Shown: positions 1-64,000 of the stretch, piece by piece
Position numbering within the stretch: position 1 is the stretch's first letter
Layout: the number at the start of each line of letters is the position of its first letter
Origin: Prevotella sp.
GTDB lineage: Bacteria > Bacteroidota > Bacteroidia > Bacteroidales > Bacteroidaceae
Direction: 5' to 3'
Assembly (NCBI GenBank): GCA_017554105.1
Contig: JAFZIY010000018.1
Coordinates: 1-64,000, forward strand
Length of the DNA stretch: 64,000 nt
Notes under the pieces: model-generated
Databases searched by the model: none
Seen by the model: only the letters and a program-made list of their open reading frames with translations
Told to the model about the DNA's origin: nothing
Position numbers and translations under genes: made by a program

Positions 1-91
<91 letters not shown>

Positions 92-102
92 TTCTTTACT
101 TT

Positions 103-142
103 GGGCCCTGGTTCCTTTCAATGGAGCCAGGGCCCTTTTTTT
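103..142 (+). terminator. Rho-independent terminator of the rRNA operon
   Basis: GGGCCCTGGTTCC (103-115) pairs with GGAGCCAGGGCCC (123-135) with a single G-T pair, and a run of seven T follows. It lies about 10 bases after the 5S gene. Confidence 0.93.
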
Positions 143-405
143 GTATTGTTTTAAGGGAATGCTCACAAGGGTATAAAAGACACCTACGTTCTGGTTATCT
201 AAAAATAATACATATAAATTTGGCGTTCTCATGGAAATACATTATATTTGCGGTGTGATTCTATGATGTTTCTCTCATACTCATTTTTATGAGGATAATA
301 GTTTTCTGTAAGATACAAGAACATTAGATTAACCCTTTAAGAACCTAAATATACTTATAAGACATCTTTTTAGTAATATTTATTGTCAATTTTAAACTAT
401 ATATT
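143..405. other. AT-rich intergenic region
   Basis: This stretch lies between the rRNA terminator and the first protein gene. It is AT-rich and holds no convincing reading frame, tRNA or repeat. A promoter for the gene at 406 must lie here or close to its start, but no clear TAnnTTTG box was found. Confidence 0.5.
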
Positions 406-1329
406 ATGAATAGATTGGTATTATCAGCCGTGTTATTGACGGCAAGTGTTTTTGCCCAAGCGCAAAACTACACGCTCAACGGAGTAGAGTATAAGACTGA
501 TGTTGCACCCATAGAGGTGTCTAATTTCAACGGACAGACACTCGCTGCTGCCCCTGCAGGCAAGAGCAAGACCATCACTCTCGTAAAAACTTCATTCTCA
601 AAAACTTTGGACGACTACAATGCACTTGCGTTACCTGAACTTAAGGTCGGAAACATCATTGGTCATCCGACACTCGGTTGGGACGATACCGATTATAGTA
701 TACCTGACATCGTGCCAGAGGTTTATGATAACGAGTGGATCCTGAATGATGTTTTCTACGACGGCGACTATCCTGTTGCAACCTATGGAAGGGCACCGAA
801 AACGGAGCCTTTCTCGTGGGGACAGTCGGAGAAGGATATCTCGCGTCGAGGCAGAGACCCGCACTTGATAATGCTCGTTGACCCTTCGAAAGATGTGAAA
901 AAGGTTTATAACACATCATCGATGACTTTCCCTCCCAAAAACCGCGCTGCCGACATCGACAGACAGTCGGTTAGCTGGGCTGTAGTGAAGGATGGAATAC
1001 TTTATTTCAGTATTTATGGCTTGGAAGGATTTGACAACGGGCAAAATAATTACATTGTAGCCATCGACACTAAAACCGACAAGACTCTTTGGGTCAGCAA
1101 GCCTCGCACTTGCAATTCTGACAACTTCTTGATAATCGACAATTCCATTGTTTGCGGATACGGTGGTACAGGCGTTACTGACTATGTGAATGTCCTGAAT
1201 AGGTTTACGGGCGTCCAAAAACTACATCTCTGGGTTCCAACGGCACCTAGTTGGTTTGCGCTCGGCAGTGACGGTAGGCTTTACGTTTCCCTTTACGACA
1301 AGCATATTTCCTTTAAGGTAAACCACTAA
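406..1329 (+). CDS. exported protein, possible beta-propeller
   Basis: This 307-residue protein starts with a signal peptide (MNRLVLSAVLLTASVFAQAQ), so it is exported. The C-terminal third holds propeller-like blades: YIVAIDTKTDKTLWVS near residue 220-235 resembles the repeated strand of PQQ-type quinoprotein propellers, and LGSDGRLYVSLYD near the end looks like another blade. There are too few blades for a full eight-bladed enzyme, and I do not recognise a catalytic motif, so the function is unknown. It stands alone between the rRNA operon and a sensor kinase and has its own strong terminator. Confidence 0.75.
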   Translation: MNRLVLSAVLLTASVFAQAQNYTLNGVEYKTDVAPIEVSNFNGQTLAAAPAGKSKTITLVKTSFSKTLDDYNALALPELKVGNIIGHPTLGWDDTDYSIPDIVPEVYDNEWILNDVFYDGDYPVATYGRAPKTEPFSWGQSEKDISRRGRDPHLIMLVDPSKDVKKVYNTSSMTFPPKNRAADIDRQSVSWAVVKDGILYFSIYGLEGFDNGQNNYIVAIDTKTDKTLWVSKPRTCNSDNFLIIDNSIVCGYGGTGVTDYVNVLNRFTGVQKLHLWVPTAPSWFALGSDGRLYVSLYDKHISFKVNH

Positions 1330-1352
1330 AGCGGTAATCTTTGCGGAGGAAT

Positions 1353-1387
1353 GAAAATAGCACGACAAGTTCGTGCTATTTTCTTTT
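1353..1387 (+). terminator. Rho-independent terminator
   Basis: A perfect 13-bp stem, GAAAATAGCACGA (1353-1365) with TCGTGCTATTTTC (1371-1383), is followed by TTTT. It closes the exported-protein gene and lies upstream of the chosen start of the kinase gene. Confidence 0.9.
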
Positions 1388-1436
1388 AGTAAGTTATTGC
1401 TATGCAATATATTTCGTGTTTGTTCGTTTTATAGAT

Positions 1437-2600
1437 ATGCAATGGACTGATAGGATAAGACAAGTTAAGATTTTGCTTGTGATTGCTGCTATAATCATAG
1501 CGGTGGTCAGTCTTTTGGTATCCCGATATTTAGTTCAGGATCTCGCTTCCGAGGAGAGGAATAAGATGGAAGTGTGGGCAGAGGCGATGCGTGCACTGAA
1601 CCATGCTGATGAGAACACCGACATGAATCTGGTCCTCAAGGTAATAGATGAGAACCACACTATACCTGTTGTCGTTCTTGATGATGAAGGAAACGCCCAG
1701 ATTTTCAGAAACCTGAAGATAAAAGGCAAGACCAACGATGACAGTATTGCCTTTGCCACTGTGGAAGGAAAGAAGATGAGGGATGCAGGCAGGAGCATAA
1801 GGATAAGTCTTGCTGAAGAGTCGGACAGCGATTACATAGACGTGTGCTATGATGAGAGCACAATGCTCCGTAGGCTTAATGTCTATCCCTATTGGGTGCT
1901 TGGACTTGTGATGCTCTTTGTCGTCGTCGCCATCTTTGCTCTTCTCACGTCGAAGAAAGCGGAGCAGAACAAGGTATGGGTTGGACTGAGCAAGGAGACT
2001 GCCCACCAGTTGGGAACCCCTATCAGCAGTCTTATGGCATGGACGGAGATTCTGAAGGAGGCATATCCCGACGATGCACTGATACCAGAGATGGACAAGG
2101 ACGTGAAGCGTCTGCAACTCATTGCAGAGCGTTTCTCCAAGATAGGGTCGTTGCCTGAGCCTGTGCCATCAAGTCTCCTTGACGTGATGACCCATGTCAT
2201 CGACTATATGGACCGTCGTACCTCCAGCAAGGTGAACATGGTTCGTAAATTCCCAGAGCAGGACATCATAGTAAAGATAAACCCTTCGCTTTTCGAATGG
2301 GTGATAGAGAATCTTTGCAAGAACGCAGTAGATGCGATGGAAGGTGCCGGTACAATAACCCTTTTCATGGAAGAACAGTTGGAAAAGGTAATTATAGAAG
2401 TCAGCGATACTGGCAAAGGCATTTCGCGCAAGAACATCAGTAACGTTTTCAAGCCAGGCTTTACAACGAAGAAGCGTGGTTGGGGACTCGGCCTCTCACT
2501 CGCCAAGCGTATTGTGGAAGAGTATCACAAAGGAAAAATCTATGTCCTGAATAGTGAAGTGGGGAAGGGCACCACGTTCCGTATAGAACTGAAGAAATAG
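1437..2600 (+). CDS. membrane sensor histidine kinase (orphan)
   Basis: This is a 387-residue HisKA/HATPase_c kinase. The frame stays open upstream to 1341, but that part lies inside the previous terminator, so the start is placed at MQWTDRI. Two membrane segments (residues about 11-29 and 151-170) enclose a small extracytoplasmic sensor domain. The phospho-acceptor is His190 in AHQLGTPISSLMAW. The ATP-binding part has the N box NLCKNAVDAM, the G1 box DTGKGI and the G2 box GWGLGLSLAKRI. No response regulator is adjacent. The next gene is a Crp/Fnr-type regulator 71 bp away on the same strand, but such proteins are not phosphorylated, so the partner is unknown. Confidence 0.9.
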   Translation: MQWTDRIRQVKILLVIAAIIIAVVSLLVSRYLVQDLASEERNKMEVWAEAMRALNHADENTDMNLVLKVIDENHTIPVVVLDDEGNAQIFRNLKIKGKTNDDSIAFATVEGKKMRDAGRSIRISLAEESDSDYIDVCYDESTMLRRLNVYPYWVLGLVMLFVVVAIFALLTSKKAEQNKVWVGLSKETAHQLGTPISSLMAWTEILKEAYPDDALIPEMDKDVKRLQLIAERFSKIGSLPEPVPSSLLDVMTHVIDYMDRRTSSKVNMVRKFPEQDIIVKINPSLFEWVIENLCKNAVDAMEGAGTITLFMEEQLEKVIIEVSDTGKGISRKNISNVFKPGFTTKKRGWGLGLSLAKRIVEEYHKGKIYVLNSEVGKGTTFRIELKK

Positions 2601-2671
2601 TTTTGCTCATCTGGGGGCTGTGTTGCTATTCATTTTCGTAGTATTATACCCTTTGTTTTAAACAGGCATTC

Positions 2672-3253
2672 ATGGAACAGAAATTCAGCAAATCAGATAG
2701 CATCATGGACCTGCGGACGCTGCGCGACTTTTGTGAACAGGAGGGCGAATCAGTCATTTACCGCAAGGGTGACCAGTTGGAGCGTGAGGGCGACCCGGCG
2801 CGGTGGCTGGCCTTCGTCACCGAGGGATGTTTCAAGTACGTGACGCACAGCCTCAGCGACGACCGAGAACACATCACGTGGTTCTCGTTTGAGGGCGAGT
2901 TCGTGGTTGATTATCCCACATTCCTTTATGCCCGTCCGGCGCAGACCACCATCGAAGCGATGATGCCCAGTTGCGTGCTTAGGGTCACAGGCCAGCAACT
3001 GGAACAGTTCTTCGACCAGAGCAAGGAGACGATGAAACTGCGTGCCATCATTGCCGAACATATACTTTTCCAGTTCCGTTCTCGTTACCTCGATCTCCAC
3101 TGCACTACGCCCCGCGAGCGCTACGATATGTTGATGCAACGTTGTCCTGGCATCGTGGAACACCTCGACTTACAGGATATCGCCTCGTTCCTCAACGTCC
3201 ATCCCAACACCATCAGCAAGATACGCCGCGACATCACGTTCGACGGCATATAA
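2672..3253 (+). CDS. Crp/Fnr-family transcriptional regulator
   Basis: This 193-residue protein has the Crp/Fnr layout. The N-terminal cyclic-nucleotide-type beta barrel runs to about residue 120 (YRKGDQLEREGDPARWLAFVTEG is the typical start). The C-terminal part has the pattern of Bacteroidetes members of this family: TTPRERYDMLMQRCP, then a helix-turn-helix DLQDIASFLNVHPNTISKIRR. No cysteines suited to an Fnr iron-sulphur cluster are seen at the N-terminus. The ligand and targets are unknown. It is a single-gene unit closed by a terminator. Confidence 0.88.
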   Translation: MEQKFSKSDSIMDLRTLRDFCEQEGESVIYRKGDQLEREGDPARWLAFVTEGCFKYVTHSLSDDREHITWFSFEGEFVVDYPTFLYARPAQTTIEAMMPSCVLRVTGQQLEQFFDQSKETMKLRAIIAEHILFQFRSRYLDLHCTTPRERYDMLMQRCPGIVEHLDLQDIASFLNVHPNTISKIRRDITFDGI

Positions 3254-3269
3254 TAGTCAAAAACAGCAA

Positions 3270-3339
3270 AAACTCTCAACCTAAGTTGAGAGTTTCACCC
3301 TCGGCACCCGATTTTCGGGTTTGCCGAGGATCTTTTTTT
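3270..3339 (+). terminator. double hairpin terminator
   Basis: Two consecutive hairpins follow the regulator gene: AAACTCTCAAC/GTTGAGAGTTT (3270-3295), then CCTCGGCACCCGA/TCGGGTTTGCCGAGG (3299-3329), the second followed by ATCTTTTTTT. The second has the form of a classical Rho-independent terminator. Confidence 0.88.
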
Positions 3340-3470
3340 GTGTCATTTCTTATTTTTGCGGTAGAAGTTCCACCAATTAAGAAGAAAAAATGAAAATAAT
3401 CAGAGTTGGAACGGGATATTTTTTGATTTTTGTCGTATAACAAGTGAAAAAGAAGAAATGATCATCAATA

Positions 3471-4019
3471 GTGAAGACTGATAAACAGATAGTAGATGCA
3501 GTGACGAGCAATCAACGCAAGGGACAAGATTTGATGGTCTGTCGCTACGGGCAGGAGGTCTTTGGCATGGTTGTGCGACTTGTGAGCGACGTGATGGATG
3601 CTGAGGAGCTGACGCAAGATACGTTTCTCCGTGCATTCCGCTGCATAGACAGCTACGACCCTCAGCGGGCATCACTCGGCACATGGCTTTGTCGCATTGC
3701 CTACCGCATGACACTCGATTTCATAAAACGACGCCGTCCTATGCTCGTCTCGATAGAGGATTCCGAGGTGTGGCAGACGGATATCAGTGACGAGCAGTTG
3801 GAGGCGGAGCTGTCAACAGGCAATGAGGAACGTATCTGCCGACTGGAAAAGTTGATTGACCAATTGCCACATGACGAACGTCTACTGCTCGTACTCCACT
3901 ACTTCGAGGGGCGTCCGCTAGACGAATGCTCGTTTATCATGGATGCAAGTCCTCACGCACTGGCCAACCGCCTCTACAGAATACGCAAGAAACTTTACAA
4001 GCAACTTCAGAAAATATGA
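3471..4019 (+). CDS. ECF RNA polymerase sigma factor
   Basis: This 182-residue sigma-70 family protein of the extracytoplasmic-function class has region 2 (DAEELTQDTFLRAFRCIDSYDPQRASLGTWLCRIAYRMTLDFIKRR) and region 4 (LPHDERLLLVLHYFEGRPLDECSFIMDASPHALANRLYRIRKKL). The start is GTG: the codons before it run into a stop at 3459. A 7-codon frame starting ATG at 3458 overlaps this GTG start. The gene overlaps the next one by ATGA, the usual coupling with an anti-sigma factor. It likely controls its own operon. Confidence 0.92.
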   Translation: MKTDKQIVDAVTSNQRKGQDLMVCRYGQEVFGMVVRLVSDVMDAEELTQDTFLRAFRCIDSYDPQRASLGTWLCRIAYRMTLDFIKRRRPMLVSIEDSEVWQTDISDEQLEAELSTGNEERICRLEKLIDQLPHDERLLLVLHYFEGRPLDECSFIMDASPHALANRLYRIRKKLYKQLQKI

Positions 4020-4678
4020 CAACAAATAAAGACACCGATTTGCGCGAAGCTCTGCGACGCCGATATACTGACACGCCAACACTGCCTGCGGATTTCTCCG
4101 ACCGACTGATGGAACGGATGGATACGAAGCCCACAGTCAGCCATTTGAGACATTGGTGGTGCAGACTGTCCGCAGCCGCTGCTTGTCTGTTGGTTGCGGT
4201 TGGTTTATGGGTGTACTACGAGTTCAACAAGGCTCCACAGCCAGTTGTCCAATTGAGTGGTCCTTATGACAAAGCAGAGCATGCTCAATTAAGCAAACAG
4301 ATGCATCCGAAAAAACTATCAAGTACACCTAATCGTACAATTGAGTGCACCCAATCAAACAACTGTGTGCACTCAACCGAGCAACCGACAGCATCCAACC
4401 GGGGGACAAAACGCATCCAACCGACTAGTCGGGCGCACTCGACAGAGATTCCCGACACGCTCGGCAGCAGCATCTGGCATTCGGAGAGGAACGTGGCGCT
4501 TGCCATACAGATGCTGAACGAATGCGAGACAACCATCTTGCGCGAGGAACAGGAGATGCGCAACCACATCATCCAAGCCACCTTCAACGCCACGCCGCAA
4601 CCTGCCAATGCAGTACTCGTGACCAACGAGGCGGGCGACTATGAAGTGATTGAGACCAAAACAATCATTGAAATATAA
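4016..4678 (+). CDS. membrane anti-sigma factor (probable)
   Basis: This 220-residue protein begins at the ATG overlapping the sigma factor stop. It has a short cytoplasmic N-terminus (about 45 residues), one membrane segment (LSAAAACLLVAVGLWVYY) and a periplasmic remainder. Position, overlap and topology make it the anti-sigma partner, although the N-terminus shows no zinc-binding HxxxCxxC motif. The region after the membrane segment is a polar linker rich in Ser, Thr and Gln whose DNA carries short direct and inverted repeats (TTGAGTGCAC at 4341-4350 and its complement at 4367-4376; GCATCCAACCG twice), so the linker may have grown by duplication. Confidence 0.8.
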   Translation: MTTNKDTDLREALRRRYTDTPTLPADFSDRLMERMDTKPTVSHLRHWWCRLSAAAACLLVAVGLWVYYEFNKAPQPVVQLSGPYDKAEHAQLSKQMHPKKLSSTPNRTIECTQSNNCVHSTEQPTASNRGTKRIQPTSRAHSTEIPDTLGSSIWHSERNVALAIQMLNECETTILREEQEMRNHIIQATFNATPQPANAVLVTNEAGDYEVIETKTIIEI

Positions 4679-4692
4679 AAAAATTAGAAGCA

Positions 4693-5727
4693 ATGAAAAC
4701 AAAGAGTATCATCATCGCAGCCATCGCCATGATGGCTATCGTGCCAACCGCCTCGGCACAAGAGCAAATCAAGAAGGCGTTTCAGGAAGTGACCGAAGAA
4801 TTAGCGGGCGTCACCAAGGTAGGAGAGCATAATACAGCGAAAGTGGACGCGAACGGTATCGCCATCAAGAGCAAAGTTATCACTATCAAGGTGGAGAGAC
4901 AGTATCAGCATTCCGTGTCCGAAACACTGAAGGATGCTTTCAGAAACGAGGCCAACAAGACCTCGATGTACGAGGAAGAGGCTGGCAACGAGAAACTCGA
5001 ACTTGACTCAGCCCTCGTCCACGACCTCGGTCTGCGTCGCATGTGGAGCATCTGGAGGGATGAAGACGACGCTGTCCTCATCGGAAGCATGAAGAACAGC
5101 ACCTACTTCATTGCCAACTTCAACGACAAGAAGCACAAAGGCTATCGTACCTGCTATGCCGCCGAGTGGAGCAACGCCGACGACCCCGAGGTCTATACGG
5201 CAAGGCTCGTCTATGTCTATGGCAGCCAGCCCAAGACCATACATGGCATTGCATCAGTCGATTATCCTCTGAACATTAAAATTAAAGGAATTGCAACGGC
5301 CAATCCTCTGAACATTATGGGTACAGCGTCGCGGCCCGACGTTTTGGACGAAGACATCTTCAAGCACCAGTTGGAGGATTCATTCAGACATCAAAAGGAA
5401 GACATCCCCTTCAACGGCAATACAGAAACATGGATGTCCTTAGCAATGCAACGCGGAGTGAGCCAACTGAGCAACACCGACTGGCACCGCTTCTTCGGAC
5501 TGCTGACGGAGAAGATGATGGATTCCAGATACAAGGAATCGAAGGAAGATTTGGTGGTGGCAGCAGGCATCATCCTCGACCTCTGCAAGAATGCCCCTCT
5601 GGACGACGAAGAGCGGAGAGTTGCTGCCAACCGCCTGCTTCAAGTGTCTGAATGCTTCGATGGTGACAAAAGCCAATATATCTTCGACATGCTTGAGCTG
5701 GCGAGGAAGAAAGTGGGCAAGGAGTGA
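4693..5727 (+). CDS. exported protein of the sigma/anti-sigma operon
   Basis: This 344-residue protein with signal peptide MKTKSIIIAAIAMMAIVPTASAQ starts 14 bp after the anti-sigma gene and must be co-transcribed. I do not recognise a named family. The N-terminal half includes a central segment with DLGLRRMWSIWRDEDDAVLIGS; the C-terminal part is helical and acidic. Such genes in ECF operons are often effectors or sensors in the cell envelope, but no catalytic motif is visible. Confidence 0.75.
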   Translation: MKTKSIIIAAIAMMAIVPTASAQEQIKKAFQEVTEELAGVTKVGEHNTAKVDANGIAIKSKVITIKVERQYQHSVSETLKDAFRNEANKTSMYEEEAGNEKLELDSALVHDLGLRRMWSIWRDEDDAVLIGSMKNSTYFIANFNDKKHKGYRTCYAAEWSNADDPEVYTARLVYVYGSQPKTIHGIASVDYPLNIKIKGIATANPLNIMGTASRPDVLDEDIFKHQLEDSFRHQKEDIPFNGNTETWMSLAMQRGVSQLSNTDWHRFFGLLTEKMMDSRYKESKEDLVVAAGIILDLCKNAPLDDEERRVAANRLLQVSECFDGDKSQYIFDMLELARKKVGKE

Positions 5728-5891
5728 CAGCAAACAAATTGCAAAGACAGATTTTTCTCATAATAGATTCATAACATTTGATATATTTTTTTATAAAAGA
5801 TGGAGACTTCATCATTGGGCATGCAGGACTGTGAAGTTCTGCATTGCCGCAAAGTAACTTAGCAGGCGAATTCATCAAAAAACAAAGAATC

Positions 5892-7442
5892 ATGAACAAG
5901 AAAACTATCATCACCGCACTGCTCGCCCTCATCGCATTGACGGGGCAAGCAAAAAAGACTATCGTTTGGGAAAATCCATCAGTAGTGTACACTAACTTTC
6001 CTTACTTTGTCGTTCAGAAAGTGGAAATGACGAAAGAACGGACAGTCCTATACGCAAGGGTTACTCTTATGCCTGGACTTGAATTCCGAATCCAAGATAG
6101 TAGTTATCTGCAAGCAGACGGCAAGCAGTATGCTATCACTGGCAGCGACAGCATTGCATTGGGCAAATGGATTACTCTGGATGATAGTGGTAAAAAAGAC
6201 TTTGTTCTTTATTTTAAGCCACTACCTTTGAACACCAAGGAGTTTGATTTCTTAGAAGGTCTAAAACGGAATGATCATCAGATATTTGGTCTCCACGACA
6301 AGAATTACGTAATGCCTACAGCTCCTGTGCCTGCAGAATATTTGGCTGACTATGCGGAGGATGACCAGTTAGCTGAATTGAAATACGACGCCACACCAGC
6401 CACCATTCATTTCAAGGCATTAAACTATCGCAAGGGAATGAATACGGAAATAAGAGTAAAATATGTTGATTTGAATAATCCAAAAGATCCTATGTTGGAA
6501 AATTATATAAGGCTCAATGACGAGGGCGAGGCAAGCATCAATCTTCCGATTTGCGTACCACAATTAATCCTTGCTGAAATCTATTGGTCATCCATGACTA
6601 TCGTCTATCTCGCACCCGGCAAGGAAGTGACATTGCTTATCGATATGTCGCGTGATGGTGATTTTCCTAACACCAAATTCGTAGGCTATAAGGGGTATTT
6701 TGCCAAGACCGACAAAGCCTGGTATCAGCAGATGGTTGAGGATAAGGTTGGCTATGGTCATGGTATGAAAGAACTATGGGATAAGCAATTAGTGTTTGAC
6801 CATAATTTTGTTTCTGACTGTAAAGACTTAGCACTGTCTGATGCTAAAGGATTCAAAGCCGACTTGGCTCGTTATTGTTATTACCTACCACAAGTGCTTG
6901 ATGCTAAGAAGGTGGAGAAACCACTCATCGAGGACAAGAATTTGTCAGACCTCTACGATACTGTTGTAGCCGAATATCAGAAAACCGTTGCAGCCAACAA
7001 GCAAGAAATTCCCTCCAACGCCCACTATCTCGACATGACGGAAGTGGCACCAGAGAATACGCTGCAAACCATTCTCGACAAGCATAAGGATAAGACGATT
7101 TTGGTAGACCTTTGGGCAACATGGTGCGTCCCATGTATGCAAGGGCATGAGAAGATGAAGCCCATGAAGGAAGAACTCAAAGACCAAGATATCGTGTACA
7201 TTTATATTGCTGCGCCATCATCAAACTTTGAGAAATGGAAGGAATACATTGCCAATATACCAGGCGAACACTACTTCTTGACAGAAGAGCAGTATCTTTA
7301 TATCTCAGAACAATATGAATGTACAAGCATCCCCTTCTATGCAATCTACAACAGCAAGGGTGAACAGACCTACAAACAGCAAGGCTTTTCTGGTGTTGAA
7401 GCAATCAGGGAAGCATTGGAAAAAGCACTTGACAACAAATAA
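5892..7442 (+). CDS. exported TlpA-like thioredoxin-fold protein
   Basis: This 516-residue exported protein starts at MNKKTIITALLALIALTGQA, a signal peptide; an upstream in-frame extension to 5844 would place untypical residues before it. The last 130 residues or so are a TlpA/ResA-type thioredoxin domain with active site WCVPC in DLWATWCVPCMQGHEKMKP and the cis-Pro loop TSIPFYAIYNS. The first 350 residues are a beta-rich domain of the sort preceding such domains in Bacteroidetes exported proteins. It probably handles disulphides in the periplasm. It lies 164 bp after the previous gene and may be the last member of the ECF operon. Confidence 0.88.
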   Translation: MNKKTIITALLALIALTGQAKKTIVWENPSVVYTNFPYFVVQKVEMTKERTVLYARVTLMPGLEFRIQDSSYLQADGKQYAITGSDSIALGKWITLDDSGKKDFVLYFKPLPLNTKEFDFLEGLKRNDHQIFGLHDKNYVMPTAPVPAEYLADYAEDDQLAELKYDATPATIHFKALNYRKGMNTEIRVKYVDLNNPKDPMLENYIRLNDEGEASINLPICVPQLILAEIYWSSMTIVYLAPGKEVTLLIDMSRDGDFPNTKFVGYKGYFAKTDKAWYQQMVEDKVGYGHGMKELWDKQLVFDHNFVSDCKDLALSDAKGFKADLARYCYYLPQVLDAKKVEKPLIEDKNLSDLYDTVVAEYQKTVAANKQEIPSNAHYLDMTEVAPENTLQTILDKHKDKTILVDLWATWCVPCMQGHEKMKPMKEELKDQDIVYIYIAAPSSNFEKWKEYIANIPGEHYFLTEEQYLYISEQYECTSIPFYAIYNSKGEQTYKQQGFSGVEAIREALEKALDNK

Positions 7443-7643
7443 ACATAAGGTTACTGAAATGAAACATCTGACACCACATCGCCAAAACGAAACATCCCTC
7501 TCGCTGGTGAGGGGAGAGGGTCGTAGGACGAACTCTTAAAGTGCGCCTGTAATATTTTTACAAAAACACGATAAGAATGGTAAACAAACGTTAATGGAAA
7601 AGGCGTAAGATATTAGTAAGAATGCAAGAAATATCAAACAAGG

Positions 7644-7745
7644 TTCCGATTGATGCCAAATCGCGAGACAATCTTATTAACTTTGTCGAACAAAGTTAAT
7701 AAGATTGTTCAACAAAGTTAATAACTTTGTTCCCCCATTTGATAC
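7644..7745. repeat. dispersed AT-rich repeat, copy 1
   Basis: On the minus strand this reads GTATCAAATGG, then AACAAAGTTATTAACTTTGT, then a related ACAATCTTATTAACTTTGTT unit and its inverted copy, ending near GGCATC. A second copy in the opposite orientation lies at 31188-31265. Copy 1 contains an additional palindrome, TTATTAACTTTGTCGAACAA followed by AGTTAATAA. Confidence 0.7.
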
Positions 7746-7998
7746 CTCTTGAAAATCAAGAAGTTACAAATGACAAAATCAGAGCATATTTTTGGCTGTC
7801 CGACTAGCATCAAGACGAGACGATATTTACATTTTTTAAGAATCAAAGAACAGGGTACTAAGAATCCCTTGTGCCAAGTTGGAGTTGGAAATATCCAGGT
7901 TACAATAAGAACCGGATACCACACATGAATAGAGTATATAAATTGTTAAATAACAAAAGAAATTATTGAAACAAGTCCCCAATATGGGAGCCTTTTTG

Positions 7999-8006
7999 TA
8001 ATTTTG
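7999..8006 (+). promoter_or_regulatory. -7 box TAATTTTG of the winged-helix regulator gene
   Basis: TAATTTTG matches the Bacteroidetes -7 consensus TAnnTTTG and ends only four bases before the ATG at 8011. Transcription would start at or next to the start codon, so the mRNA may be leaderless. No good -33 box is found at 19-21 bp. Confidence 0.6.
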
Positions 8007-8010
8007 CCGT

Positions 8011-8712
8011 ATGAAACAGAGATATGCAGTCATTGTGCTATTTGCACTGATTATGGCCTCAAGCCTAACGAGTCTTGGCAGTTATAGTTCAACAAGTCGG
8101 TTGGTAAACGAAGACATGGACAGGGCACTCGCACTGACATTGGAGGAACAACAAAGTGATGTCATCAGCCAGGACACCATCCGCACGTTCAATAACCACT
8201 TGCAGATTGCCGAACTGCGAGGTAAGGCTACTTTGGCAGTTGATACCCGTGGACAGAAGTTCAAGGCGTATGCCCATTGCTCTGAGGCGACCATCTTTAG
8301 TCTTTCAGACCAAAGGCCTGCTATCGTCCTATGGTTTATTACTGCCTTTTGGGCAATGTTTTTATGGTATCGTCATCTAACGAAGGACAAAGACCCTATG
8401 CTCGCGCTTTCCTCAGCAGGAAATAGCATTGGCGGACTTACTCTTTCTGAAACCGAAGGTCAGTTTTATGCTGCCGATGGCAGTAGGGTACAACTCACTC
8501 CGATGCAGCACCAACTAATGGAGATGTTCTTCCAATCTCCTTCTCATTCACTGACCAAGACGGATATATGCGATGCGCTATGGCCTAAGAAACCTGATGC
8601 CAGCGAGACACTCTATACTCTTATTCGACGACTGAGAGTAGTCATAGGACAACACTCTGACCTTATAATCGAATCAGATCGAGGCAAGGCTTATCGACTG
8701 AAAATAAAATAA
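8011..8712 (+). CDS. membrane-anchored winged-helix regulator (ToxR-like layout)
   Basis: This 233-residue protein has an N-terminal hydrophobic segment (residues about 5-22), an extracytoplasmic part, a second membrane segment (AIVLWFITAFWAMFLWY, near residue 104-120) and a cytoplasmic C-terminal OmpR/PhoB-type winged helix (LTPMQHQLMEMFFQSPSHSLTKTDICDALWPKKPDASETLYTLIRRLRVVI). It carries DNA-binding and sensing parts in one membrane protein with no receiver domain. The next gene, 93 bp downstream, is a TonB-receptor-like barrel, and the two probably form a regulator-target pair. Confidence 0.85.
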   Translation: MKQRYAVIVLFALIMASSLTSLGSYSSTSRLVNEDMDRALALTLEEQQSDVISQDTIRTFNNHLQIAELRGKATLAVDTRGQKFKAYAHCSEATIFSLSDQRPAIVLWFITAFWAMFLWYRHLTKDKDPMLALSSAGNSIGGLTLSETEGQFYAADGSRVQLTPMQHQLMEMFFQSPSHSLTKTDICDALWPKKPDASETLYTLIRRLRVVIGQHSDLIIESDRGKAYRLKIK

Positions 8713-8781
8713 TTGAACCTCTGACAATGTAATGTCAGGTAAATGTCAGATAGTTTTTTCGACTTAACAGTAATCTCTTCA

Positions 8782-8789
8782 TACCTTTG
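8782..8789 (+). promoter_or_regulatory. -7 box TACCTTTG of the barrel gene
   Basis: TACCTTTG is a close match to TAnnTTTG, with a T-rich TTTTTTCG block about 20 bp upstream serving as a -33 region. It lies 16 bp before the chosen start codon, which argues against starts further upstream. Confidence 0.75.
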
Positions 8790-8805
8790 CGACAAAAAAC
8801 AAGAT

Positions 8806-10842
8806 ATGAAGAGATTATTGTTTTGCTTGTTGGCTGCCTGTGCTTTGACTTCAGCAGCCCAAGACACAGAAAAAAACATCACACTCGATGAGGTGACGGT
8901 AAAAGGAGCACGTACTATACAAAAGGTGGATGGCCAATGGATCTATCCTACGAAACAGCAGATAGAGAGTTCTGCCAATGGTTACTCACTATTGGCAAAA
9001 CTCACTCTGCCTCACATCCGCGTGGACGAGGCGATGAACAGCATTACAGCATTGACGAATCTCGGAACAGTGCAGGTGCGCATCAACGATGTCATTGCCT
9101 CACGTGAGGACTTGCAGACACTCGACATGCAGGGTGTTGACCACATTGAGTTTATTGACAATCCCGGTGTGCGATATGGTGAGGGCATCGCGTACGTTAT
9201 TGATATTAAGGTGAAGAAACCCGTGAGCGGTTATGTCGTTGGCACCCAACTGACCAATACGCTCACCACCGTGAATGGCAATGAATCACTCTATGGCAAG
9301 TTCAATCACGGTCGTAGTGAGTTTGCACTCAGCTATGACCTCGACTATCACAATTTCAAAGGTGCAGAATACGATGAGCGGGCCGCCTATGAACTGGAAT
9401 CAGGCAACATCGCTTCCATTCATCGCTATAGTCTGAACAAACAGAGTAAGAATATTAATCACAATGCTCAGTTAACTTATAGTCTGAGCGATTCAAATTA
9501 TGTTTTTCAAGCCAAATTCTTAGGAAGTAGCGATATACAACCTCATCGCGGAAACGCAAAAATGGTAATCAATGATGTACCTTATGACGAGTTTTCATCA
9601 TCCCGTAGCAGTTCACCCTCGCTTGATCTCTACTATCATCAGGACTTCCGCCGCCACCAGTCGTTGACAGCAAATGTTGTGGGGACGTATATCAAGACAA
9701 CTGGAGATACGGAGAATAACGAAGGTGCTGCCTATCATTATAGTACGGATGGAAGGACATATAGCCTTTGGAGCGAGGCGATTTATGAAAACCGACTGAA
9801 GCCCTTTACCTTTTCCGCAGGTGTGCAGTACGGACAACGATACAGTCATAACATTTACCAGGGCGATGTCGATGCAACAAATGATATGCATACCTCCAGC
9901 CTTTATCTCTTCTCACAACTGAAAGGTCATCTAGGCAAACTTTTGTTTATGGGAGGTTTTGGTGCCAGCAGACGTTACTATCGTCAAGGCGATGCAACAC
10001 AAGACCTTTGGTTCTTCCGTCCTAAGTTCACCGTCGGCTATCCCTTGACAAACAGGCTGAAGGTGAAATATGACTTCGAAATCTCGCAGCACACATCTCA
10101 GATAGCACTCGTCAGCAATGTCAGTATCAAGCAGAATGCGATGGAGACCATCCTTGGCAATCCGGATATTCACCCAAACCGCGTCGTCTCCCATCGACTG
10201 AAACTATCGTATTCCACACCTCGCTTCACCTCTGAACTACAAGGCTATTACCGTCTGAATCCCCATTGCAACATGGAGAAGTACATCCGTCAAGACGGTC
10301 ATTTCTATCAGACGCAGACAAACGCGGACAATGAGTGCAACTTCTTCTACATAGATACTTACAATCAGTGGGACATCATTCCTGAGAAACTGACGGCAAC
10401 CGTATATGGCGGCATCTACCGTTTCTTCAATTATGGTGAAGATTACACGCATACCTATACCTCGTTCAACGGTGGCTGTTCATTGCAAGCCTATTTGGGT
10501 CGCTGGACACTTGGAGCCTACGCCGATAACGGGTGGAACTTCATGGAGGGTGAACATCGTGGGCATCAGGCACCAGCATGGTACATCACTTGTAACTATC
10601 AGATGAACGATGCCTTCTCCATTTCCCTCTATGCACAACATCCCTTCAGCCAACATCCTTTGACAAACAAGACTGAGGTCTTAAGCCGATATGTTCAGAA
10701 AGAAGTCTCGCAGCACTATCGCGACTATGGTAACATGCTAACTCTCATACTTTCATATCGACTTGACCACGGGCGCAAGTATCGTGACATCCAACGCTCT
10801 ATGAACCACAGCGATAAAGAAACGGGAATCCTATCTAAATAA
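8806..10842 (+). CDS. TonB-dependent-receptor-like outer membrane barrel protein
   Basis: This 678-residue protein has signal peptide MKRLLFCLLAACALTSAAQ, then a plug-like domain starting ITLDEVTVKGAR and extending to about residue 150 (VQVRINDVIASREDLQTLDMQGVDHIEFIDNPGVRYG), then a long barrel domain of the type found in Bacteroidetes outer membrane proteins. No carboxypeptidase-like N-terminal domain and no obvious SusD partner are present. It is therefore not a standard SusC and its ligand is unknown. The start is set by the promoter 16 bp upstream; an in-frame extension to 8743 would overlap it. The paired membrane regulator lies just upstream. Confidence 0.87.
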   Translation: MKRLLFCLLAACALTSAAQDTEKNITLDEVTVKGARTIQKVDGQWIYPTKQQIESSANGYSLLAKLTLPHIRVDEAMNSITALTNLGTVQVRINDVIASREDLQTLDMQGVDHIEFIDNPGVRYGEGIAYVIDIKVKKPVSGYVVGTQLTNTLTTVNGNESLYGKFNHGRSEFALSYDLDYHNFKGAEYDERAAYELESGNIASIHRYSLNKQSKNINHNAQLTYSLSDSNYVFQAKFLGSSDIQPHRGNAKMVINDVPYDEFSSSRSSSPSLDLYYHQDFRRHQSLTANVVGTYIKTTGDTENNEGAAYHYSTDGRTYSLWSEAIYENRLKPFTFSAGVQYGQRYSHNIYQGDVDATNDMHTSSLYLFSQLKGHLGKLLFMGGFGASRRYYRQGDATQDLWFFRPKFTVGYPLTNRLKVKYDFEISQHTSQIALVSNVSIKQNAMETILGNPDIHPNRVVSHRLKLSYSTPRFTSELQGYYRLNPHCNMEKYIRQDGHFYQTQTNADNECNFFYIDTYNQWDIIPEKLTATVYGGIYRFFNYGEDYTHTYTSFNGGCSLQAYLGRWTLGAYADNGWNFMEGEHRGHQAPAWYITCNYQMNDAFSISLYAQHPFSQHPLTNKTEVLSRYVQKEVSQHYRDYGNMLTLILSYRLDHGRKYRDIQRSMNHSDKETGILSK

Positions 10843-10984
10843 TCCGAATCGTATGAGAATGGCTGAGTTCTTATTGACCTTTATGTGTGTAAAGGTCTAA
10901 TTGTCTAATGTTCATCCTTTTATATTTTTTGAATTTAAAAAGCAAAAAAACGGGAATAATGATTCTTAAATGAAAAATTATTTG

Positions 10985-10992
10985 TACCTTTG
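10985..10992 (+). promoter_or_regulatory. -7 box TACCTTTG of the DUF177-rpmF-fabH operon
   Basis: TACCTTTG lies 41 bp before the first gene of the operon. The -33 region is only weakly matched. Confidence 0.65.
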
Positions 10993-11033
10993 CACCCCGA
11001 AGTATGCCTATAAAAAGGTATGCTGCAACGTAA

Positions 11034-11555
11034 ATGAGTGGTTTAGAGTCTCTTAGGATTGATTTGAAGGGTCTGCATGAAGGCGTTAATGTCTTCGAGA
11101 GTGACCTTGATGATGAGTTTTTCGAGGCTCTTGACAGTCAGGAAGTGCACGGAGGCCAGTTGCATGTGTCGCTGTCTATACGCAAGACCAGCGGTTTTTA
11201 TGACCTCACGTCACATATCTCTGGCATCGTTAGCGTTGCATGCGACCTATGCTTGGACGATATGGAGCAGGCTGTTGAGTCTGATAACCGTCTCGTCGTG
11301 AAGTTAGGAAGCGAAGACTCCATAGAAGATGATGTCGTGACAGTTGACGAGAACGAAGGAATACTCGACATGTCATGGCTCGTCTATGAATTTATCATGT
11401 TGTCAATACCCATCAAGCATGTGCATGCACCTGGTAAGTGTAACCCTGCTATGACAGAGATGCTGGATCGTCTGTCGTCTGACCGAAGCAGTGATGAAGG
11501 TTCCAGTGGCGCGATAGACTCACGTTGGAGTGAACTTTTAAAATTAAAAGATTAA
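11034..11555 (+). CDS. DUF177 (YceD) family protein
   Basis: This 173-residue protein matches the DUF177/YceD family by its beta-rich N-terminal part, the segment VACDLCLDDMEQAVE with two cysteines, and the acidic C-terminus. Family members in bacteria and chloroplasts are linked to 23S rRNA accumulation. The gene is nearly always just upstream of rpmF, as here (23 bp). The three-gene order DUF177-rpmF-fabH is well known; plsX, often between rpmF and fabH, is missing here. Confidence 0.9.
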   Translation: MSGLESLRIDLKGLHEGVNVFESDLDDEFFEALDSQEVHGGQLHVSLSIRKTSGFYDLTSHISGIVSVACDLCLDDMEQAVESDNRLVVKLGSEDSIEDDVVTVDENEGILDMSWLVYEFIMLSIPIKHVHAPGKCNPAMTEMLDRLSSDRSSDEGSSGAIDSRWSELLKLKD

Positions 11556-11578
11556 ACAAATTAAAATATTAAAGTATT

Positions 11579-11767
11579 ATGGCACATCCTAAGAGAAGAC
11601 AATCGAACACACGTACTGCAAAGCGTCGTACACATGACAAGGCAGTCGTTCCTACACTGGCAAAATGCCCTAACTGCGGCTCTTTCCACATCTATCACAC
11701 TGTATGCCCAAGCTGTGGCTACTATCGTGGTAAGATTGCCATTGTAATGGACGAAGTTGCTGAATAA
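11579..11767 (+). CDS. rpmF: 50S ribosomal protein L32
   Basis: This 62-residue protein starts [23 protein letters not shown], typical of L32. It holds a zinc-ribbon with four cysteines, CPNC and CPSC (residues about 29-47), so it is the zinc-binding form. It lies between the DUF177 gene and fabH, 2 bp before the fabH start. Confidence 0.97.
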
Positions 11768-11769
11768 AG

Positions 11770-12792
11770 ATGGGAAAGATAAACGCAGTAATCACAGGTG
11801 TTGGTGGCTACGTTCCCGACTATGTGCTCAACAATGACGAGCTGTCGAGAATGGTTGATACCAATGACGAGTGGATTATGTCGCGTGTCGGCATCAAGGA
11901 GCGTCGTATCCTCAACGAGGAGGGTCTGGGCACCAGTTATATGGCTCGCAAGGCTGCGCGTCAGCTCATGCACAAGACAGGCGTTGACCCTGATACAATT
12001 GATGCCCTGATAGTTACCACCTCAACAGCCGACTACAAGTTTCCGTCCACGGCGTCGATAGTCCTTGGTAAGCTTGGTCTGAAGAACGCTTTCGCGTTTG
12101 ACTTCTGGGCTGCCTGCTGTGGTTTCCTCTACACTCTCGATGTTGCGGCATCGATGATACAGAGTGGTCGTTTCAAGAGGATCATTGTTATAGGTGCCGA
12201 CAAGATGTCATCGGTGGTCGATTACCAAGACCGTAGCACCTGCCCATTGTTTGGCGACGGTGCTGCCGCTGTGCTTCTTGAGGCAACAGAAGAGGAGAAC
12301 ATCGGTGTGATGGATTCCTATTTCCGCACTGATGGCAAGGGCTTGCCCTTCCTTCACCTGAAGGCTGGAGGTTCGGTATGTCCTCCCAACCACTTCACTG
12401 TTGACCATCGTCTGCACTATCTCTATCAGGAAGGTCGTACGGTGTTCCGCTATGCGGTGACCAGCATGAGTGACGACTGTGCCCTGATAGCAGAACGCAA
12501 TGGTCTTGACAAGGACAATATCCGCTTTGTTGTACCACATCAGGCGAATATCCGTATCATTGAGGCTGTTGCAAAGCGTCTGGAACTGCCTATGGAGAAG
12601 GTGATGGTGAACATCGAGCACTTCGGAAATACCAGTGCTGCGACGATTCCATTGGCACTCTGGGAGTATGAGAGTCAGTTGAAGAAAGGCGACAACCTCA
12701 TTCTCACTGCATTCGGAGCCGGTTTCGTCCACGGAGCATCTTACTACAAGTGGGCTTACGACGGTTCGACTGCAGCGGCACCATTGAAATAG
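11770..12792 (+). CDS. fabH: beta-ketoacyl-ACP synthase III
   Basis: This 340-residue FabH condenses acetyl-CoA (or a branched acyl-CoA) with malonyl-ACP to start fatty acid synthesis. The active-site cysteine is Cys116 in [14 protein letters not shown]; the His is in [10 protein letters not shown] and the Asn in [11 protein letters not shown], giving the Cys-His-Asn triad. The second Cys directly after the catalytic one is slightly unusual. It is closed by a terminator 28 bp downstream. Confidence 0.96.
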
Positions 12793-12820
12793 TCATTAGG
12801 ATTATAACCCCAAACGAAAG

Positions 12821-12859
12821 ACGCATCCTATTAATAATTTAATAAGATGCGTTTTTTTA
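12821..12859 (+). terminator. Rho-independent terminator after fabH
   Basis: ACGCATCCTATTA pairs with AATAAGATGCGT across a short AT loop and is followed by TTTTTTT. Confidence 0.9.
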
Positions 12860-12887
12860 GATTAAAGACAATAAACAGACAATAACT

Positions 12888-13814
12888 ATGCATAAGGCAG
12901 GATTCGTGAATATCGTCGGTAACCCCAATGTCGGGAAGTCGACACTGATGAACCAACTTGTGGGTGAACGTATCTCAATAGCCACATTCAAGGCACAGAC
13001 AACGCGTCACCGCATCATGGGCATCGTCAATACCGATGACATGCAGATAGTGTTCAGTGACACTCCGGGTGTGCTGAAGCCAAACTATAAACTGCAGGAG
13101 TCGATGCTGGCATTCTCTGAGAGTGCCCTTGCCGATGCCGATGTGCTTCTCTATGTCACTGATGTAGTGGAGAACCCGGAGAAGAACATGGATTTTCTGG
13201 AGAAGGTTCAGAAGATGCAGATACCGATATTGCTGCTTATTAACAAGATTGATATGTTGTCTGAGCAGTCGGGTGGTGCAGACAAGAAAGGCAAGGCGGA
13301 GTCACCTGATGTCAAGTTGGGCAATATTGTGGCAAAGTGGCACGAACTGTTACCCAATGCGGAGATACTCCCTATTTCGGCAAAGAACAAGTTCGGAACG
13401 GAGATGCTGCTGAAGCGTATCAAGGAACTGCTGCCCGAGAGTCCTGCTTTCTTCGACAAGGACCAGTTGACTGACAAGCCGGCACGTTTCTTCGTGAGTG
13501 AGATAATCCGCGAGAAGATACTTCTCTATTACGACAAGGAGATTCCATATTCGGTGGAGGTGGCAGTGGAGAGTTTCAAGGAGACAGAGAAGAACATCCA
13601 TATCAATGCAGTCATTTATGTTGAGCGTGACTCTCAGAAGGGAATAATCATAGGTCACCAAGGCTTTGCGCTGAAGAAAGTAAGCACCGAGGCACGCAAG
13701 TCGTTGGAGAAATTCTTTGGGAAGCCCATTTATCTGGAGACCTTTGTGAAGGTTGACAAGGACTGGCGTTCAAGTCAACGTGAACTCGACTCGTTTGGGT
13801 ACAATCCCAATTAA
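12888..13814 (+). CDS. era: GTPase Era
   Basis: This 308-residue Era binds the 3' end of 16S rRNA during 30S assembly. The G1 motif is GNPNVGKST (residues 9-17), G3 is DTPG, G4 is NKID, and the C-terminus is the KH domain ([26 protein letters not shown]). There is a short insertion rich in Gly and Lys ([20 protein letters not shown]) after G4. It is followed 47 bp later by der, a second ribosome-assembly GTPase. Confidence 0.97.
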
Positions 13815-13861
13815 GAGGTAATAGACATTTAATTAAGAACAGAAAAGAAATTAATCAGCAT

Positions 13862-15178
13862 ATGGGAAACTTAGTTGCAATAGTGGGACGCCCCAATGTC
13901 GGGAAGTCCACTCTTTTCAACAGACTGACAAAGACACGTCATGCCATCGTTAGCGAAGAGGCTGGCACCACACGCGACCGTCAATACGGCAAGTGCGAAT
14001 GGTGCGGCAAGGAGTTCTCTGTGGTTGATACTGGCGGATGGGTTGTCAATAGTGATGACATCTTCGAGGAGGAGATTCGCAAGCAGGTAGTCGTTGCCAC
14101 CGAGGAGGCCGACCTCCTGTTGTTCCTCGTTGATACACAGAATGGACTCACAGACTGGGATCAGGATGTGGCTAAAATACTGCGCCGCACCAAACTCCCT
14201 GTGATTCTTGTTGCCAACAAGGTTGACAATAGCGGTCAGCAGTTCGATGCTATGGAGTTCTATAAACTCGGTCTTGGCGACCCACAGTGCATCAGTGCTG
14301 CCTCAGGCAGTGGTACAGGTGACCTTCTCGACCTTATTCTCGAGAAACTGCCATCGGTAAAAGACGAGGACGACTATATTGACGACACGCCACGCTTTGC
14401 TGTCGTGGGACGTCCTAATGCTGGAAAGAGCAGTCTGATTAACGCCTTTATCGGTGAGGACCGTCACATCGTGACCGACATTGCAGGCACTACTCGCGAC
14501 AGTATTTATACCAAATACGACAAGTTCGGCTTCGACTTTTACCTCGTTGACACGGCAGGTATACGTCGCAAGAACAAGGTTACAGAAGACCTTGAATTCT
14601 ACAGCGTAATGCGCTCAATACGAGCCATTGAGAACAGTGACGTATGTATCTTGATGATTGATGCCACACGTGGTATCGAGGCTCAGGACATGAACATCTT
14701 CCAACTTATCCAGAGGAACAACAAGTCGCTCGTTGTAGTGGTCAATAAATGGGATCTCGTGGAAGACAAGAGCCAGAAGTCCATCAATACCTTTATCAAT
14801 GCCATCCGCGAACGTATGGCACCATTCACCGACTTCCCAATCATTTTTGCCTCTGCTCTTACCAAGCAGCGCATCTTCAAGGTACTTGAGACCGCAAAGG
14901 ACGTATATCTTAACCGCAAGGTGAAGATAGGTACCACGAAACTCAACGAGGTGATGCTGCCAATCATCGAGGCTACACCGCCGCCTTCAATCAAGGGTAA
15001 GTATATCAAGATTAAGTATTGTGCTCAGATTCCTGACACACAGATACCGAGTTTCGTGTTCTATGCCAATCTTCCTCAGTATGTCAAGGAGCCATACAAG
15101 CGTTTCCTTGAGAATAAGATTCGTGAGAACTGGACTCTTACAGGTTCACCGATAAACGTTTTCGTAAGACAGAAGTAA
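13862..15178 (+). CDS. der: GTPase Der (EngA)
   Basis: This 438-residue protein has two tandem GTPase domains, GRPNVGKST (residues 8-16) and GRPNAGKSS (near residue 183), followed by the C-terminal KH-like domain. Each domain has its own DTGG or DTAG box and NK-D box. It acts in 50S ribosome assembly and likely shares a transcript with era and the small lipoprotein that follows 13 bp later. Confidence 0.97.
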
Positions 15179-15191
15179 CACCGTTTGAGAC

Positions 15192-15590
15192 ATGCGCAGA
15201 CTGATATATGCCGTAATGCTTGTAGCGATGGTCGCCATCGTGGGATGCAGCAAGAAGGAAGTGAAGGACAATAAGGCTGCTGCCACCTTCGCTAAAGGCT
15301 ATTATGAACGGCTTATAGAGGGCAATTACGAGGGTTATGTCGATGCTTTGAACTATCCCGACAGCATCCCGTCGGGTTATCGTAGTCAGTTAGTGCTCAA
15401 TGCCAAGTTATTCGCCGAGAAGCAGAAAGGTCTTCATGGCGGATGGGTTGCCGTGGAAATTGCTGACTGTGATGTGGATGATGCCTCCTCAACGGCACAG
15501 GTTATACTAAATCTTTGCTATGCCGACAGTACTCGTGAGAAGGTTGTCGTACCTATGGTAGAGCGTGGCGGCCGTTGGTATATCAGGTAG
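15192..15590 (+). CDS. small DUF4878-like lipoprotein
   Basis: This 132-residue protein has a lipoprotein signal (lipobox IVGC, Cys19) and a compact NTF2-like domain of the DUF4878 type. The end MVERGGRWYIR is typical of such domains. Function is unknown. Its stop codon (15588-15590) abuts the stop of the convergent mlaF gene (15591-15593) with no spacer. Confidence 0.85.
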   Translation: MRRLIYAVMLVAMVAIVGCSKKEVKDNKAAATFAKGYYERLIEGNYEGYVDALNYPDSIPSGYRSQLVLNAKLFAEKQKGLHGGWVAVEIADCDVDDASSTAQVILNLCYADSTREKVVVPMVERGGRWYIR

Positions 15591-16367
15591 TTATTCCTTG
15601 GCGTGCATTCCTCTCATCTCCTCTTCCTTGACCTTCTTGAACAGGTCGGATGCGAAGATGAAGTCGTTTAGTTTCTTGTTGTCAGAAGTCATTATCTCGT
15701 CTTTGTTGCCCGTCCATGCTGACGTGCCCTTATAGATGAAGATAATGTTCTCTCCGATGCCCATTACCGAGTTCATATCATGGGTGTTGATAATCGTCGT
15801 TGTGTTATATTCCTGCGTGATGCTGTGTAGCAGATCATCAATGACGAGACTCGTCTTTGGGTCGAGACCTGAGTTCGGCTCGTCGCAGAAGAGGTATTTA
15901 GGATTCAGAGCGATGGCTCTTGCTATTGCCACACGTTTCTGCATACCTCCAGACAGTTCGCCGGGGAATTTCTGCTGAGCATCGAGGAGGTTCACGCGGT
16001 CGAGACACTCCTGTGCGCGCTTTGTCCTGTCTCGTAATGTCATGTCAGAGAACATGTCGAGTGGGAACATCACGTTCTCTATCACAGGCATGGAGTCGAA
16101 GAGTGCCGCACTCTGGAAAATCATTCCCATCTCACGTCTCAGCATCACCTTCTCGCGCTTCGACATTGCGACGAAGTTACGTCCGTCATAAAGTATTTCG
16201 CCGGAAGTGGGGTCGAGTAGTCCCACGATGTTCTTCATCAGCACGGTCTTTCCCGAACCGCTCTGACCAATGATGAGATTGGTCTTGCCGTTCTCAAAGG
16301 TGGCATTGATGTCTTTAAGTACATCCTTGTCCTCGAAGGACTTATAAAGATTCTTTATCTCGATCAT
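15591..16367 (-). CDS. mlaF: ABC transporter ATP-binding protein, MlaF type
   Basis: This 258-residue ATPase has Walker A GQSGSGKTVL, signature LSGGMQKRVAIARAI and Walker B YLFCDEP. The M in LSGGMQKR is a hallmark of the Mla/Mce-linked ATPases that power phospholipid movement between membranes. It is downstream of the matching MlaE permease on the minus strand. No MlaD/MCE gene is found beside the pair, so the substrate-binding component must be elsewhere. Confidence 0.93.
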   Translation of the reverse strand: MIEIKNLYKSFEDKDVLKDINATFENGKTNLIIGQSGSGKTVLMKNIVGLLDPTSGEILYDGRNFVAMSKREKVMLRREMGMIFQSAALFDSMPVIENVMFPLDMFSDMTLRDRTKRAQECLDRVNLLDAQQKFPGELSGGMQKRVAIARAIALNPKYLFCDEPNSGLDPKTSLVIDDLLHSITQEYNTTTIINTHDMNSVMGIGENIIFIYKGTSAWTGNKDEIMTSDNKKLNDFIFASDLFKKVKEEEMRGMHAKE

Positions 16368-16369
16368 TT

Positions 16370-16491
16370 TAGTCCCCTAAGTTAGGTGGATGGGGGCCTG
16401 AACAAGCGGGAATCAGACCCAAATAACAGTTTGTTTTTAATATTGGAGCCTGCGCTTGTTCAGACTCCCAACCCCCTGACTCAGGGGGCTA
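16370..16491. repeat. large imperfect palindrome between mlaE and mlaF
   Basis: The left arm begins AGTCCCCTAAGTTAGGTGG and ends CTGAACAAGCG (16398-16408). The right arm, read on the other strand, begins AGCCCCCTGAGTCAGGGGG and ends with the same CTGAACAAGCG (16453-16463 on the plus strand as the complement). The two arms of about 39 bases match over most of their length, separated by about 44 bases. The element overlaps the stop codon of mlaE and ends just before the start of mlaF, so it forms a hairpin in the shared transcript. Confidence 0.8.
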
Positions 16492-17235
16492 TGACAGTAA
16501 CTGTGTCAGGAACACATCAGAGAAGAGGATAAGCACTGAACTGCTCACCACGGCGGTAGTCGATGCCTTACCAACCTCGACCGAACCACCTTCCACGGTG
16601 TAGCCACAGAATGCGGAGACACTGCTTATGATGAAGGCAAAGACCAGGCTCTTGATGATACTCATCCATATAAACCACGCATTGAAGTCATGCTGCAGTC
16701 CAAGCGTAAGGTCGTCAGGAGACAGTACATGCCCGACGTATGCAGTGGCATAGGCGCCTATTATTCCAAGTGCCGATGAGAATATTACGAGGAAGGGCAT
16801 CATCGTTATCATACCAAGAATTTTGGGGAGTATAAGATAACTTGCTGAGTTGACGCCCATTATCTCAAGAGCGTCAATCTGCTGTGTCACCCTCATGGTG
16901 CCCAGTTCTGATGCGATGTTCGAGCCCACCTTGCCTGCCAGGATAAGACACATGATGCTCGATGAGAACTCAAGGAGCATTATCTCTCGCGTCGTGTAAC
17001 CGCTTACCCATCGCGGCATCCACGGACTCTGTATGTTCAGTTTCATCTGTATGCAGATAACGGCACCAATGAAGAACGAGATGAGCAGCACGATGCCGAT
17101 GGAGTCAACACCCAGTTGCGTCATGTCCTTGGTGTATTGCTTGAAGAACATCCTCATGCGCTCAGGCACCGAGAAAACGCGTCCCATGAGCATGAGGTAC
17201 CGCCCGAATACAGTGAGATATTTCTTAATAAACAT
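16489..17235 (-). CDS. mlaE: ABC transporter permease, MlaE type
   Basis: This 248-residue integral membrane protein of the MlaE/DUF140 family has several hydrophobic segments and the conserved central stretch EFSSSIMCLILAGKVGSNIASELGTMRVTQQIDALEIMGVNS. It is the membrane half of the lipid transporter whose ATPase lies downstream. The 121-bp gap between the two genes holds a large palindrome. Confidence 0.93.
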   Translation of the reverse strand: MFIKKYLTVFGRYLMLMGRVFSVPERMRMFFKQYTKDMTQLGVDSIGIVLLISFFIGAVICIQMKLNIQSPWMPRWVSGYTTREIMLLEFSSSIMCLILAGKVGSNIASELGTMRVTQQIDALEIMGVNSASYLILPKILGMITMMPFLVIFSSALGIIGAYATAYVGHVLSPDDLTLGLQHDFNAWFIWMSIIKSLVFAFIISSVSAFCGYTVEGGSVEVGKASTTAVVSSSVLILFSDVFLTQLLS

Positions 17236-17341
17236 AACCTACATCAGTAAATCGACTGCAAAAGTAATTAAATTCAGTTGAAAAACGGCAACTATAATGT
17301 TATTTTTTCTTTTTCAGTTTCGTATTGACGGCAATTTTCAC

Positions 17342-17349
17342 TACCTTTG
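17342..17349 (+). promoter_or_regulatory. upstream TACCTTTG box before lptB
   Basis: TACCTTTG lies about 90 bp before lptB and gives a possible second, upstream promoter. The -33 match is weak. Confidence 0.45.
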
Positions 17350-17400
17350 CGCCCAAAGTCGCGAAGTTACTTCATCTCGGCATAAAAAGAATTAAAATTC

Positions 17401-17431
17401 TTTGTTCTGCTCTCGATTTTCCGTATCTTTG
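17401..17431 (+). promoter_or_regulatory. promoter of lptB
   Basis: TTTG (17401-17404), 19 bases, then TATCTTTG (17424-17431) fit the Bacteroidetes consensus exactly. The ATG at 17440 lies eight bases after the box, so the leader would be very short. Confidence 0.85.
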
Positions 17432-17439
17432 CCGACAGA

Positions 17440-18282
17440 ATGAAAACAAGTGAAATGAACGAGACGACAATAAGGACAGGAAGCTATCGTGAGGGTAATG
17501 CCGTGCTAAGGTCGGAAGGACTGGTGAAACGCTATGGCAAACGCACCGTTGTGAACGATGTTTCCATCAACGTGAAACAAGGTGAGATTGTGGGTCTGCT
17601 GGGTCCTAATGGTGCCGGAAAGACCACGTCTTTCTATATGACCACTGGTCTTGTGGTACCCAATGACGGCCACATCTACATCGACGACCAGGAGATAACC
17701 GACTACCCGGTGTATAAGCGTGCCCGTGCCGGTGTGGGATACCTGCCTCAGGAGGCAAGTGTGTTCCGAAAACTGAGTGTTGAGGACAATATCATGGCCG
17801 TGCTCGAGATGACCAACACGACAAGGAAATACCAGCTCGAGAAACTTGAGAGTCTTATCAAGGAGTTCCGTTTGGAGAAAGTACGCAAGAATAGTGGTGA
17901 CCGACTCTCGGGAGGTGAACGACGCAGAACGGAGATAGCGCGCTGTCTTGCCATAGACCCTAAGTTCATAATGCTCGACGAGCCGTTTGCCGGCGTTGAC
18001 CCTATTGCCGTGGAAGACATACAACACATAGTGTGGCAGTTGAAATACCGTAACATCGGAATTCTTATCACAGACCACAACGTGCACGAGACACTCTCGA
18101 TAACAGACCGTGCCTATCTGCTCTTCGAAGGTAGAATACTCTTCCAGGGCACCCCGGAGGAACTTGCAGAGAACCCCATCGTGAAGGAGAAGTATCTCGG
18201 ACGAAATTTCGAGTTACGCAAGAAGGACTTCCAGCTTATCGACGAGGAGAAACGCAGGAAAGAGGAAGAGGAATTAGGTTAA
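17440..18282 (+). CDS. lptB: LPS export ABC transporter ATPase LptB
   Basis: This 280-residue ATPase has Walker [10 protein letters not shown], signature [16 protein letters not shown] and Walker [14 protein letters not shown]. The phrase [16 protein letters not shown] is diagnostic for LptB, the motor of LPS extraction. The N-terminus carries an extra 20 or so polar residues (start at 17440 or at the second Met, 17455), and the C-terminus has a charged tail ([13 protein letters not shown]) that extends past the usual end near residue 240. Confidence 0.93.
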
Positions 18283-18330
18283 AAAAACAAATTTTTCCAC
18301 CTTATATATTATTATTACGAAAATTATGAG

Positions 18331-18338
18331 TAATTTTG
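18331..18338 (+). promoter_or_regulatory. -7 box TAATTTTG of tig
   Basis: TAATTTTG lies 109 bp before tig, leaving a leader of about 100 bases. The -33 match is weak. Confidence 0.55.
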
Positions 18339-18447
18339 CACCTCAATTCGTGGTGTTAGGAGTTAAGGTGTCGTCTTAACTCCATAACTTCTGGAGAGAG
18401 GACGCAAACTAGGATTATTAATAATAAAAATAGAATAGACTATACAG

Positions 18448-19803
18448 ATGAAAGTAACATTTGAGAATCCAGACAAGGTAAACGGACTGATAACCTTGAC
18501 AGTGGAAGAGGCTGATTTCAAAGAGAAAGTAGAAAAGCAACTGAAAGACTGTCGCAAGCGTGCAAACATCCCGGGCTTCCGTCCTGGACAGGTACCAATG
18601 GGTATGGTGCGCCGCCAGTATGGTGCTGCTGTGAAAGTGGATGTAATAAACAACGTGCTGGGCGAGGAGATTTACAAGTATATTCGCGGGAACAACATAC
18701 AGATGCTTGGTGAGCCTATGCCATCAGAGAAGCAGACACAGGTGGATCTCGAGAAGGAAGCACCCTATACATTCGTATTCGACATTGCTGTTGCTCCGGA
18801 ATTCGATATCGAGCTTTCTGGCAAAGATACCGTTGACTTTTATAACATCACCGTTGATGACAAGTTGATTGATCAGCAGATTGACATGTATGCTTCACGC
18901 TCAGGCCACTATGACAAGGTGGAGGAGTATCAGGCAAACGACATGCTGAAGGGTGACCTGCGCGAACTCGATGCCGACGGAAACACCAAGGAAGGTGGAA
19001 TCACAGTTGAGGGAGCCATCATGATGCCTGAATATATCAAGGTGGACGAGCAGAAGGCCCTGTTCCAGGGTGCAAAGATGGGTGACGTAATCACCTTCAA
19101 TCCAAAGAAGGCTTATCCCGAGGGCTATGCAGAACTGCAGGGACTGCTGAAGGTTTCACGCGAGGAGGCAGAGAACGTTACATCTGACTTCAGCTATCAG
19201 GTTACCGAAATCTCTCGCTATACCAAGGCAGAGGTTAACCAGGAACTCTTCGACCAGGTTTATGGCAAGGGCAACATCGCTGACGAGAAAGCATTCCGTG
19301 AGCGCATTGCACAAGACCTGAAGGCACAGTTCGTTAGCGACAGCGACTACCGTTTCATGTTAGACCTGCGCAAGTACTGCGAGGACAAGGTGGGCGACCT
19401 GACATTCCCAGAGGCTGCTCTTAAGCGCATCATGCTCAACAACAATAAGGACAAGGGTGCCGACTACGTTGAGAAGAACTTCGATGCAAGCATCAAGGAA
19501 CTGAAGTGGCATCTCATCAAGGAGAAACTCGTGGCTGCCAACAACATCAAGATTGAGGATGCAGACGTTAAGGATGCGGCTAAGGAAGCAGCACGCGCAC
19601 AGTTTGCACAGTATGGCATGAACAACGTGCCCGACGAGTATCTTGAGAACTATGCAGCAGACATGCTCAAGAAGAAGGAGTATGTTGACAACCTCGTTGA
19701 CCGCAGCATCGACCGCAAACTTACCGAGGTTCTCAAGAAGGTGGTGAAACTGAAAGAGAAGGACATCACTCTCGACGAGTTCAACAAACTGTTTCAGGCA
19801 TAA
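18448..19803 (+). CDS. tig: trigger factor
   Basis: This 451-residue ribosome-bound chaperone has the signature of the N-terminal ribosome-binding domain, CRKRANIPGFRPGQVPMGMVRRQYG (residues about 33-57). The middle peptidyl-prolyl isomerase region is divergent, as in other Bacteroidetes copies, and the C-terminal helical arms follow. It precedes clpP-clpX, the classical order. A terminator follows and clpP has its own promoter. Confidence 0.95.
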   Translation: MKVTFENPDKVNGLITLTVEEADFKEKVEKQLKDCRKRANIPGFRPGQVPMGMVRRQYGAAVKVDVINNVLGEEIYKYIRGNNIQMLGEPMPSEKQTQVDLEKEAPYTFVFDIAVAPEFDIELSGKDTVDFYNITVDDKLIDQQIDMYASRSGHYDKVEEYQANDMLKGDLRELDADGNTKEGGITVEGAIMMPEYIKVDEQKALFQGAKMGDVITFNPKKAYPEGYAELQGLLKVSREEAENVTSDFSYQVTEISRYTKAEVNQELFDQVYGKGNIADEKAFRERIAQDLKAQFVSDSDYRFMLDLRKYCEDKVGDLTFPEAALKRIMLNNNKDKGADYVEKNFDASIKELKWHLIKEKLVAANNIKIEDADVKDAAKEAARAQFAQYGMNNVPDEYLENYAADMLKKKEYVDNLVDRSIDRKLTEVLKKVVKLKEKDITLDEFNKLFQA

Positions 19804-19827
19804 TCACAATTTGACAATATAAGTTTC

Positions 19828-19861
19828 AAAGCCCAGGACAATAGTCTTGGGCTTTGTTTTT
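19828..19861 (+). terminator. Rho-independent terminator after tig
   Basis: AAAGCCCAGGAC pairs with TCTTGGGCTTT over a short loop and is followed by GTTTTT. Confidence 0.87.
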
Positions 19862-19948
19862 ATACTTCTTACAGTTCCATTCATGTCATATTAGTAGCCG
19901 CCGAAACATAAAAAATATTATTTTTATTGTTTTTTTTTGTTATAAGTA

Positions 19949-19978
19949 TTGCACTATCGAGTTTTTTTCTTAATTTTG
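19949..19978 (+). promoter_or_regulatory. promoter of clpP-clpX
   Basis: TTG (19949-19951), a 19-base gap and TAATTTTG (19971-19978) lie 65 bp before the clpP start. Confidence 0.75.
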
Positions 19979-20042
19979 TAATTACAAACCGTTTGAAAAA
20001 AGAAGAAACCCGCTTTTTCCAAATCCTAAAGAACATGTAAAT

Positions 20043-20708
20043 ATGAACGATTTTAGAAAATATGCTACCAAGCATCTTGGAATGAACGGACTGGTTCTTG
20101 ATGATGTCATGAAACTCCAGTCACAGTATCTAAACCCATATATCCTGGAGGAGCGTCAACTGAATGTGACACAGATGGACGTGTTCTCACGTTTGATGAT
20201 GGACCGCATCATCTTCCTCGGAACGCAGATTGACGACTATACCGCAAATACCTTGCAGGCTCAGTTGCTTTATCTCGACTCCACAGACCCGGGAAAGGAC
20301 ATCTCCATATATATCAACTCTCCCGGCGGAAGCGTGACTGCAGGACTGGGAATTTACGACACCATGCAGTTCATCTCAAGTGATGTGGCCACTATCTGCA
20401 CAGGTATGGCTGCCTCTATGGCTGCCGTGCTCTTGGTAAGCGGTCAGGAAGGAAAGCGCTCGGCGCTCACTCACAGCCGCGTGATGATACACCAGCCGCT
20501 CGGAGGAGTGCAGGGTCAGGCATCGGATATCGAGATTGAGGCAAAGGAGATACTGAAATTTAAGAAGGAACTATATACCATTATTTCTGAGCATTCGCAC
20601 ACTCCATACGAGAAGGTGTATGCCGACAGCGACCGTAACTACTGGATGACGGCAGAGGAGGCGAAGGCTTACGGAATGATTGATGAAGTGCTGAAGAAGA
20701 AGAAATGA
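20043..20708 (+). CDS. clpP: ATP-dependent Clp protease proteolytic subunit
   Basis: This 221-residue ClpP has the catalytic Ser125 in GMAASMAAVLL and His150 in MIHQPLGG; the third residue, Asp, follows near residue 200. The N-terminus is about 20 residues longer than the E. coli protein. The stop overlaps the start of clpX (ATGA), so the two are translationally coupled. Confidence 0.97.
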   Translation: MNDFRKYATKHLGMNGLVLDDVMKLQSQYLNPYILEERQLNVTQMDVFSRLMMDRIIFLGTQIDDYTANTLQAQLLYLDSTDPGKDISIYINSPGGSVTAGLGIYDTMQFISSDVATICTGMAASMAAVLLVSGQEGKRSALTHSRVMIHQPLGGVQGQASDIEIEAKEILKFKKELYTIISEHSHTPYEKVYADSDRNYWMTAEEAKAYGMIDEVLKKKK

Positions 20709-21934
20709 AAAAAGTTTGCAGTTTCTGCGGGCGAAACGACCGTGAAGTGAAGTTGCTCATTTCAGGCCTTACGGGATACATTTGTGACAATTGTGTCCAG
20801 CAGGCTCATGACATCATGCTCAGTTCAGGCATACTGAACCAGCCTAAGAGTGGCTCTGGCGGTAAGTTCCAGCTTAAGAATGTGCCTAAGCCCAAGGAGA
20901 TAAAAGACTATCTCGACCAGTACGTCATCGGTCAGGACGAGGCGAAGCGCTTTCTTGCGGTGTCGGTGTACAACCATTACAAGCGCCTTCATCAGCCCGA
21001 GGACAAGAGTGGGGTGGAGATAGAGAAGAGCAACATCATCATGGTGGGAAGCACAGGAACGGGAAAAACCCTGCTGGCGCGCACCATCGCGAAGCTGCTC
21101 GACGTGCCTTTCACTATCGTTGACGCCACGGTGTTTACCGAGGCGGGATATGTGGGTGAGGACGTGGAGAGCATTCTCAGCCGTCTCCTTCAGGTTGCCG
21201 ACTACGACCAGGCTGCTGCCGAGCGTGGAATAGTGTTCATCGACGAGATAGACAAGATAGCCCGAAAGAGCGACAACCCTTCAATCACGCGTGATGTGAG
21301 CGGCGAGGGAGTGCAGCAGAGCATGCTAAAACTGCTCGAGGGCTCGATAGTGAACGTGCCTCCAAAGGGTGGACGCAAGCATCCTGACCAGGACTACATA
21401 CATCTGGACACACGCAACATACTCTTCATCTGTGGTGGAGCGTTCGACGGAATAGAGCGTAAGATAGCGCAAAGGCTTAACACCCATGTGGTGGGCTACA
21501 ACTCGGTGCAGAATGTGAGGCGCATAGACAAGAACGACATGATGCAGTATATCCTGCCTCAAGACCTCAAATCGTTCGGTCTGATACCCGAGTTGATAGG
21601 TCGTCTGCCTGTGCTTACCTACCTTAATCCGCTCGACCGTGAGGCACTGCGCAAGATACTTGTGGAACCGAAGAACTCTATTGTGAAGCAGTATGAGAAA
21701 CTGTTCAAGATGGACGGTATAAAACTGACCTTCCCAGAGGAGACACTCGATTATCTCGTAGATCAGGCAATGGAGTACAAACTCGGTGCCCGCGGACTGC
21801 GTTCCATCGTGGAGAGCGTCATGATGGATGCTATGTTCGACGTTCCTTCACAGAAAGTGAAGAGTTTCGTCGTTACTCTCGACTATGCCAAGGCTCAGCT
21901 TGGCAAGGCTCATCTGCAAAAGCTTGAGAGTTGA
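20705..21934 (+). CDS. clpX: ATP-dependent Clp protease ATP-binding subunit ClpX
   Basis: This 409-residue AAA+ unfoldase has the N-terminal zinc-binding domain CSFCGRN...CDNC (residues 5-30). Walker A is GSTGTGKT, Walker B is VFIDEIDKI, and a sensor region and the ClpP-contacting loop region follow. It feeds substrates to ClpP, encoded immediately upstream. Confidence 0.97.
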
Positions 21935-21964
21935 AAAAGGCGAAAAGCCTAAATCAATCATACT

Positions 21965-24145
21965 ATGAACGAAGTGAACCTTATTGAACCGCTGAAGAAA
22001 TATTTCGGCTTTGACACTTTCAAAGGTGATCAGGAATCGATAATCCGCAACCTTCTCGCCAGCAACGACTCGTTCGTGCTGATGCCGACAGGTGGCGGAA
22101 AGTCGCTGTGCTACCAGTTGCCTTCGCTGATAATGGATGGCACTGCGATAGTGATATCGCCCCTGATAGCGCTGATGAAGAACCAGGTTGACGTTATAAA
22201 CGGCTTGAGCGAGGAGGAGGGAATGGCTCATTACATCAACTCTTCGCTTAACAAGTCGGCTATCGACCTCGTGAAAAACGACATCAAGGAAGGCAGGACA
22301 AAGCTCCTCTATGTCGCTCCCGAGTCGTTGACAAAGGACGAGTATATTGATTTCCTCCGCTCGGTTAAGATTTCGTTCTATGCTATTGATGAGGCACATT
22401 GTATCTCTGAGTGGGGACACGACTTCCGACCAGAGTATCGCAACATACGTCCTATAATAAATAAGATAGGCAGGGCGCCGATAATAGCACTTACCGCAAC
22501 TGCAACCGACAAGGTGCGCAGCGACATAAAGAAGAGTCTCGGCATAGTGGATGCTGTGGAGTTCAAGAGTTCCTTCAACCGTCCGAACCTGTATTACGAG
22601 GTAAGGCAGAAGACGAGTGAGGAGGCAACGAACATGCAGATAGTGAAGTTCGTGAAACAGCACGCCGGAAAGAGTGGTATCATCTATTGTCTCTCTCGCA
22701 AGATGGTTGAGGAACTGGCTGCCATACTGTGTGCCAACGAAATAAAGGCAGCGCCGTATCATGCCGGTCTCGACAGCGCAACGCGCTCGCAGACGCAGGA
22801 CGACTTCCTGATGGAACGCATCGATGTCATAGTCGCCACCATAGCATTCGGAATGGGAATCGACAAGCCCGACGTGCGTTTCGTGATACATTACGACATC
22901 CCGAAGAGTCTTGAGGGTTACTATCAGGAAACGGGACGTGCCGGACGCGACGGCGGAGAGGGTCTCTGCATAGCCTTCTATAGCAATAAGGACTTGAAGA
23001 AACTGGAGAAGTTCATGGAGAACAAGACTTCTGCCGAGCAGGAGATAGGAAGGCAACTGCTGCAGGAGACTGCCGCATATGCTGAGTCTTCGGTATGTCG
23101 CAGAAGGATGTTGCTCCACTACTTCGGCGAGGAGTACCACAAGGAGAACTGCGGAAACTGTGACAACTGCCTGCATCCGAAGACTAAGATTGAGGCTCAG
23201 AATGCCCTGCAGATAGTTCTCTCGGCCGTTTCTGCCGTGAAGGAGAACTTCAAGCAAGACTATATCATTGACTTCGTGAAAGGAAGAGGCACCGACGATA
23301 TCGTCTCTCACAAGCATAACGAACTGGAATGCTTCGGCGCTGGAGAAGATGAGGATCCTAAACTTTGGAACCCCGTCATTCGTCAGGCGCTCATAGCAGG
23401 ATTCCTGAAGAAAGACGTAGAGAACTATGGACTGCTGAAACTTACTTCCGCAGGCAAGAAGTTCATCAAGAAGCCGTACTCTTTCCAGATAGTTATGGAC
23501 AACGAGTTCAGCGACACAGAGGAAGAAACGACGGGTGAGGGACACGGAGGCGCTCTCGACCCGGTGCTCTATCGTATGCTTGCTGACTTGCGCAGGGATG
23601 TGGCTAAGAAAGTAAACCTGCCGCCGTATGTGGTGTTCATGGACGTGTCGTTAGAGCAGATGGCAACGGTCTATCCTATTACCATAGACGAACTGCAGAA
23701 CATCCAGGGCGTGGGTGCCGGTAAGGCACGCAAGTTCGGGAAGCCTTTCCTTGAACTGATAAAGCGCCACTGTGAGGAGAACGAGATAGAACGTCCTGAG
23801 GACTTGCGCATACGTACCGTTGCAAAGAAGTCGATGCTGAAGGTGAAGATAATACAAAGCATAGACCGGCAGATGGCTCTCGACGATATCGCCAACGCAC
23901 AGGGAATAGACTTCGACGAACTGCTTGACGAGGTGGATGCCATCGTTTACAGCGGCACGAAACTCAATATCGACTATTTCCTTGAGGAAGTGATGGACGA
24001 GGACCATATCGACGACATCTACGATTACTTCATGGAGAGCGAGACCGACGACCTGAAGGTAGCGATGAAAGAACTCGGTGACGAATACGAAGAAGACGAG
24101 GTGCGTCTCGTGCGCATAAAATTCCTATCGGAAAAAGCAAACTGA
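21965..24145 (+). CDS. recQ: ATP-dependent DNA helicase RecQ
   Basis: This 726-residue RecQ has Walker A MPTGGGKSLCYQLP, DEAH box AIDEAHCISEWGHDFRPEY, motif VI QETGRAGRDG, and a zinc cluster CRRRMLLHYFGE...CGNCDNC. The RQC domain follows, then an HRDC domain near residue 575-650 (ELQNIQGVGAGKARKFGKPFLELIKRH). The C-terminal 75 residues are acidic and extend beyond HRDC. It lies 30 bp after clpX. Confidence 0.96.
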   Translation: MNEVNLIEPLKKYFGFDTFKGDQESIIRNLLASNDSFVLMPTGGGKSLCYQLPSLIMDGTAIVISPLIALMKNQVDVINGLSEEEGMAHYINSSLNKSAIDLVKNDIKEGRTKLLYVAPESLTKDEYIDFLRSVKISFYAIDEAHCISEWGHDFRPEYRNIRPIINKIGRAPIIALTATATDKVRSDIKKSLGIVDAVEFKSSFNRPNLYYEVRQKTSEEATNMQIVKFVKQHAGKSGIIYCLSRKMVEELAAILCANEIKAAPYHAGLDSATRSQTQDDFLMERIDVIVATIAFGMGIDKPDVRFVIHYDIPKSLEGYYQETGRAGRDGGEGLCIAFYSNKDLKKLEKFMENKTSAEQEIGRQLLQETAAYAESSVCRRRMLLHYFGEEYHKENCGNCDNCLHPKTKIEAQNALQIVLSAVSAVKENFKQDYIIDFVKGRGTDDIVSHKHNELECFGAGEDEDPKLWNPVIRQALIAGFLKKDVENYGLLKLTSAGKKFIKKPYSFQIVMDNEFSDTEEETTGEGHGGALDPVLYRMLADLRRDVAKKVNLPPYVVFMDVSLEQMATVYPITIDELQNIQGVGAGKARKFGKPFLELIKRHCEENEIERPEDLRIRTVAKKSMLKVKIIQSIDRQMALDDIANAQGIDFDELLDEVDAIVYSGTKLNIDYFLEEVMDEDHIDDIYDYFMESETDDLKVAMKELGDEYEEDEVRLVRIKFLSEKAN

Positions 24146-24146
24146 T

Positions 24147-25397
24147 TTGTATTTAAGAAGCACAATATTATTTCTAATATCTTTTCTTCCCGTTGCCTTG
24201 GAGGCTGCGGAGCGTGATACCTTGCGCCGTTTCGGTGCCGAGGTCTATGCTGTGCCGGCCACGGTCTTGTCAATAGACGAGTACCAGAAGAAGTTCATGG
24301 TGAAGAACCCCACAGCCTCCTTTTGTGCTGCCATTACCTATAGTGCATTGCCGAAGGACAGCGATGACTATGCTGCCGACTATGGTTATCCCACTTTCTC
24401 GTTCGGACTGCGTTACAGCGACCACCATCGTGTGAGGATGCATCGTGAGAAAGACAGTGAGTGGGGGAGTTATGTGCCTGTTGATTATGAGTCACGATTA
24501 GGTGATATCATCACAGCCTATGCATCGTTCAACCGACCATTGCTGCGTACCCGCCGATGGGAGATAGACTATATGCTGAGCATGGGCGTGGGCTATTCGC
24601 ACAAGAAATACAACAACCGCGACGACATCGACAATCTGCTGATAGGTTCACGGTGGCTGGTTTATTTCGGAGCGGGAGCGCATGTGACGTATCATTTTGC
24701 AAGAGAGTGGGGCATACGTGCCGGTATTGACTACTATCACCACAGCAACGGAGGAATGAACATGCCTAACAAGGGAGTCAATGTACTCGGTCCTTCTATT
24801 GGAATAGTGTATCAGCCATATTATGAGGAGGTGGTGAGTCACAGATATGATTTCCGTCCAGGGGCGTTTCAGCGATACTGGTACCTGAACTTCTCTGCCG
24901 CTGCAGGCATAAAGGCACTTAACGAGGAGTTCCAACTGACACAGTTCTACTCGTCGACGGAGTCACCCGATTATTGTAAGAACGATTTCAGGAAATATGT
25001 CACATGGTCGGCACAGGCAGACCTTATGTATCGTTATGCCCGCCGTTGGGCATCGGGTGTCGGCTTTGATGTTTTCTACGGACGATATACCGATGACGTG
25101 AAGGAGATGGAGAAGAACTGGAAACAGGCAGACAGGTATAGCCGTTGGTCGTTAGGCATTGCCGCGAAGCATGAGGTATTCTACCACCAGTGGTCCATTG
25201 CCATGAGCATCGGGTGGTATCTCTTCCGTCATCAGGGCTTTAAGCCAGAGGCATTGGAACAGCCATACTATGAGCGTGTAGGTCTTTACTACACCTTCTC
25301 ACACTTAGGCAACCTTCGCGTTGGCTTCAATGTGAAGGCACATCGCACCCGTGCCGACTACACCGAGATGTGCCTATCAATACCGATTGTACTATAA
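24147..25397 (+). CDS. PagL-like acyloxyacyl hydrolase / lipid A deacylase family protein
   Basis: This protein of about 416 residues begins one base after the recQ stop. The only candidate start is TTG at 24147, since the frame is closed upstream at 24117 and the next Met (24297) would remove the signal peptide (LRSTILFLISFLPVALEAAERD). The segment GIDYYHHSNGGMNMPNKGVNVLG matches the His-Ser-Asn-Gly pattern of PagL-type outer membrane enzymes that remove acyl chains from lipid A. The rest is beta-barrel-like. Activity is inferred only. Confidence 0.82.
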   Translation: MYLRSTILFLISFLPVALEAAERDTLRRFGAEVYAVPATVLSIDEYQKKFMVKNPTASFCAAITYSALPKDSDDYAADYGYPTFSFGLRYSDHHRVRMHREKDSEWGSYVPVDYESRLGDIITAYASFNRPLLRTRRWEIDYMLSMGVGYSHKKYNNRDDIDNLLIGSRWLVYFGAGAHVTYHFAREWGIRAGIDYYHHSNGGMNMPNKGVNVLGPSIGIVYQPYYEEVVSHRYDFRPGAFQRYWYLNFSAAAGIKALNEEFQLTQFYSSTESPDYCKNDFRKYVTWSAQADLMYRYARRWASGVGFDVFYGRYTDDVKEMEKNWKQADRYSRWSLGIAAKHEVFYHQWSIAMSIGWYLFRHQGFKPEALEQPYYERVGLYYTFSHLGNLRVGFNVKAHRTRADYTEMCLSIPIVL

Positions 25398-25428
25398 AGG
25401 TATTGAATCAACCTGCAACTGTCATAAC

Positions 25429-25471
25429 AAAAGAAGGTGTTGCAACGTGATGCAACACCTTCTTCCTTTTC
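25429..25471. terminator. bidirectional terminator between convergent genes
   Basis: A perfect 14-bp stem, AAGAAGGTGTTGCA (25431-25444) and TGCAACACCTTCTT (25451-25464), is flanked by an A-rich run on the left and CCTTTTC on the right. It serves the plus-strand hydrolase gene and the minus-strand clpB. Confidence 0.9.
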
Positions 25472-25486
25472 TTGAATAATATTTCT

Positions 25487-28072
25487 TTAGTTCCTGAATA
25501 TCAGACCTTCACCATAACTATCAATTGCGATAGGCTTGTTCCTGTCCACTTCTCCTGCAAGGAGTTTCTTAGACAAGTCGTTGAGCACGTGACGTTGGAT
25601 GGCACGTTTCACTGGACGTGCACCGAACTCTGGATCGAATCCCACTTCTGCGAGGAAGTTTATTGCCTCTGAAGTGACTTCAAGTCTTACGTCCTGCTCG
25701 GCAAGCATCTTTCTAACTGCATTTATCTGCAGGTTCACAACGTCGGCGATTTCCTTTTTTGTCAACGGCAGGAACATTATTGTCTCGTCGATACGGTTGA
25801 GGAACTCAGGACGTATTGTCTTCTTGAGCATGTCCATAACGGTGTGCTTGGTGTTCTCTATCACCTCGTCACGGTTGTCGTCGTTCATCTTCTCGAATTC
25901 GCTTTGTATGTATTGTGAGCCAAGGTTAGACGTCATTATTATGATAGTGTTCTTGAAGTTCACTACACGCCCCTTGTTGTCGGTCAGACGTCCGTCGTCG
26001 AGCACCTGCAGTAAGATATTGAACACATCGGGATGGGCCTTCTCAATCTCATCGAAGAGCACTACGGAGTATGGTTTGCGGCGTACAGCCTCGGTCAGCT
26101 GTCCTCCCTCATCATAGCCCACGTATCCCGGAGGAGCACCGATAAGTCGGCTCACGCTGAACTTCTCCTGATACTCGGACATGTCTATTCGAGTCATCAT
26201 CTGCTCGTCGTTGAACAGATACTCCGCAAGAGCCTTGGCCAGTTCGGTTTTTCCCACGCCAGTCGTTCCCATGAAGATGAACGACGCGATAGGACGTTTC
26301 GGGTCCTGAAGTCCTGCACGGCTTCGTCTTACGGCATCACTTACGGCAGTTATTGCCTCATCTTGTCCGATAACACGGCGGTGTAGTTCTTCCTCGAGGT
26401 TCAGCAGTTTCTCACGTTCGCTCTGCAGCATTCGTGTCACGGGAATTCCCGTCCATCGACTCACTACCTCGGCAATATCGTCGGCAGTTACTTCCTCGCG
26501 CACCATACGGTTGCCTTCTCCCTGAGCCAGTTGCTCGGTAAGGCTGTTGATGTCGTCCTCGAGAGCCTTGAGTTTGCTATACCTTATCTCTGCCACTCTT
26601 GCGTAGTCGCCTTCACGCTCTGCGCGTTCAGCCTCGAACTTCATCTGCTCTATCTGCTGCTTGTCCTGCTGAATCTTGTTTACCAGGCCTTTCTCGCTTT
26701 CCCACTTGGCACGGAACTGGTTCTCGCGCTCACGCAGTTCGGCAATCTCCTTGTCGAGTTGTGTCAGTTTTGCCTCGTCGTTCTCGCGCTTTATTGCCTC
26801 GCGTTCAATCTCCAGTTGCTTCAGTTGTCGCACGATGTCGTCAAGTTCCTCGGGAACAGAGTCACGCTCCATGCGCAGTTTGGCAGCAGCCTCGTCCATC
26901 AGGTCTATTGCCTTGTCAGGCAGGAACCTGTCGCTGATGTATCGCTCGGAAAGTTTCACCGCTGCTATGCAGGCATCATCCTGGATACGCACCTTGTGGT
27001 GGTTCTCGTAGCGTTCCTTCAGTCCACGCAGGATACTGATTGCCGACATCTCGTCAGGTTCATCTACCATAACCGTCTGGAAACGGCGTTCCAAAGCCTT
27101 GTCTTTCTCGAAGTACTTCTGGTATTCGTTCAGGGTGGTGGCACCAATCGAGCGCAGTTCTCCTCGGGCAAGTGCCGGTTTCAGTATGTTGGCAGCATCC
27201 ATAGCGCCTTGTCCGCCTCCGGCACCCACGAGAGTGTGTATCTCGTCGATGAATAGTATTATGCGTCCCTCGCTCTTGGTCACCTCGTTGATGACGCTTT
27301 TAAGGCGTTCCTCGAACTCTCCCTTGTACTTAGCGCCTGCAAGCAGGGCACCCATATCAAGGCTGTAGAGTTGTTTGTCCTTCAGATTCTCAGGCACATC
27401 ACCACGTACGATACGTTCTGCCAGTCCTTCCACGATAGCGGTCTTACCCGTTCCTGGTTCACCGATGAGCACAGGATTGTTCTTTGTCCTTCGTGACAGT
27501 ATCTGCAGTACACGGCGAATCTCATCGTCACGTCCGATTACAGGGTCGAGTTTTCCTGTCCGTGCGTCCTCGACAAGATTCTTGGCGTACTTGGATAGAC
27601 TCTGATAGTTGTCGTCAGCCGACTGGCTTTTCACGTTCTGTCCCTGTCGCAGTTCCTGTATCGCCTTACGGGTGTCGGCATCATTCATTCCAGCATCCTT
27701 CAGAATGCGGCTGGCCGTGCTGTTGACATTAAGCAAGGCAAGGATAAGGGGCTCCACGCTTACAAACTCGTCGCCCAACTTCTTTGAAATCTCCTCTGCC
27801 TTTACCAATACTTGGTTGGCATCGTTGCTCAGATAGGGTTGTCCGCCCTGCACACGCGGCTGGTGTTGCAACTCGCTATCCACAAGTTGCTCTACATGCT
27901 GTCCGTTCACTCCCATCTTCTGGAAGAGGAACGTCGTGATGTCCTTTGCCTTTGTCAGCACTCCTTTCAGCAGGTGAGTCGGTTCAATGGTCTGCTGTCC
28001 AGAGCGCTGTGCAACGTTCATGGCTTCCTGAACCGTCTCTTGTGCTTTAATCGTAAAGTTGTCAAGTGTCAT
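25487..28072 (-). CDS. clpB: ATP-dependent chaperone ClpB
   Basis: This 861-residue Hsp100 disaggregase has an N-domain of tandem repeats, a first AAA+ domain ([31 protein letters not shown]), the long coiled-coil M domain (residues about 400-530, rich in Glu and Arg), and a second AAA+ domain ([29 protein letters not shown]). The start [12 protein letters not shown] at 28072 is preceded by AGGAG; the open frame extends 14 codons further but with unlikely residues (MWQKQKQKKKGD). Repeated TGRCAGAA motifs upstream may be heat-shock control sites. Confidence 0.97.
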
Positions 28073-28103
28073 AGTTGTATCTCCTTTCTTTTTTTGTTTT
28101 TGT

Positions 28104-28160
28104 TTCTGCCACACAATGTTTCAAATGATGTGCCCTAATCCTTTTTCTGCCATTCTGTCA
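28104..28160 (-). promoter_or_regulatory. repeated TGRCAGAA motifs upstream of clpB
   Basis: On the minus strand the sequence TGACAGAATGGCAGAA (28160-28145) holds two copies of TGRCAGAA in tandem, and a third, TGGCAGAA, lies at 28111-28104. They sit 30-90 bp before the clpB start. Such repeats ahead of a heat-shock gene suggest a regulatory element; the factor is unknown. Confidence 0.45.
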
Positions 28161-28200
28161 CTTGTGAGTGAAAAGATGTCATGATAATAAAACAACACAC

Positions 28201-28236
28201 CACTCATTCGGCAATCGTGCAACCGCCGAATGAGTG
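28201..28236 (-). terminator. hairpin terminator after the GlsB-type gene
   Basis: CACTCATTCGGC (28201-28212) pairs with GCCGAATGAGTG (28225-28236). Read on the minus strand, it follows the stop of the small membrane protein gene and is followed by a T-rich stretch containing TTTT. Confidence 0.8.
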
Positions 28237-28268
28237 ATGTGAAAGGAGAAGTAGACTACTGTTGAAGG

Positions 28269-28535
28269 TTATTTCTTCACGAGTCGTACAATCCAAACGA
28301 GCAATGATGCTCCGATGATTGCCGTGATTGTCTCTCCAATCCAGTTGCCTCCCAAGAGCCAAGAGTCGCTTGTGCTGATGTGGAATTGCTCGTAGATAAG
28401 TTTGAAGATTAATCCTCCGATTACACCGCCAATGAGACCGATGATAAGATCCCAGATGCAGCCAAATCCTTTACCGTTAATGAGTTTACCAGCAGCCCAA
28501 CCTGCTACGATACCTCCGATAATTGCTCCAATCAT
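28269..28535 (-). CDS. GlsB/YeaQ/YmgE-family small membrane protein
   Basis: This 88-residue protein is almost wholly hydrophobic, with glycine-rich membrane segments: IGAIIGGIVAGWAAGKLI, then WDLIIGLIGGVIGGLIFKLI, then a third (ETITAIIGASLLVWIVRLV). This is the pattern of the transglycosylase-associated/GlsB family linked to stress responses. It is 45 bp downstream of the GH94 gene on the same strand and may share its transcript. Confidence 0.88.
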   Translation of the reverse strand: MIGAIIGGIVAGWAAGKLINGKGFGCIWDLIIGLIGGVIGGLIFKLIYEQFHISTSDSWLLGGNWIGETITAIIGASLLVWIVRLVKK

Positions 28536-28580
28536 TTCTTTAAAGTTTTTAGTTAAATATATGTGTTTATGGGTGTTAGT

Positions 28581-31058
28581 TCATCCCATTACGACTACAA
28601 CTTCGTGCTTTCCTTCTGCGTTAGGAACGATGTTGCCGTCGATTTCTTTGCCATCAACGGTAATGCTCTTCACGCCCTTCTGCACTCCGTCAGGGTTCTT
28701 CACGGTGATGTTGTACTCACCTCCGCGGAAGCGACGGGTAACGTTGTACTCTTTTGCCGTTGCGGGAACACACGGGTCGATGAGCAATCCCTCATAGTGA
28801 GGCTTCACGCCGAGGATGAACTGCGTTATGGTGTACCAGTTCCATGCCGCCGTACCTGTCAGCCATGAGTTCTTTCCCTCGCCTGGCTTTGCCGCATCCT
28901 TGCCGGCCACCATCTGTGAATAAACGTATGGCTCCACCTTGTGCAGGGTCTGGTCCTTAATGAATGCTGGACAAATCTTGGTGTAGTGGTCCCACGCGTC
29001 ATTGCCACGTGCTGCCACTGTCTCGCCGATAATCACCCAAGGGTTGTTATGGCAGAATATTCCGGCATTTTCCTTGTAGCCTGCAGGATAGCTTGATATC
29101 TCGCCCATCTCCACGTAATAGCGTGTGAAGGCAGGATTGTTGAGCACCATACCATGTTCGCAGTCGAGATATTTCTTGCATGAGTCGAGGGCTTTGTCAA
29201 CCATACCGTCTTCCAGACCGATGCCAGCCATAGTGCAGAAGCCTTGGCTCTCGATGAATATCTTGCCTTCCTCGTTCTCCTTAGAGCCAATCTTGTTGCC
29301 GTAGAAGTCGTAGGCGCGCAGATACCACTCGCCGTCCCAGCCGTCTTTCTTTACTGCTGCAATCATCTCGTCGATGCATTTCTGTGCGCGTTCAGCCTCG
29401 TCGTTCTTGCCCAGTTGCTGGCACAGTTCTACATAATCCTTGCCGCATACCACGAAAAGACCTGCAATCATCAGCGACTCCGCCTTCGAGCCTACGCTGT
29501 TGTTCTCTGTTGTCTGGAAACTCTCGTTAGGATCCCATGAGAAGCAATTGAGGTTGAGGCAGTCGTTCCAGTCGGCACGTCCGATGAGCGGCAACTTATG
29601 AGGACCGAGGTTCTCCACAACGTGGTTGAACGAGATGCGCAGATGTTCGAAGAGACTCACCTCTGAGCCTGGCTGGTTGTCCCAAGGCACCATCTCGTCG
29701 AGAATAGTGAAGTCGCCTGTCTCCTTGATATATGCAACTGTTCCGAAGATGAGCCACATCGGGTCATCGTTGAATCCACCGCCGATATCGTTGTTGCCGC
29801 GTTTCGTCAGAGGCTGGTACTGATGGTAGCAACCGCCGTCGGGGAACTGTGTCGAGGCGATGTCGATGATGCGCTGGCGTGCTCGTGATGGAATCTGGTG
29901 TACGAATCCCACGAGGTCTTGGTTGGAGTCGCGGAATCCCATGCCGCGTCCGATGCCGCTCTCGAAGAACGATGCCGAGCGCGAGAAGTTGAATGTCACC
30001 ATGCATTGGTACTGGTTCCAGATGTTCACCATGCGGTCGAGTTTCTCGTTTCCGCTCTTCACGGAGTAGCGGCTGAGCAGTTCGTCCCAGTACTCGTTCA
30101 GTTCCTTGAATGCCTTGTTCACCTTCTCAGCCGTGTCGAACTCAGCGATGGTCTCCTGAGCGCGCACCTTATTAATAATGGTATTGTCGAGTTCGCCGAG
30201 AGAAGTAATCAGTCCTTCTGTCTTCTCGGCATATTTCTCCTCCTGTGGTTGTTCCACATAACCGAGCAGGAACACGAAATCACGGCTCTCGCCCGGCTCC
30301 AGTGTAACCTCGATGTAGTGGCTTGCTATTGGGCTCCATCCGTGAGCCACGCTGTTCTTGGGTGCTCCCGCCATCACGCAGTCGGGATTGGCGAACTCAT
30401 TATACAGTCCGATGAACGACTCGCGGTCGGTATCGAATCCCTTTACTGGTACGTTCACCGAGTAGTAGGCATAGTGGTTGCGGCGCTCCTTGTACTCTGT
30501 CTTATGATAGATTACGCTACCGTCAATCTCCACCTCGCCAGTAGAGAAGTTGCGCTGGAAGTTCTCCATGTCGGTGGCTGCATTCCACAGGCACCATTCT
30601 GCGAAGGAGAATAGTTTCAGCGAGCGTTTCTCCGCTGTGGTGTTCTTGAGCGTCAGTTTCTGCACCTCGCACCATTTCTTCAGTGGTACGAAGAATAGCG
30701 CGCTTGCCTCGATGCCGTCCTTTCGGCCTGTGATGCGCGTGTAACTCATGCCGTGGCGGCACTCATAGAAGTCGAGAGGTGTCTTGCATGGCTTCCATCC
30801 CGGGCTCCAAACCGTTCCGTTGTCGTTGATGTAGAAGTAACGTCCGCCGTTGTCCATCGGCACGCCATTGTAGCGATAGCGTGTAATGCGTCGGAACTTG
30901 GCGTCCTTGAAGAATGAGTAGCCTCCCGCTGTGTTAGATATTAGCGAGAAGAAGTCCTCGTTGCCGAGATAGTTAATCCATGGCCACGGAGTGCGTGGGT
31001 CGGTTATAACATACTCTCTTGCTTTGTCGTCGAAATGTCCGTAGGTCTTGTTATTCAT
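28581..31058 (-). CDS. GH94 cellobiose phosphorylase
   Basis: This 825-residue enzyme of glycoside hydrolase family 94 splits cellobiose with phosphate to glucose 1-phosphate and glucose, saving one ATP over hydrolysis. The length fits cellobiose rather than cellodextrin phosphorylase. Seen are [22 protein letters not shown] at the N-terminus, the phosphate-site region [17 protein letters not shown] (near residue 425) and DWNDCLN (residues 496-502), which carries the general-acid Asp in the family. There is no signal peptide, so it acts in the cytoplasm on imported disaccharide. Confidence 0.93.
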
Positions 31059-31102
31059 AATTATTAAATCGTTATTTGAAATATCATGATTGATTACGAG
31101 TG

Positions 31103-31110
31103 CAAAGATA
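31103..31110 (-). promoter_or_regulatory. -7 box TATCTTTG of the GH94 gene
   Basis: TATCTTTG on the minus strand lies about 45 bp before the GH94 start codon and matches TAnnTTTG. No good -33 box is seen. Confidence 0.6.
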
Positions 31111-31187
31111 TAATTTTTATTGCGAAAAGCATGATACTATTCTGCTCAAAATATGTTCTTTTTTCACAATTAGTATCTTCTTGCGTT

Positions 31188-31265
31188 CTCAGGAGTATCA
31201 AGTGGCACAACAATCTTATTAACTTTGTTGAACAATGTTATTAACTTTGTCTGGTCACTTGATGC
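31188..31265. repeat. dispersed AT-rich repeat, copy 2
   Basis: This reads GTATCAAGTGGCACAACAAT, then CTTATTAACTTTGTTGAACA, ATGTTATTAACTTTGT and finally a closing CACTTGATGC. The ends ATCAAGTG and CACTTGAT are inverted. Two 22-base units carrying TTATTAACTTTGT lie inside. It is related, in opposite orientation, to the copy at 7644-7745. Confidence 0.7.
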
Positions 31266-31270
31266 TTGTA

Positions 31271-31720
31271 TCAGCCTAATATCTGCTTGGCGTGTGTCTT
31301 AGTCTTTATCTCCTTCGGCAGGAACACTTTCTCGATGATGCCCTCTTCGTTGATGATGAATGTGGTGCGCATGGTTCCGAAGTATTTCCTTCCATACATG
31401 CTTTTCTCTCCCCATACGCCCATCTGCTCGTTAAGAGTCTTCTCGGTGTCGGCAATCAGCGGGAAGGGCAGTTGGTTCTTCTCGATGAACTTCTGATGCG
31501 ATTTCTCGTCCTGTATGCTCACTCCTACCACCTCATAGCCCTGCCGGCGCAGTTCCGTGTAGTTGTCACGCAGCGAGCATGCCTCGGCGGTGCATCCGCT
31601 GGTGCTGTCCTTGGGATAGAAATAGAGCACTAGTTTGCGTCCTGCGAAGTCGGACAACTTGATTTCATTACCGTTCTGGTCGCGTCCCAGAATCTCGGGT
31701 GCCTTGTCTCCAATGTTCAT
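31271..31720 (-). CDS. bcp: thioredoxin-dependent peroxiredoxin Bcp
   Basis: This 149-residue atypical 2-Cys peroxiredoxin reduces peroxides using thioredoxin. The peroxidatic Cys43 is in STSGCTAEAC and the resolving Cys48 lies five residues on, as in E. coli Bcp. The start at MNIGDKAPEILG is chosen; an open extension of 22 codons upstream (to 31786) runs into the promoter and looks non-coding. It is a single-gene unit. Confidence 0.95.
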   Translation of the reverse strand: MNIGDKAPEILGRDQNGNEIKLSDFAGRKLVLYFYPKDSTSGCTAEACSLRDNYTELRRQGYEVVGVSIQDEKSHQKFIEKNQLPFPLIADTEKTLNEQMGVWGEKSMYGRKYFGTMRTTFIINEEGIIEKVFLPKEIKTKTHAKQILG

Positions 31721-31782
31721 AATATTATCTTTGTTGTGGTTAGTGATTTGACGTGGTTTTGCTTGCCTGTTCTCTTTCAAGT

Positions 31783-31790
31783 GCAAAGAT
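31783..31790 (-). promoter_or_regulatory. -7 box TATCTTTG of bcp
   Basis: TATCTTTG on the minus strand lies 62 bp before the chosen bcp start and overlaps the 5' end of the longer frame, which supports the shorter start. Confidence 0.6.
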
Positions 31791-31843
31791 AATTCTTTTT
31801 TTCTTGAAACTTCATAACAATCGTAAAAAACTTATAAACAAGT

Positions 31844-31874
31844 TTTGCTGTATGCAATATTTTCTCTACCTTTG
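31844..31874 (+). promoter_or_regulatory. promoter of the alpha-2-macroglobulin-like gene
   Basis: TTTG (31844-31847), 19 bases, then TACCTTTG (31867-31874) give a consensus Bacteroidetes promoter 27 bp before the start codon. Confidence 0.85.
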
Positions 31875-31901
31875 CATTATACTTGAAAACAACATAAGAT
31901 T

Positions 31902-34900
31902 ATGAAAAAAACATTCTTATTAACAGTTTTCGCATTAATTTGTACACCTATGTGGATTTTCGGACAAAGCTACAAGTCACTATGGAGTGAGGTTGAGACG
32001 GCGATGGACAAGGACCTGCCCCAGACCGCTATCAAGTCACTTGACAAAATCGTTGAGAAGGCTTCGCGCGAGAAGTCGTATGGAAATCTGCTGAAGGCGC
32101 AGTTGATGCGCTCGGGATTCGTGACAGAAGTGAATCCTGATTCTGCCGACACAGAAACTGCAAAGCTCGAGAAGGCTGCTACGGAGACCAATGACCCCGT
32201 GCTGGCCGCTGTTTACAATTGCATCCTGGGCAATTCGTACAGGAATGCCTATGGAAGCAATCGTGAGAAACGTGGCAATGCCCGCACCTATTACGCAAAG
32301 GCATTGTCCAATCCTGCCCTGCTGGCACGTCACAAGGCCTCGGAGTTGGAACCTCTGACCGAGAAAGGAGTAGATAGCAAGTACTTCAACAACGACCTGC
32401 TGAGCGTCATCGGCTTCGAGGCGGGTGACATGAAGACGCTGCACGACTATTACAAGAGCAAGGGAAACCGCGAGGCGGCATTCATTACCGCTCTTGAGAT
32501 GATTACGTGGGAACACACCAAGCCGTTGGAGTTCGACGACGATGCTCCCACGAATGAGAAAATATATGGCATCGACAAGGTAAAGGCGCTTGATGACCTC
32601 ATCAGCGAGTATGGCGACCTCGACATCTGTGGTGCCGCCGCTGTGGAACGCTATGACCACATGTACGGAAGCAGTGAGAAATACAACTTCCTGAATGAGG
32701 CCATAAAGCGCTGGGGAAAGTGGAAGGGGATAAACCAGTTGCGCAACGAACTGACCGACTTGACAGCCCCCAGCGTGTATATGAGGTCGGATAAGGAGAT
32801 TGTATATCCCAACACTCCTTTTGACATCAAGGTGGAACTGCGCAATCTGGAAGGGCTCACCATGCGCTTCTATCGCATTGACATCAGTCCTGAGGAATAT
32901 TATAAAATGGTTCCCAAGATAGGGCGCAATGGTCTGTTGAGTAAATACGGCAAGACGATGGAGGCCGAGAAGGTGCTCACCTTCGATGCACATCCGCCTT
33001 ACGAGTCGTTTGACAACGTGGTTCATATAGACGGCCTGCCCGCAGGCATCTATGTCATAGAGACAACGATGAAGAACAATGCCGTGGAGTCTCTCCATAC
33101 GGCACTGTTCGTAACCAAACTGACATACGTCGCTCTGCCGTTGCCGGGAAAGAACGCGAGGTTCGCCGTGCTCGACCGTAACAGCGGACAGCCTGTATCA
33201 GGCGCGAAGATAGGCGTCGCTCCATACGCGAAAAGGGACGAAGACCTGAAGTTCAGTTATTACACCACAGACGCCAAGGGCGAGGTGATGATACCACAGG
33301 AGCCCTATCCTGCATACGTAATGCTCTCTGCCGGTGGCGACAACTACTATCCCGTGGATAACGCCAGGATGGGCAGTTTCAACTATGACGGCACCCCTGG
33401 CAGCACAGAGATGCTGCAGATATACACAGACCGCTCTATCTATCGTCCGGGACAGACGGTACATGTGGCTGTTCTGGCATACAGTGTGGATAAAGGTACC
33501 GAGGCGAAGCCCGATGCCAACGTGAAGATGAAACTCGAACTGCGCAATGCCAACCGTGAGAGGGTGGCTACGGTAGATGTGGAGACCGATGATTTCGGTG
33601 TTGCCTCCGCCGATTTCGAACTTCCTTCCAACGGTCTTACGGGACGTTTCTCCATCCGTTCAAGTCATCTGGGCACATCGACGTCGTTCAATGTGGAGGA
33701 GTATAAGCGTCCAACGTTTGAGGTTGAGTTCGACGATTACAAGCAGACATACAAGATAAACGACTCCATAAACGTCAAGGGACGTGCCAAGAGTTATGCC
33801 GGAGTGGCGGTGCAGGGAGCGAAGGTGACCTATACCGTGACACGCGAGCAGGCCTGGTGGGGATGGTGGCGCCATTACAGCCGCGACGAGGTGAAACTCT
33901 ACGACGGCGAGGTGACGTCTGACGAGAACGGAGAGTTCGAGATTCCGTTGAAGTTCATCTATCCTTCCGGCAGCAGCGAGGTGTATAACTACATCGTGAA
34001 GGCTAACGTGACCGATGCCGCAGGCGAGACTCACGAGGGCACGATGTCGTTGCCAGTGGGCAAAAAGGAATACTATTTCGACTTCAACCTGCCCGAGAAG
34101 GAGCGCAAGGACGTGCTTAACAGTGTGGTGTTCGGACTCTACAACTCAGCAGGTAAGGAGGTTGAGGCCGACGTGACATACACCATCGACGGCAAGGACC
34201 CCAAAACCGTGAAGTCAAACGAGACAATAAAACTCGACCTCACCAACCTGCCTTCGGGCAAGCACGTGATGAAGGCGACATGCAAGGGCGAGGAGAAGGA
34301 GCATAGTTTTGTCATCTTCTCACTCGACGACAAGTCGCCGTGCATTGAGACACACGACTGGTTCTATGCCACCGACAACTCCTATCCGCGCGACGGCAAG
34401 CCCGTGAGCGTTATGGTGGGCTCGTCCGACGAGAACGTGTATGTGCTTTACTCCATCATCTCAGGCGACAAGGAGATAGAGAGCGGTACGATGGAACTCA
34501 GCAATGCCATCGACACACGTCAGTTCAAATATAAAGAGGAATATGGCACGGGTGTGCTGCTCAACTACGCATGGGTGAAGAATGGCGTGACCTACACACA
34601 TCACCACAGCATAACCAAACCACTGCCGCAGAAAGAGCTCACGGTGAAGTGGACCACCTTCCGCGACCGTCTCACACCGGGACAGAAAGAGGAGTGGAAC
34701 CTTAGCGTGCTCACACCTGACGGCAAGCCGGCACGCGCACAACTCATGGCTACGATGTACGACAAGAGTCTTGACCAGATAAAGCCTTACTCTATGAGGT
34801 TCGGACTGCCGCTGACGCAGAACTATCCGCATACCTCATGGACGAGACCTTCCGTATCATCGCTTTCGGTTTCGAAGATCAAGTATTCTGAAGACCTGAA

Positions 34901-37391
34901 ATTCGAGGGATTCGACTTCACATCATTATCAAGTCTTGCCGGTGGTATGAGACACTCGACCAGATATGTCGAGTTAGACGCGATGGCTGCCGGTGGTGCG
35001 CGGATGATGAAGTCGAATGCAATATACGCAGAACCAATGGCCATTAGCGAGGAGGCCGCAGTAGATGACAACGAGGGCAAGGCAGAAGAGCAGAAGTCAG
35101 AAAAGTCTGATAATGCACAGGTGCGCGAGAACCTCAATGAGACGGCATTTTTCTTCCCGGCACTCGTGTCCGACTCGAAGGGTAACGTGAGCCTTAAGTT
35201 CACCCTGCCCGAAAGCGTCACTACATGGAAGGTGCTGGGTCTGGCACACGACAAGGAAATGAACTACGGTCTGTTCTCAGGTGAGACCATAGCACAGAAG
35301 GATGTTATGGTGCAGCCGAACATTCCGAGGTTCGTGAGGATGGGCGACAACTCAACCATCTCGACAAGGATATTCAACACCTCTGACAAGAACGCCAGCG
35401 GAACGGTAACTATGACTCTGCTCGACCCAGAGACCGAGAAAGTGGTGGTTGAGAGCAAGCAGCCGTTCAGCGTTGAGGCTGGAAAGACCGGTGCGGCTAC
35501 GTTCTACTTCAACCCAGAGAAAGACCTCAAGGGTAAGGACATCTCGTTGCTCGTATGTCGCATCACGGCATCTGGCAAGACCTTCAGCGACGGCGAGCAG
35601 CACTACCTGCCGATACTGCCGTCGAAGGAACTGGTGACCAACACCTTGCCTATCACGCAGCACAAGGCAGAACAGCTCAACATAGACCTCTCGAAGTTGA
35701 TTCCATCCGGCAAGGACATCAGCAACCCTCGTCTGACACTCGAATACACCAACAACCCAGCATGGCTGATGGTTCAGGCAATACCGTTCGTGGGTAACGT
35801 GAACGAGAAGAATGCCATCTCGCTGGCAGCAGCCTATTACGCCAACTCGCTCGGCATGTCGCTCATAGGACAGTCGGCTAACATCGAGAAGGTGTTCAAG
35901 CAGTGGCAGCAGGAGTCTGGCAAGGACAACTCACTCGTGTCGCAGTTGGAGAAGAACCAGGAACTGAAGAACCTGGTGCTCGACGAGACTCCATGGGTGG
36001 CCGACGCTAAGCGCGAGAGCACACAGCGCAGTCAGATAGCCAACTTCTTCGACAAGGGTGCTATGACACAGCGCATCAATACCGCCATCGACGGACTGAA
36101 GATACTGCAGAACTCCGACGGCTCGTTCTCATGGTGGAAGGGCATGCACGGCTCACCATGTATGACTGCTGAGGTGATAGAGTTCCTCACACGTCTCAAC
36201 ATGCTTGCCGGCAAGCAGCGCAACACGCAGGGCATACTCACCCTCGCCAACGACTATCTCAGCAAGATAGTAATAGAGGAGGTTGAGGAGTTCAAGAAAC
36301 TGGAGAAGAAAAAGGAACCGGTTTACATCTACGACTATCACGCCCTGCAATGGGTATATATCAATGCCATCTCGGGACGCGAACTCACCGCAAAGGAGAA
36401 GGAGGCAAAGGACTATCTCATCAACCATCTCGAGCAACTGAAACTCTCGCAGAGCATGTATGCAAAGGCCATGATGGCTGTAGTGCTCGCTAAGGACGGA
36501 CAGTTGCAGAAGGCTGCCGAGTATGTTCAGAGCCTGAAGGAATACACGGTATATAACGAGGAGAAAGGCCGTTACTTCGAGACTCCACGCGCAGGCTACA
36601 GCTGGTGCAACTACCGCATCCCAACGCAGACCGCAACCATCGAGGCGCTGCAGATAGTTGACTCCAACGACCAGCAGACCATAGACGAGATGCGCCGCTG
36701 GCTGCTCACAGAGAAGCGTACGCAGGCTTGGGACACCCCGATAAACAGCGTCAATGCCGTGTTCGCATTCCTCAACGGAAACGCATCGCTCCTCGACGAG
36801 AAGGAACTGACCACCTTCAAGGTTGACAACCGCCAGATAGAGATTCCTTCATCAACCGCAGGACTGGGATATGTGAAGACCGTGGTCGATGTGGAGAAGC
36901 CGAAGACCCTGACCGTCTCGAAGACCTCCGACGGCACATCATGGGGTGCGGTATATGCGCAGTTCATGCAGCCAAGCACAGAGATTGCCGATGCTGCTTC
37001 AGGTCTCAGCGTGAAGAGGGAGATAATGCAGGTAACTCCAAACGGCGAGGTGAAAGACCCGCAGATGCTTAACGTAGGCGACAAGGTGAAGGTACGTATC
37101 ACCATCACGGCCGACCGCGACTACGACTTCGTGCAGTTGATAGACAAGCGTGCTGCATGTCTTGAGCCCGTGAACCAGCTCAGCGGTTACCATTGGGGCT
37201 ATTACATAGCACCGAAGGACAACACCACGAACTACTACTTCGACCAGATGGCGAAGGGTACATACGTGGTAGAGGCAGAGTATTTCGTTGACCGCGCAGG
37301 TGAGTACACCACAGGCACATGCACAGTACAATGCGCTTACGCTCCGGAGTTCAGCGCCCGCAGCAAGGCATTGACCATTATTGTTAAATGA
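31902..37391 (+). CDS. alpha-2-macroglobulin-like exported protein, no thioester motif
   Basis: This 1829-residue protein starts with signal peptide MKKTFLLTVFALICTPMWIFGQ. After a helical N-terminal part come macroglobulin domains (DRSIYRPGQTVHVAVLAYS near residue 508 is the MG-domain hallmark). A variable, low-complexity stretch near residues 1020-1080 (ending in AEEQKSEKSDNAQV) may serve as bait region. Next is the family core TAFFFPALVSDSKGNVSLKFTLPESVTTWKVLGLAHD, and then a helical toroid domain (LQNSDGSFSWWKGMHGSPCMTAEV). No CxEQ thioester is seen, so it cannot trap proteases covalently. It overlaps the next gene by ATGA. Confidence 0.92.
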   Translation: MKKTFLLTVFALICTPMWIFGQSYKSLWSEVETAMDKDLPQTAIKSLDKIVEKASREKSYGNLLKAQLMRSGFVTEVNPDSADTETAKLEKAATETNDPVLAAVYNCILGNSYRNAYGSNREKRGNARTYYAKALSNPALLARHKASELEPLTEKGVDSKYFNNDLLSVIGFEAGDMKTLHDYYKSKGNREAAFITALEMITWEHTKPLEFDDDAPTNEKIYGIDKVKALDDLISEYGDLDICGAAAVERYDHMYGSSEKYNFLNEAIKRWGKWKGINQLRNELTDLTAPSVYMRSDKEIVYPNTPFDIKVELRNLEGLTMRFYRIDISPEEYYKMVPKIGRNGLLSKYGKTMEAEKVLTFDAHPPYESFDNVVHIDGLPAGIYVIETTMKNNAVESLHTALFVTKLTYVALPLPGKNARFAVLDRNSGQPVSGAKIGVAPYAKRDEDLKFSYYTTDAKGEVMIPQEPYPAYVMLSAGGDNYYPVDNARMGSFNYDGTPGSTEMLQIYTDRSIYRPGQTVHVAVLAYSVDKGTEAKPDANVKMKLELRNANRERVATVDVETDDFGVASADFELPSNGLTGRFSIRSSHLGTSTSFNVEEYKRPTFEVEFDDYKQTYKINDSINVKGRAKSYAGVAVQGAKVTYTVTREQAWWGWWRHYSRDEVKLYDGEVTSDENGEFEIPLKFIYPSGSSEVYNYIVKANVTDAAGETHEGTMSLPVGKKEYYFDFNLPEKERKDVLNSVVFGLYNSAGKEVEADVTYTIDGKDPKTVKSNETIKLDLTNLPSGKHVMKATCKGEEKEHSFVIFSLDDKSPCIETHDWFYATDNSYPRDGKPVSVMVGSSDENVYVLYSIISGDKEIESGTMELSNAIDTRQFKYKEEYGTGVLLNYAWVKNGVTYTHHHSITKPLPQKELTVKWTTFRDRLTPGQKEEWNLSVLTPDGKPARAQLMATMYDKSLDQIKPYSMRFGLPLTQNYPHTSWTRPSVSSLSVSKIKYSEDLKFEGFDFTSLSSLAGGMRHSTRYVELDAMAAGGARMMKSNAIYAEPMAISEEAAVDDNEGKAEEQKSEKSDNAQVRENLNETAFFFPALVSDSKGNVSLKFTLPESVTTWKVLGLAHDKEMNYGLFSGETIAQKDVMVQPNIPRFVRMGDNSTISTRIFNTSDKNASGTVTMTLLDPETEKVVVESKQPFSVEAGKTGAATFYFNPEKDLKGKDISLLVCRITASGKTFSDGEQHYLPILPSKELVTNTLPITQHKAEQLNIDLSKLIPSGKDISNPRLTLEYTNNPAWLMVQAIPFVGNVNEKNAISLAAAYYANSLGMSLIGQSANIEKVFKQWQQESGKDNSLVSQLEKNQELKNLVLDETPWVADAKRESTQRSQIANFFDKGAMTQRINTAIDGLKILQNSDGSFSWWKGMHGSPCMTAEVIEFLTRLNMLAGKQRNTQGILTLANDYLSKIVIEEVEEFKKLEKKKEPVYIYDYHALQWVYINAISGRELTAKEKEAKDYLINHLEQLKLSQSMYAKAMMAVVLAKDGQLQKAAEYVQSLKEYTVYNEEKGRYFETPRAGYSWCNYRIPTQTATIEALQIVDSNDQQTIDEMRRWLLTEKRTQAWDTPINSVNAVFAFLNGNASLLDEKELTTFKVDNRQIEIPSSTAGLGYVKTVVDVEKPKTLTVSKTSDGTSWGAVYAQFMQPSTEIADAASGLSVKREIMQVTPNGEVKDPQMLNVGDKVKVRITITADRDYDFVQLIDKRAACLEPVNQLSGYHWGYYIAPKDNTTNYYFDQMAKGTYVVEAEYFVDRAGEYTTGTCTVQCAYAPEFSARSKALTIIVK

Positions 37392-38455
37392 CTATGAGCA
37401 AGAAAATTATTATATCAACAATGCTGATGATGGCCGCAACAGGCCTCTCGGCACAGGAAATTACCGCAGTTCACCAGACAGTGGACTGCGGTGGCGTTAG
37501 GTTTAATCAACCTGTTACAGTTAATTTTGAGTTGAAGAACAGAGGACAGCAGTTGCAGATAAGCGACGTGCGTCCCGACTGCGGTTGCACCACGGTCAAC
37601 TTCCCGCGCCAGCCGATCGGCGACGGTGAGAGCTTCGTCATTTCAGCCACCTACGATGCCCGTCAGATGGGACACTTCAACAAGCAGTTGGCAGTCTATA
37701 GCAACGCCTCGTCGAAGCCTTACTACCTCACAATGAAGGGTGTGGTTGCCGCAGGCGACGTGTCGTTCTCCGGCGGCTATCCCGTGTCGCTGGGCGATGT
37801 CAAGGCCGATGCCAACCATGTGGAGTTCGACGATGTGAACCGTGGCGAGATGCCTCTGAAGAGGATTCACCTGATGAATAACAGCCATCAGGCCGTGAGT
37901 CCTGTTGTGATGCACCTGCCCGACTATCTCATGGCAAACGTGTCGCCCACCACGATACCCGCAGGCAAGCAGGGTGTACTGGAACTGACGCTGAACTCCA
38001 GCAAGGTACACGACTACGGACTGACTCAGACCAATGTCTATCTCGGAATGAAGCCTGGCGACAAGGTGAGTGCCGACAAGGAGATAGAGGTATCCGTGGT
38101 GCTGCTGCCAGCCTTCAACGAACTGACCGAGGACGAGCTGCGCAATGCTCCACGTCTGAGCATCGACAACACCGTGCTCGACCTTGGCAAGATAGGAAAG
38201 AAGAAAAAGACAGGAACCATCAACCTTGAGAATGTCGGAAAGAGCGAGCTCGACATCTCGTCGCTTCAGATGTTCACGGCAGGTCTCAGCGTGCAGTTGA
38301 GCAAGAGCAAGCTGCGTCCGGGCGAGAAGGCCACGCTGAAGATTACGGCAGACTCGAAGGCGATGAAGAACATCCGTACCGAGCCGCGCGTGCTGATGAT
38401 TACCAACGACCCGAAGAATCCGAAGGTGATTATCAACGTGAAGGTTCAGAAATAA
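37388..38455 (+). CDS. exported DUF1573 protein
   Basis: This 355-residue protein starts MTMSKKIIISTMLMMAATGLSAQ, a signal peptide (start at 37388 or at the second Met). The N-terminal half matches DUF1573, an immunoglobulin-like domain marked by VRPDCGCTTVNFPRQPI and TYDARQMGHFNKQLAVYSNAS. A second similar domain lies near the C-terminus (KIGKKKKTGTINLENVGKSELDISSLQM). It is coupled to the macroglobulin-like gene by overlap, suggesting that they act together in the envelope. Confidence 0.88.
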   Translation: MTMSKKIIISTMLMMAATGLSAQEITAVHQTVDCGGVRFNQPVTVNFELKNRGQQLQISDVRPDCGCTTVNFPRQPIGDGESFVISATYDARQMGHFNKQLAVYSNASSKPYYLTMKGVVAAGDVSFSGGYPVSLGDVKADANHVEFDDVNRGEMPLKRIHLMNNSHQAVSPVVMHLPDYLMANVSPTTIPAGKQGVLELTLNSSKVHDYGLTQTNVYLGMKPGDKVSADKEIEVSVVLLPAFNELTEDELRNAPRLSIDNTVLDLGKIGKKKKTGTINLENVGKSELDISSLQMFTAGLSVQLSKSKLRPGEKATLKITADSKAMKNIRTEPRVLMITNDPKNPKVIINVKVQK

Positions 38456-38519
38456 CATTAAACATTAAACTTTAACCCTAAATTTTTCCCCCTCCGGGGG
38501 GATAAGAAGGGGGCTTAAT
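38456..38519. repeat. short palindromic element before meaB
   Basis: The gap starts with a CATTAAA/CTTTAAC satellite and then holds TTCCCCCTCCGGGGGGATAA followed by GAAGGGGGCTTA, a member of the CCCCCT...AGGGGG family that also occurs at 16.4 kb and inside ispH. It ends directly at the meaB start codon. Confidence 0.65.
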
Positions 38520-39617
38520 ATGGAACACCCAGAGAACAACGAAGAATACAAAGGCTTGACCGTTAATGCCGGAGTAGAGCAGCCTTCGATAGTCAATCCC
38601 TATCTCAGACGTGGTCATTTCCGCCGTCGCGAGTTGACCGTTGCCGAGATGGTCGATGGCATCGTGAAAGGCGATGTCACCATACTGAGTCAGGCGGTCA
38701 CGCTTGTCGAGAGTGTAAATCCCGCGCATCAGCAGAAGGCACAGGAGGTGATAGAGAAGTGTCTGCCATACAGCGGCAGCTCCATCCGTGTGGGCATCAG
38801 CGGAGTGCCGGGAGCGGGCAAGAGCACCAGCATCGACCAGTTCGGCATTCATGTGCTCGACCGTACCGGCGGCAAACTTGCTGTCCTTGCCATCGACCCC
38901 AGCTCGGAGCGTAGCAAGGGAAGTATCCTCGGCGACAAGACACGTATGGAGAAGTTGTCGCAGCATCCCAAGGCCTTCATCCGTCCTTCGCCAACGGCAG
39001 GCTCTCTGGGTGGTGTGGCACGCAAGACGCGCGAGTCCATAATACTCTGTGAGGCAGCGGGCTTCGACAAGATATTCGTGGAGACCGTCGGAGTGGGGCA
39101 GAGCGAGACCGCCTGTCATTCTATGGTCGATTTCTTCCTTCTGATACAGTTGGCAGGAACGGGCGATGAACTGCAGGGCATCAAGCGCGGCATCATGGAG
39201 ATTTCCGACGGCATCGTCATCAATAAGTGCGACGGCAACAACGTCGACAAGTGCCAGATGGCTGCCACCAACTTCCGCAACGCCCTCCATTTCTTCCCTA
39301 TGCCCGACAGCGGCTGGCTGCCCAAGGTGCTGTGCTACAGCGGCTTCTATGGCACGGGAGTGAAGGAGATATGGGACATGATTTACGAGTATATCGACTT
39401 CGTGAAGCACAACGGCTACTTCAACTATCGTCGCAACGAGCAGGCCAAGTACTGGATGTATGAGAGCATCAACGAGCACCTGCGCAACTCGTTCTATAAC
39501 AACACGATAATACAGGAGAACATCCTGCGTGCAGAGCAGTCGGTATTAAACGGCGAGAAAACCAGCTTCGCTGCCGCCGGCGATTTGCTGGAGATGTATT
39601 TTAGGAGTTTGAGTTGA
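38520..39617 (+). CDS. meaB: methylmalonyl-CoA mutase-associated GTPase MeaB
   Basis: This 365-residue G3E-family GTPase protects and loads the cobalamin enzyme methylmalonyl-CoA mutase. The P-loop is GISGVPGAGKST; AIDPSSERSKGSILGDKTRM and ETVGVGQSE are family hallmarks, and NKCD is the base-recognition motif. The mutase genes are not in this window. The stop codon lies inside the first unit of an octamer repeat array. Confidence 0.95.
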   Translation: MEHPENNEEYKGLTVNAGVEQPSIVNPYLRRGHFRRRELTVAEMVDGIVKGDVTILSQAVTLVESVNPAHQQKAQEVIEKCLPYSGSSIRVGISGVPGAGKSTSIDQFGIHVLDRTGGKLAVLAIDPSSERSKGSILGDKTRMEKLSQHPKAFIRPSPTAGSLGGVARKTRESIILCEAAGFDKIFVETVGVGQSETACHSMVDFFLLIQLAGTGDELQGIKRGIMEISDGIVINKCDGNNVDKCQMAATNFRNALHFFPMPDSGWLPKVLCYSGFYGTGVKEIWDMIYEYIDFVKHNGYFNYRRNEQAKYWMYESINEHLRNSFYNNTIIQENILRAEQSVLNGEKTSFAAAGDLLEMYFRSLS

Positions 39618-39762
39618 CGAGTTGACGAGTTGACAAGTTGACGAGTTGCTTGTTACTGGGTCGCTTGTTCACACGATACAAAGCATTTAACTCGTCAACT
39701 TGTCAACTCGTCAACTAAGGAAGCAACTCGTCAACTTGTCAACTCGTCAACTTGTCAACTTA
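39611..39762. repeat. octamer repeat arrays in opposite orientation between meaB and ispH
   Basis: At 39611-39648 the unit GTTGACGA/GTTGACAA is repeated about five times. At 39691-39717 and 39724-39762 the complementary units TCGTCAAC/TTGTCAAC are repeated about three and five times. The arms can pair as a long hairpin. The unit differs from a CRISPR repeat in having no spacers. Confidence 0.8.
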
Positions 39763-39768
39763 AAGAGT

Positions 39769-40710
39769 ATGCAAATAGAAATAGATAACGGTAGCGGATT
39801 CTGCTTCGGTGTGACCACAGCCATACGCAAGGCAGAGGAGGAACTGGCAAAGGGCAGCAGGCTCTATTGCCTCGGCGACATAGTGCATAACGGCATGGAG
39901 TGCGAGCGACTGCGTAACATGGGACTCGTCACCATCAACCACGAGGAGATGAAAAGCCTGCACGATGTCAAGGTGCTGCTGCGCGCTCACGGTGAGCCGC
40001 CCGAGACATACGCCCTTGCCGAGAAGAACAACATCGAGATAATCGATGCCACCTGTCCTGTGGTACTGCAGTTGCAGCGCCGTATAAAGAAACAGTATGA
40101 AAGCCATCTGACGGAACAGGAGCAGAATTCTCTCTCCCCCCAGGGGGAGTTAGGAGGGGGCCATCCCCAGGGGGAGTCAGGAGGGGGCATTCCTCAAATA
40201 GTAATCTTCGGCAAGCCAGGTCATGCTGAGGTGCTGGGACTGGTGGGACAGACGAAGGGCGACGCCATAGTGCTTGCCCATTTCGATGATGTCAGCAAGC
40301 TGGACATGAACCGCGATATCTACCTGTACTCACAGACCACGAAGTCGCTCGATGAGTTCCAGCGCATCATAGAGTACATCAGGGAGCACATCTCGCCCGA
40401 TGCCGAGTTCAAGAGCTTCGACACCATCTGCCGTCAGGTGGCCAACCGCATGCCTAACGTCAGCGCCTTCGCCAAGCGTCACGACCTTGTGCTCTTCGTA
40501 TGCGGGCGCAAGAGCAGCAACGGCAAGGTGCTGTTCAACGAGTGCCAGCGCGTCAACCCCAACAGCCACCTCATCGAGGGAGCCGACGAGATAGACCCGC
40601 AGTGGCTGCAGGGCATCAACAGCGTGGGCATCTGTGGAGCCACCAGTACACCGAAATGGCTCATGGAACAATGCCGCGACGCCATACTTGCGACGGCTGG
40701 AGGAAATTGA
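39769..40710 (+). CDS. ispH: 4-hydroxy-3-methylbut-2-enyl diphosphate reductase with in-frame repeat insert
   Basis: This 313-residue IspH performs the last step of the MEP isoprenoid pathway. The three iron-sulphur cysteines are in GSGFCFGV, DATCPVV and GICGATSTPKW; GHAEVLGLVGQT and RQVANRMPN are also family marks. The frame stays open upstream to 39700 through an octamer array, but MQIEIDNGSGFCFG is the normal N-terminus. After QRRIKKQYESHL about 22 extra residues appear, including two 9-residue repeats PQGELGGGH and PQGESGGGI, encoded by a 27-bp tandem repeat of the intergenic palindrome family. The insert lies in a surface loop position before IVIFGKPGHAEV. Confidence 0.95.
   Translation: MQIEIDNGSGFCFGVTTAIRKAEEELAKGSRLYCLGDIVHNGMECERLRNMGLVTINHEEMKSLHDVKVLLRAHGEPPETYALAEKNNIEIIDATCPVVLQLQRRIKKQYESHLTEQEQNSLSPQGELGGGHPQGESGGGIPQIVIFGKPGHAEVLGLVGQTKGDAIVLAHFDDVSKLDMNRDIYLYSQTTKSLDEFQRIIEYIREHISPDAEFKSFDTICRQVANRMPNVSAFAKRHDLVLFVCGRKSSNGKVLFNECQRVNPNSHLIEGADEIDPQWLQGINSVGICGATSTPKWLMEQCRDAILATAGGN
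40132..40194. repeat. 27-bp tandem repeat of a palindromic element inside ispH
   Basis: Two copies of a 27-base unit beginning CCCCAGGGGGAGTTAGGAGG lie in tandem within the ispH frame. The unit length is a multiple of three and both copies read as PQGE(L/S)GGG. The sequence belongs to the same family as the palindrome between mlaE and mlaF. Confidence 0.85.
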
Positions 40711-40844
40711 TAATTGATAATTGACAATTGATAATCGCAGCGAAGCGAGAATAACTCGTAATTCGTAATTCAAAACTTGTAATTTAAAATTCGTAATTTA
40801 TATTTCCTCCCTTAGGGAGGATAAAGGTGGGTTAATATTTTAAT
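40711..40844. repeat. mosaic of TAATT-type satellites and palindromes before greA
   Basis: The stretch begins TTGATAATTGATAATTGACA, followed by TCGCAGCGAAGCGAGAATAA (40735-40754), then several CGTAATT/TTGTAATTTAAAATT units and finally CCTCCCTTAGGGAGGATAAA. All of these recur elsewhere between 38 and 53 kb. No promoter for greA is visible in it. Confidence 0.75.
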
Positions 40845-41309
40845 ATGGAATATATGTCACAGGAAGGCTACGACAAACTCGTGGCCGAACTACATGAACT
40901 GGAGAGCGTTGAACTGCCTCGCGTCAAGGAGGCCATAGCAGAGGCACGCGACAAGGGCGACCTCAGCGAGAACTTCGAGTACCATGCCGCCAAGCGCGCA
41001 CAGGCACGACTGCTCAGCCAGATAAGCTACAAGCAGAAGGTGCTTGCCAACGCCCGCGTCATCGACATGTCGAGACTCAGCGCCAACAGGGTGCAACTGC
41101 TCAGCAAGGTCGAGATGACCAACATATCAACAAACAAGAAGATGGTCTATACCATCGTCAGCGCCCACGAGGCCAGCCTAAGCGAGGGGAAGATATCCAT
41201 CAAGTCGCCCATTGCACAGGCCCTGCTGAACAAGGAGGTGGGCGATGTCGTGGAGGTCAAGGTCCCTGCCGGCGTGATGAAACTACGTGTTGAGAGTATA
41301 AATCTATGA
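40845..41309 (+). CDS. greA: transcription elongation factor GreA
   Basis: This 154-residue GreA lets stalled RNA polymerase cleave its transcript. The N-terminal coiled coil carries the acidic tip DKGDLSENFEYHAAK (residues about 38-52), and the C-terminal FKBP-like domain ends SIKSPIAQALLNKEVGDVVEVKVPAGVMKLRVESI. It is flanked on both sides by satellite-like repeat stretches. Confidence 0.95.
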   Translation: MEYMSQEGYDKLVAELHELESVELPRVKEAIAEARDKGDLSENFEYHAAKRAQARLLSQISYKQKVLANARVIDMSRLSANRVQLLSKVEMTNISTNKKMVYTIVSAHEASLSEGKISIKSPIAQALLNKEVGDVVEVKVPAGVMKLRVESINL

Positions 41310-41446
41310 GTTAGGAGTTACGAGTTATGAATTAGGAGTTGTCGCCTACGGCGATTATCAAGGAATAATTCATAATTGGATAATTCTTCCTCGCAGCGAA
41401 GCGAGAATAACTCAACATTCAAAATTCATAATTTAAAATTAATTAT
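41310..41446. repeat. satellite and palindrome mosaic after greA
   Basis: It starts with GAGTTAGGAGTTACGAGTTA units, has GTCGCCTACGGCGAT (41341-41355), then the TCGCAGCGAAGCGAGAATAA element (41391-41410) and AATTCATAATTTAAAATTAA just before the next start codon. Confidence 0.75.
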
Positions 41447-41944
41447 ATGAAGAAACTGTTATTTATAGCCATTATGATGATGACAGCCCTGTCGGTTAAC
41501 GCCCAGGGTGAGGAGAGCATTACCCCACAACAGTACAACATCAAGGGCGCATGGCATTCATTAGACGATGATATGCGTATCTATTTCACGTTTGGGGATA
41601 ACGGTCTCGTGAACGCCATGATTAAGGGCTACTTTAATGGCGATGTTTTTTCAACACAGGTGACGATCATGATTCCCGGCACCTATTCCGTGACGGGATC
41701 CAAGATTTACATTGTTGCCGACAAGGAAAGATGCGACATGAAACTAGAGAACCTTAAGATGAAGGGTGATTATGAAGGCATGGAGGATAATGCGAGGCCT
41801 ATGTTCGAGGAGTATTTCAGCAAGCATAAGGAGGAACTGATTAGTTCGTTTGACTTTGATGATATTACTATTGTTTCCGTTACCGATGACACGCTCAAAC
41901 TTAAAATGGGCAGAGATGACATCATGTTAGAAAGAGTGAAATAG
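41447..41944 (+). CDS. small exported protein, lipocalin-like layout
   Basis: This 165-residue protein has signal peptide MKKLLFIAIMMMTALSVNAQ. The segment KGAWHSLDDDMRIYFTFGDNGLVNAMIKGYF followed by alternating strands and IVSVTDDTLKLKM recalls the lipocalin-like domains common in Bacteroidetes exported proteins. Function is unknown and no neighbour suggests one. Confidence 0.75.
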   Translation: MKKLLFIAIMMMTALSVNAQGEESITPQQYNIKGAWHSLDDDMRIYFTFGDNGLVNAMIKGYFNGDVFSTQVTIMIPGTYSVTGSKIYIVADKERCDMKLENLKMKGDYEGMEDNARPMFEEYFSKHKEELISSFDFDDITIVSVTDDTLKLKMGRDDIMLERVK

Positions 41945-41954
41945 GATTTGTGAG

Positions 41955-42041
41955 GTATGAGGGTCGCCCTGAAAGGGCATAGAGAACTTAGCCCAGGGCA
42001 TCGCCCTGGGTATTTTTACGCACCAACCATCGCGCTGTAAG
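41955..42041. repeat. CCCAGGGC-type palindromic element
   Basis: GTATGAGGGTCGCCCTGAAA followed by GGGCATAGAGAACTTAGCCC and AGGGCATCGCCCTGGG. It contains two hairpins, CGCCCTGAAAGGGC and CCCAGGGCATCGCCCTGGG. The style matches widespread intergenic repeats of Bacteroidales. Confidence 0.7.
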
Positions 42042-42085
42042 TGCAAAAGACTAATTTCATATTAAACCATACCGGCCGAACTTAA

Positions 42086-43009
<924 letters not shown>

Positions 43010-43404
43010 AAGGCCCACCTCCATCTCCTCCCCAAGGGAGGATGGTTGGATTTCATAAAGGTTATAGGTTATAGGTTAAAGGTTAATTCTTCACTCCTAA
43101 TTCCTAATTCCTAACTCATAGTTTTCATCCCTAACGACTCCCCGCCCCTCGGAGGGGAGGGGGCCGGGGTGGGGACGTTAAAGAGTGAGGAGTTTAGAGT
43201 GAAGAGTTCGATTCCCCTATCCACTACAAAAAGTCCTGCAAGTCAATATGATTTGCAGTTTTTTTGTGTCTTTATGAAATTAAATATGAAAATGTTTGCA
43301 CGAAAACGATAAACATGTTAATTTTGTGGTGTTATACTCGTCTCGTTGGTTCTGAAGAACTAACCGATATGACACTATTGGTTAACAACTTAAAACTAAA
43401 AGCA
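43010..43404. other. intergenic region made largely of repeats
   Basis: This 395-bp gap has CCTCCCCAAGGGAGG (43026-43040), TTATAGGTTA and CCTAATTCC satellites (43060-43118), and copy 1 of the TAACGNCTCCCC element (43119-43192). After about 43200 the sequence is non-repetitive and AT-rich; a frame starting at 43264 joins the next gene but the signal peptide starts at 43405. Confidence 0.65.
43119..43192. repeat. TAACGNCTCCCC palindromic element, copy 1
   Basis: It starts TAGTTTTCATCCCTAACG, continues CTCCCCGCCCCTCGGAGGGG and closes GGGGTGGGGACGTTAAAGAG. The ends TAACG(A)CTCCCC and GGGGACGTTA are inverted. A second, longer copy in the same orientation lies at 44319-44423. Confidence 0.8.
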
Positions 43405-44196
43405 ATGAAGAAAATCTTTATCGTTGTTGTCATGCTGCTTCCCCTCCTTATGTCGGCATGTATCGACTTTGCAAAAATCAAGGAGAAGGTGACTGGCACA
43501 GAAGAACCACAAAAGGAGAATGCCGTTGTGGGAGAAAGTGGACTGAAGGGTGAAGATGCTACAGAGACATCCGAGACTGCCAAGGCAGAGGATGACGCGA
43601 GCACGAAGGAAGAAATTATTAGCCAGATAAAGAAAGCATGGCGCAACAAGTCCATCAGCGTAGTTTCAAACAGTGGCGCACCGGGCATCAAGGACTTTGC
43701 AAAGGCCTTCTGCCTCGTTTATCCCGACTATGGCCCTAACAAGTGTCTGTTGGAGTATGTCAACAACCCTTCTGGTTATGTGAGGGGCGATGGCAAAAGC
43801 GCCATCACAGACAAGAGCAGCAATGGCTATTTAAAGAGCGATTTCGAGTATCAGTACGGCTGGCTCACCGAATGCTGCTACTGGAAGCGTAACAATGGCC
43901 ATCGCCTTGTGGCATTCTGGCTGGAGGAGAGTCATGAGAGCGGCTGGGAGGACTGCGTGGTGGCTTTCTACGACTACGACCCACAGACTGGAGTGATGAC
44001 TCCCGAGACATCGCTTTGCGACATGATCGAGAAAGAAGTGAAACGTTTCCAAACCTATAACCTCCGTCTCCCCATCGAGGGCAAGGATATCGAAATATAT
44101 GCCGTTTCTTACGACAACGATGAGAATATGACCGACGAGGGCAACTACAAGCTGGTTTGGAACGGACAAACGTTCAAGATGAAGATTGAACATTGA
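43405..44196 (+). CDS. lipoprotein of unknown function
   Basis: This 263-residue lipoprotein starts at MKKIFIVVVMLLPLLMSAC (lipobox LMSA-C, Cys19). An upstream in-frame extension to 43264 has no signal-like features. After an acidic linker (residues about 35-75) comes an alpha/beta domain with LTECCYWKRNNGHRLVAFWLEESHESGWEDCVVAFYDYDPQTGVMTP, which I cannot place in a family. The gene is bracketed by two copies of the same palindromic element in direct orientation. Confidence 0.78.
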   Translation: MKKIFIVVVMLLPLLMSACIDFAKIKEKVTGTEEPQKENAVVGESGLKGEDATETSETAKAEDDASTKEEIISQIKKAWRNKSISVVSNSGAPGIKDFAKAFCLVYPDYGPNKCLLEYVNNPSGYVRGDGKSAITDKSSNGYLKSDFEYQYGWLTECCYWKRNNGHRLVAFWLEESHESGWEDCVVAFYDYDPQTGVMTPETSLCDMIEKEVKRFQTYNLRLPIEGKDIEIYAVSYDNDENMTDEGNYKLVWNGQTFKMKIEH

Positions 44197-44525
44197 ACAT
44201 TGCCGAGCGCGTAGTCGCTTAGTTGTTTAGGAGATTAGTCGTTTGGTCGTTTAGGAGTAAATTCTTTCAGTCGCTTCGCTGTGAAGGTATAGCTCGACGG
44301 CCGAGCGCGTATAATCCGTAGTTTTCATCCCTAACGTCTCCCCGCCCCTCGGAGGGGAACCAACGGTCGCTGGCCGAAGGGAAAAGCAATTGGGCAGGGG
44401 TGGGGACGTTAAAGAGTGAGGAGTGAGGAGCTTACTGCTTACAGCTTATTAATTCGTGAAATTCGCTTAATTCGTAGTTTTTCGCCGTAAGCCGTAAGCA
44501 GTAAACTGTAAGCCAAGGAGGGGCC
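44197..44525. other. intergenic repeat mosaic
   Basis: This 329-bp gap has TTAGTCGTTTGGTCGTTTAG units, copy 2 of the TAACGNCTCCCC element (44319-44423), TTACTGCTTACAGCTTATTA units and AAGCCGTAAGCAGTAAACTG units. No gene is seen. Confidence 0.65.
44319..44423. repeat. TAACGNCTCCCC palindromic element, copy 2 (with insert)
   Basis: It matches copy 1 (43119-43192) from TAGTTTTCATCCCTAACG to GACGTTAAAGAGTGAGGAG, but carries about 35 extra bases (ACCAACGGTCGCTGGCCGAA and following) in the middle. Confidence 0.8.
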
Positions 44526-44969
44526 TTATGGCCCCGGAGAAGGCTCTGGAGAGCCTACGTCATTTTTGGGCAATTCCTTCGCCGTCACGCCCTGTAGCAT
44601 GGTGATGGTGCGTTTGCCGTTCTTGTCCACGGTCCACTCATTGAGGAAGTTCAGGCGCATGCCCTTCACGTTCTGTGCTGCCGAGAACTCCTTTGCGGAT
44701 GGTGCCGGAGAAGTCTTCAGTCCCACCTTGAAGATACCCAGTCCTGGTATGCGCACGGCATACGACCGTTTCAGCAGCGCCCTCATCTGCTCCACCATTT
44801 CGGTGAGCACGGCCTGTGCGTCCGCCTTCTTTGCCGTAGTGTTGTCCTGAATGAGCTGAGCCAGCTCGTCGAGTTCGATGATGTCGAGCATCTTAGCGCG
44901 AGCGTACCACATACCCCTGTGGGTAGAGTTCTCGCGATTGTCCTGTTGAAGTTTGTAAAGTACTGCCAT
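44526..44969 (-). CDS. HU-like DNA-binding protein (HU-HIG type)
   Basis: This 147-residue histone-like protein of the Bacteroidetes HU-HIG group starts MAVLYKLQQDNRENSTHRGMWYARA. ELAQLIQDNTTAKKADAQAVLTEMVEQMRALL and YAVRIPGLGIFKVGLKTSPA are the HU-type helical and DNA-arm parts. Such genes often sit in or near mobile elements. The last 11 residues (DVGSPEPSPGP) are encoded within a GGCCTTATGGCCCCGGAGAA palindromic stretch, so the natural C-terminus seems to have been rewritten by a repeat. Confidence 0.88.
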   Translation of the reverse strand: MAVLYKLQQDNRENSTHRGMWYARAKMLDIIELDELAQLIQDNTTAKKADAQAVLTEMVEQMRALLKRSYAVRIPGLGIFKVGLKTSPAPSAKEFSAAQNVKGMRLNFLNEWTVDKNGKRTITMLQGVTAKELPKNDVGSPEPSPGP

Positions 44970-45321
44970 GTTTTTTGTTTTTAATGGTTATAGGTTATAG
45001 GTTATTGGTTAAAGGATTTTGACTTCGTGACTCGTCATTTGTCCGCGCGCTTTGACATTTAACTTGTCTACTCGTCAACTAGTCCACTTGTCAACTATTG
45101 ACGATACAAAATTAATAAAAATATTCCATATTACCAAATAATTATGGTAATATTTTCAAGTAATTCTTTAATTATTTTATCCTTCATAATTTATCATTCT
45201 TCCTCGCAGCGAAGCGAGAATAACTCGTCCTTCACAATTCGTAATTTTTGAATATTATTTTGCACTATCACCACTTTTTTATATCTTTGCAGATTAGAAA
45301 AACAAAAGATACTAAACCATA
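44970..45321. other. intergenic region before the restriction-modification island
   Basis: This gap has TTATAGGTTATAGGTTATTG units (44990-45012), ACTCGTCAACTAGTCCACTT units (45070-45090), an AT-rich core with TTACCAAATAATTATGGTAA (45129-45148), the TCGCAGCGAAGCGAGAATAA element (45204-45223), and the dpnM promoter at its end. Confidence 0.65.
45259..45289 (+). promoter_or_regulatory. promoter of the truncated dpnM gene
   Basis: TTTG (45259-45262), 19 bases, then TATCTTTG (45282-45289) match the consensus exactly, 32 bp before the start codon. The promoter is intact although the gene is broken. Confidence 0.85.
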
Positions 45322-45492
45322 ATGGCAAGACCAAAAGATAATAATACATCAATTGCAAAACCATTTGTAAAATGGGCAGGAGGCAAGGGGCAGCTGCTTA
45401 CACAACTTGATGCGCTGCTTCCTATTGGTCTTGATGAAAGGGAGTTTACGTATATTGAGCCGTTTGTGGGCGGTGTAACCCCTATCGGGTAA
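45322..45492 (+). pseudogene. truncated DpnM/Dam-type adenine methyltransferase
   Basis: A 56-codon frame reads MARPKDNNTSIAKPFVKWAG, then GKGQLLTQLDALLP and YIEPFVGG before ending VTPIG and a stop. KPFVKWAGGKGQLL and EPFVGG are motifs X and I of D12-class Dam/DpnM N6-adenine methyltransferases, which are normally about 270-300 residues long. The break is inside motif I (EPFVGGG). The remaining three quarters, including DPPY, are not found in the window. A perfect promoter precedes it. The methylase is most likely the first gene of a DpnII-like system that was cut when the HigBA segment arrived. Confidence 0.85.
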
Positions 45493-45517
45493 AACATTTT
45501 CTACTTTCAATCGAAAA

Positions 45518-45531
45518 TTAATGCACAAAAA
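45518..45531. repeat. left 14-bp inverted repeat of the island
   Basis: TTAATGCACAAAAA lies 26 bp after the dpnM fragment. Its perfect complement lies at 48104-48117, directly after the stop of the DpnA-type gene. Confidence 0.6.
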
Positions 45532-45552
45532 GTTGCAAGATACGACAACTTT
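45529..45552 (+). promoter_or_regulatory. probable HigA operator (AAAGTTG N10 CAACTTT)
   Basis: Inverted 7-mers AAAGTTG (45529-45535) and CAACTTT (45546-45552) lie between the -33 and -7 boxes of the higBA promoter, a typical location for autoregulation by an antitoxin. Confidence 0.6.
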
Positions 45553-45563
45553 AATTATATTTG
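45533..45563 (+). promoter_or_regulatory. promoter of higBA
   Basis: TTG (45533-45535), 20 bases, then TATATTTG (45556-45563), 17 bp before the toxin start. Confidence 0.75.
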
Positions 45564-45580
45564 CACACAAATAATCGAAG

Positions 45581-45925
45581 ATGAGAAAAATAATTACATA
45601 CGGTGGCTATTTTGAGGCTTTTATGGAGACACTTTCCATTAAAGAGCAGCGAAAGGTGGATTATGTGGTTTCGCTTTTAGCATCACAGGACCGCCTGCCC
45701 ACAAAATTCATCAAGCATATTGATGAAGACCTATATGAACTTCGGGTTATGTGGGAGAACAATATATACCGTGTGTTTTTCATCTTCGACGAGGGAAATA
45801 TCGTGGTGTTGTTCAGCGGATTCCAGAAGAAAACGCAGAAGACACCTCAGTCGGAAATTAATAAAGCAAAAAAGATAAAGGAGGCATATTATGCAGACAA
45901 ACAATCATCAAATAAAGGACTATAG
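45581..45925 (+). CDS. higB: HigB/RelE-family toxin
   Basis: This 114-residue protein is of the phage-derived Gp49-like/HigB group. It has ETLSIKEQRKVDYVVSLLASQDRLPTKFIKHIDEDLYELRVMWENNIYRVFFIFDEGNIVVLFSGFQKKTQKTP, the typical toxin core including the FQKKTQKTP signature. These are ribosome-dependent or free mRNA endoribonucleases. It overlaps the antitoxin gene by 35 bases, with toxin first as in hig modules. Confidence 0.92.
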   Translation: MRKIITYGGYFEAFMETLSIKEQRKVDYVVSLLASQDRLPTKFIKHIDEDLYELRVMWENNIYRVFFIFDEGNIVVLFSGFQKKTQKTPQSEINKAKKIKEAYYADKQSSNKGL

Positions 45926-46196
45926 TGCCGAGCTCGACAAGAAATACGGAGCACCAGGCACTAAAGAGCGTGAAAAATTCGATGAAGAGGCATGGAACTT
46001 CTATACGGGGCAAATACTCTTGGAAGCACGTAAGGAAGCCAAGGTGACTCAGGCAGAACTGGCAGCACGCACTCAGACAACGAAGTCGTATATCTCGAAG
46101 GTTGAGAACGGAGTTATCACACCTAGCGTAGGTGTGTTCTATCGTCTCGTTGCCGCCCTCGGCATGAGAGTCGAAATAGTGAAACCCATCATCTAA
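45891..46196 (+). CDS. higA: HigA-type XRE antitoxin
   Basis: This 101-residue antitoxin has a helix-turn-helix of the XRE class, EARKEAKVTQAELAARTQTTKSYISKVENGVITPSVGVFYRLVAALG, and an N-terminal toxin-binding segment of about 40 residues. It should bind the operator in its own promoter. The nuclease-like gene begins 5 bp after its stop, so the antitoxin shares a transcript with it and could also repress that gene. Confidence 0.92.
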   Translation: MQTNNHQIKDYSAELDKKYGAPGTKEREKFDEEAWNFYTGQILLEARKEAKVTQAELAARTQTTKSYISKVENGVITPSVGVFYRLVAALGMRVEIVKPII

Positions 46197-46201
46197 CTGT
46201 C

Positions 46202-46921
46202 ATGAAGAAGACCACGCAGGAGCAACAAGTAATAGAAGTGCTTCGCAAGGTTGGAGGTTATGCAACTTTGCGGAAGCTCAATGAACTCGTGGATTTTTCC
46301 ACATGGGCAACAAAGACTCCTGAGGCTTCTGTAAGGCGTATTGTTCAAAACAGCCCTGAGATATTCAAAATTCAGCCAGGTCTTTGGGCTTTGGAAGAAA
46401 TGCGAGAAAATGTACTCCGCAAGTTTGAGCTGAAACCCGGAAACAGAAAGAGTGAAGATGTATTCACTCATGGTTATTATCAGGGACTGCTCGTGGAAAT
46501 TGGGAAATATAGACATCAGATAACATACGTGCCGGCACAAGACCAGAATCGTTTGTTTATTGACAAACGTTTGGGCGAAATAACGGATACTATTGAATTA
46601 CCTAGCTTTACTCACGAAGACTTAAGGCGAAAGGCCAAGACTATTGATGTGATATGGTTCAATGAAAGGCAGATGCCCTCAGGCTTTTATGAGGTAGAAC
46701 ATACTACTGACATTAAGAATTCCCTTTCCAAGTTTTACGAACTTCAGGATTTCAATGCAGGTTTCTATATTGTGGCCGATGCATGTCGCATGAAAGAGTA
46801 TGAAGATAAATTACATGTGTCGATGTTCAAAGTCATTGAAAACCGTGTAAAATTTTTGGATTACAAGCGTGTCGTTAACATGTACGAAGGTTTGAAGAAA
46901 GTTGATGTATCCGTTTGGTAA
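46202..46921 (+). CDS. winged-helix plus nuclease-like protein, candidate restriction endonuclease
   Basis: This 239-residue protein has an N-terminal winged helix (residues about 1-65: VIEVLRKVGGYATLRKLNELVDF...SVRRIVQNSPEIFKIQPGLWAL) resembling the HARE-HTH fold that occurs fused to restriction enzymes. The C-terminal half looks like a PD-(D/E)xK nuclease: HGYYQGLLVEIGKYR (residues 90-104), then Asp149 in IDVIWFN and the pair Glu164/Glu166 in GFYEVEHTTDIKNSLSKFYEL. It is not similar to DpnII or DpnI. Its place between HigA and a DpnA-type methyltransferase makes it the best candidate for the restriction enzyme of the system. Catalysis is inferred. Confidence 0.7.
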   Translation: MKKTTQEQQVIEVLRKVGGYATLRKLNELVDFSTWATKTPEASVRRIVQNSPEIFKIQPGLWALEEMRENVLRKFELKPGNRKSEDVFTHGYYQGLLVEIGKYRHQITYVPAQDQNRLFIDKRLGEITDTIELPSFTHEDLRRKAKTIDVIWFNERQMPSGFYEVEHTTDIKNSLSKFYELQDFNAGFYIVADACRMKEYEDKLHVSMFKVIENRVKFLDYKRVVNMYEGLKKVDVSVW

Positions 46922-46932
46922 TTCGCTGAAAT

Positions 46933-46993
46933 GATCTTTTTTGATCACGAAAGTTAAACAATGATCTAATCCTTTTTTTCTCATTATTTGATC
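46933..46993 (+). promoter_or_regulatory. cluster of four GATC sites in the methyltransferase promoter
   Basis: GATC occurs at 46933, 46943, 46963 and 46990, four times in 61 bp, where one is expected per 256 bp. The last copy lies 2 bp before the -7 box (46995). Two are in the context ATGATCT and two in TTGATCA. Confidence 0.85.
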
Positions 46994-47002
46994 ATACTTT
47001 TG
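46974..47002 (+). promoter_or_regulatory. promoter of the DpnD-DpnA fusion gene
   Basis: A T-run (46974-46979) as -33 element and TACTTTTG (46995-47002) as -7 box lie 19 bp before the ATG at 47021. The last GATC of the cluster sits in the spacer. Confidence 0.7.
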
Positions 47003-47020
47003 CGGCAGATTCTGTCGCAA

Positions 47021-48103
47021 ATGGAGTATCAAGTCACAATTACGGAAAAGCTGACTCGAACGGAATATGTCGAGGCATCTTCTGCATCAAAAGCGGAAGA
47101 GCATATCCGCAGGCGATACTCTGATTGTAATATAATCCTTGACGATACTAATTTCGTTGGTGTTGATTTCGTCGTAGAAAACCATTGGCGTGATGTTCCA
47201 CATTTATGGCAGAAGCCACTAAAAGCCTACTATAAATCTCCTTCCCACGACTTCAACCTGCTCTGTGGCGACACGTTCGAGTTGCTTCCCCGATTCTCGT
47301 TCCAGTTCGACATGATATTTGCCGACCCGCCTTATTTCTTGTCGAGTGGCGGTATCAGCGTCCAGAGCGGAAAGATTGTTTGTGTGGATAAGGGCGACTG
47401 GGACAAAAGCATGTCTCAGGACGATATCGATGCCTTCAATATGAAATGGCTGTCGCTTTGTCGGGATAAGCTGAAGAAGAATGGTACGATTTGGATTTCT
47501 GGCACATACCACAACATCTTCTCCATAGCCAACTGCCTGACGCAGTTAGGTTATAAGATTCTGAATGTCATCACATGGGCAAAGACGAATCCGCCGCCCA
47601 ATATCTCGTGCCGTTACTTCACTTACTCAACGGAGTTCATCATCTGGGCGAGAAAATCGCAAAAAGTTGCTCACTACTACAACTATGAATTGATGAAGAA
47701 ACTTAATGACGATAAGCAGATGACGGACGTATGGCGACTGCCTGCCATTGCCCCTTGGGAAAAGAGATGCACGAAGCACCCGACGCAGAAACCCATTGGA
47801 TTGCTGAGCCGTATTATCATGGCTTCAACGAAAGCTGGTGCTTGGATTCTCGATCCGTTTGCTGGCAGTAGCACAACTGGAATAGCTGCAAACCTTCTTG
47901 GGCGTAGATTCCTGGGCATTGAACGTGAAGAGGAGTTTGCTGCAATCAGTAAGGCCAGACGTGAAGAGATTGAGAACATAAAGACGTTTGCAACTTATCG
48001 CCACAAGATACCTGACATCGTGAAGGCAGAGGACACACAGACGGATTGCTTTATGTGTAATGAACCTATTATTGAACGACTGCCTTTTTTGGCGGATGAA
48101 TAG
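47021..48103 (+). CDS. DpnD-DpnA fusion: GATC-type adenine methyltransferase
   Basis: This 360-residue protein seems to be a fusion. Residues 1-54 (EYQVTITEKLTRTEYVEASS, then SDCNIILDDTNFVGVDF) match the small DpnD/PcfM-like domain known from DpnI loci. Residues 70-320 are a beta-class N6-adenine methyltransferase very like DpnA, the second methylase of DpnII systems: FADPPYFLSSGG (DPPY at 102-105), VDKGDWDKSMS, NISCRYFTYSTEFIIWARK, HYYNYELMKKLNDDKQM, KHPTQKP, and DPFAGSSTTG (278-287). A CxxC (DCFMCNEP) tail of about 45 residues is extra. Specificity for GATC follows from DpnA similarity. The start at 47021 follows the promoter; an in-frame extension to 46988 overlaps it. Confidence 0.88.
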   Translation: MEYQVTITEKLTRTEYVEASSASKAEEHIRRRYSDCNIILDDTNFVGVDFVVENHWRDVPHLWQKPLKAYYKSPSHDFNLLCGDTFELLPRFSFQFDMIFADPPYFLSSGGISVQSGKIVCVDKGDWDKSMSQDDIDAFNMKWLSLCRDKLKKNGTIWISGTYHNIFSIANCLTQLGYKILNVITWAKTNPPPNISCRYFTYSTEFIIWARKSQKVAHYYNYELMKKLNDDKQMTDVWRLPAIAPWEKRCTKHPTQKPIGLLSRIIMASTKAGAWILDPFAGSSTTGIAANLLGRRFLGIEREEEFAAISKARREEIENIKTFATYRHKIPDIVKAEDTQTDCFMCNEPIIERLPFLADE

Positions 48104-48117
48104 TTTTTGTGCATTAA
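48104..48117. repeat. right 14-bp inverted repeat of the island
   Basis: TTTTTGTGCATTAA starts one base after the stop codon of the fusion gene and is the exact complement of the left copy at 45518-45531. Confidence 0.6.
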
Positions 48118-48171
48118 GTTTTTTTTTTGAAAATATCTTCCCATTCTTTTCTTAAAGAGTGGGATTTTTTG

Positions 48172-48179
48172 TATTTTTG
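48172..48179 (+). promoter_or_regulatory. -7 box TATTTTTG of the 376-residue gene
   Basis: TATTTTTG lies 38 bp before the start codon, with a T-rich -33 element (TTTTC) about 21 bp upstream. Confidence 0.6.
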
Positions 48180-48217
48180 CGGGGTTAATATTGTTTTACT
48201 TAAAATCCGGATAACAC

Positions 48218-49348
48218 ATGATTTACTTTACAGACATTGAAAAATCAAAAGAAGGTATTCTCCAGATTCTCGAGGTTATCAAGAACTACGAGAAGGATGG
48301 TGAGGTCAGGTTCATTGCTGGCATTCAAAGCCGTAACTTCTCTGAATATAAAATACAGCAATTGATATGCATCGTGCGCGAACGCCTGAACATGACGCGC
48401 CGTGAACTGCTGCGACTCTCGGAAGTTGCGCTTACGTATAATAAGTTGTGGGCTACTGACGATAATAATTGTTTCCGCGATGCAGAGAAACTGTTTCGCA
48501 AGATACGCAGTACCCTGAAAGGGACAAAGATTATCTACAAGAGATTTACTCCTATCTGTAGAAAGAACGTACCTGGCAGGGATTTCCGCCCCTCGATATT
48601 CGTAAAGTCAACACTGGCCTACGCAGAATGTGGTCGTGACTTGTACGGACTGGAGTCGTATCCTGACAGCGTGTCGACGCTCTATGCCGAGATGGGTGCC
48701 TATTTCACCAACGTAGTAGCCGTGCTGCTCATCTGCCATCAGGAACTGGCAAAGGAGGCGATGATTAGCAAGGATGCCGACCTCTGCCTTCAGTTGCTCA
48801 ACGAACAATGCAAGAACATCGTTGGAGACATGAAGGATGTGGTGGGCATGTTGTCAAAAGAAGCAGCTAGTAAAGACGAACTGCTAAAGACGAGTAAGAA
48901 GAAAGGCTCACTCAAGGTATTTGCTCAAGAGGGATTCCACAAGTATAGTATTGCCCGAGTAACCCGCTATGCCACATCGCGTGCCATAGAGAACGGTGCT
49001 GCTTTCGGACTGGATGATATTGAGTCGCTTTACTTCGTCAACGACCCAGAGAAAGGCATGAAGGCTAAAGAAATCATGACCTGTTTCGACATCTACGCTG
49101 ACAAGGGGCGTGGTACTAAAATGGATACTACGGCTATTGCGGAATTTGTCTGCTGGACGGGGTTGGGCATTGCCAAAGGCTATAAGTATTTCACTTCAAC
49201 ATATACTGGCAGTTATGACTTGCCTCAGAAAAAGAGTGTCTGGGCTCGTTTTGACAGCTACAAGAAGGCAGACCCAGAGGCTGCAAAAAACGGAGGTATG
49301 GAACGTAAATTCGCCTCTGACTTTGAAAACCGTATTAGCAAACGCTGA
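48218..49348 (+). CDS. protein of unknown function, mostly helical
   Basis: This 376-residue protein starts MIYFTDIEKSKEGILQILE. I do not recognise a family. It is mainly alpha-helical and soluble, with no signal peptide. A basic segment near residues 85-120 (KIRSTLKGTKIIYKRFTPICRKN) could contact nucleic acid. The C-terminal half has SIARVTRYATSRAIENGAAFGLDDIESLYFVNDPEKGMKAKEIMTCFDIYADKGRGTKMD. It stands between the restriction-modification island and the primase cluster with its own promoter and terminator, so it could belong to either or be an independent cargo gene. Confidence 0.75.
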   Translation: MIYFTDIEKSKEGILQILEVIKNYEKDGEVRFIAGIQSRNFSEYKIQQLICIVRERLNMTRRELLRLSEVALTYNKLWATDDNNCFRDAEKLFRKIRSTLKGTKIIYKRFTPICRKNVPGRDFRPSIFVKSTLAYAECGRDLYGLESYPDSVSTLYAEMGAYFTNVVAVLLICHQELAKEAMISKDADLCLQLLNEQCKNIVGDMKDVVGMLSKEAASKDELLKTSKKKGSLKVFAQEGFHKYSIARVTRYATSRAIENGAAFGLDDIESLYFVNDPEKGMKAKEIMTCFDIYADKGRGTKMDTTAIAEFVCWTGLGIAKGYKYFTSTYTGSYDLPQKKSVWARFDSYKKADPEAAKNGGMERKFASDFENRISKR

Positions 49349-49378
49349 TTATCAATAAAAATATTAATATTTTAATAG

Positions 49379-49408
49379 ACGCTCACCATCTGTGGGCGTT
49401 TGTTTTTT
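49379..49408 (+). terminator. Rho-independent terminator
   Basis: ACGCTCAC (49379-49386) pairs with GTGGGCGT (49392-49399) with one G-T pair, followed by TTGTTTTTT. Confidence 0.8.
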
Positions 49409-49723
49409 CGTGCATTTAATGGACGTGATTCAATTATTTCGTCTATTTCTTTTGGAGAAATTAAGCCAACATGTCCATTTCTTTTTTTCAACGTTCCTTG
49501 TTGGATAAAATCACTCGCAATCATCTAAAAAACAACGTTTTACATCGTCTATCTGTATTCCTTAAAATAGTAAACTAATAGCCGAATTATGCTTATCTTC
49601 GCAGCAGAATTCTACAACCACGACGCTAACCGAGCACGGGTCGTGGGGACGGACAAGATGAAATCGTAACCGCTATGTCAGATGTCCGTTGTGCGAGCGG
49701 GTATTTTTAATACCATATTTAAA
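49409..49723 (+). other. intergenic region with structured leader
   Basis: The first 180 bases are AT-rich with nothing recognised. TATCTTCG (49598-49605) resembles a -7 box. From 49618 to 49714 there are three consecutive stems, described separately, ending nine bases before the next start codon. Confidence 0.55.
49618..49714 (+). ncRNA. possible structured RNA leader
   Basis: Stem 1 is CCACGAC (49618-49624) with GTCGTGG (49640-49646). Stem 2 is ACGGACA (49649-49655) with TGTCCGT (49683-49689). Stem 3 is GGTATT (49700-49705) with AATACC (49709-49714). CCGCT in the loop of stem 2 (49670-49674) could pair with AGCGG (49696-49700) to form a pseudoknot. The region is GC-rich against AT-rich surroundings. 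I do not recognise a known riboswitch class. Confidence 0.4.
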
Positions 49724-50110
49724 ATGAATAATACAAGAAATGCCAACATCGAAAGTTGGAAACGCAACACAGAGTTGGGTTGCGATGTTAAGACAATCCT
49801 GCGTAGTGACAGGCACATGAAAACCGGCAAGGCTTACCAGGGCGTGCTCACACGCGACTCGGATGCCATAACAGAGGAGTATATCTCGCGTGACCCACAC
49901 CTCACGTTCGTGGAGACTATTCCTCAGATTGCCAAGCGCAATCCTCGCGTCTTCGATGGTGAGTTCGTAACTATCACCCGTCACGACGACGGCACCTTAC
50001 GCCCAAACCTCAAACCGATGAGGGTTGACCGCTACTTCAGCGTCGACGACTACGCCATCAGAGTGATGGGTGAACTGCGCAGGGCATTGAAAGGCCTCGT
50101 AGAGAGATAA
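49724..50110 (+). CDS. small conserved-looking protein of the primase cluster
   Basis: This 128-residue protein starts MNNTRNANIESWKRNTELG; an in-frame extension to 49682 would lie inside the structured leader. It has VKTILRSDRHMKTGKAYQGVLTRDSD, TFVETIPQIAKRNPRVFDGEFVTITRHDDGTLRPNLKPM and a helical end. It has no signal or membrane segment. I do not recognise the family; its position before two DNA-metabolism genes suggests a role with DNA. Confidence 0.7.
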   Translation: MNNTRNANIESWKRNTELGCDVKTILRSDRHMKTGKAYQGVLTRDSDAITEEYISRDPHLTFVETIPQIAKRNPRVFDGEFVTITRHDDGTLRPNLKPMRVDRYFSVDDYAIRVMGELRRALKGLVER

Positions 50111-50126
50111 GTAATTACGCCGAGTG

Positions 50127-50274
50127 TTTCAGTTGTTTCAGTTTCAAAGCGATTTCAGAGGGTCAGTTATTTTACAACCCCCTTTTATATACTTCATAAC
50201 TAATTAATAATTAATAAGTTATATAAAGAAAGGAGAAATAATACCCCCTTAAATTTTGGCTGAAACAACTGAAA
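50127..50274 (+). repeat. 15-bp inverted repeat in the leader of the DUF3987-like gene
   Basis: TTTCAGTTGTTTCAG (50127-50141) is perfectly complementary to CTGAAACAACTGAAA (50260-50274). Between them lie an AT-rich inner stem (ATAACTAATTAAT with ATTAATAAGTTAT, about 50198-50224) and AAAGGAG. It lies in the 212-bp gap before the next gene. Confidence 0.75.
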
Positions 50275-50322
50275 CTGAAACGCTTTGTTTATTAATATAT
50301 TCATCTAAAAAGCAGATTATCA

Positions 50323-51630
50323 ATGACTTACGATATTACAAAACAAACAGCACCGAAGATGCCTAAGCTCGGAAAAGGGCTTGAATGCATCAAACTTCTG
50401 GCCTCCCAGATTTCTCCAGACATGCGTGAGGCTATCGTTCCAATGGTTTTCCCTGCTCTGGGAGCATACGTAAGTGGTTCGGAATTTCAATATGCTGACC
50501 TCACTTGGAAAGAACTTTGTGGCCAAATGGCCCACTTGGTTGCCGATTCGGGCATGGGAAAGGGTCAATTAACGGCGTGTATTGAAACAATTATGCGAAA
50601 GCGTCGCCAGCATGATGAGGAAGAATTGCAGAAGCTTGTCTTATGGCAAAAAACCGTCAAGACGAAGGGAGCGAACAAGGAGAAGCCTGTCCGTCCCGAC
50701 GTTGCGTTTTTCTTCCCACCTTCAGATGTCACCAATCCGGCATTTCTGCAAAATGCCATGGCATGTGAAACGTGTGGTGGCCATACCCAATACTACAACA
50801 TGACTGAGATTGAGATGGCAGATCGCATGTGCGGTGGCCATCGGCAGGTGAGCCAGACCATCCGCAACATCTATGACAAGATGCGTGGCGGGGCTCTTCG
50901 TGCTACTGCCGACGGAGTGACTGGCAACCCTACGCTTCGCGTGAATCTCACCTTCTCATCAACCCCATTCTCTGCCCGCAAGTTCTATAAATACGAGCTT
51001 TTCAACGGAGTTCTCGGGCGTGTGATTTTCTCCTACAAGGCACGTCAGGAACGTAGCGGCAAGATCCCCCGTCATGGAACATACGAAAAGGGATATCTTG
51101 AAAAACTCGATAGGTACATCGTCCGTCTGGAGGCTTGTAAGGGGCGATTTATCATTCCTCAGCTGAACAAACTGGCCGACAAGATGGCCGCCGATATGGC
51201 TACCATAGCCGACCTTGCCGACGACGACGTTCTGTGGGACATGGGCAAGCGTGCCATTATCTCTGCGTGGAAGAACGGCTGCATCCTCTACATCCTTAAT
51301 GGGATGTGTTGGACTCGCGGCATGGGTGATGTGGTGGAATGGCTTTGCTACAAGGATATATGGAGCAAGCTACAAGTGTTCGGCGACATGCTGAAGGATG
51401 GCGACACAAGCACATCTGAGGCTGGCAAGAGTGGGCCGAAAAACATGCTGGACGACCTTCGCGACTCGTTCAACGAGGCCGAGCTGGAGGCTCTTCGCAT
51501 GAGCATCGGCAAGCCGAAGGAAGGCACCAAGCGACAATTGCGCGTATGGATGAGCCGCGGCTTTATTGAGTTCTCTGCACAAACAGGGCTCTATTCCAAG
51601 ACAAAGAAGTATCTTAACCGTACACGATGA
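50323..51630 (+). CDS. DUF3987-like protein, possible divergent helicase/ATPase
   Basis: This 435-residue protein is of the kind that accompanies small primases in Bacteroidetes mobile regions. ADSGMGKGQLTACIETIM (near residue 73) looks like a P-loop but in the form GMGKGQ rather than GxxGxGKS/T. VAFFFPPSDVTNPAFLQNAMACETCGGHTQYYNMTEIEMADRMCGG and NLTFSSTPFSARKFYKYELFNGVLGRVIFSYK follow the pattern of DUF3987 ATPase-like proteins. The stop overlaps the start of the primase gene (ATGA), so the two are coupled. Confidence 0.7.
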   Translation: MTYDITKQTAPKMPKLGKGLECIKLLASQISPDMREAIVPMVFPALGAYVSGSEFQYADLTWKELCGQMAHLVADSGMGKGQLTACIETIMRKRRQHDEEELQKLVLWQKTVKTKGANKEKPVRPDVAFFFPPSDVTNPAFLQNAMACETCGGHTQYYNMTEIEMADRMCGGHRQVSQTIRNIYDKMRGGALRATADGVTGNPTLRVNLTFSSTPFSARKFYKYELFNGVLGRVIFSYKARQERSGKIPRHGTYEKGYLEKLDRYIVRLEACKGRFIIPQLNKLADKMAADMATIADLADDDVLWDMGKRAIISAWKNGCILYILNGMCWTRGMGDVVEWLCYKDIWSKLQVFGDMLKDGDTSTSEAGKSGPKNMLDDLRDSFNEAELEALRMSIGKPKEGTKRQLRVWMSRGFIEFSAQTGLYSKTKKYLNRTR

Positions 51631-52646
51631 TGGATAAGTTTGAATTGCAGAAGCTCCGCGACCTTCCCATTGAGGGGGTCGCAGAGCGACTTGGGATGCA
51701 GGTGGTGAGGCATAAGGCGCTGTGCCCGTTCCACGACGACCATCACGCCTCACTGTCGTTCAGCGTGCGCAGGAACACGTTCCGCTGCTTCGCATGCGAT
51801 GCACACGGGGGAACGATTGATTTGGTGATGAAGCAAATGAACATGGACTTCAAAGAGGCCATAAAATGGTTGAGCCTCTCCCCCGACCCCTCCCCCGTAG
51901 GGAGGGGAGACTGGAGAGATGAGAGGGAAGCCTCCCCTACGGGGGGAGGAGGGAGGGGGCTGTCATTCTATGAGCGTTTCTTTGAGCGTCCGTTCTTGAA
52001 TGTGGAGGCACGGCGGTTTTTGTTTGATGAGCGGAGGATTGACCCGCGGGTGGTGCGCTGGTGCCGTCTGACATCGTGGAAGGACAAGAGGCAGGTGCCG
52101 TGGCTGCAAGTACCGTATTACGACCGTGAGGGGCGGCTGGTGGGCATACAGAACCGTAACCTCGGCAAGTCCCCCTTGGGGGATTTAGGGGGGTCGGACT
52201 TGCCGCGTTTCCGTTTCCCTCAGGGCTCACAGTGTGGCATATACAACTTGCCTGTGCTGAACCTGCTGCGCCCGGGTGATGAGCTGTGGATTACCGAGGG
52301 TTGCTCGGACTGCTGGGCAATGCTCTCCTCAGGTCGTAAGGCCATCGCCATTCCCTCCGCCACCCTGTTAACGAAAAAAGATAAGGAACAATTGTCAATT
52401 ATCAATTCTCAATTATCAATTGAATATCACATGTACCCCGACCGCGACGCACCCGGCGAGCGCCTCTTCATGCAACTGCAGAAGGTGCTGCCGGGGCTCG
52501 TGCATCATCAGTTGCCCGAAGGGTGCAAGGATTTCGGGGAATACTACACCCACATCGTGGGACCCCACCCCTGCCCACTCCCCTCAAAGGGGCGGGGAAG
52601 CATTAGGATGAGGTATGAGGTAAGAGGTATGAGGTATGAGGGGTGA
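51627..52646 (+). CDS. small CHC2/TOPRIM primase with four repeat inserts
   Basis: This 339-residue DNA-primase-like protein has the CHC2 zinc finger (CPFHDDHHASLSFSVRRNTFRCFACDAHGG, residues about 32-62) and a reduced TOPRIM part (WITEGCSDCWAMLSSGRKAIAIPSAT, then YPDRDAPGERLF). Four palindromic or satellite elements lie inside the frame: 51874-51961, 52167-52200, 52389-52422 and 52562-52646; the last supplies the C-terminus. They read as LSPDPSPVGRGDW...EASPTGGGGRG, SPLGDLGG, SIINSQLSIE and HPCPLPSKGRGS. All keep the frame open. The catalytic RNA-polymerase domain of DnaG is shortened, so activity is uncertain. Confidence 0.82.
   Translation: MMDKFELQKLRDLPIEGVAERLGMQVVRHKALCPFHDDHHASLSFSVRRNTFRCFACDAHGGTIDLVMKQMNMDFKEAIKWLSLSPDPSPVGRGDWRDEREASPTGGGGRGLSFYERFFERPFLNVEARRFLFDERRIDPRVVRWCRLTSWKDKRQVPWLQVPYYDREGRLVGIQNRNLGKSPLGDLGGSDLPRFRFPQGSQCGIYNLPVLNLLRPGDELWITEGCSDCWAMLSSGRKAIAIPSATLLTKKDKEQLSIINSQLSIEYHMYPDRDAPGERLFMQLQKVLPGLVHHQLPEGCKDFGEYYTHIVGPHPCPLPSKGRGSIRMRYEVRGMRYEG
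51874..51961. repeat. palindromic element inside the primase gene (1)
   Basis: The left arm AGCCTCTCCCCCGACCCCTC and onward to CCCGTAGGGAGGGG is an imperfect complement of the right arm ending GGGGGGAGGAGGGAGGGGGC, with a GAGAGATGAGAGG loop. Confidence 0.85.
52167..52200. repeat. palindromic element inside the primase gene (2)
   Basis: AAGTCCCCCTTGGGGGATTT followed by AGGGGGGTCGGACT. This is the common CCCCCTTGGGGGATTTAGGG type of Bacteroidetes intergenic repeat, here in frame. Confidence 0.8.
52389..52422. repeat. CAATTATCAATT satellite inside the primase gene (3)
   Basis: CAATTGTCAATTATCAATTC followed by TCAATTATCAATTGA. The same satellite occurs after ispH (40708-40733). Confidence 0.8.
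52562..52646. repeat. palindrome and GAGGTATG satellite forming the primase 3' end (4)
   Basis: CCCCACCCCTGCCCACTCCC and CTCAAAGGGGCGGGGAAG, followed by GATGAGGTATGAGGTAAGAG and further GAGGTATGAG units up to the stop codon. Confidence 0.8.
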
Positions 52647-52798
52647 TTCCTTTAGTTTACTGTTTACAGACTCATTTCGGTGTTTAAACCCTCCTCCCTT
52701 GGGGAGGAGATGGAGGTGGGTTTCTTAGGAGTCGTTCCTGACTGCCTCAGGAGGCACGGGTGGGGTGGTCAGGAGGCACATCCCAAAGGGGTGGGAAA
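52647..52798. repeat. repeat stretch after the primase gene
   Basis: CCTCCTCCCTTGGGGAGGAG followed by ATGGAGGTGGGTTTC, then CTGCCTCAGGAGGCA and TCAGGAGGCACATCCC. No gene is seen. Confidence 0.65.
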
Positions 52799-52832
52799 CA
52801 AAAGCGGGAGCCTCGATGAGATTCCCGCTTTC
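52799..52832 (-). terminator. terminator of the efflux operon
   Basis: AAAGCGGGA (52801-52809) pairs with TCCCGCTTT (52823-52831). On the minus strand it follows the last operon gene and is followed by TGTTTCCC, so it is weakly T-rich; it may also stop plus-strand transcripts. Confidence 0.75.
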
Positions 52833-52851
52833 ATATTTCAATAGTTACAAA

Positions 52852-54288
52852 TTACTTCGTGGCTCCTCCGAGAGCGATGTAGAGGGCGATGACGGCCTGC
52901 GCACCGTTGTACATATTCATTGCCTCGCTGAGCTGTGCGCTGAGCAGGCTCTCCTGTGCTGTGAGCACTTCGAGATAGTTCGACTTGCCGTTGTCCATCA
53001 GTTCATGGGTTCCGTTGTATGCCTCGCGCAGCACTTCCACCTGTCGATGGTAGTAGCTGTGCTTCTCACGTGCGGCCTGACAGTCGGCCAGTGCCTCGTT
53101 CACCTGGTTGCCGGCATCGATGACGGTCTGCACGTACTTGCGCTTCAGGTCTTCCTCGGTGAGCTGTGAAATCTTGTAGTTGGCCTTTATCCTGCCGCGT
53201 GCGAAGATAGGCTGGGTGAGTGATGCTACGGCATTGAGCAGTATCTTGCCCGGGTTCACCACCATGCCTCCTCCGCTGTTGGTCCATCCTGCCGCTCCCT
53301 GCAGCGTGATGGTGGGGAAGAATGCTGCGCGTGCATCCTTGGTGTTGTAGAAGGCCTCCTCCATAGCGTGGTTGGCGAGACGTATGTCTGGGCGCAACTC
53401 GAGCATAGTGGCTGGAACGCCTATCTTAATGAACTCCGAGTCGAACATCCTCTGTCCTGTGGGTGAGTCGGGGTCGTCGGGAAGTGCCGAGCTGCCCCAC
53501 GCGTTGCGCTCTATGTGTCTGGGTGTCTCTGCGAGCAGTCGGCAGATGGCATTCTCCACGCTGCGTATGCTGCGCTGTGTGTCAACAATCTGTGTCTTCA
53601 CGCTGAGGTACGACGACTCCATCTGATTGACGGCGGTGGAGAATATCTTACCGTTCTCCCACAGCGTCTTCTCGGTCTCCAGCGAGGCGTTCCACAGGCT
53701 GTCGGTGGCTGTGAGTATCTCCAACTGGCGGTCGAGCAACTGCAGCATGTAATACTGCTGAGCCACAGTGGATATGAGGTTGGCACGCAGGGCCTCCTCA
53801 CGCACCTTCGTCTGCAGCAGCACGGCATTGGCAGCACGCTTCTTGTTGGTTATGGAACCGAACACATCGATGTCCATAGACATCTGAAGCGGGATGTTGT
53901 ATGTCTTGCTGACGGGTCCGAAGTCGAAGCTTGACAGCGTTCCCTGCGGAGACAGATAGAGCGACGGCAGGTAGGCCAGTTTGGCTGCCTTCAGCGCCGC
54001 CTCGCTCTTCTCCACGGCTATGCGGACAGAGTTCAGGTCGGTGTTGCGCTCCAGAACCTGGTCTATGAGCTGCTGCAGCAGGGGGTCGGTGAAGAACTCA
54101 CGCCACGACAGATTGGCAAGCGAGGTTCCTCCTGTGCCCTCGTCAACTCCGAAGAGGGTATCTGTCTCACTCCCCTGGAGAAGGTTCGTGGGGGTTTCGT
54201 ACTTGTCGTACAGGCCGCAACCCGTGAGCGTGGCGCCCATGACTGTGGCTACGACGAACGATTTGAATAATTGTCTTTTCAACATCAT
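52852..54288 (-). CDS. outer membrane efflux lipoprotein (OprM/NodT type)
   Basis: This 478-residue TolC-family channel has a lipobox near residue 24 (ATLTGC-GLYDKYETP). It consists of two copies of the outer membrane efflux domain, as in NodT-type factors: LSWREFFTDPLLQQLIDQVLERNTDLNSVRIAVEKSEAALKAAKLAYLPSLYLS begins the first, and VPATMLELRPDIRLANHAMEEAFYNTKDARAAFFPTITLQGAAGW the second. It completes the RND pump encoded upstream. Confidence 0.93.
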   Translation of the reverse strand: MMLKRQLFKSFVVATVMGATLTGCGLYDKYETPTNLLQGSETDTLFGVDEGTGGTSLANLSWREFFTDPLLQQLIDQVLERNTDLNSVRIAVEKSEAALKAAKLAYLPSLYLSPQGTLSSFDFGPVSKTYNIPLQMSMDIDVFGSITNKKRAANAVLLQTKVREEALRANLISTVAQQYYMLQLLDRQLEILTATDSLWNASLETEKTLWENGKIFSTAVNQMESSYLSVKTQIVDTQRSIRSVENAICRLLAETPRHIERNAWGSSALPDDPDSPTGQRMFDSEFIKIGVPATMLELRPDIRLANHAMEEAFYNTKDARAAFFPTITLQGAAGWTNSGGGMVVNPGKILLNAVASLTQPIFARGRIKANYKISQLTEEDLKRKYVQTVIDAGNQVNEALADCQAAREKHSYYHRQVEVLREAYNGTHELMDNGKSNYLEVLTAQESLLSAQLSEAMNMYNGAQAVIALYIALGGATK

Positions 54289-54300
54289 GAGTTATGTGTT

Positions 54301-54510
54301 TTATATCTCGAGGTCGTCATCGTCCCATGCCACATAGATGGTAGTAGGTTTGGCGAGGAGGTCGTCAGGATCGTCCACATCATCGTCTTCGTCGGTCTGG
54401 CCAGTAGTGCCACCGTTATGGATAGGCATGGTTACTGATTCTTCCAGTAGAAGCAGATCGTCTCTTATTTCCAAACAACCTATTTCTGGTTGCAAATATG
54501 TTTTCTTCAT
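54301..54510 (-). CDS. small acidic protein, MKKTYLQPE family
   Basis: This 69-residue protein begins MKKTYLQPEIGCLEIRDDLL and has a very acidic tail with DEDDDVDDPDDLL and WDDDDLEI. Short proteins starting MKKxYxxPE are common in Prevotella and Bacteroides but their role is unclear. It has no hydrophobic segment. It lies 12 bp before the outer-membrane factor gene and within the efflux operon. Confidence 0.65.
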   Translation of the reverse strand: MKKTYLQPEIGCLEIRDDLLLLEESVTMPIHNGGTTGQTDEDDDVDDPDDLLAKPTTIYVAWDDDDLEI

Positions 54511-54565
54511 TTTGCTTATATTTTATGTGAGAGGCATACCGCAGGGCATGCCCCTCGCTTGTTGT

Positions 54566-57500
54566 TTATTTTACAATGACTTTTTTACCGTTGATGATAT
54601 AGATACCCTTTGTAGGTTTGTCCACCCGGCGTCCCTGCAGGTCGTAGAATGTGCCTGCGTTGGTCTTGGTGTCGTCGATGGACTGGATGCCGTTGGTTTC
54701 ATCGTCTACGGAGAATCCGCAATACTCGTGGGCACCAGCAGCAGAAGCCTCAACGGGCAGATAGACGCGGCCTGCACCGAGTTCGTCACCAGTCCACCTG
54801 TAGAAGCCGACGCCCTTGCTCTTGTTCGCAAGTACATAGACAGTGGAACCTTCTTTCGTGCCAGCGGTTTGCCTGTTGCTCTTCATAAGCAAGTTACCTT
54901 CGGGAGCATCAAGCTCGTCTGTAGTATAAGGAGTCAACAAGGTCATTGTGTAGTTACCTGGTTGAGAGGTGTGGAGCAGGTAGGGTTCACCGCTTGCCAG
55001 TTCGCTAACCCGCGTGAGGACTGCCAGACTCTGGGTCTCTTCAGGTTGTACCTCCTTCACGATGTAAGCCTCAACATTATCGGGAACCGTCACATCTTTA
55101 TAGGTAACGATGGTTCTCCATTCTGTTGCGCCAATTGCGATATCGAATGTTTCATAGGGAACGAAGCGGTAGATGCGTGGCATGAAGCACTTGGGAGCTT
55201 TCGTTTCGCCATCTTCCCCTGTTTGTGCATTCTCATCGCCAGGTTTCTTGGTGTTGAACGAAGCCATGAACATGTCGAAGGAACCCATGTCGAAGGACGA
55301 TGTGCTGCTGCCTTGTCCTTCACCTTCACCTTGTTGTCCTTCACCTTCACCTTGTCCACCGAACATCTCCATCATGGCGTCCATGTCGAATGCGCTGGTG
55401 AGCATGATGGTGTTGTTCTTGTCGTCAGCAATACCATCGAACTTAATGGTGGCAATGTTGTCTGAGAAGCTGATTGTCGCCTTAAGGCTGACGACCACAT
55501 CTTCTTCTTCGGCATCTTTTGCGGCATCTTCTTTGGTACCCACTTTCATTCCGGAACTTGGGCTGAACATATCCATTATTCCGTTGCCTTCTTCAGTAGA
55601 GGTACTGGCAGTTGCATAGAGATAGAGTGGTGTGTCTTTCTCATCTATACCTACATTGAGGTTCCAGAAATTAGCATCATTCTCGTCTTTTTCAAGAACG
55701 ATCTCCAGGCCGCCTTTAGAAATAACAGTTGAACTCTGAATCTTATTCTTATCGGTGTTGTTGAATTCAATCTTGCTACCGCTCTTGCCGCCGCCCATCA
55801 TTGAGCTGTTATCAACCATCATGTAGTCGGTCTCGTTGCCGTCCTTAACTCTCGTACCAGCAAGTACCAGACGGGTACCCTCAAGCAGGTCATCGGTGTC
55901 AGTTGTCAGTACCCATTCACCATCGTAATAACCGGCTGGAAGGAGGTCTCTTGTCTTCACTGTCAACTTGAACTTGCGCTTCATGGTGTATGACTTCTCC
56001 TCTATCTTTGGATCTGCGGTGTCGTCAGCTTCCTGCAGAATCACCTTCACCTTGACGGTAATCTTGGCTGTACCTATGTTGACACCTACGATTTTCTTGG
56101 TGTCCTCGTCCCACTTGGCAATATCCTCATCGGATGACTTGTATGTGGGTGCTTCAACCTTCGCTCCTTCAGGAATTTTAACCTCATCATTAAACGCATC
56201 AAAATAATTATCTATCTCATAGAGGCTATTGCCTGCCATTGGATCGTCAACACTGCCATCCAATGTCTTGTTGACATATATCTCTTTCTCTGGTTCCTTA
56301 ACCAGCAAAGTCGGGTCATATACAGCCAGATAATTCATCTCATCAACCTTAGCCGACTTTTTCGGTTCGTTTTCGTCGCCACCACCCATCATACCGGAGA
56401 ACATGCTTGAATCCTCGGTATAGACTATTGGTCCGCAAACTACCACGCAGTCGCCAGGACTTAATTTCGGAATTTCATTGAATTCCATTCCGTCGAAACC
56501 ATTTACCTTAACGGTGCCACAACCATTGACCACTTTCATCTGATTGTCTTTCGTGCCATCGTCAGAGATGTAATAGGTCACTTTGTCGGATGAACCGAAC
56601 AAGGATGACATATCGAAGCCCAGGGAAGACATGTCGAAGCCCATATCATCCATAGAGTCCATATCGAAGTCCATATCATCCATCATATCGTCAAAGTCCA
56701 TGCCTTCGCCGCCGCCTATGCTACCCATATCCATGTCGCCGAACATAGCCATCAGGCCGGAATTCACCTTGCTTACCTTACCCTTGACGTAGTAGTTGAC
56801 ACCTTCTTCCCAGGTAAGTACGTCGATATCGCCTTCAATCGTAACTTTTCCTGTCTCTGCCAATTGCTTGGCTTCAGCAACAGTTAAAGGATGCGCCAAA
56901 GTGCCCAGGCCTGCCGTTGATGAATCATCGACTATCAAAGTACATTTGGCAGAAGCCTTATCGTGATTTCCTTCCTCTTTCACGATAGCGGTGATTACCG
57001 TAGTACCACGACCTACCAGTGTCAGGCCGCCTTGTTCGTTGATAGTTGCTACAGCAGTATTGCTGCTCGACCATTCAATATCCTCTTTTTCTGCTCCTGT
57101 GATTGTGACTTTTTCGTTGAAATCATACGCCTCAGAGGCATAAGGCTCATTTATATCATAGTTGTAGTATTCGGCTAACTCTATAGTAACCACTCTCTGG
57201 GGATCCACTATTTTCTTGAAGATAGCAGCTTGAGTGTTCTTGGCAATGTCATCGTCTCCTTTCACTAACTTCCAAACGTTGCTGAACATGCTTGCATCTA
57301 CGCCGGCATAATATTGAGTGCCATCTAAGGTAATACCCATGTAAGGACCATTATCGTTGTTGGAGAAGTCGAACTCATTGTTTGATGTCTCTGTACCTAC
57401 TCTCAATCCATCGCTGGTGGCATAGATATTATTTTCCCCGACAGCAAACTTATACTTTCCTCCGTTGTTTGTGAATGTCCACTGCAGTTTCTCGGCAACA

Positions 57501-58219
57501 TCGCCCGTAATGCGGTCCTTGTCAATGTTCAGGTCCACGGCTACGGCATCGGGGTCTTTGGTCCCCTTGTCGTTTGACATCGCTCTTCCAGTGGCCAGGT
57601 CAACAATCACGACATCTTCTTCATTGTCATTGCTGAGAGTGACATCGGTACCATTCACCTTCTTCCATTTCACATAATTCTTTACTGTTATTTTGTAAAG
57701 GGTGAAGCGGTCTGAGGTATTATCACTAATAGAAATCAAATTAGCATCGCTTGAGCTCCAACAGAAATAAGCGTTGCCTTCATTACCTACATAATACAAA
57801 TAGCCGCCATCTGCACCATAACTATCCAGCATAAACTCATACGTGACATCAGAAGGAGTATTCGACACACCGACGTTGGGAGTTGTCCTACTGCCCCAAA
57901 GATTATTGCCATTATTTTTAAACATGAACGAATTGTCGCTTGTTTTTTCTATCGTCCACATTATATTGGCAGGCACATTTTCTATAACATTGTCTTCACC
58001 GATGGTTATTTTGACACCTCTTAATTGGTTTCCAGAGTTTGATAGAGCGAGGCCTTTGCTCTGATCTACCAAAAGCATAGTTTCGCCATCAGTTACCTCC
58101 GAAGGGTTGGTAACCTTCACACAATCATAATCATAATTTTGTGCATGGGCGCTCAACACTCCTGCTAATAGTGTACATAACAGCAGGAAGATAGATTTTA
58201 ACGTAATAGTTCTTTTCAT
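54566..58219 (-). CDS. large exported multi-domain protein with Met/Asp-rich inserts
   Basis: This 1217-residue exported protein has signal peptide MKRTITLKSIFLLLCTLLAGVLSAHAQ. It includes a bacterial Ig-like (Big_2) domain (IEWSSSNTAVATINEQGGLTLVGRGTTVITAIV, near residue 380), then an OB-fold-like domain (PLTVAEAKQLAETGKVTIEGDIDV...YYVKGKVSKV) interrupted by a Met/Asp/Gly-rich block (MDFDDMMDDMDFDMDSMDDMG). Further such blocks lie near residues 955-1005 (FDMDAMMEMFGGQGEGEGQQG). The C-terminus (TFYDLQGRRVDKPTKGIYIINGKKVIVK) is the tail typical of secreted Prevotella proteins and may be a sorting signal. Function is unknown. Confidence 0.85.
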   Translation of the reverse strand: MKRTITLKSIFLLLCTLLAGVLSAHAQNYDYDCVKVTNPSEVTDGETMLLVDQSKGLALSNSGNQLRGVKITIGEDNVIENVPANIMWTIEKTSDNSFMFKNNGNNLWGSRTTPNVGVSNTPSDVTYEFMLDSYGADGGYLYYVGNEGNAYFCWSSSDANLISISDNTSDRFTLYKITVKNYVKWKKVNGTDVTLSNDNEEDVVIVDLATGRAMSNDKGTKDPDAVAVDLNIDKDRITGDVAEKLQWTFTNNGGKYKFAVGENNIYATSDGLRVGTETSNNEFDFSNNDNGPYMGITLDGTQYYAGVDASMFSNVWKLVKGDDDIAKNTQAAIFKKIVDPQRVVTIELAEYYNYDINEPYASEAYDFNEKVTITGAEKEDIEWSSSNTAVATINEQGGLTLVGRGTTVITAIVKEEGNHDKASAKCTLIVDDSSTAGLGTLAHPLTVAEAKQLAETGKVTIEGDIDVLTWEEGVNYYVKGKVSKVNSGLMAMFGDMDMGSIGGGEGMDFDDMMDDMDFDMDSMDDMGFDMSSLGFDMSSLFGSSDKVTYYISDDGTKDNQMKVVNGCGTVKVNGFDGMEFNEIPKLSPGDCVVVCGPIVYTEDSSMFSGMMGGGDENEPKKSAKVDEMNYLAVYDPTLLVKEPEKEIYVNKTLDGSVDDPMAGNSLYEIDNYFDAFNDEVKIPEGAKVEAPTYKSSDEDIAKWDEDTKKIVGVNIGTAKITVKVKVILQEADDTADPKIEEKSYTMKRKFKLTVKTRDLLPAGYYDGEWVLTTDTDDLLEGTRLVLAGTRVKDGNETDYMMVDNSSMMGGGKSGSKIEFNNTDKNKIQSSTVISKGGLEIVLEKDENDANFWNLNVGIDEKDTPLYLYATASTSTEEGNGIMDMFSPSSGMKVGTKEDAAKDAEEEDVVVSLKATISFSDNIATIKFDGIADDKNNTIMLTSAFDMDAMMEMFGGQGEGEGQQGEGEGQGSSTSSFDMGSFDMFMASFNTKKPGDENAQTGEDGETKAPKCFMPRIYRFVPYETFDIAIGATEWRTIVTYKDVTVPDNVEAYIVKEVQPEETQSLAVLTRVSELASGEPYLLHTSQPGNYTMTLLTPYTTDELDAPEGNLLMKSNRQTAGTKEGSTVYVLANKSKGVGFYRWTGDELGAGRVYLPVEASAAGAHEYCGFSVDDETNGIQSIDDTKTNAGTFYDLQGRRVDKPTKGIYIINGKKVIVK

Positions 58220-58237
58220 ATCTGTATTGTTTTTATC

Positions 58238-59359
58238 TTATTTCTTATCCTTCTTATTTGTCGTCTGCTTGGTCAATGCCTTGATGGCATCCAACTGCTG
58301 AGGGGCAAGTTCTGGTATCTTATGGGCGCGGGCGTAGGCGGCGAGTTCGTCGAGGCTCATGTCGCCTGCATAGCCTTTGGTGAGTTCCTTGCGGTGTGCC
58401 TTGAACTCGTCCTCGTCCATGTAACTCTTCTCGGTGGCATAGATTTGGATGATGAGTATCTTCCTGCCTTTCTTCGCATTGTACTCCCAGTGGTCCTCCT
58501 CCATGACGAAGCCGTCGTGTTGCACATTCCCCTCTTCGTTGAGTTTGAACACCTCTGTATATTGATAGGTGTAATCCCTTTCCTCACGGGCTTTTGCCTT
58601 TTTGTCCTCGCCATTCACCTTGTTGGCATAAATCTGGCTGCGGCCGGCATCAAGTGTGGTGATGGACAGACCGTCGTCGTGGATTATCTGGCCCAGCACC
58701 TCTTCGGGATTCTTGATAATCCAGCGGTTCTCGCCGTCGGGCTCAACGCTTGTCTTATAGTAGTCATTGAATTTCTTGCCTTCACGAAGCGATTTCTCTA
58801 TGGGCGACGCGTTGCCTTTTGCGCACTGCTCAGCCCTGTCGGCCATGTCCATCGTGTTCCATGCGAGGGCTTTGTTGGCAGCGCCTCCGAATGTCCATAC
58901 CCCCTTTGTTATTCCTTTGTACTTGTCGCGTATCTCGTGTGCCACAGGTATGATGCCGGCGGTATAGACGCGCAGCGAGTCGTCGATGTAACTGAAGGCG
59001 CGGAAGTAGTATTCCGTGTAAAAATAGGGCTTGGGCTTAACGACCACCTCGTCGAGTCCGTAGTCGATGTCCTCCATTGTGATTTTTCGCCCCCCCTCAT
59101 TTCCCACGGAGGAGGGAAGGTCGGCAATGGTTACCAGTTGCGGCTTGAAGGCGACGTGGGTAAGGGTCACCTTGCTGGCTCCCTTCACGTCGGCGAGCAC
59201 GCCGTTGAGGTCGGTGGCTCCGATGAAAAGACCGTCCTCGGTCAGCACACTGACAAGCGGAATGCCGTTGCCGTCGTCGTCAACCACCTGTATCTTCTGC
59301 GCCTGTGCGCTAAGGGCAACCATTATGGCGGCTGCAACCATCATCAGAATCTTTTTCAT
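58238..59359 (-). CDS. exported protein with carboxypeptidase-D-like domain
   Basis: This 373-residue protein has signal peptide MKKILMMVAAAIMVALSAQAQ and a small regulatory-type beta domain (IQVVDDDGNGIPLVSVLTEDGLFIGATDLNGVLADV) followed by a region ending GLDEVVVKPKPYF, as found ahead of many Bacteroidetes envelope proteins. The remaining residues are unassigned. The residues PSSVGNEGGRK lie on a CCTCCTCCGTGGGAAATGAG element that looks like an intergenic repeat. It overlaps no gene, lies 11 bp after the permease gene and is likely co-transcribed. Confidence 0.8.
   Translation of the reverse strand: MKKILMMVAAAIMVALSAQAQKIQVVDDDGNGIPLVSVLTEDGLFIGATDLNGVLADVKGASKVTLTHVAFKPQLVTIADLPSSVGNEGGRKITMEDIDYGLDEVVVKPKPYFYTEYYFRAFSYIDDSLRVYTAGIIPVAHEIRDKYKGITKGVWTFGGAANKALAWNTMDMADRAEQCAKGNASPIEKSLREGKKFNDYYKTSVEPDGENRWIIKNPEEVLGQIIHDDGLSITTLDAGRSQIYANKVNGEDKKAKAREERDYTYQYTEVFKLNEEGNVQHDGFVMEEDHWEYNAKKGRKILIIQIYATEKSYMDEDEFKAHRKELTKGYAGDMSLDELAAYARAHKIPELAPQQLDAIKALTKQTTNKKDKK
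59085..59118. repeat. probable palindromic element inside the carboxypeptidase-D-like gene
   Basis: On the plus strand TTCGCCCCCCCTCATTTCCC followed by ACGGAGGAGGGAA. The CCCCCCTC...GAGGAGGG arms resemble the GC-rich palindromes elsewhere in the window, but the match is short. Confidence 0.5.
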
Positions 59360-59370
59360 ATTATAGGTTA

Positions 59371-62300
59371 TTAGTTAGTTTCTTCAACTGTCTTTGCCTT
59401 GCCTTGGAAACGTTCATGCAATCCCTGGAACACGATGAAGAAGACAGGGACTACGAAGAGCAGGGCAATGGTTCCTACCGACATACCGCCCACAACGCCA
59501 AGGGCGAGGGCACGGTTACCGTTGGCACCGGCACCACCTTCGATGATGAGCGGAATCATACCGGCAATCATGGTGAGCACCGTCATCAGGATAGGACGCA
59601 GACGTTCCTTGCATGCCTCGAAGGCGGCATCGCGGATGCTCATGCCCTGGGCACGACGCTCAGAGGCGAACTCCGTAATCAGAATGGCGGTCTTTGAGAG
59701 CAGACCGATGAGCATGATGACACCCGTCTGCAGGTATATATTGTTGTCCATGCCCGGCAAGTGGAGTAACGACCCCAGGTAGGCGCAGACAAAGGCTCCC
59801 ATCAGTCCGAACGGCACGCTGAGCAGCACGGCCCACGGGGTGAACCATGAGTTGTAGAGCGAGGCGAGGATGAGGTAGATGAGAATGACACATATTATAT
59901 ATATAAGGGCAGTGGTGTTCGAGCCGGAGGCCTCCTCCAGTTCGCGCGACATGCCGCTGTATTCGTAACTGTAGCCGTTGGGCATGGTCTCCTTGAACAC
60001 CTCCGCAATCACCTTATGGGCATCGCCCTCGGTGTATCCACCGGCGGCCTGCACGAAGCAGGTGATGCTCTGGAACAGGTTGAAGTGCTCGATGCTCGAC
60101 GTACCTACCACCTCCTTCAGCGTGACAAACTCTGAGATAGGAGCCATCTTCCCGCCGTGCACCTTCACGAAGATGTTGTTCAGCGACGACGGGTCGAGAC
60201 GATACTCGGGCGAGGCACTGGCCATGATGCGATAGACCTTACCGAACTGGTTGAAGTTGCCAACGTAGGAACCACCGCAATAGGAACCAAGCGTCCTCAG
60301 CACAACGGCGGGTGTCACACCGGCACGGTCGCACTGGGTGGCATCAACATCGACCTGATATTTCGGGAAGCGCTCGGAGTAGGACGTCATAGCCATACTT
60401 ATCTCAGGACGCTCGCCCAGCTTAGTCAGGAAGTTGGTAGCCAGCTTGGCAAACTCTGACAGGTCACCGTCGTTCAGGTCCTGCAGCACCAGATTGACGC
60501 TGTTGTTAGAACCGTAGCCAGGCACCTGAGGCAACTGGAACGGCATCACCTGTACGTTCTTGATGTCCTTGCAAGCGTAGTACAGACGGCCGATGACCAG
60601 GTCAACATAGTGGTTGAAGCCCTCACGCTCCTCCCATGTCTTCAGACGGATAATCAGGGTGGCGTAGTTGGAGCCCGAACCCGACATCATGCCGTAGCCG
60701 CAAGCCGTTGCAAAGCTTTCCATCTCGGGAATCTCCTGTACCTTTGCCTCTACCTTCTTAACAATCTCACGCGTCTCCTTGAGCGTGGCACCCTCCGGGG
60801 CACGTATCTCAGCGAGTATAACACCCTGGTCCTCCTGAGGTACGAGTCCTGAAGGCAGGTTCTTCATGAAGAAGATGAGCAGCACGGCTGCCACAGCCAG
60901 CAGACTCCACGCCAGCACGGGGCGCTTGATGAACTTCTGCACAGCCTTGGAGTACTTCTTATATATGGCGTTATAACTTACGGTATATGCTTTCTTCGTA
61001 TAGTAGGTCAGGCTCTTGCGCTCGCCTTCCTTCTCCGATACCTTCAGCATGATGGCACATAGGGCAGGGCAGAGCGTCAGGGCCGACACGCACGACAGAC
61101 CGACGGCCGAGGCAATCGTAACACCGAACTGGGTGAAGAACGAGCCTGACGTGCCGGGCATGAAGGCCACGGGGATGAACACGGCCATGAAGACCAGCGT
61201 ACATGAGACGACGGCCACCGACACATCACTCATGGCCTCGCGGGTGGCCTGCTTGGCATCGGTGATGCCGCCCTCCATCTTAGCCATTACCGCCTCGACC
61301 ACCACAATGGCATCGTCGACTACCGTACCGATGGCCAGCACAAGGGCGAAGAGCGTCAGGATGTTCAATGAGAATCCCGCCAGCGAGACGATTGCAAAGG
61401 TTCCCAACAGGGAAACGATAATCGAGATGGACGGGATAATCGTAGCCTTGAAGTTCTGAAGGAAGAAGAACACCACGAGCACCACCAGAATGATAGCAAT
61501 GATGAGCGTCTCGACCACGTTGCCGATGGCGGCATAGAGGAAGTCGTCGGAAGTCTCGAGCTTTACGAATTCCAGTCCGGCAGGCATCATAGGCTTCAAA
61601 TCCTCATAGAGCTGGTCGATGCGGGCATTCACCTCGGTGGCATTGGCTCCCGGCGCCTGGAACACCATGAAGATGGTACCCGGCTTGCCGCCGATGTTCG
61701 AGATGAAGTTGTAACTCATGGCACCAATCTCCACGTCAGCCACGTCGCTCAGATGGAGCAGGTGACCGCCGTCGCTGGTCTTGAGCACGATGTCGTTGAA
61801 CTCATCGATGGTCTTCAGCGTACCCTTGTACTCCATTGTGTACTGGTAGGCATTATCCGACTGTGCACCCAGCGAACCCGTGGCAGCCACGAAACTCTGG
61901 CCGCCGATGGCTGCGAACACGTCGTTAGGCTCCAGTCCGTACTGTGCCATCACGTCGGGCTTCAGCCAGATGCGCAGGGCATAGGTGTTACCCAGTGACA
62001 TCACGTCGCCCACACCGGTGATACGCATCAGGCGCGGCTTCAGGTTGATGTCGATGTAGTTGGCCACGAAGTCGTCGTCGTACTTGCCGTCAACGCTCCT
62101 GATGGCTCCGATCTGCAGGATGTTGCTCTGCTGCTTCATCACCTGCACACCCACCTTGGTCACCTCGGCAGGCAGCAGTGCCGTAGCACGACTGACGCGG
62201 TTCTGTACGTTCACCGCCGCGATGTCGGGGTCGGTACCCTGCTTGAAATATACCACGATGCTCACATCGCCTGACGATGAGGCCGACGAGGTCATGTAAG

Positions 62301-62529
62301 TCATGTCGGGCACACCGTTGATGTTCTCCTCCAATGGCTGTACCACCGACTTCATGATGGTGTTGGCATCGGCACCCGTATAGCTTGTGATGACACGTAC
62401 CGTAGGCGGCGCGATGTTCGGGTATTGCTCGATGGGCAGCGACTTCATGCAGATGAAGCCCACCAATGCTATCACGATAGAGATGGCACAGGCCATCACG
62501 TATCTGTTGATGAATATATTATTCTTCAT
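59371..62529 (-). CDS. RND multidrug efflux permease (HAE1 family)
   Basis: This 1052-residue inner membrane pump is like AcrB. It has FINRYVMACAISIVIALVGFICMKSLPIEQYPNIAPP at the N-terminus, the proton-relay Asp pair in LAIGTVVDDAIVVVEAVMAKME (near residue 407), and the second set of membrane helices ending with GANGNRALALGVVGGMSVGTIALLFVVPVFFIVFQG. Large periplasmic loops match HAE1 pumps that export drugs, bile salts or similar hydrophobics. The adaptor gene is 57 bp upstream, separated by TAATTCCTAA satellite units. Confidence 0.96.
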   Translation of the reverse strand: MKNNIFINRYVMACAISIVIALVGFICMKSLPIEQYPNIAPPTVRVITSYTGADANTIMKSVVQPLEENINGVPDMTYMTSSASSSGDVSIVVYFKQGTDPDIAAVNVQNRVSRATALLPAEVTKVGVQVMKQQSNILQIGAIRSVDGKYDDDFVANYIDINLKPRLMRITGVGDVMSLGNTYALRIWLKPDVMAQYGLEPNDVFAAIGGQSFVAATGSLGAQSDNAYQYTMEYKGTLKTIDEFNDIVLKTSDGGHLLHLSDVADVEIGAMSYNFISNIGGKPGTIFMVFQAPGANATEVNARIDQLYEDLKPMMPAGLEFVKLETSDDFLYAAIGNVVETLIIAIILVVLVVFFFLQNFKATIIPSISIIVSLLGTFAIVSLAGFSLNILTLFALVLAIGTVVDDAIVVVEAVMAKMEGGITDAKQATREAMSDVSVAVVSCTLVFMAVFIPVAFMPGTSGSFFTQFGVTIASAVGLSCVSALTLCPALCAIMLKVSEKEGERKSLTYYTKKAYTVSYNAIYKKYSKAVQKFIKRPVLAWSLLAVAAVLLIFFMKNLPSGLVPQEDQGVILAEIRAPEGATLKETREIVKKVEAKVQEIPEMESFATACGYGMMSGSGSNYATLIIRLKTWEEREGFNHYVDLVIGRLYYACKDIKNVQVMPFQLPQVPGYGSNNSVNLVLQDLNDGDLSEFAKLATNFLTKLGERPEISMAMTSYSERFPKYQVDVDATQCDRAGVTPAVVLRTLGSYCGGSYVGNFNQFGKVYRIMASASPEYRLDPSSLNNIFVKVHGGKMAPISEFVTLKEVVGTSSIEHFNLFQSITCFVQAAGGYTEGDAHKVIAEVFKETMPNGYSYEYSGMSRELEEASGSNTTALIYIICVILIYLILASLYNSWFTPWAVLLSVPFGLMGAFVCAYLGSLLHLPGMDNNIYLQTGVIMLIGLLSKTAILITEFASERRAQGMSIRDAAFEACKERLRPILMTVLTMIAGMIPLIIEGGAGANGNRALALGVVGGMSVGTIALLFVVPVFFIVFQGLHERFQGKAKTVEETN

Positions 62530-62585
62530 TAGAATATAACTCCTAATTTCTAATTCCTAAGTTCTAACTCCTAATTCATCGCTCT
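62530..62585. repeat. TAATTCCTAA satellite between adaptor and permease genes
   Basis: ACTCCTAATTTCTAATTCCT and AAGTTCTAACTCCTAATTCA. The same satellite occurs at 43092-43118. It lies inside the efflux operon and so is transcribed. Confidence 0.75.
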
Positions 62586-63752
62586 TTAATCTTTCTTCAC
62601 TTCCGGGAACAGCACCTTCTGGCCTTCCTGAACGTTGTTGGCACCTTCGGTCACGATACGGTCGCCGACATTCAGACCACTCGTCACGATGAAGTCCTTA
62701 CCGTTGCCAATATCCTGAGTCGTTACGGTAACGGCAGTAGCAGTACTGTCGGCCCTCACCTTATATACTAACGACCTGTCCTGCAGACGTACCACAGCAT
62801 TTTGTGGAATAACCATCACGTCCTTTCTCTGAAGCGGAAGAACCACGGTTCCCTGAATACCAGAGAACAGATGACCGTCGGGATTGGGGAACGAGGCCTT
62901 AGCACCCAGCGAACCTGTGGCGGCATCAACGACACCCGTCAGACTGGTAATGCGGCCCTTGTGCTTATATTCCGTACCATTCTTCATCAAGAATGTCACG
63001 TCGGGCATTTCAGCCAGATGCTTGTCCTTCTCATCAGCCTTCATGCCGGCCTGCACCTGCGACTCAATGATGGCCTCCGTTACCGAGAACTCTGCGTCCA
63101 TATTAGTATTGCCGCTGACGATGGTCAGATGAGAGGCTGGCGATACCTGGTCGCCCGGTCGTACTGGAATCTCACCAATAACACCTGTTACGGGTGATGT
63201 GATGGTACAGAAACCGAGGTTCACCCTGGCGCGGTTCACAGCCGACTGTGCCTGAGCGACAGAAGCCCTTGCCTGACTGACAGCGGCTAATGCCTGGTTG
63301 TAATTGTTTCGGGAATTCTCAAGCATATAACTGCTTACTATCTTCTTGTCGAACAGGTTCTTGTTGCTCTCAAACTCCAACTTGGCGCTGTTGGCCTGTG
63401 CCTGTGCAGCCGTAAGATTGGCCTGTGCAGCCTGGAGGTTGGCGCGTGCGGCTTCTACCTCATGCTGTGCATTACGGGAGTCGATGACAAAAAGCACCTG
63501 ACCTTTGGTTATCTGCTGACCTTCTGTGACACATATCTTCATCAACTGACCACTTACCTGTGGAGTTATCGTCACGTCGGCCTGTCCCTTCAGTCTGGCG
63601 CTGAATTTCATAGGTATCGTGATGTCCTGTTTCTTCACATTCATTGTCTCGAATGAGGTCTTTACTTCCTTAGGCATATCCAAACCGCAGGATGCCACTC
63701 CGATAGCTATCCAAAGGATGCTAATCAATAAAACCAGTTCTTTTCTTTTCAT
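62586..63752 (-). CDS. RND efflux periplasmic adaptor lipoprotein
   Basis: This 388-residue membrane fusion protein starts at MKRKELVLLISILWIAIGVASC, a lipoprotein signal (Cys22); a start two codons earlier (63758) is also possible. The frame remains open far upstream to 63872 and beyond, but without lipoprotein or start logic. It has barrel/lipoyl parts (ITPQVSGQLMKICVTEGQQITKGQVLFVID), a long helical hairpin rich in Ala, Gln and Asn, and the closing lipoyl half (VNLGFCTITSPVTGVIGEIPVRPGDQV). It links the permease to the outer-membrane factor. Confidence 0.95.
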   Translation of the reverse strand: MKRKELVLLISILWIAIGVASCGLDMPKEVKTSFETMNVKKQDITIPMKFSARLKGQADVTITPQVSGQLMKICVTEGQQITKGQVLFVIDSRNAQHEVEAARANLQAAQANLTAAQAQANSAKLEFESNKNLFDKKIVSSYMLENSRNNYNQALAAVSQARASVAQAQSAVNRARVNLGFCTITSPVTGVIGEIPVRPGDQVSPASHLTIVSGNTNMDAEFSVTEAIIESQVQAGMKADEKDKHLAEMPDVTFLMKNGTEYKHKGRITSLTGVVDAATGSLGAKASFPNPDGHLFSGIQGTVVLPLQRKDVMVIPQNAVVRLQDRSLVYKVRADSTATAVTVTTQDIGNGKDFIVTSGLNVGDRIVTEGANNVQEGQKVLFPEVKKD

Positions 63753-63785
63753 TACCATTAATAATATAAAATAATATTTCGCATG

Positions 63786-63793
63786 CAAATTTA
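63786..63793 (-). promoter_or_regulatory. possible -7 box TAAATTTG of the efflux operon
   Basis: TAAATTTG on the minus strand lies 33 bp before the adaptor start. The -33 region is poorly matched. Confidence 0.4.
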
Positions 63794-63844
63794 CGATAAT
63801 ATTACACTTTGTCTTAATTACACTTATTCGTTTTCTTAAAGTAG

Positions 63845-63872
63845 TTGCGACAACCGGGTTAATTTGCGACAA
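63845..63872. promoter_or_regulatory. direct repeat TTGCGACAA ahead of the efflux operon
   Basis: TTGCGACAA occurs at 63845-63853 and 63864-63872, 19 bp apart. Each copy is itself a TTG-N3-CAA palindrome. They lie 52-80 bp upstream of the possible -7 box, an activator-like position. Confidence 0.6.
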
Positions 63873-64000
63873 ATAGCCAGAGCACCCCTGAATATTGTCG
63901 TTCTTCAGATAGATTTTTAGTTCAAAGTTGTCTTTTCCGTACGGTTCTACAGATATCGATTACAGCCTCAAACCAAAGAAGGCTCGTACACGCCATTTCG
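63873..64000. other. window end without recognised gene
   Basis: No gene can be identified in the last 128 bases. On the minus strand the adaptor frame is open from a stop near 63960 to 63753 and reads SISVEPYGKDNFELKIYLKN at its start, but has no start codon or known motif. Confidence 0.4.

Follow-up and report, generated by a model that had tools for sequence, protein, structure and literature searches.

A conserved, helically phased GATC array in the promoter of a probable GATC methylase gene of Prevotella

The 64,000-bp stretch of Prevotella DNA analysed here (the window) contains four GATC sequences and an in-phase GTTAA unit in front of a gene for a fused DNA methylase. The array keeps an exact spacing, is under strong constraint and is associated with one methylase family. 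On comparison with its relatives it is real, conserved and very probably functional, and its position together with this constraint leads us to infer that it is regulatory. We judge it slightly better than an even bet that the four GATC and the GTTAA unit form a single operator for autoregulation, whose GATC units are read by the methylase that the locus encodes.

The array and its promoter in the window

The initial annotation reported GATC at 46933, 46943, 46963 and 46990, and a direct reading of the window sequence bears out all four positions (Table 1). Two of its details need correction: the last GATC, described as lying 2 bp before the -7 box, is separated from it by a single base, and the chance rate of about one GATC per 256 bp is far above the local one, which is one per 1,422 bp. 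The window holds 45 GATC against about 244 expected under a trinucleotide model (observed/expected 0.18, about fivefold depletion); the mean of shuffled sequences, a different null, is 320 and likewise indicates depletion. Ranked by observed/expected, only one palindromic tetramer in the window is rarer than GATC, and GANTC is near expectation (194 observed, about 213 expected). CTAG is depleted further than GATC (12 observed, about 87 expected). Four GATC fell within the span of the array in 0.04% of 200,000 simulations with 45 uniformly placed sites. A looser pattern, GATC-N0-30-GATC-N0-30-GATC, has eight forward matches at six places in the 3.12-Mb genome to which the window belongs: two overlapping matches at the array, two overlapping matches on contig C26, and four single matches. 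The decisive evidence for the array is its conservation with exact spacing in relatives.

The array begins 11 bp past the stop codon of the upstream nuclease gene, and the methylase ATG at 47021 lies downstream of the putative -7 box. We base this assignment on the motif TAnnTTTG, which we take to be the Bacteroidetes-type -7 box; across the aligned arrays the first T and the TTTG of TACTTTTG vary little or not at all. Since units 1, 2, GTTAA and 3 repeat every 10 bp, they lie on one face of the DNA helix. GTTAA, not being a GATC, offers no site for GATC methylation. If transcription starts at 47007, a position guessed from the promoter box, units 1, 2, GTTAA and 3 would be near -72, -62, -52 and -42, and GATC4 near -15.

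Table 1. Features of the array locus in window coordinates
Feature	Position	Strand	Basis or occurrence
RelE/Gp49-type toxin-like protein, 114 aa	45581..45925	+	profile searches
HTH_3 antitoxin-like / controller-like protein, 101 aa	45891..46196	+	profile searches
Probable endonuclease, 239 aa; N-terminal winged helix (HARE-HTH-like), C-terminal D..ExE core	46202..46921	+	PADLOC REase_II 4.6e-6
GATC unit 1	46933..46936	.	in 56/59 distinct arrays
GATC unit 2, 10 bp past unit 1	46943..46946	.	in 59/59 distinct arrays
GTTAA unit, in phase, 10 bp past unit 2	46953..46957	+	GTTAA in 39/59 arrays, variants in 20
GATC unit 3, 20 bp past unit 2	46963..46966	.	in 59/59 distinct arrays
GATC unit 4, 1 bp before -7 box	46990..46993	.	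in 19/59 arrays, only DpnD-fused methylase loci
Putative -7 promoter box TACTTTTG, TAnnTTTG type	46995..47002	+	sequence and array alignment
DNA methylase, 360 aa; DpnD-PcfM fused to CcrM/DpnA-like N6_N4_Mtase	47021..48103	+	Pfam, structure search, alignment
DpnD-PcfM domain coding stretch (PF14207, residues 3-48)	47027..47164	+	44.8 bits, over family cut-off; E 1.8e-10

Conservation and modularity of the array

Homologues from named genomes gave 111 loci encoding a relative of the methylase, of which 80 were kept. Full-length DpnD-fused relatives retain the GATC spacings of 10, 20 and, mostly, 27 bp, and in many unfused relatives the first three GATC lie about 2.2 kb upstream of the methylase, directly before a stand-alone DpnD gene. 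The 37-row alignment of arrays is almost gapless, with GATC 2 and 3 invariant. Besides GATC itself, TGATC flanks, T-tracts and a GTTAA-like unit are conserved, and mean pairwise identity is 0.81-0.90 in the core versus 0.28-0.34 in the 48 bp upstream. Between the window methylase and that of L035, dN is 0.136 and dS 1.56, and most other pairs are saturated; by this substitution pattern the window methylase is under purifying selection. Because spacing and core are kept while synonymous sites are near or beyond saturation, the array is under strong constraint. A position weight matrix (PWM) gives 44-96 bits for the 31 array loci that were found, an in-sample range (leave-one-out minimum 45.9, median 81.9), and has zero matches of 10 bits or more in 2.16 Mb of background, a total that includes both strands. 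We also considered a phage-borne array and set it aside: the exact four-GATC pattern occurs in 106 viral-contig stretches, whose best PWM score is -20.9, and none is array-like.

A sequence-only model built from 34 arrays and run on 299 genomes of the genus, with the best 16 first-look candidates scored per genome so that weaker arrays elsewhere could escape, gave 48 matches, of which 41, from 40 genomes, reach E 1.2e-9 or better. Each of these strong matches lies on the same strand as a methylase-family match, 7-3373 bp upstream of it, and has DpnA-type methylase coding sequence beside it, partial or broken in a few cases. Two of the seven weaker matches are near a methylase (three exact GATC in G117, a partial array in G051). 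The five others include G070, G014, a match before DpnM and DpnB on another contig (G002) and a promoter near ribosomal-protein-like ORFs (G188). The fifth (L258, G222:C1:15761) consists of two GATC 20 bp apart before an unrelated 814-aa ORF, itself beside a Vsr-like ORF; at E 3e-6 it is possibly due to chance. Among 344 genomes of the order, with the best 13 candidates scored in each, a match at E 1e-6 or better was found only in the window's own genome, and the exact four-site pattern has seven matches in 399 genomes of the family, all at DpnA loci. In each genome searched, strong arrays were found only at the methylase locus, which makes a locus-encoded reader likely and a global host regulator unlikely.

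Sorted by methylase class, the array accompanies 11 of 11 full-length matches of the genus sample, the window included, so that GATC clustering, which the initial annotation proposed to look for in orthologous promoters, is indeed kept there. It accompanies 29 of 45 matches of at least 64% identity that start at residues 44-75 (a count that takes in the two weak matches, G117 and G051) and 1 of 24 matches of lower identity; a further 12 of the 92 methylase rows, being partial matches, fall in no class. The remaining 16 of the 45, some of them near contig ends, have no array match, and the methylase can therefore work without the array. GATC4 is present in 19 of 22 fused loci versus 0 of 37 others (Fisher P 1.1e-12, relatedness ignored, and with L221, L224, L253 and L086 re-assigned by hand from the script's 'DpnA' bin to fused on the basis of their N-termini).

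The DpnD/PcfM domain and the array usually go together. Among the 72 of 80 named loci with enough upstream sequence (the other eight were excluded), 29 have both, one has DpnD only (L038, decayed), two have the array only and 40 have neither; L086 is counted here as DpnD, and since the loci share ancestry these numbers are not independent of one another. The array can exist without the domain, however. Six array genomes have no PF14207 match anywhere, in a search that did find the domain in four genomes known to have it. Three of them combine a full three-GATC array with an open methylase frame (G129, L095 and L058); the others have a partial array with an open frame (L096), a shortened methylase of 248 aa (G079) or an interrupted one (G044). 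In L249 the array stands immediately before a methylase from which the DpnD domain has been lost, and in L095, L265 and L267 it precedes DpnM. The proposal that DpnD is an obligatory reader is weakened by the six genomes, above all by the three with a full array and open frame, but it is not overturned.

In a quick tree of methylase bodies, whose flagged long branches leave details unsure and in which L096 and L264 are labelled array loci despite their partial or weak arrays, the fused loci are scattered with 17 changes of state, and GATC4 shows 14, of which the starred branches force at least six. The window methylase body shares 91% identity with its counterpart in L037, an unfused methylase in a DpnII-type locus, and the body of L063 almost matches the one in L068, a locus lacking both DpnD and array. 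A single origin of the fused type is disfavoured by this scatter, and domain and body look mosaic. Array and DpnD together look like a module that has been joined to different methylase bodies, and the array may help to explain the DpnD/PcfM domain, whose coding sequence usually follows it immediately.

Several loci depart from the common layout. L259 (G129:C159) has two arrays separated by 2.2 kb; a truncated small ORF and an unrelated gene now follow the upstream one. On the minus strand of L268 an array (~4193) is followed by a small ORF unlike DpnD (MEIKESIKEKVEACLRKNE...) and then by DpnM (3849), DpnB and DpnA; a similar small-ORF start also stands behind the upstream array of L259. L260 / L235 (G044:C1:911489-912363) pairs an intact three-GATC array with the interrupted methylase (open stretches of 70 and 230 aa), and a HARE-type nuclease gene lies on the strand opposite to it. 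L079:1559-1630 and L080:212-264, which are near-identical in methylase, carry a different array before DpnM and without DpnD, built of tandem 19-bp repeats with a GATC every 19 bp; a similar arrangement may have arisen there independently.

The methylase, its probable target and the neighbouring nucleases

The window methylase is a beta-class N6-adenine methylase (PF01555 at residues 97-311, E 2e-58, with a DPPY motif). It has the N6_N4_Mtase domain and the AdoMet motif, and DPPY and DPFxGSST are invariant in 14 of 14 aligned methylases. Among solved structures it is closest to CcrM (6pbd) and to a protein that bears the name DpnA (5hek). The best match in a plasmid collection, with 58.1% identity over residues 80-313, is on pSRQ700 of Lactococcus lactis, which we take to be the LlaDCHI plasmid; this relative, the plasmid's second methylase, is flanked by a DNA adenine methylase and a type II endonuclease. 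LlaDCHI is a GATC (DpnII-type) system (PMC4190342). In Prevotella communis (L048) a relative shares an operon with MethyltransfD12 (DpnM, 1.8e-59) and a DpnII endonuclease (1.3e-96), and many loci repeat this order of DpnM, DpnII endonuclease and methylase. Because of the 58% identity to the second methylase of pSRQ700 and the relatives' synteny with DpnM and the DpnII endonuclease, a GATC specificity of the window methylase is well supported by sequence. The initial annotation had allowed that a specificity other than GATC would undo its proposal; identity and synteny point to GATC. GANTC, which the CcrM structure might suggest, is disfavoured, since GANTC is not depleted and the operon partners of the relatives are DpnII-type. 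In Prevotella intermedia, another second methylase to which GATC was assigned reportedly failed to protect DNA when expressed in Escherichia coli (PMC5608340), a comparison by description and not by homology.

The window locus itself is not of the DpnII type: no PF02086 or PF04556 match lies in the 1.5 kb before the methylase, and no DpnM was found in the window's own genome at E 1e-20. Median GATC observed/expected is 0.32 in array genomes (n=20, own included), 0.34 in genomes with the methylase but no array (n=20, although G117 in this set does carry a weakly scoring three-GATC array) and 0.51 in genomes without the methylase (14 of 20 sampled, six being left out for a contig under 10 kb). 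We do not take GATC depletion as proof that the system is active, for it is genus-wide and only weakly linked to the locus (P = 0.04 for array versus no-methylase genomes).

The nuclease next to the array varies among loci and is of DpnII, DpnI or HARE-HTH type. In the window the slot held elsewhere by DpnI is occupied by the HARE-HTH-like nuclease, in which D149, E164 and E166 are conserved in 9 of 9 family rows. Its relative in L063 matches HARE-HTH at 4.7e-5, just under the cut-off, and four of nine family members, the window's own not among them, match at E 0.1 or better. Comparison with DpnI detected no homology (hhalign probability 0.22%, E 0.27), and a profile search of solved structures found no relative. 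Structure prediction was poor for both proteins, with a mean pLDDT of 45 in the methylase and 60 in the nuclease, and was left unused; a fold search with the nuclease model gave no match at E 0.001. A toxin-antitoxin-like pair stands directly before the nuclease gene. The same pair occurs near array loci L028 and L069, and the HigA-like gene alone was matched in L033/L077; as a reader of the array the HigA-like protein is disfavoured by its presence near the array in these few loci only. The 376-aa ORF downstream of the methylase (48218-49348) has no Pfam, NCBIfam or PADLOC match at E 0.1.

In seven loci (L060, L086, L227, L271, L266, L259 and L264) both the DpnI and the methylase matches are free of inner stops, and the methylases of DpnI loci are, like that of the window, under purifying selection. 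DpnI always lies upstream on the same strand. The intervening array is strong in six loci, where DpnI ends 7-716 bp before it, and weak and partial in L264. DpnI of L086 matches PF06044 at 8.1e-79, with DpnI (4esj) as its nearest structure. Five other DpnI are 46-56% identical to it (the L271 match covers residues 1-247 of 257; DpnI of G079 is a fragment), and D53, E64 and K66, which we take to be the catalytic residues, are invariant. DpnI cleaves GATC that is methylated on both strands and acts poorly on hemimethylated sites (PMC12707154), and pneumococcal DpnA is described as a single-strand methylase (PMC3573125). The two could therefore coexist if the methylase seldom makes a fully methylated duplex.

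Full DpnM was not found in the 19 genomes with HARE-type (12) or DpnI-type (7) loci: in a search for the DpnM family at E 1e-20, 16 had none and three had fragments that end by residue 147 of 299, several of these genomes being incomplete. The three DpnII-type control genomes have one DpnM each. Full DpnM is found in most DpnB loci with enough sequence, except L077, L081 and L089, and also in some loci without a recognised nuclease, such as L042, L061 and L071. N-terminal remnants of DpnM (about 40-146 residues) stand upstream of HARE-type or DpnI genes in L035, L062, L063, L072, L224, L227, L059 and L106, and L063 also keeps an inner piece; loci of these two nuclease types yielded no full DpnM. 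At published winged-helix nuclease loci, adjacent adenine or N4-cytosine methylases are reported to be frameshift-inactivated (PMC11037411). With no DpnM found in it, and if its DpnA-like enzyme acts on single strands as the pneumococcal one is said to, the window's genome may never carry the double-stranded array in a fully methylated form.

How the array may be read, and related systems

The DpnI loci bear on the methylation-sensing switch that the initial annotation had proposed. Its core, a promoter element that senses the methylase's own product, is supported by the conserved array. Its polarity, with methylated DNA off and unmethylated DNA strongly on, was a guess and fits poorly with the DpnI loci, since an apparently intact DpnI beside an apparently intact methylase makes strong expression on unmethylated DNA hard to sustain. 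In these loci it would put the cell at risk, unless single strands are the main substrate of the methylase, and DpnI upstream of the methylase in seven loci is likewise hard to reconcile with a steady state of methylation. This recurring apparent self-conflict poses a concrete puzzle, namely how the cell tolerates a GATC methylase beside DpnI.

We favour an operator read by the methylase because methylase coding sequence stands beside every strong array and the enzyme's likely target is the repeated unit; we infer that GATC matters here as a methylase target. In such an arrangement the locus methylase would read the GATC units by binding, by methylation or by both, and its level, or the methylation state, would feed back on its own promoter, presumably negatively. 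GATC4 would lie inside the core promoter, and methylation or binding at this unit would most directly block RNA polymerase. The TGATC flanks, the T-tracts and the GTTAA-like unit point to a protein-binding operator, and their conservation counts against a reader that is simply a GATC enzyme.

These bases outside GATC also suit a conventional operator bound by a small regulator of its own, probably DpnD/PcfM, that happens to recognise TGATC with methylation uninvolved. The array is found in 29 of 30 loci with DpnD versus 2 of 42 without, and the interrupted (G044), shortened (G079) and partial-array (L096) cases could be relics. The unequal weight of the six genomes without PF14207 takes slightly from a methylase-read operator and adds slightly to DpnD. 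Against this stand the three full arrays with open methylase frames in genomes devoid of PF14207, the arrays that precede a domain-less methylase or DpnM, and the small likelihood that an operator core would coincide by chance with the target of its own operon's methylase. We regard such a regulator as possible but rather unlikely. Methylation might instead turn the promoter on, so that an unmethylated promoter is silent and a methylated one sustains itself as a two-state epigenetic switch. Positive feedback of this kind would explain the intact methylase beside intact DpnI in seven loci, being off in unmethylated cells; it would also keep the nuclease off on entry in DpnII-type operons. Activators typically bind at distances like those of units 1-3, as computed from the guessed start site. 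In the cases described in PMC12707154, however, the effect is repressive, through methylation of the promoter in CfrBI, LlaDII and AhdI and through binding of the methylase in EcoRII, and we hold activation to be improbable.

Doubtful, too, is a further reading in which the array acts as an epigenetic fuse or polarity switch. It would restrain an intact GATC methylase under selection in cells that carry a methyl-directed nuclease (DpnI, perhaps the HARE-HTH-like protein) until a change in methylation flips the state of the genome, while in DpnII-type relatives it would control the whole operon. If this were true, a cell would alternate between two states, one with an unmethylated genome, in which methylated invaders are cut, and one with a methylated genome. 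The T-runs phased at 10 bp, visible in the consensus, could alternatively bend the DNA upstream of a weak promoter, with GATC incidental to the structure; but GATC 2 and 3 are invariant while the T-runs become A-runs in fused loci, and retention of the window's second rarest palindromic tetramer is selected, which makes bending alone very unlikely. A chance or low-complexity cluster, conceivable at an intergenic and T-rich site in A+T-rich DNA, is refuted by conservation of the array across genera and families and by empty background scans, and we assign it a negligible probability.

Restriction systems must balance methylase against nuclease on entry into a cell. A portable, conserved array of the methylase's probable own targets, common to DpnII, DpnI and HARE-HTH-like operons, would be a natural test bed for self-sensing control. 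In the open-licence literature on GATC promoter autoregulation, DpnII, DpnD and Prevotella DpnI, no description of the array appeared among the matches listed. The window methylase has its probable target sites within its own promoter, the target being deduced from relatives and the promoter from the box motif. LlaDII, CfrBI and AhdI, which reportedly involve one or two sites in individual systems, share this feature. Methylation of the target in the promoter affects methylase expression in all three and, in CfrBI, also frees the nuclease promoter, and such control is called logical but apparently rarely used (PMC12707154). Unlike them, the present element consists of several helically phased units, one of them non-methylatable, and recurs in 59 distinct promoters and in operons with different nucleases. 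The SsoII and Ecl18kI methylases are said to have a fused N-terminal repressor domain, as EcoRII does. The EcoRII methylase resembles that of the window in its extra N-terminal domain; it controls its own gene and is reported to repress only when its sites are methylated (PMC12707154). All three are cytosine-5 methylases, whereas the window enzyme is an N6-adenine methylase with DpnD/PcfM, and arrays also exist without that domain.

With DpnII and LlaDCHI the locus has a DpnA-type second methylase in common, and its relatives lie in DpnM-DpnB-DpnA operons. It differs from them in having neither DpnM nor DpnB and in its HARE-HTH-like nuclease; the two DpnII/LlaDCHI plasmid systems compared have no such array, with 0 and 1 GATC in the 300 bp before DpnM. 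In the Dam switches of pap and agn43, GATC overlap regulator sites in the promoter and respond to the host's global Dam. Here, too, GATC lie in a promoter, but it is the methylase's own, and strong arrays were found at no other locus in the genomes searched. The array is probably a variant of promoter self-sensing in restriction-modification.
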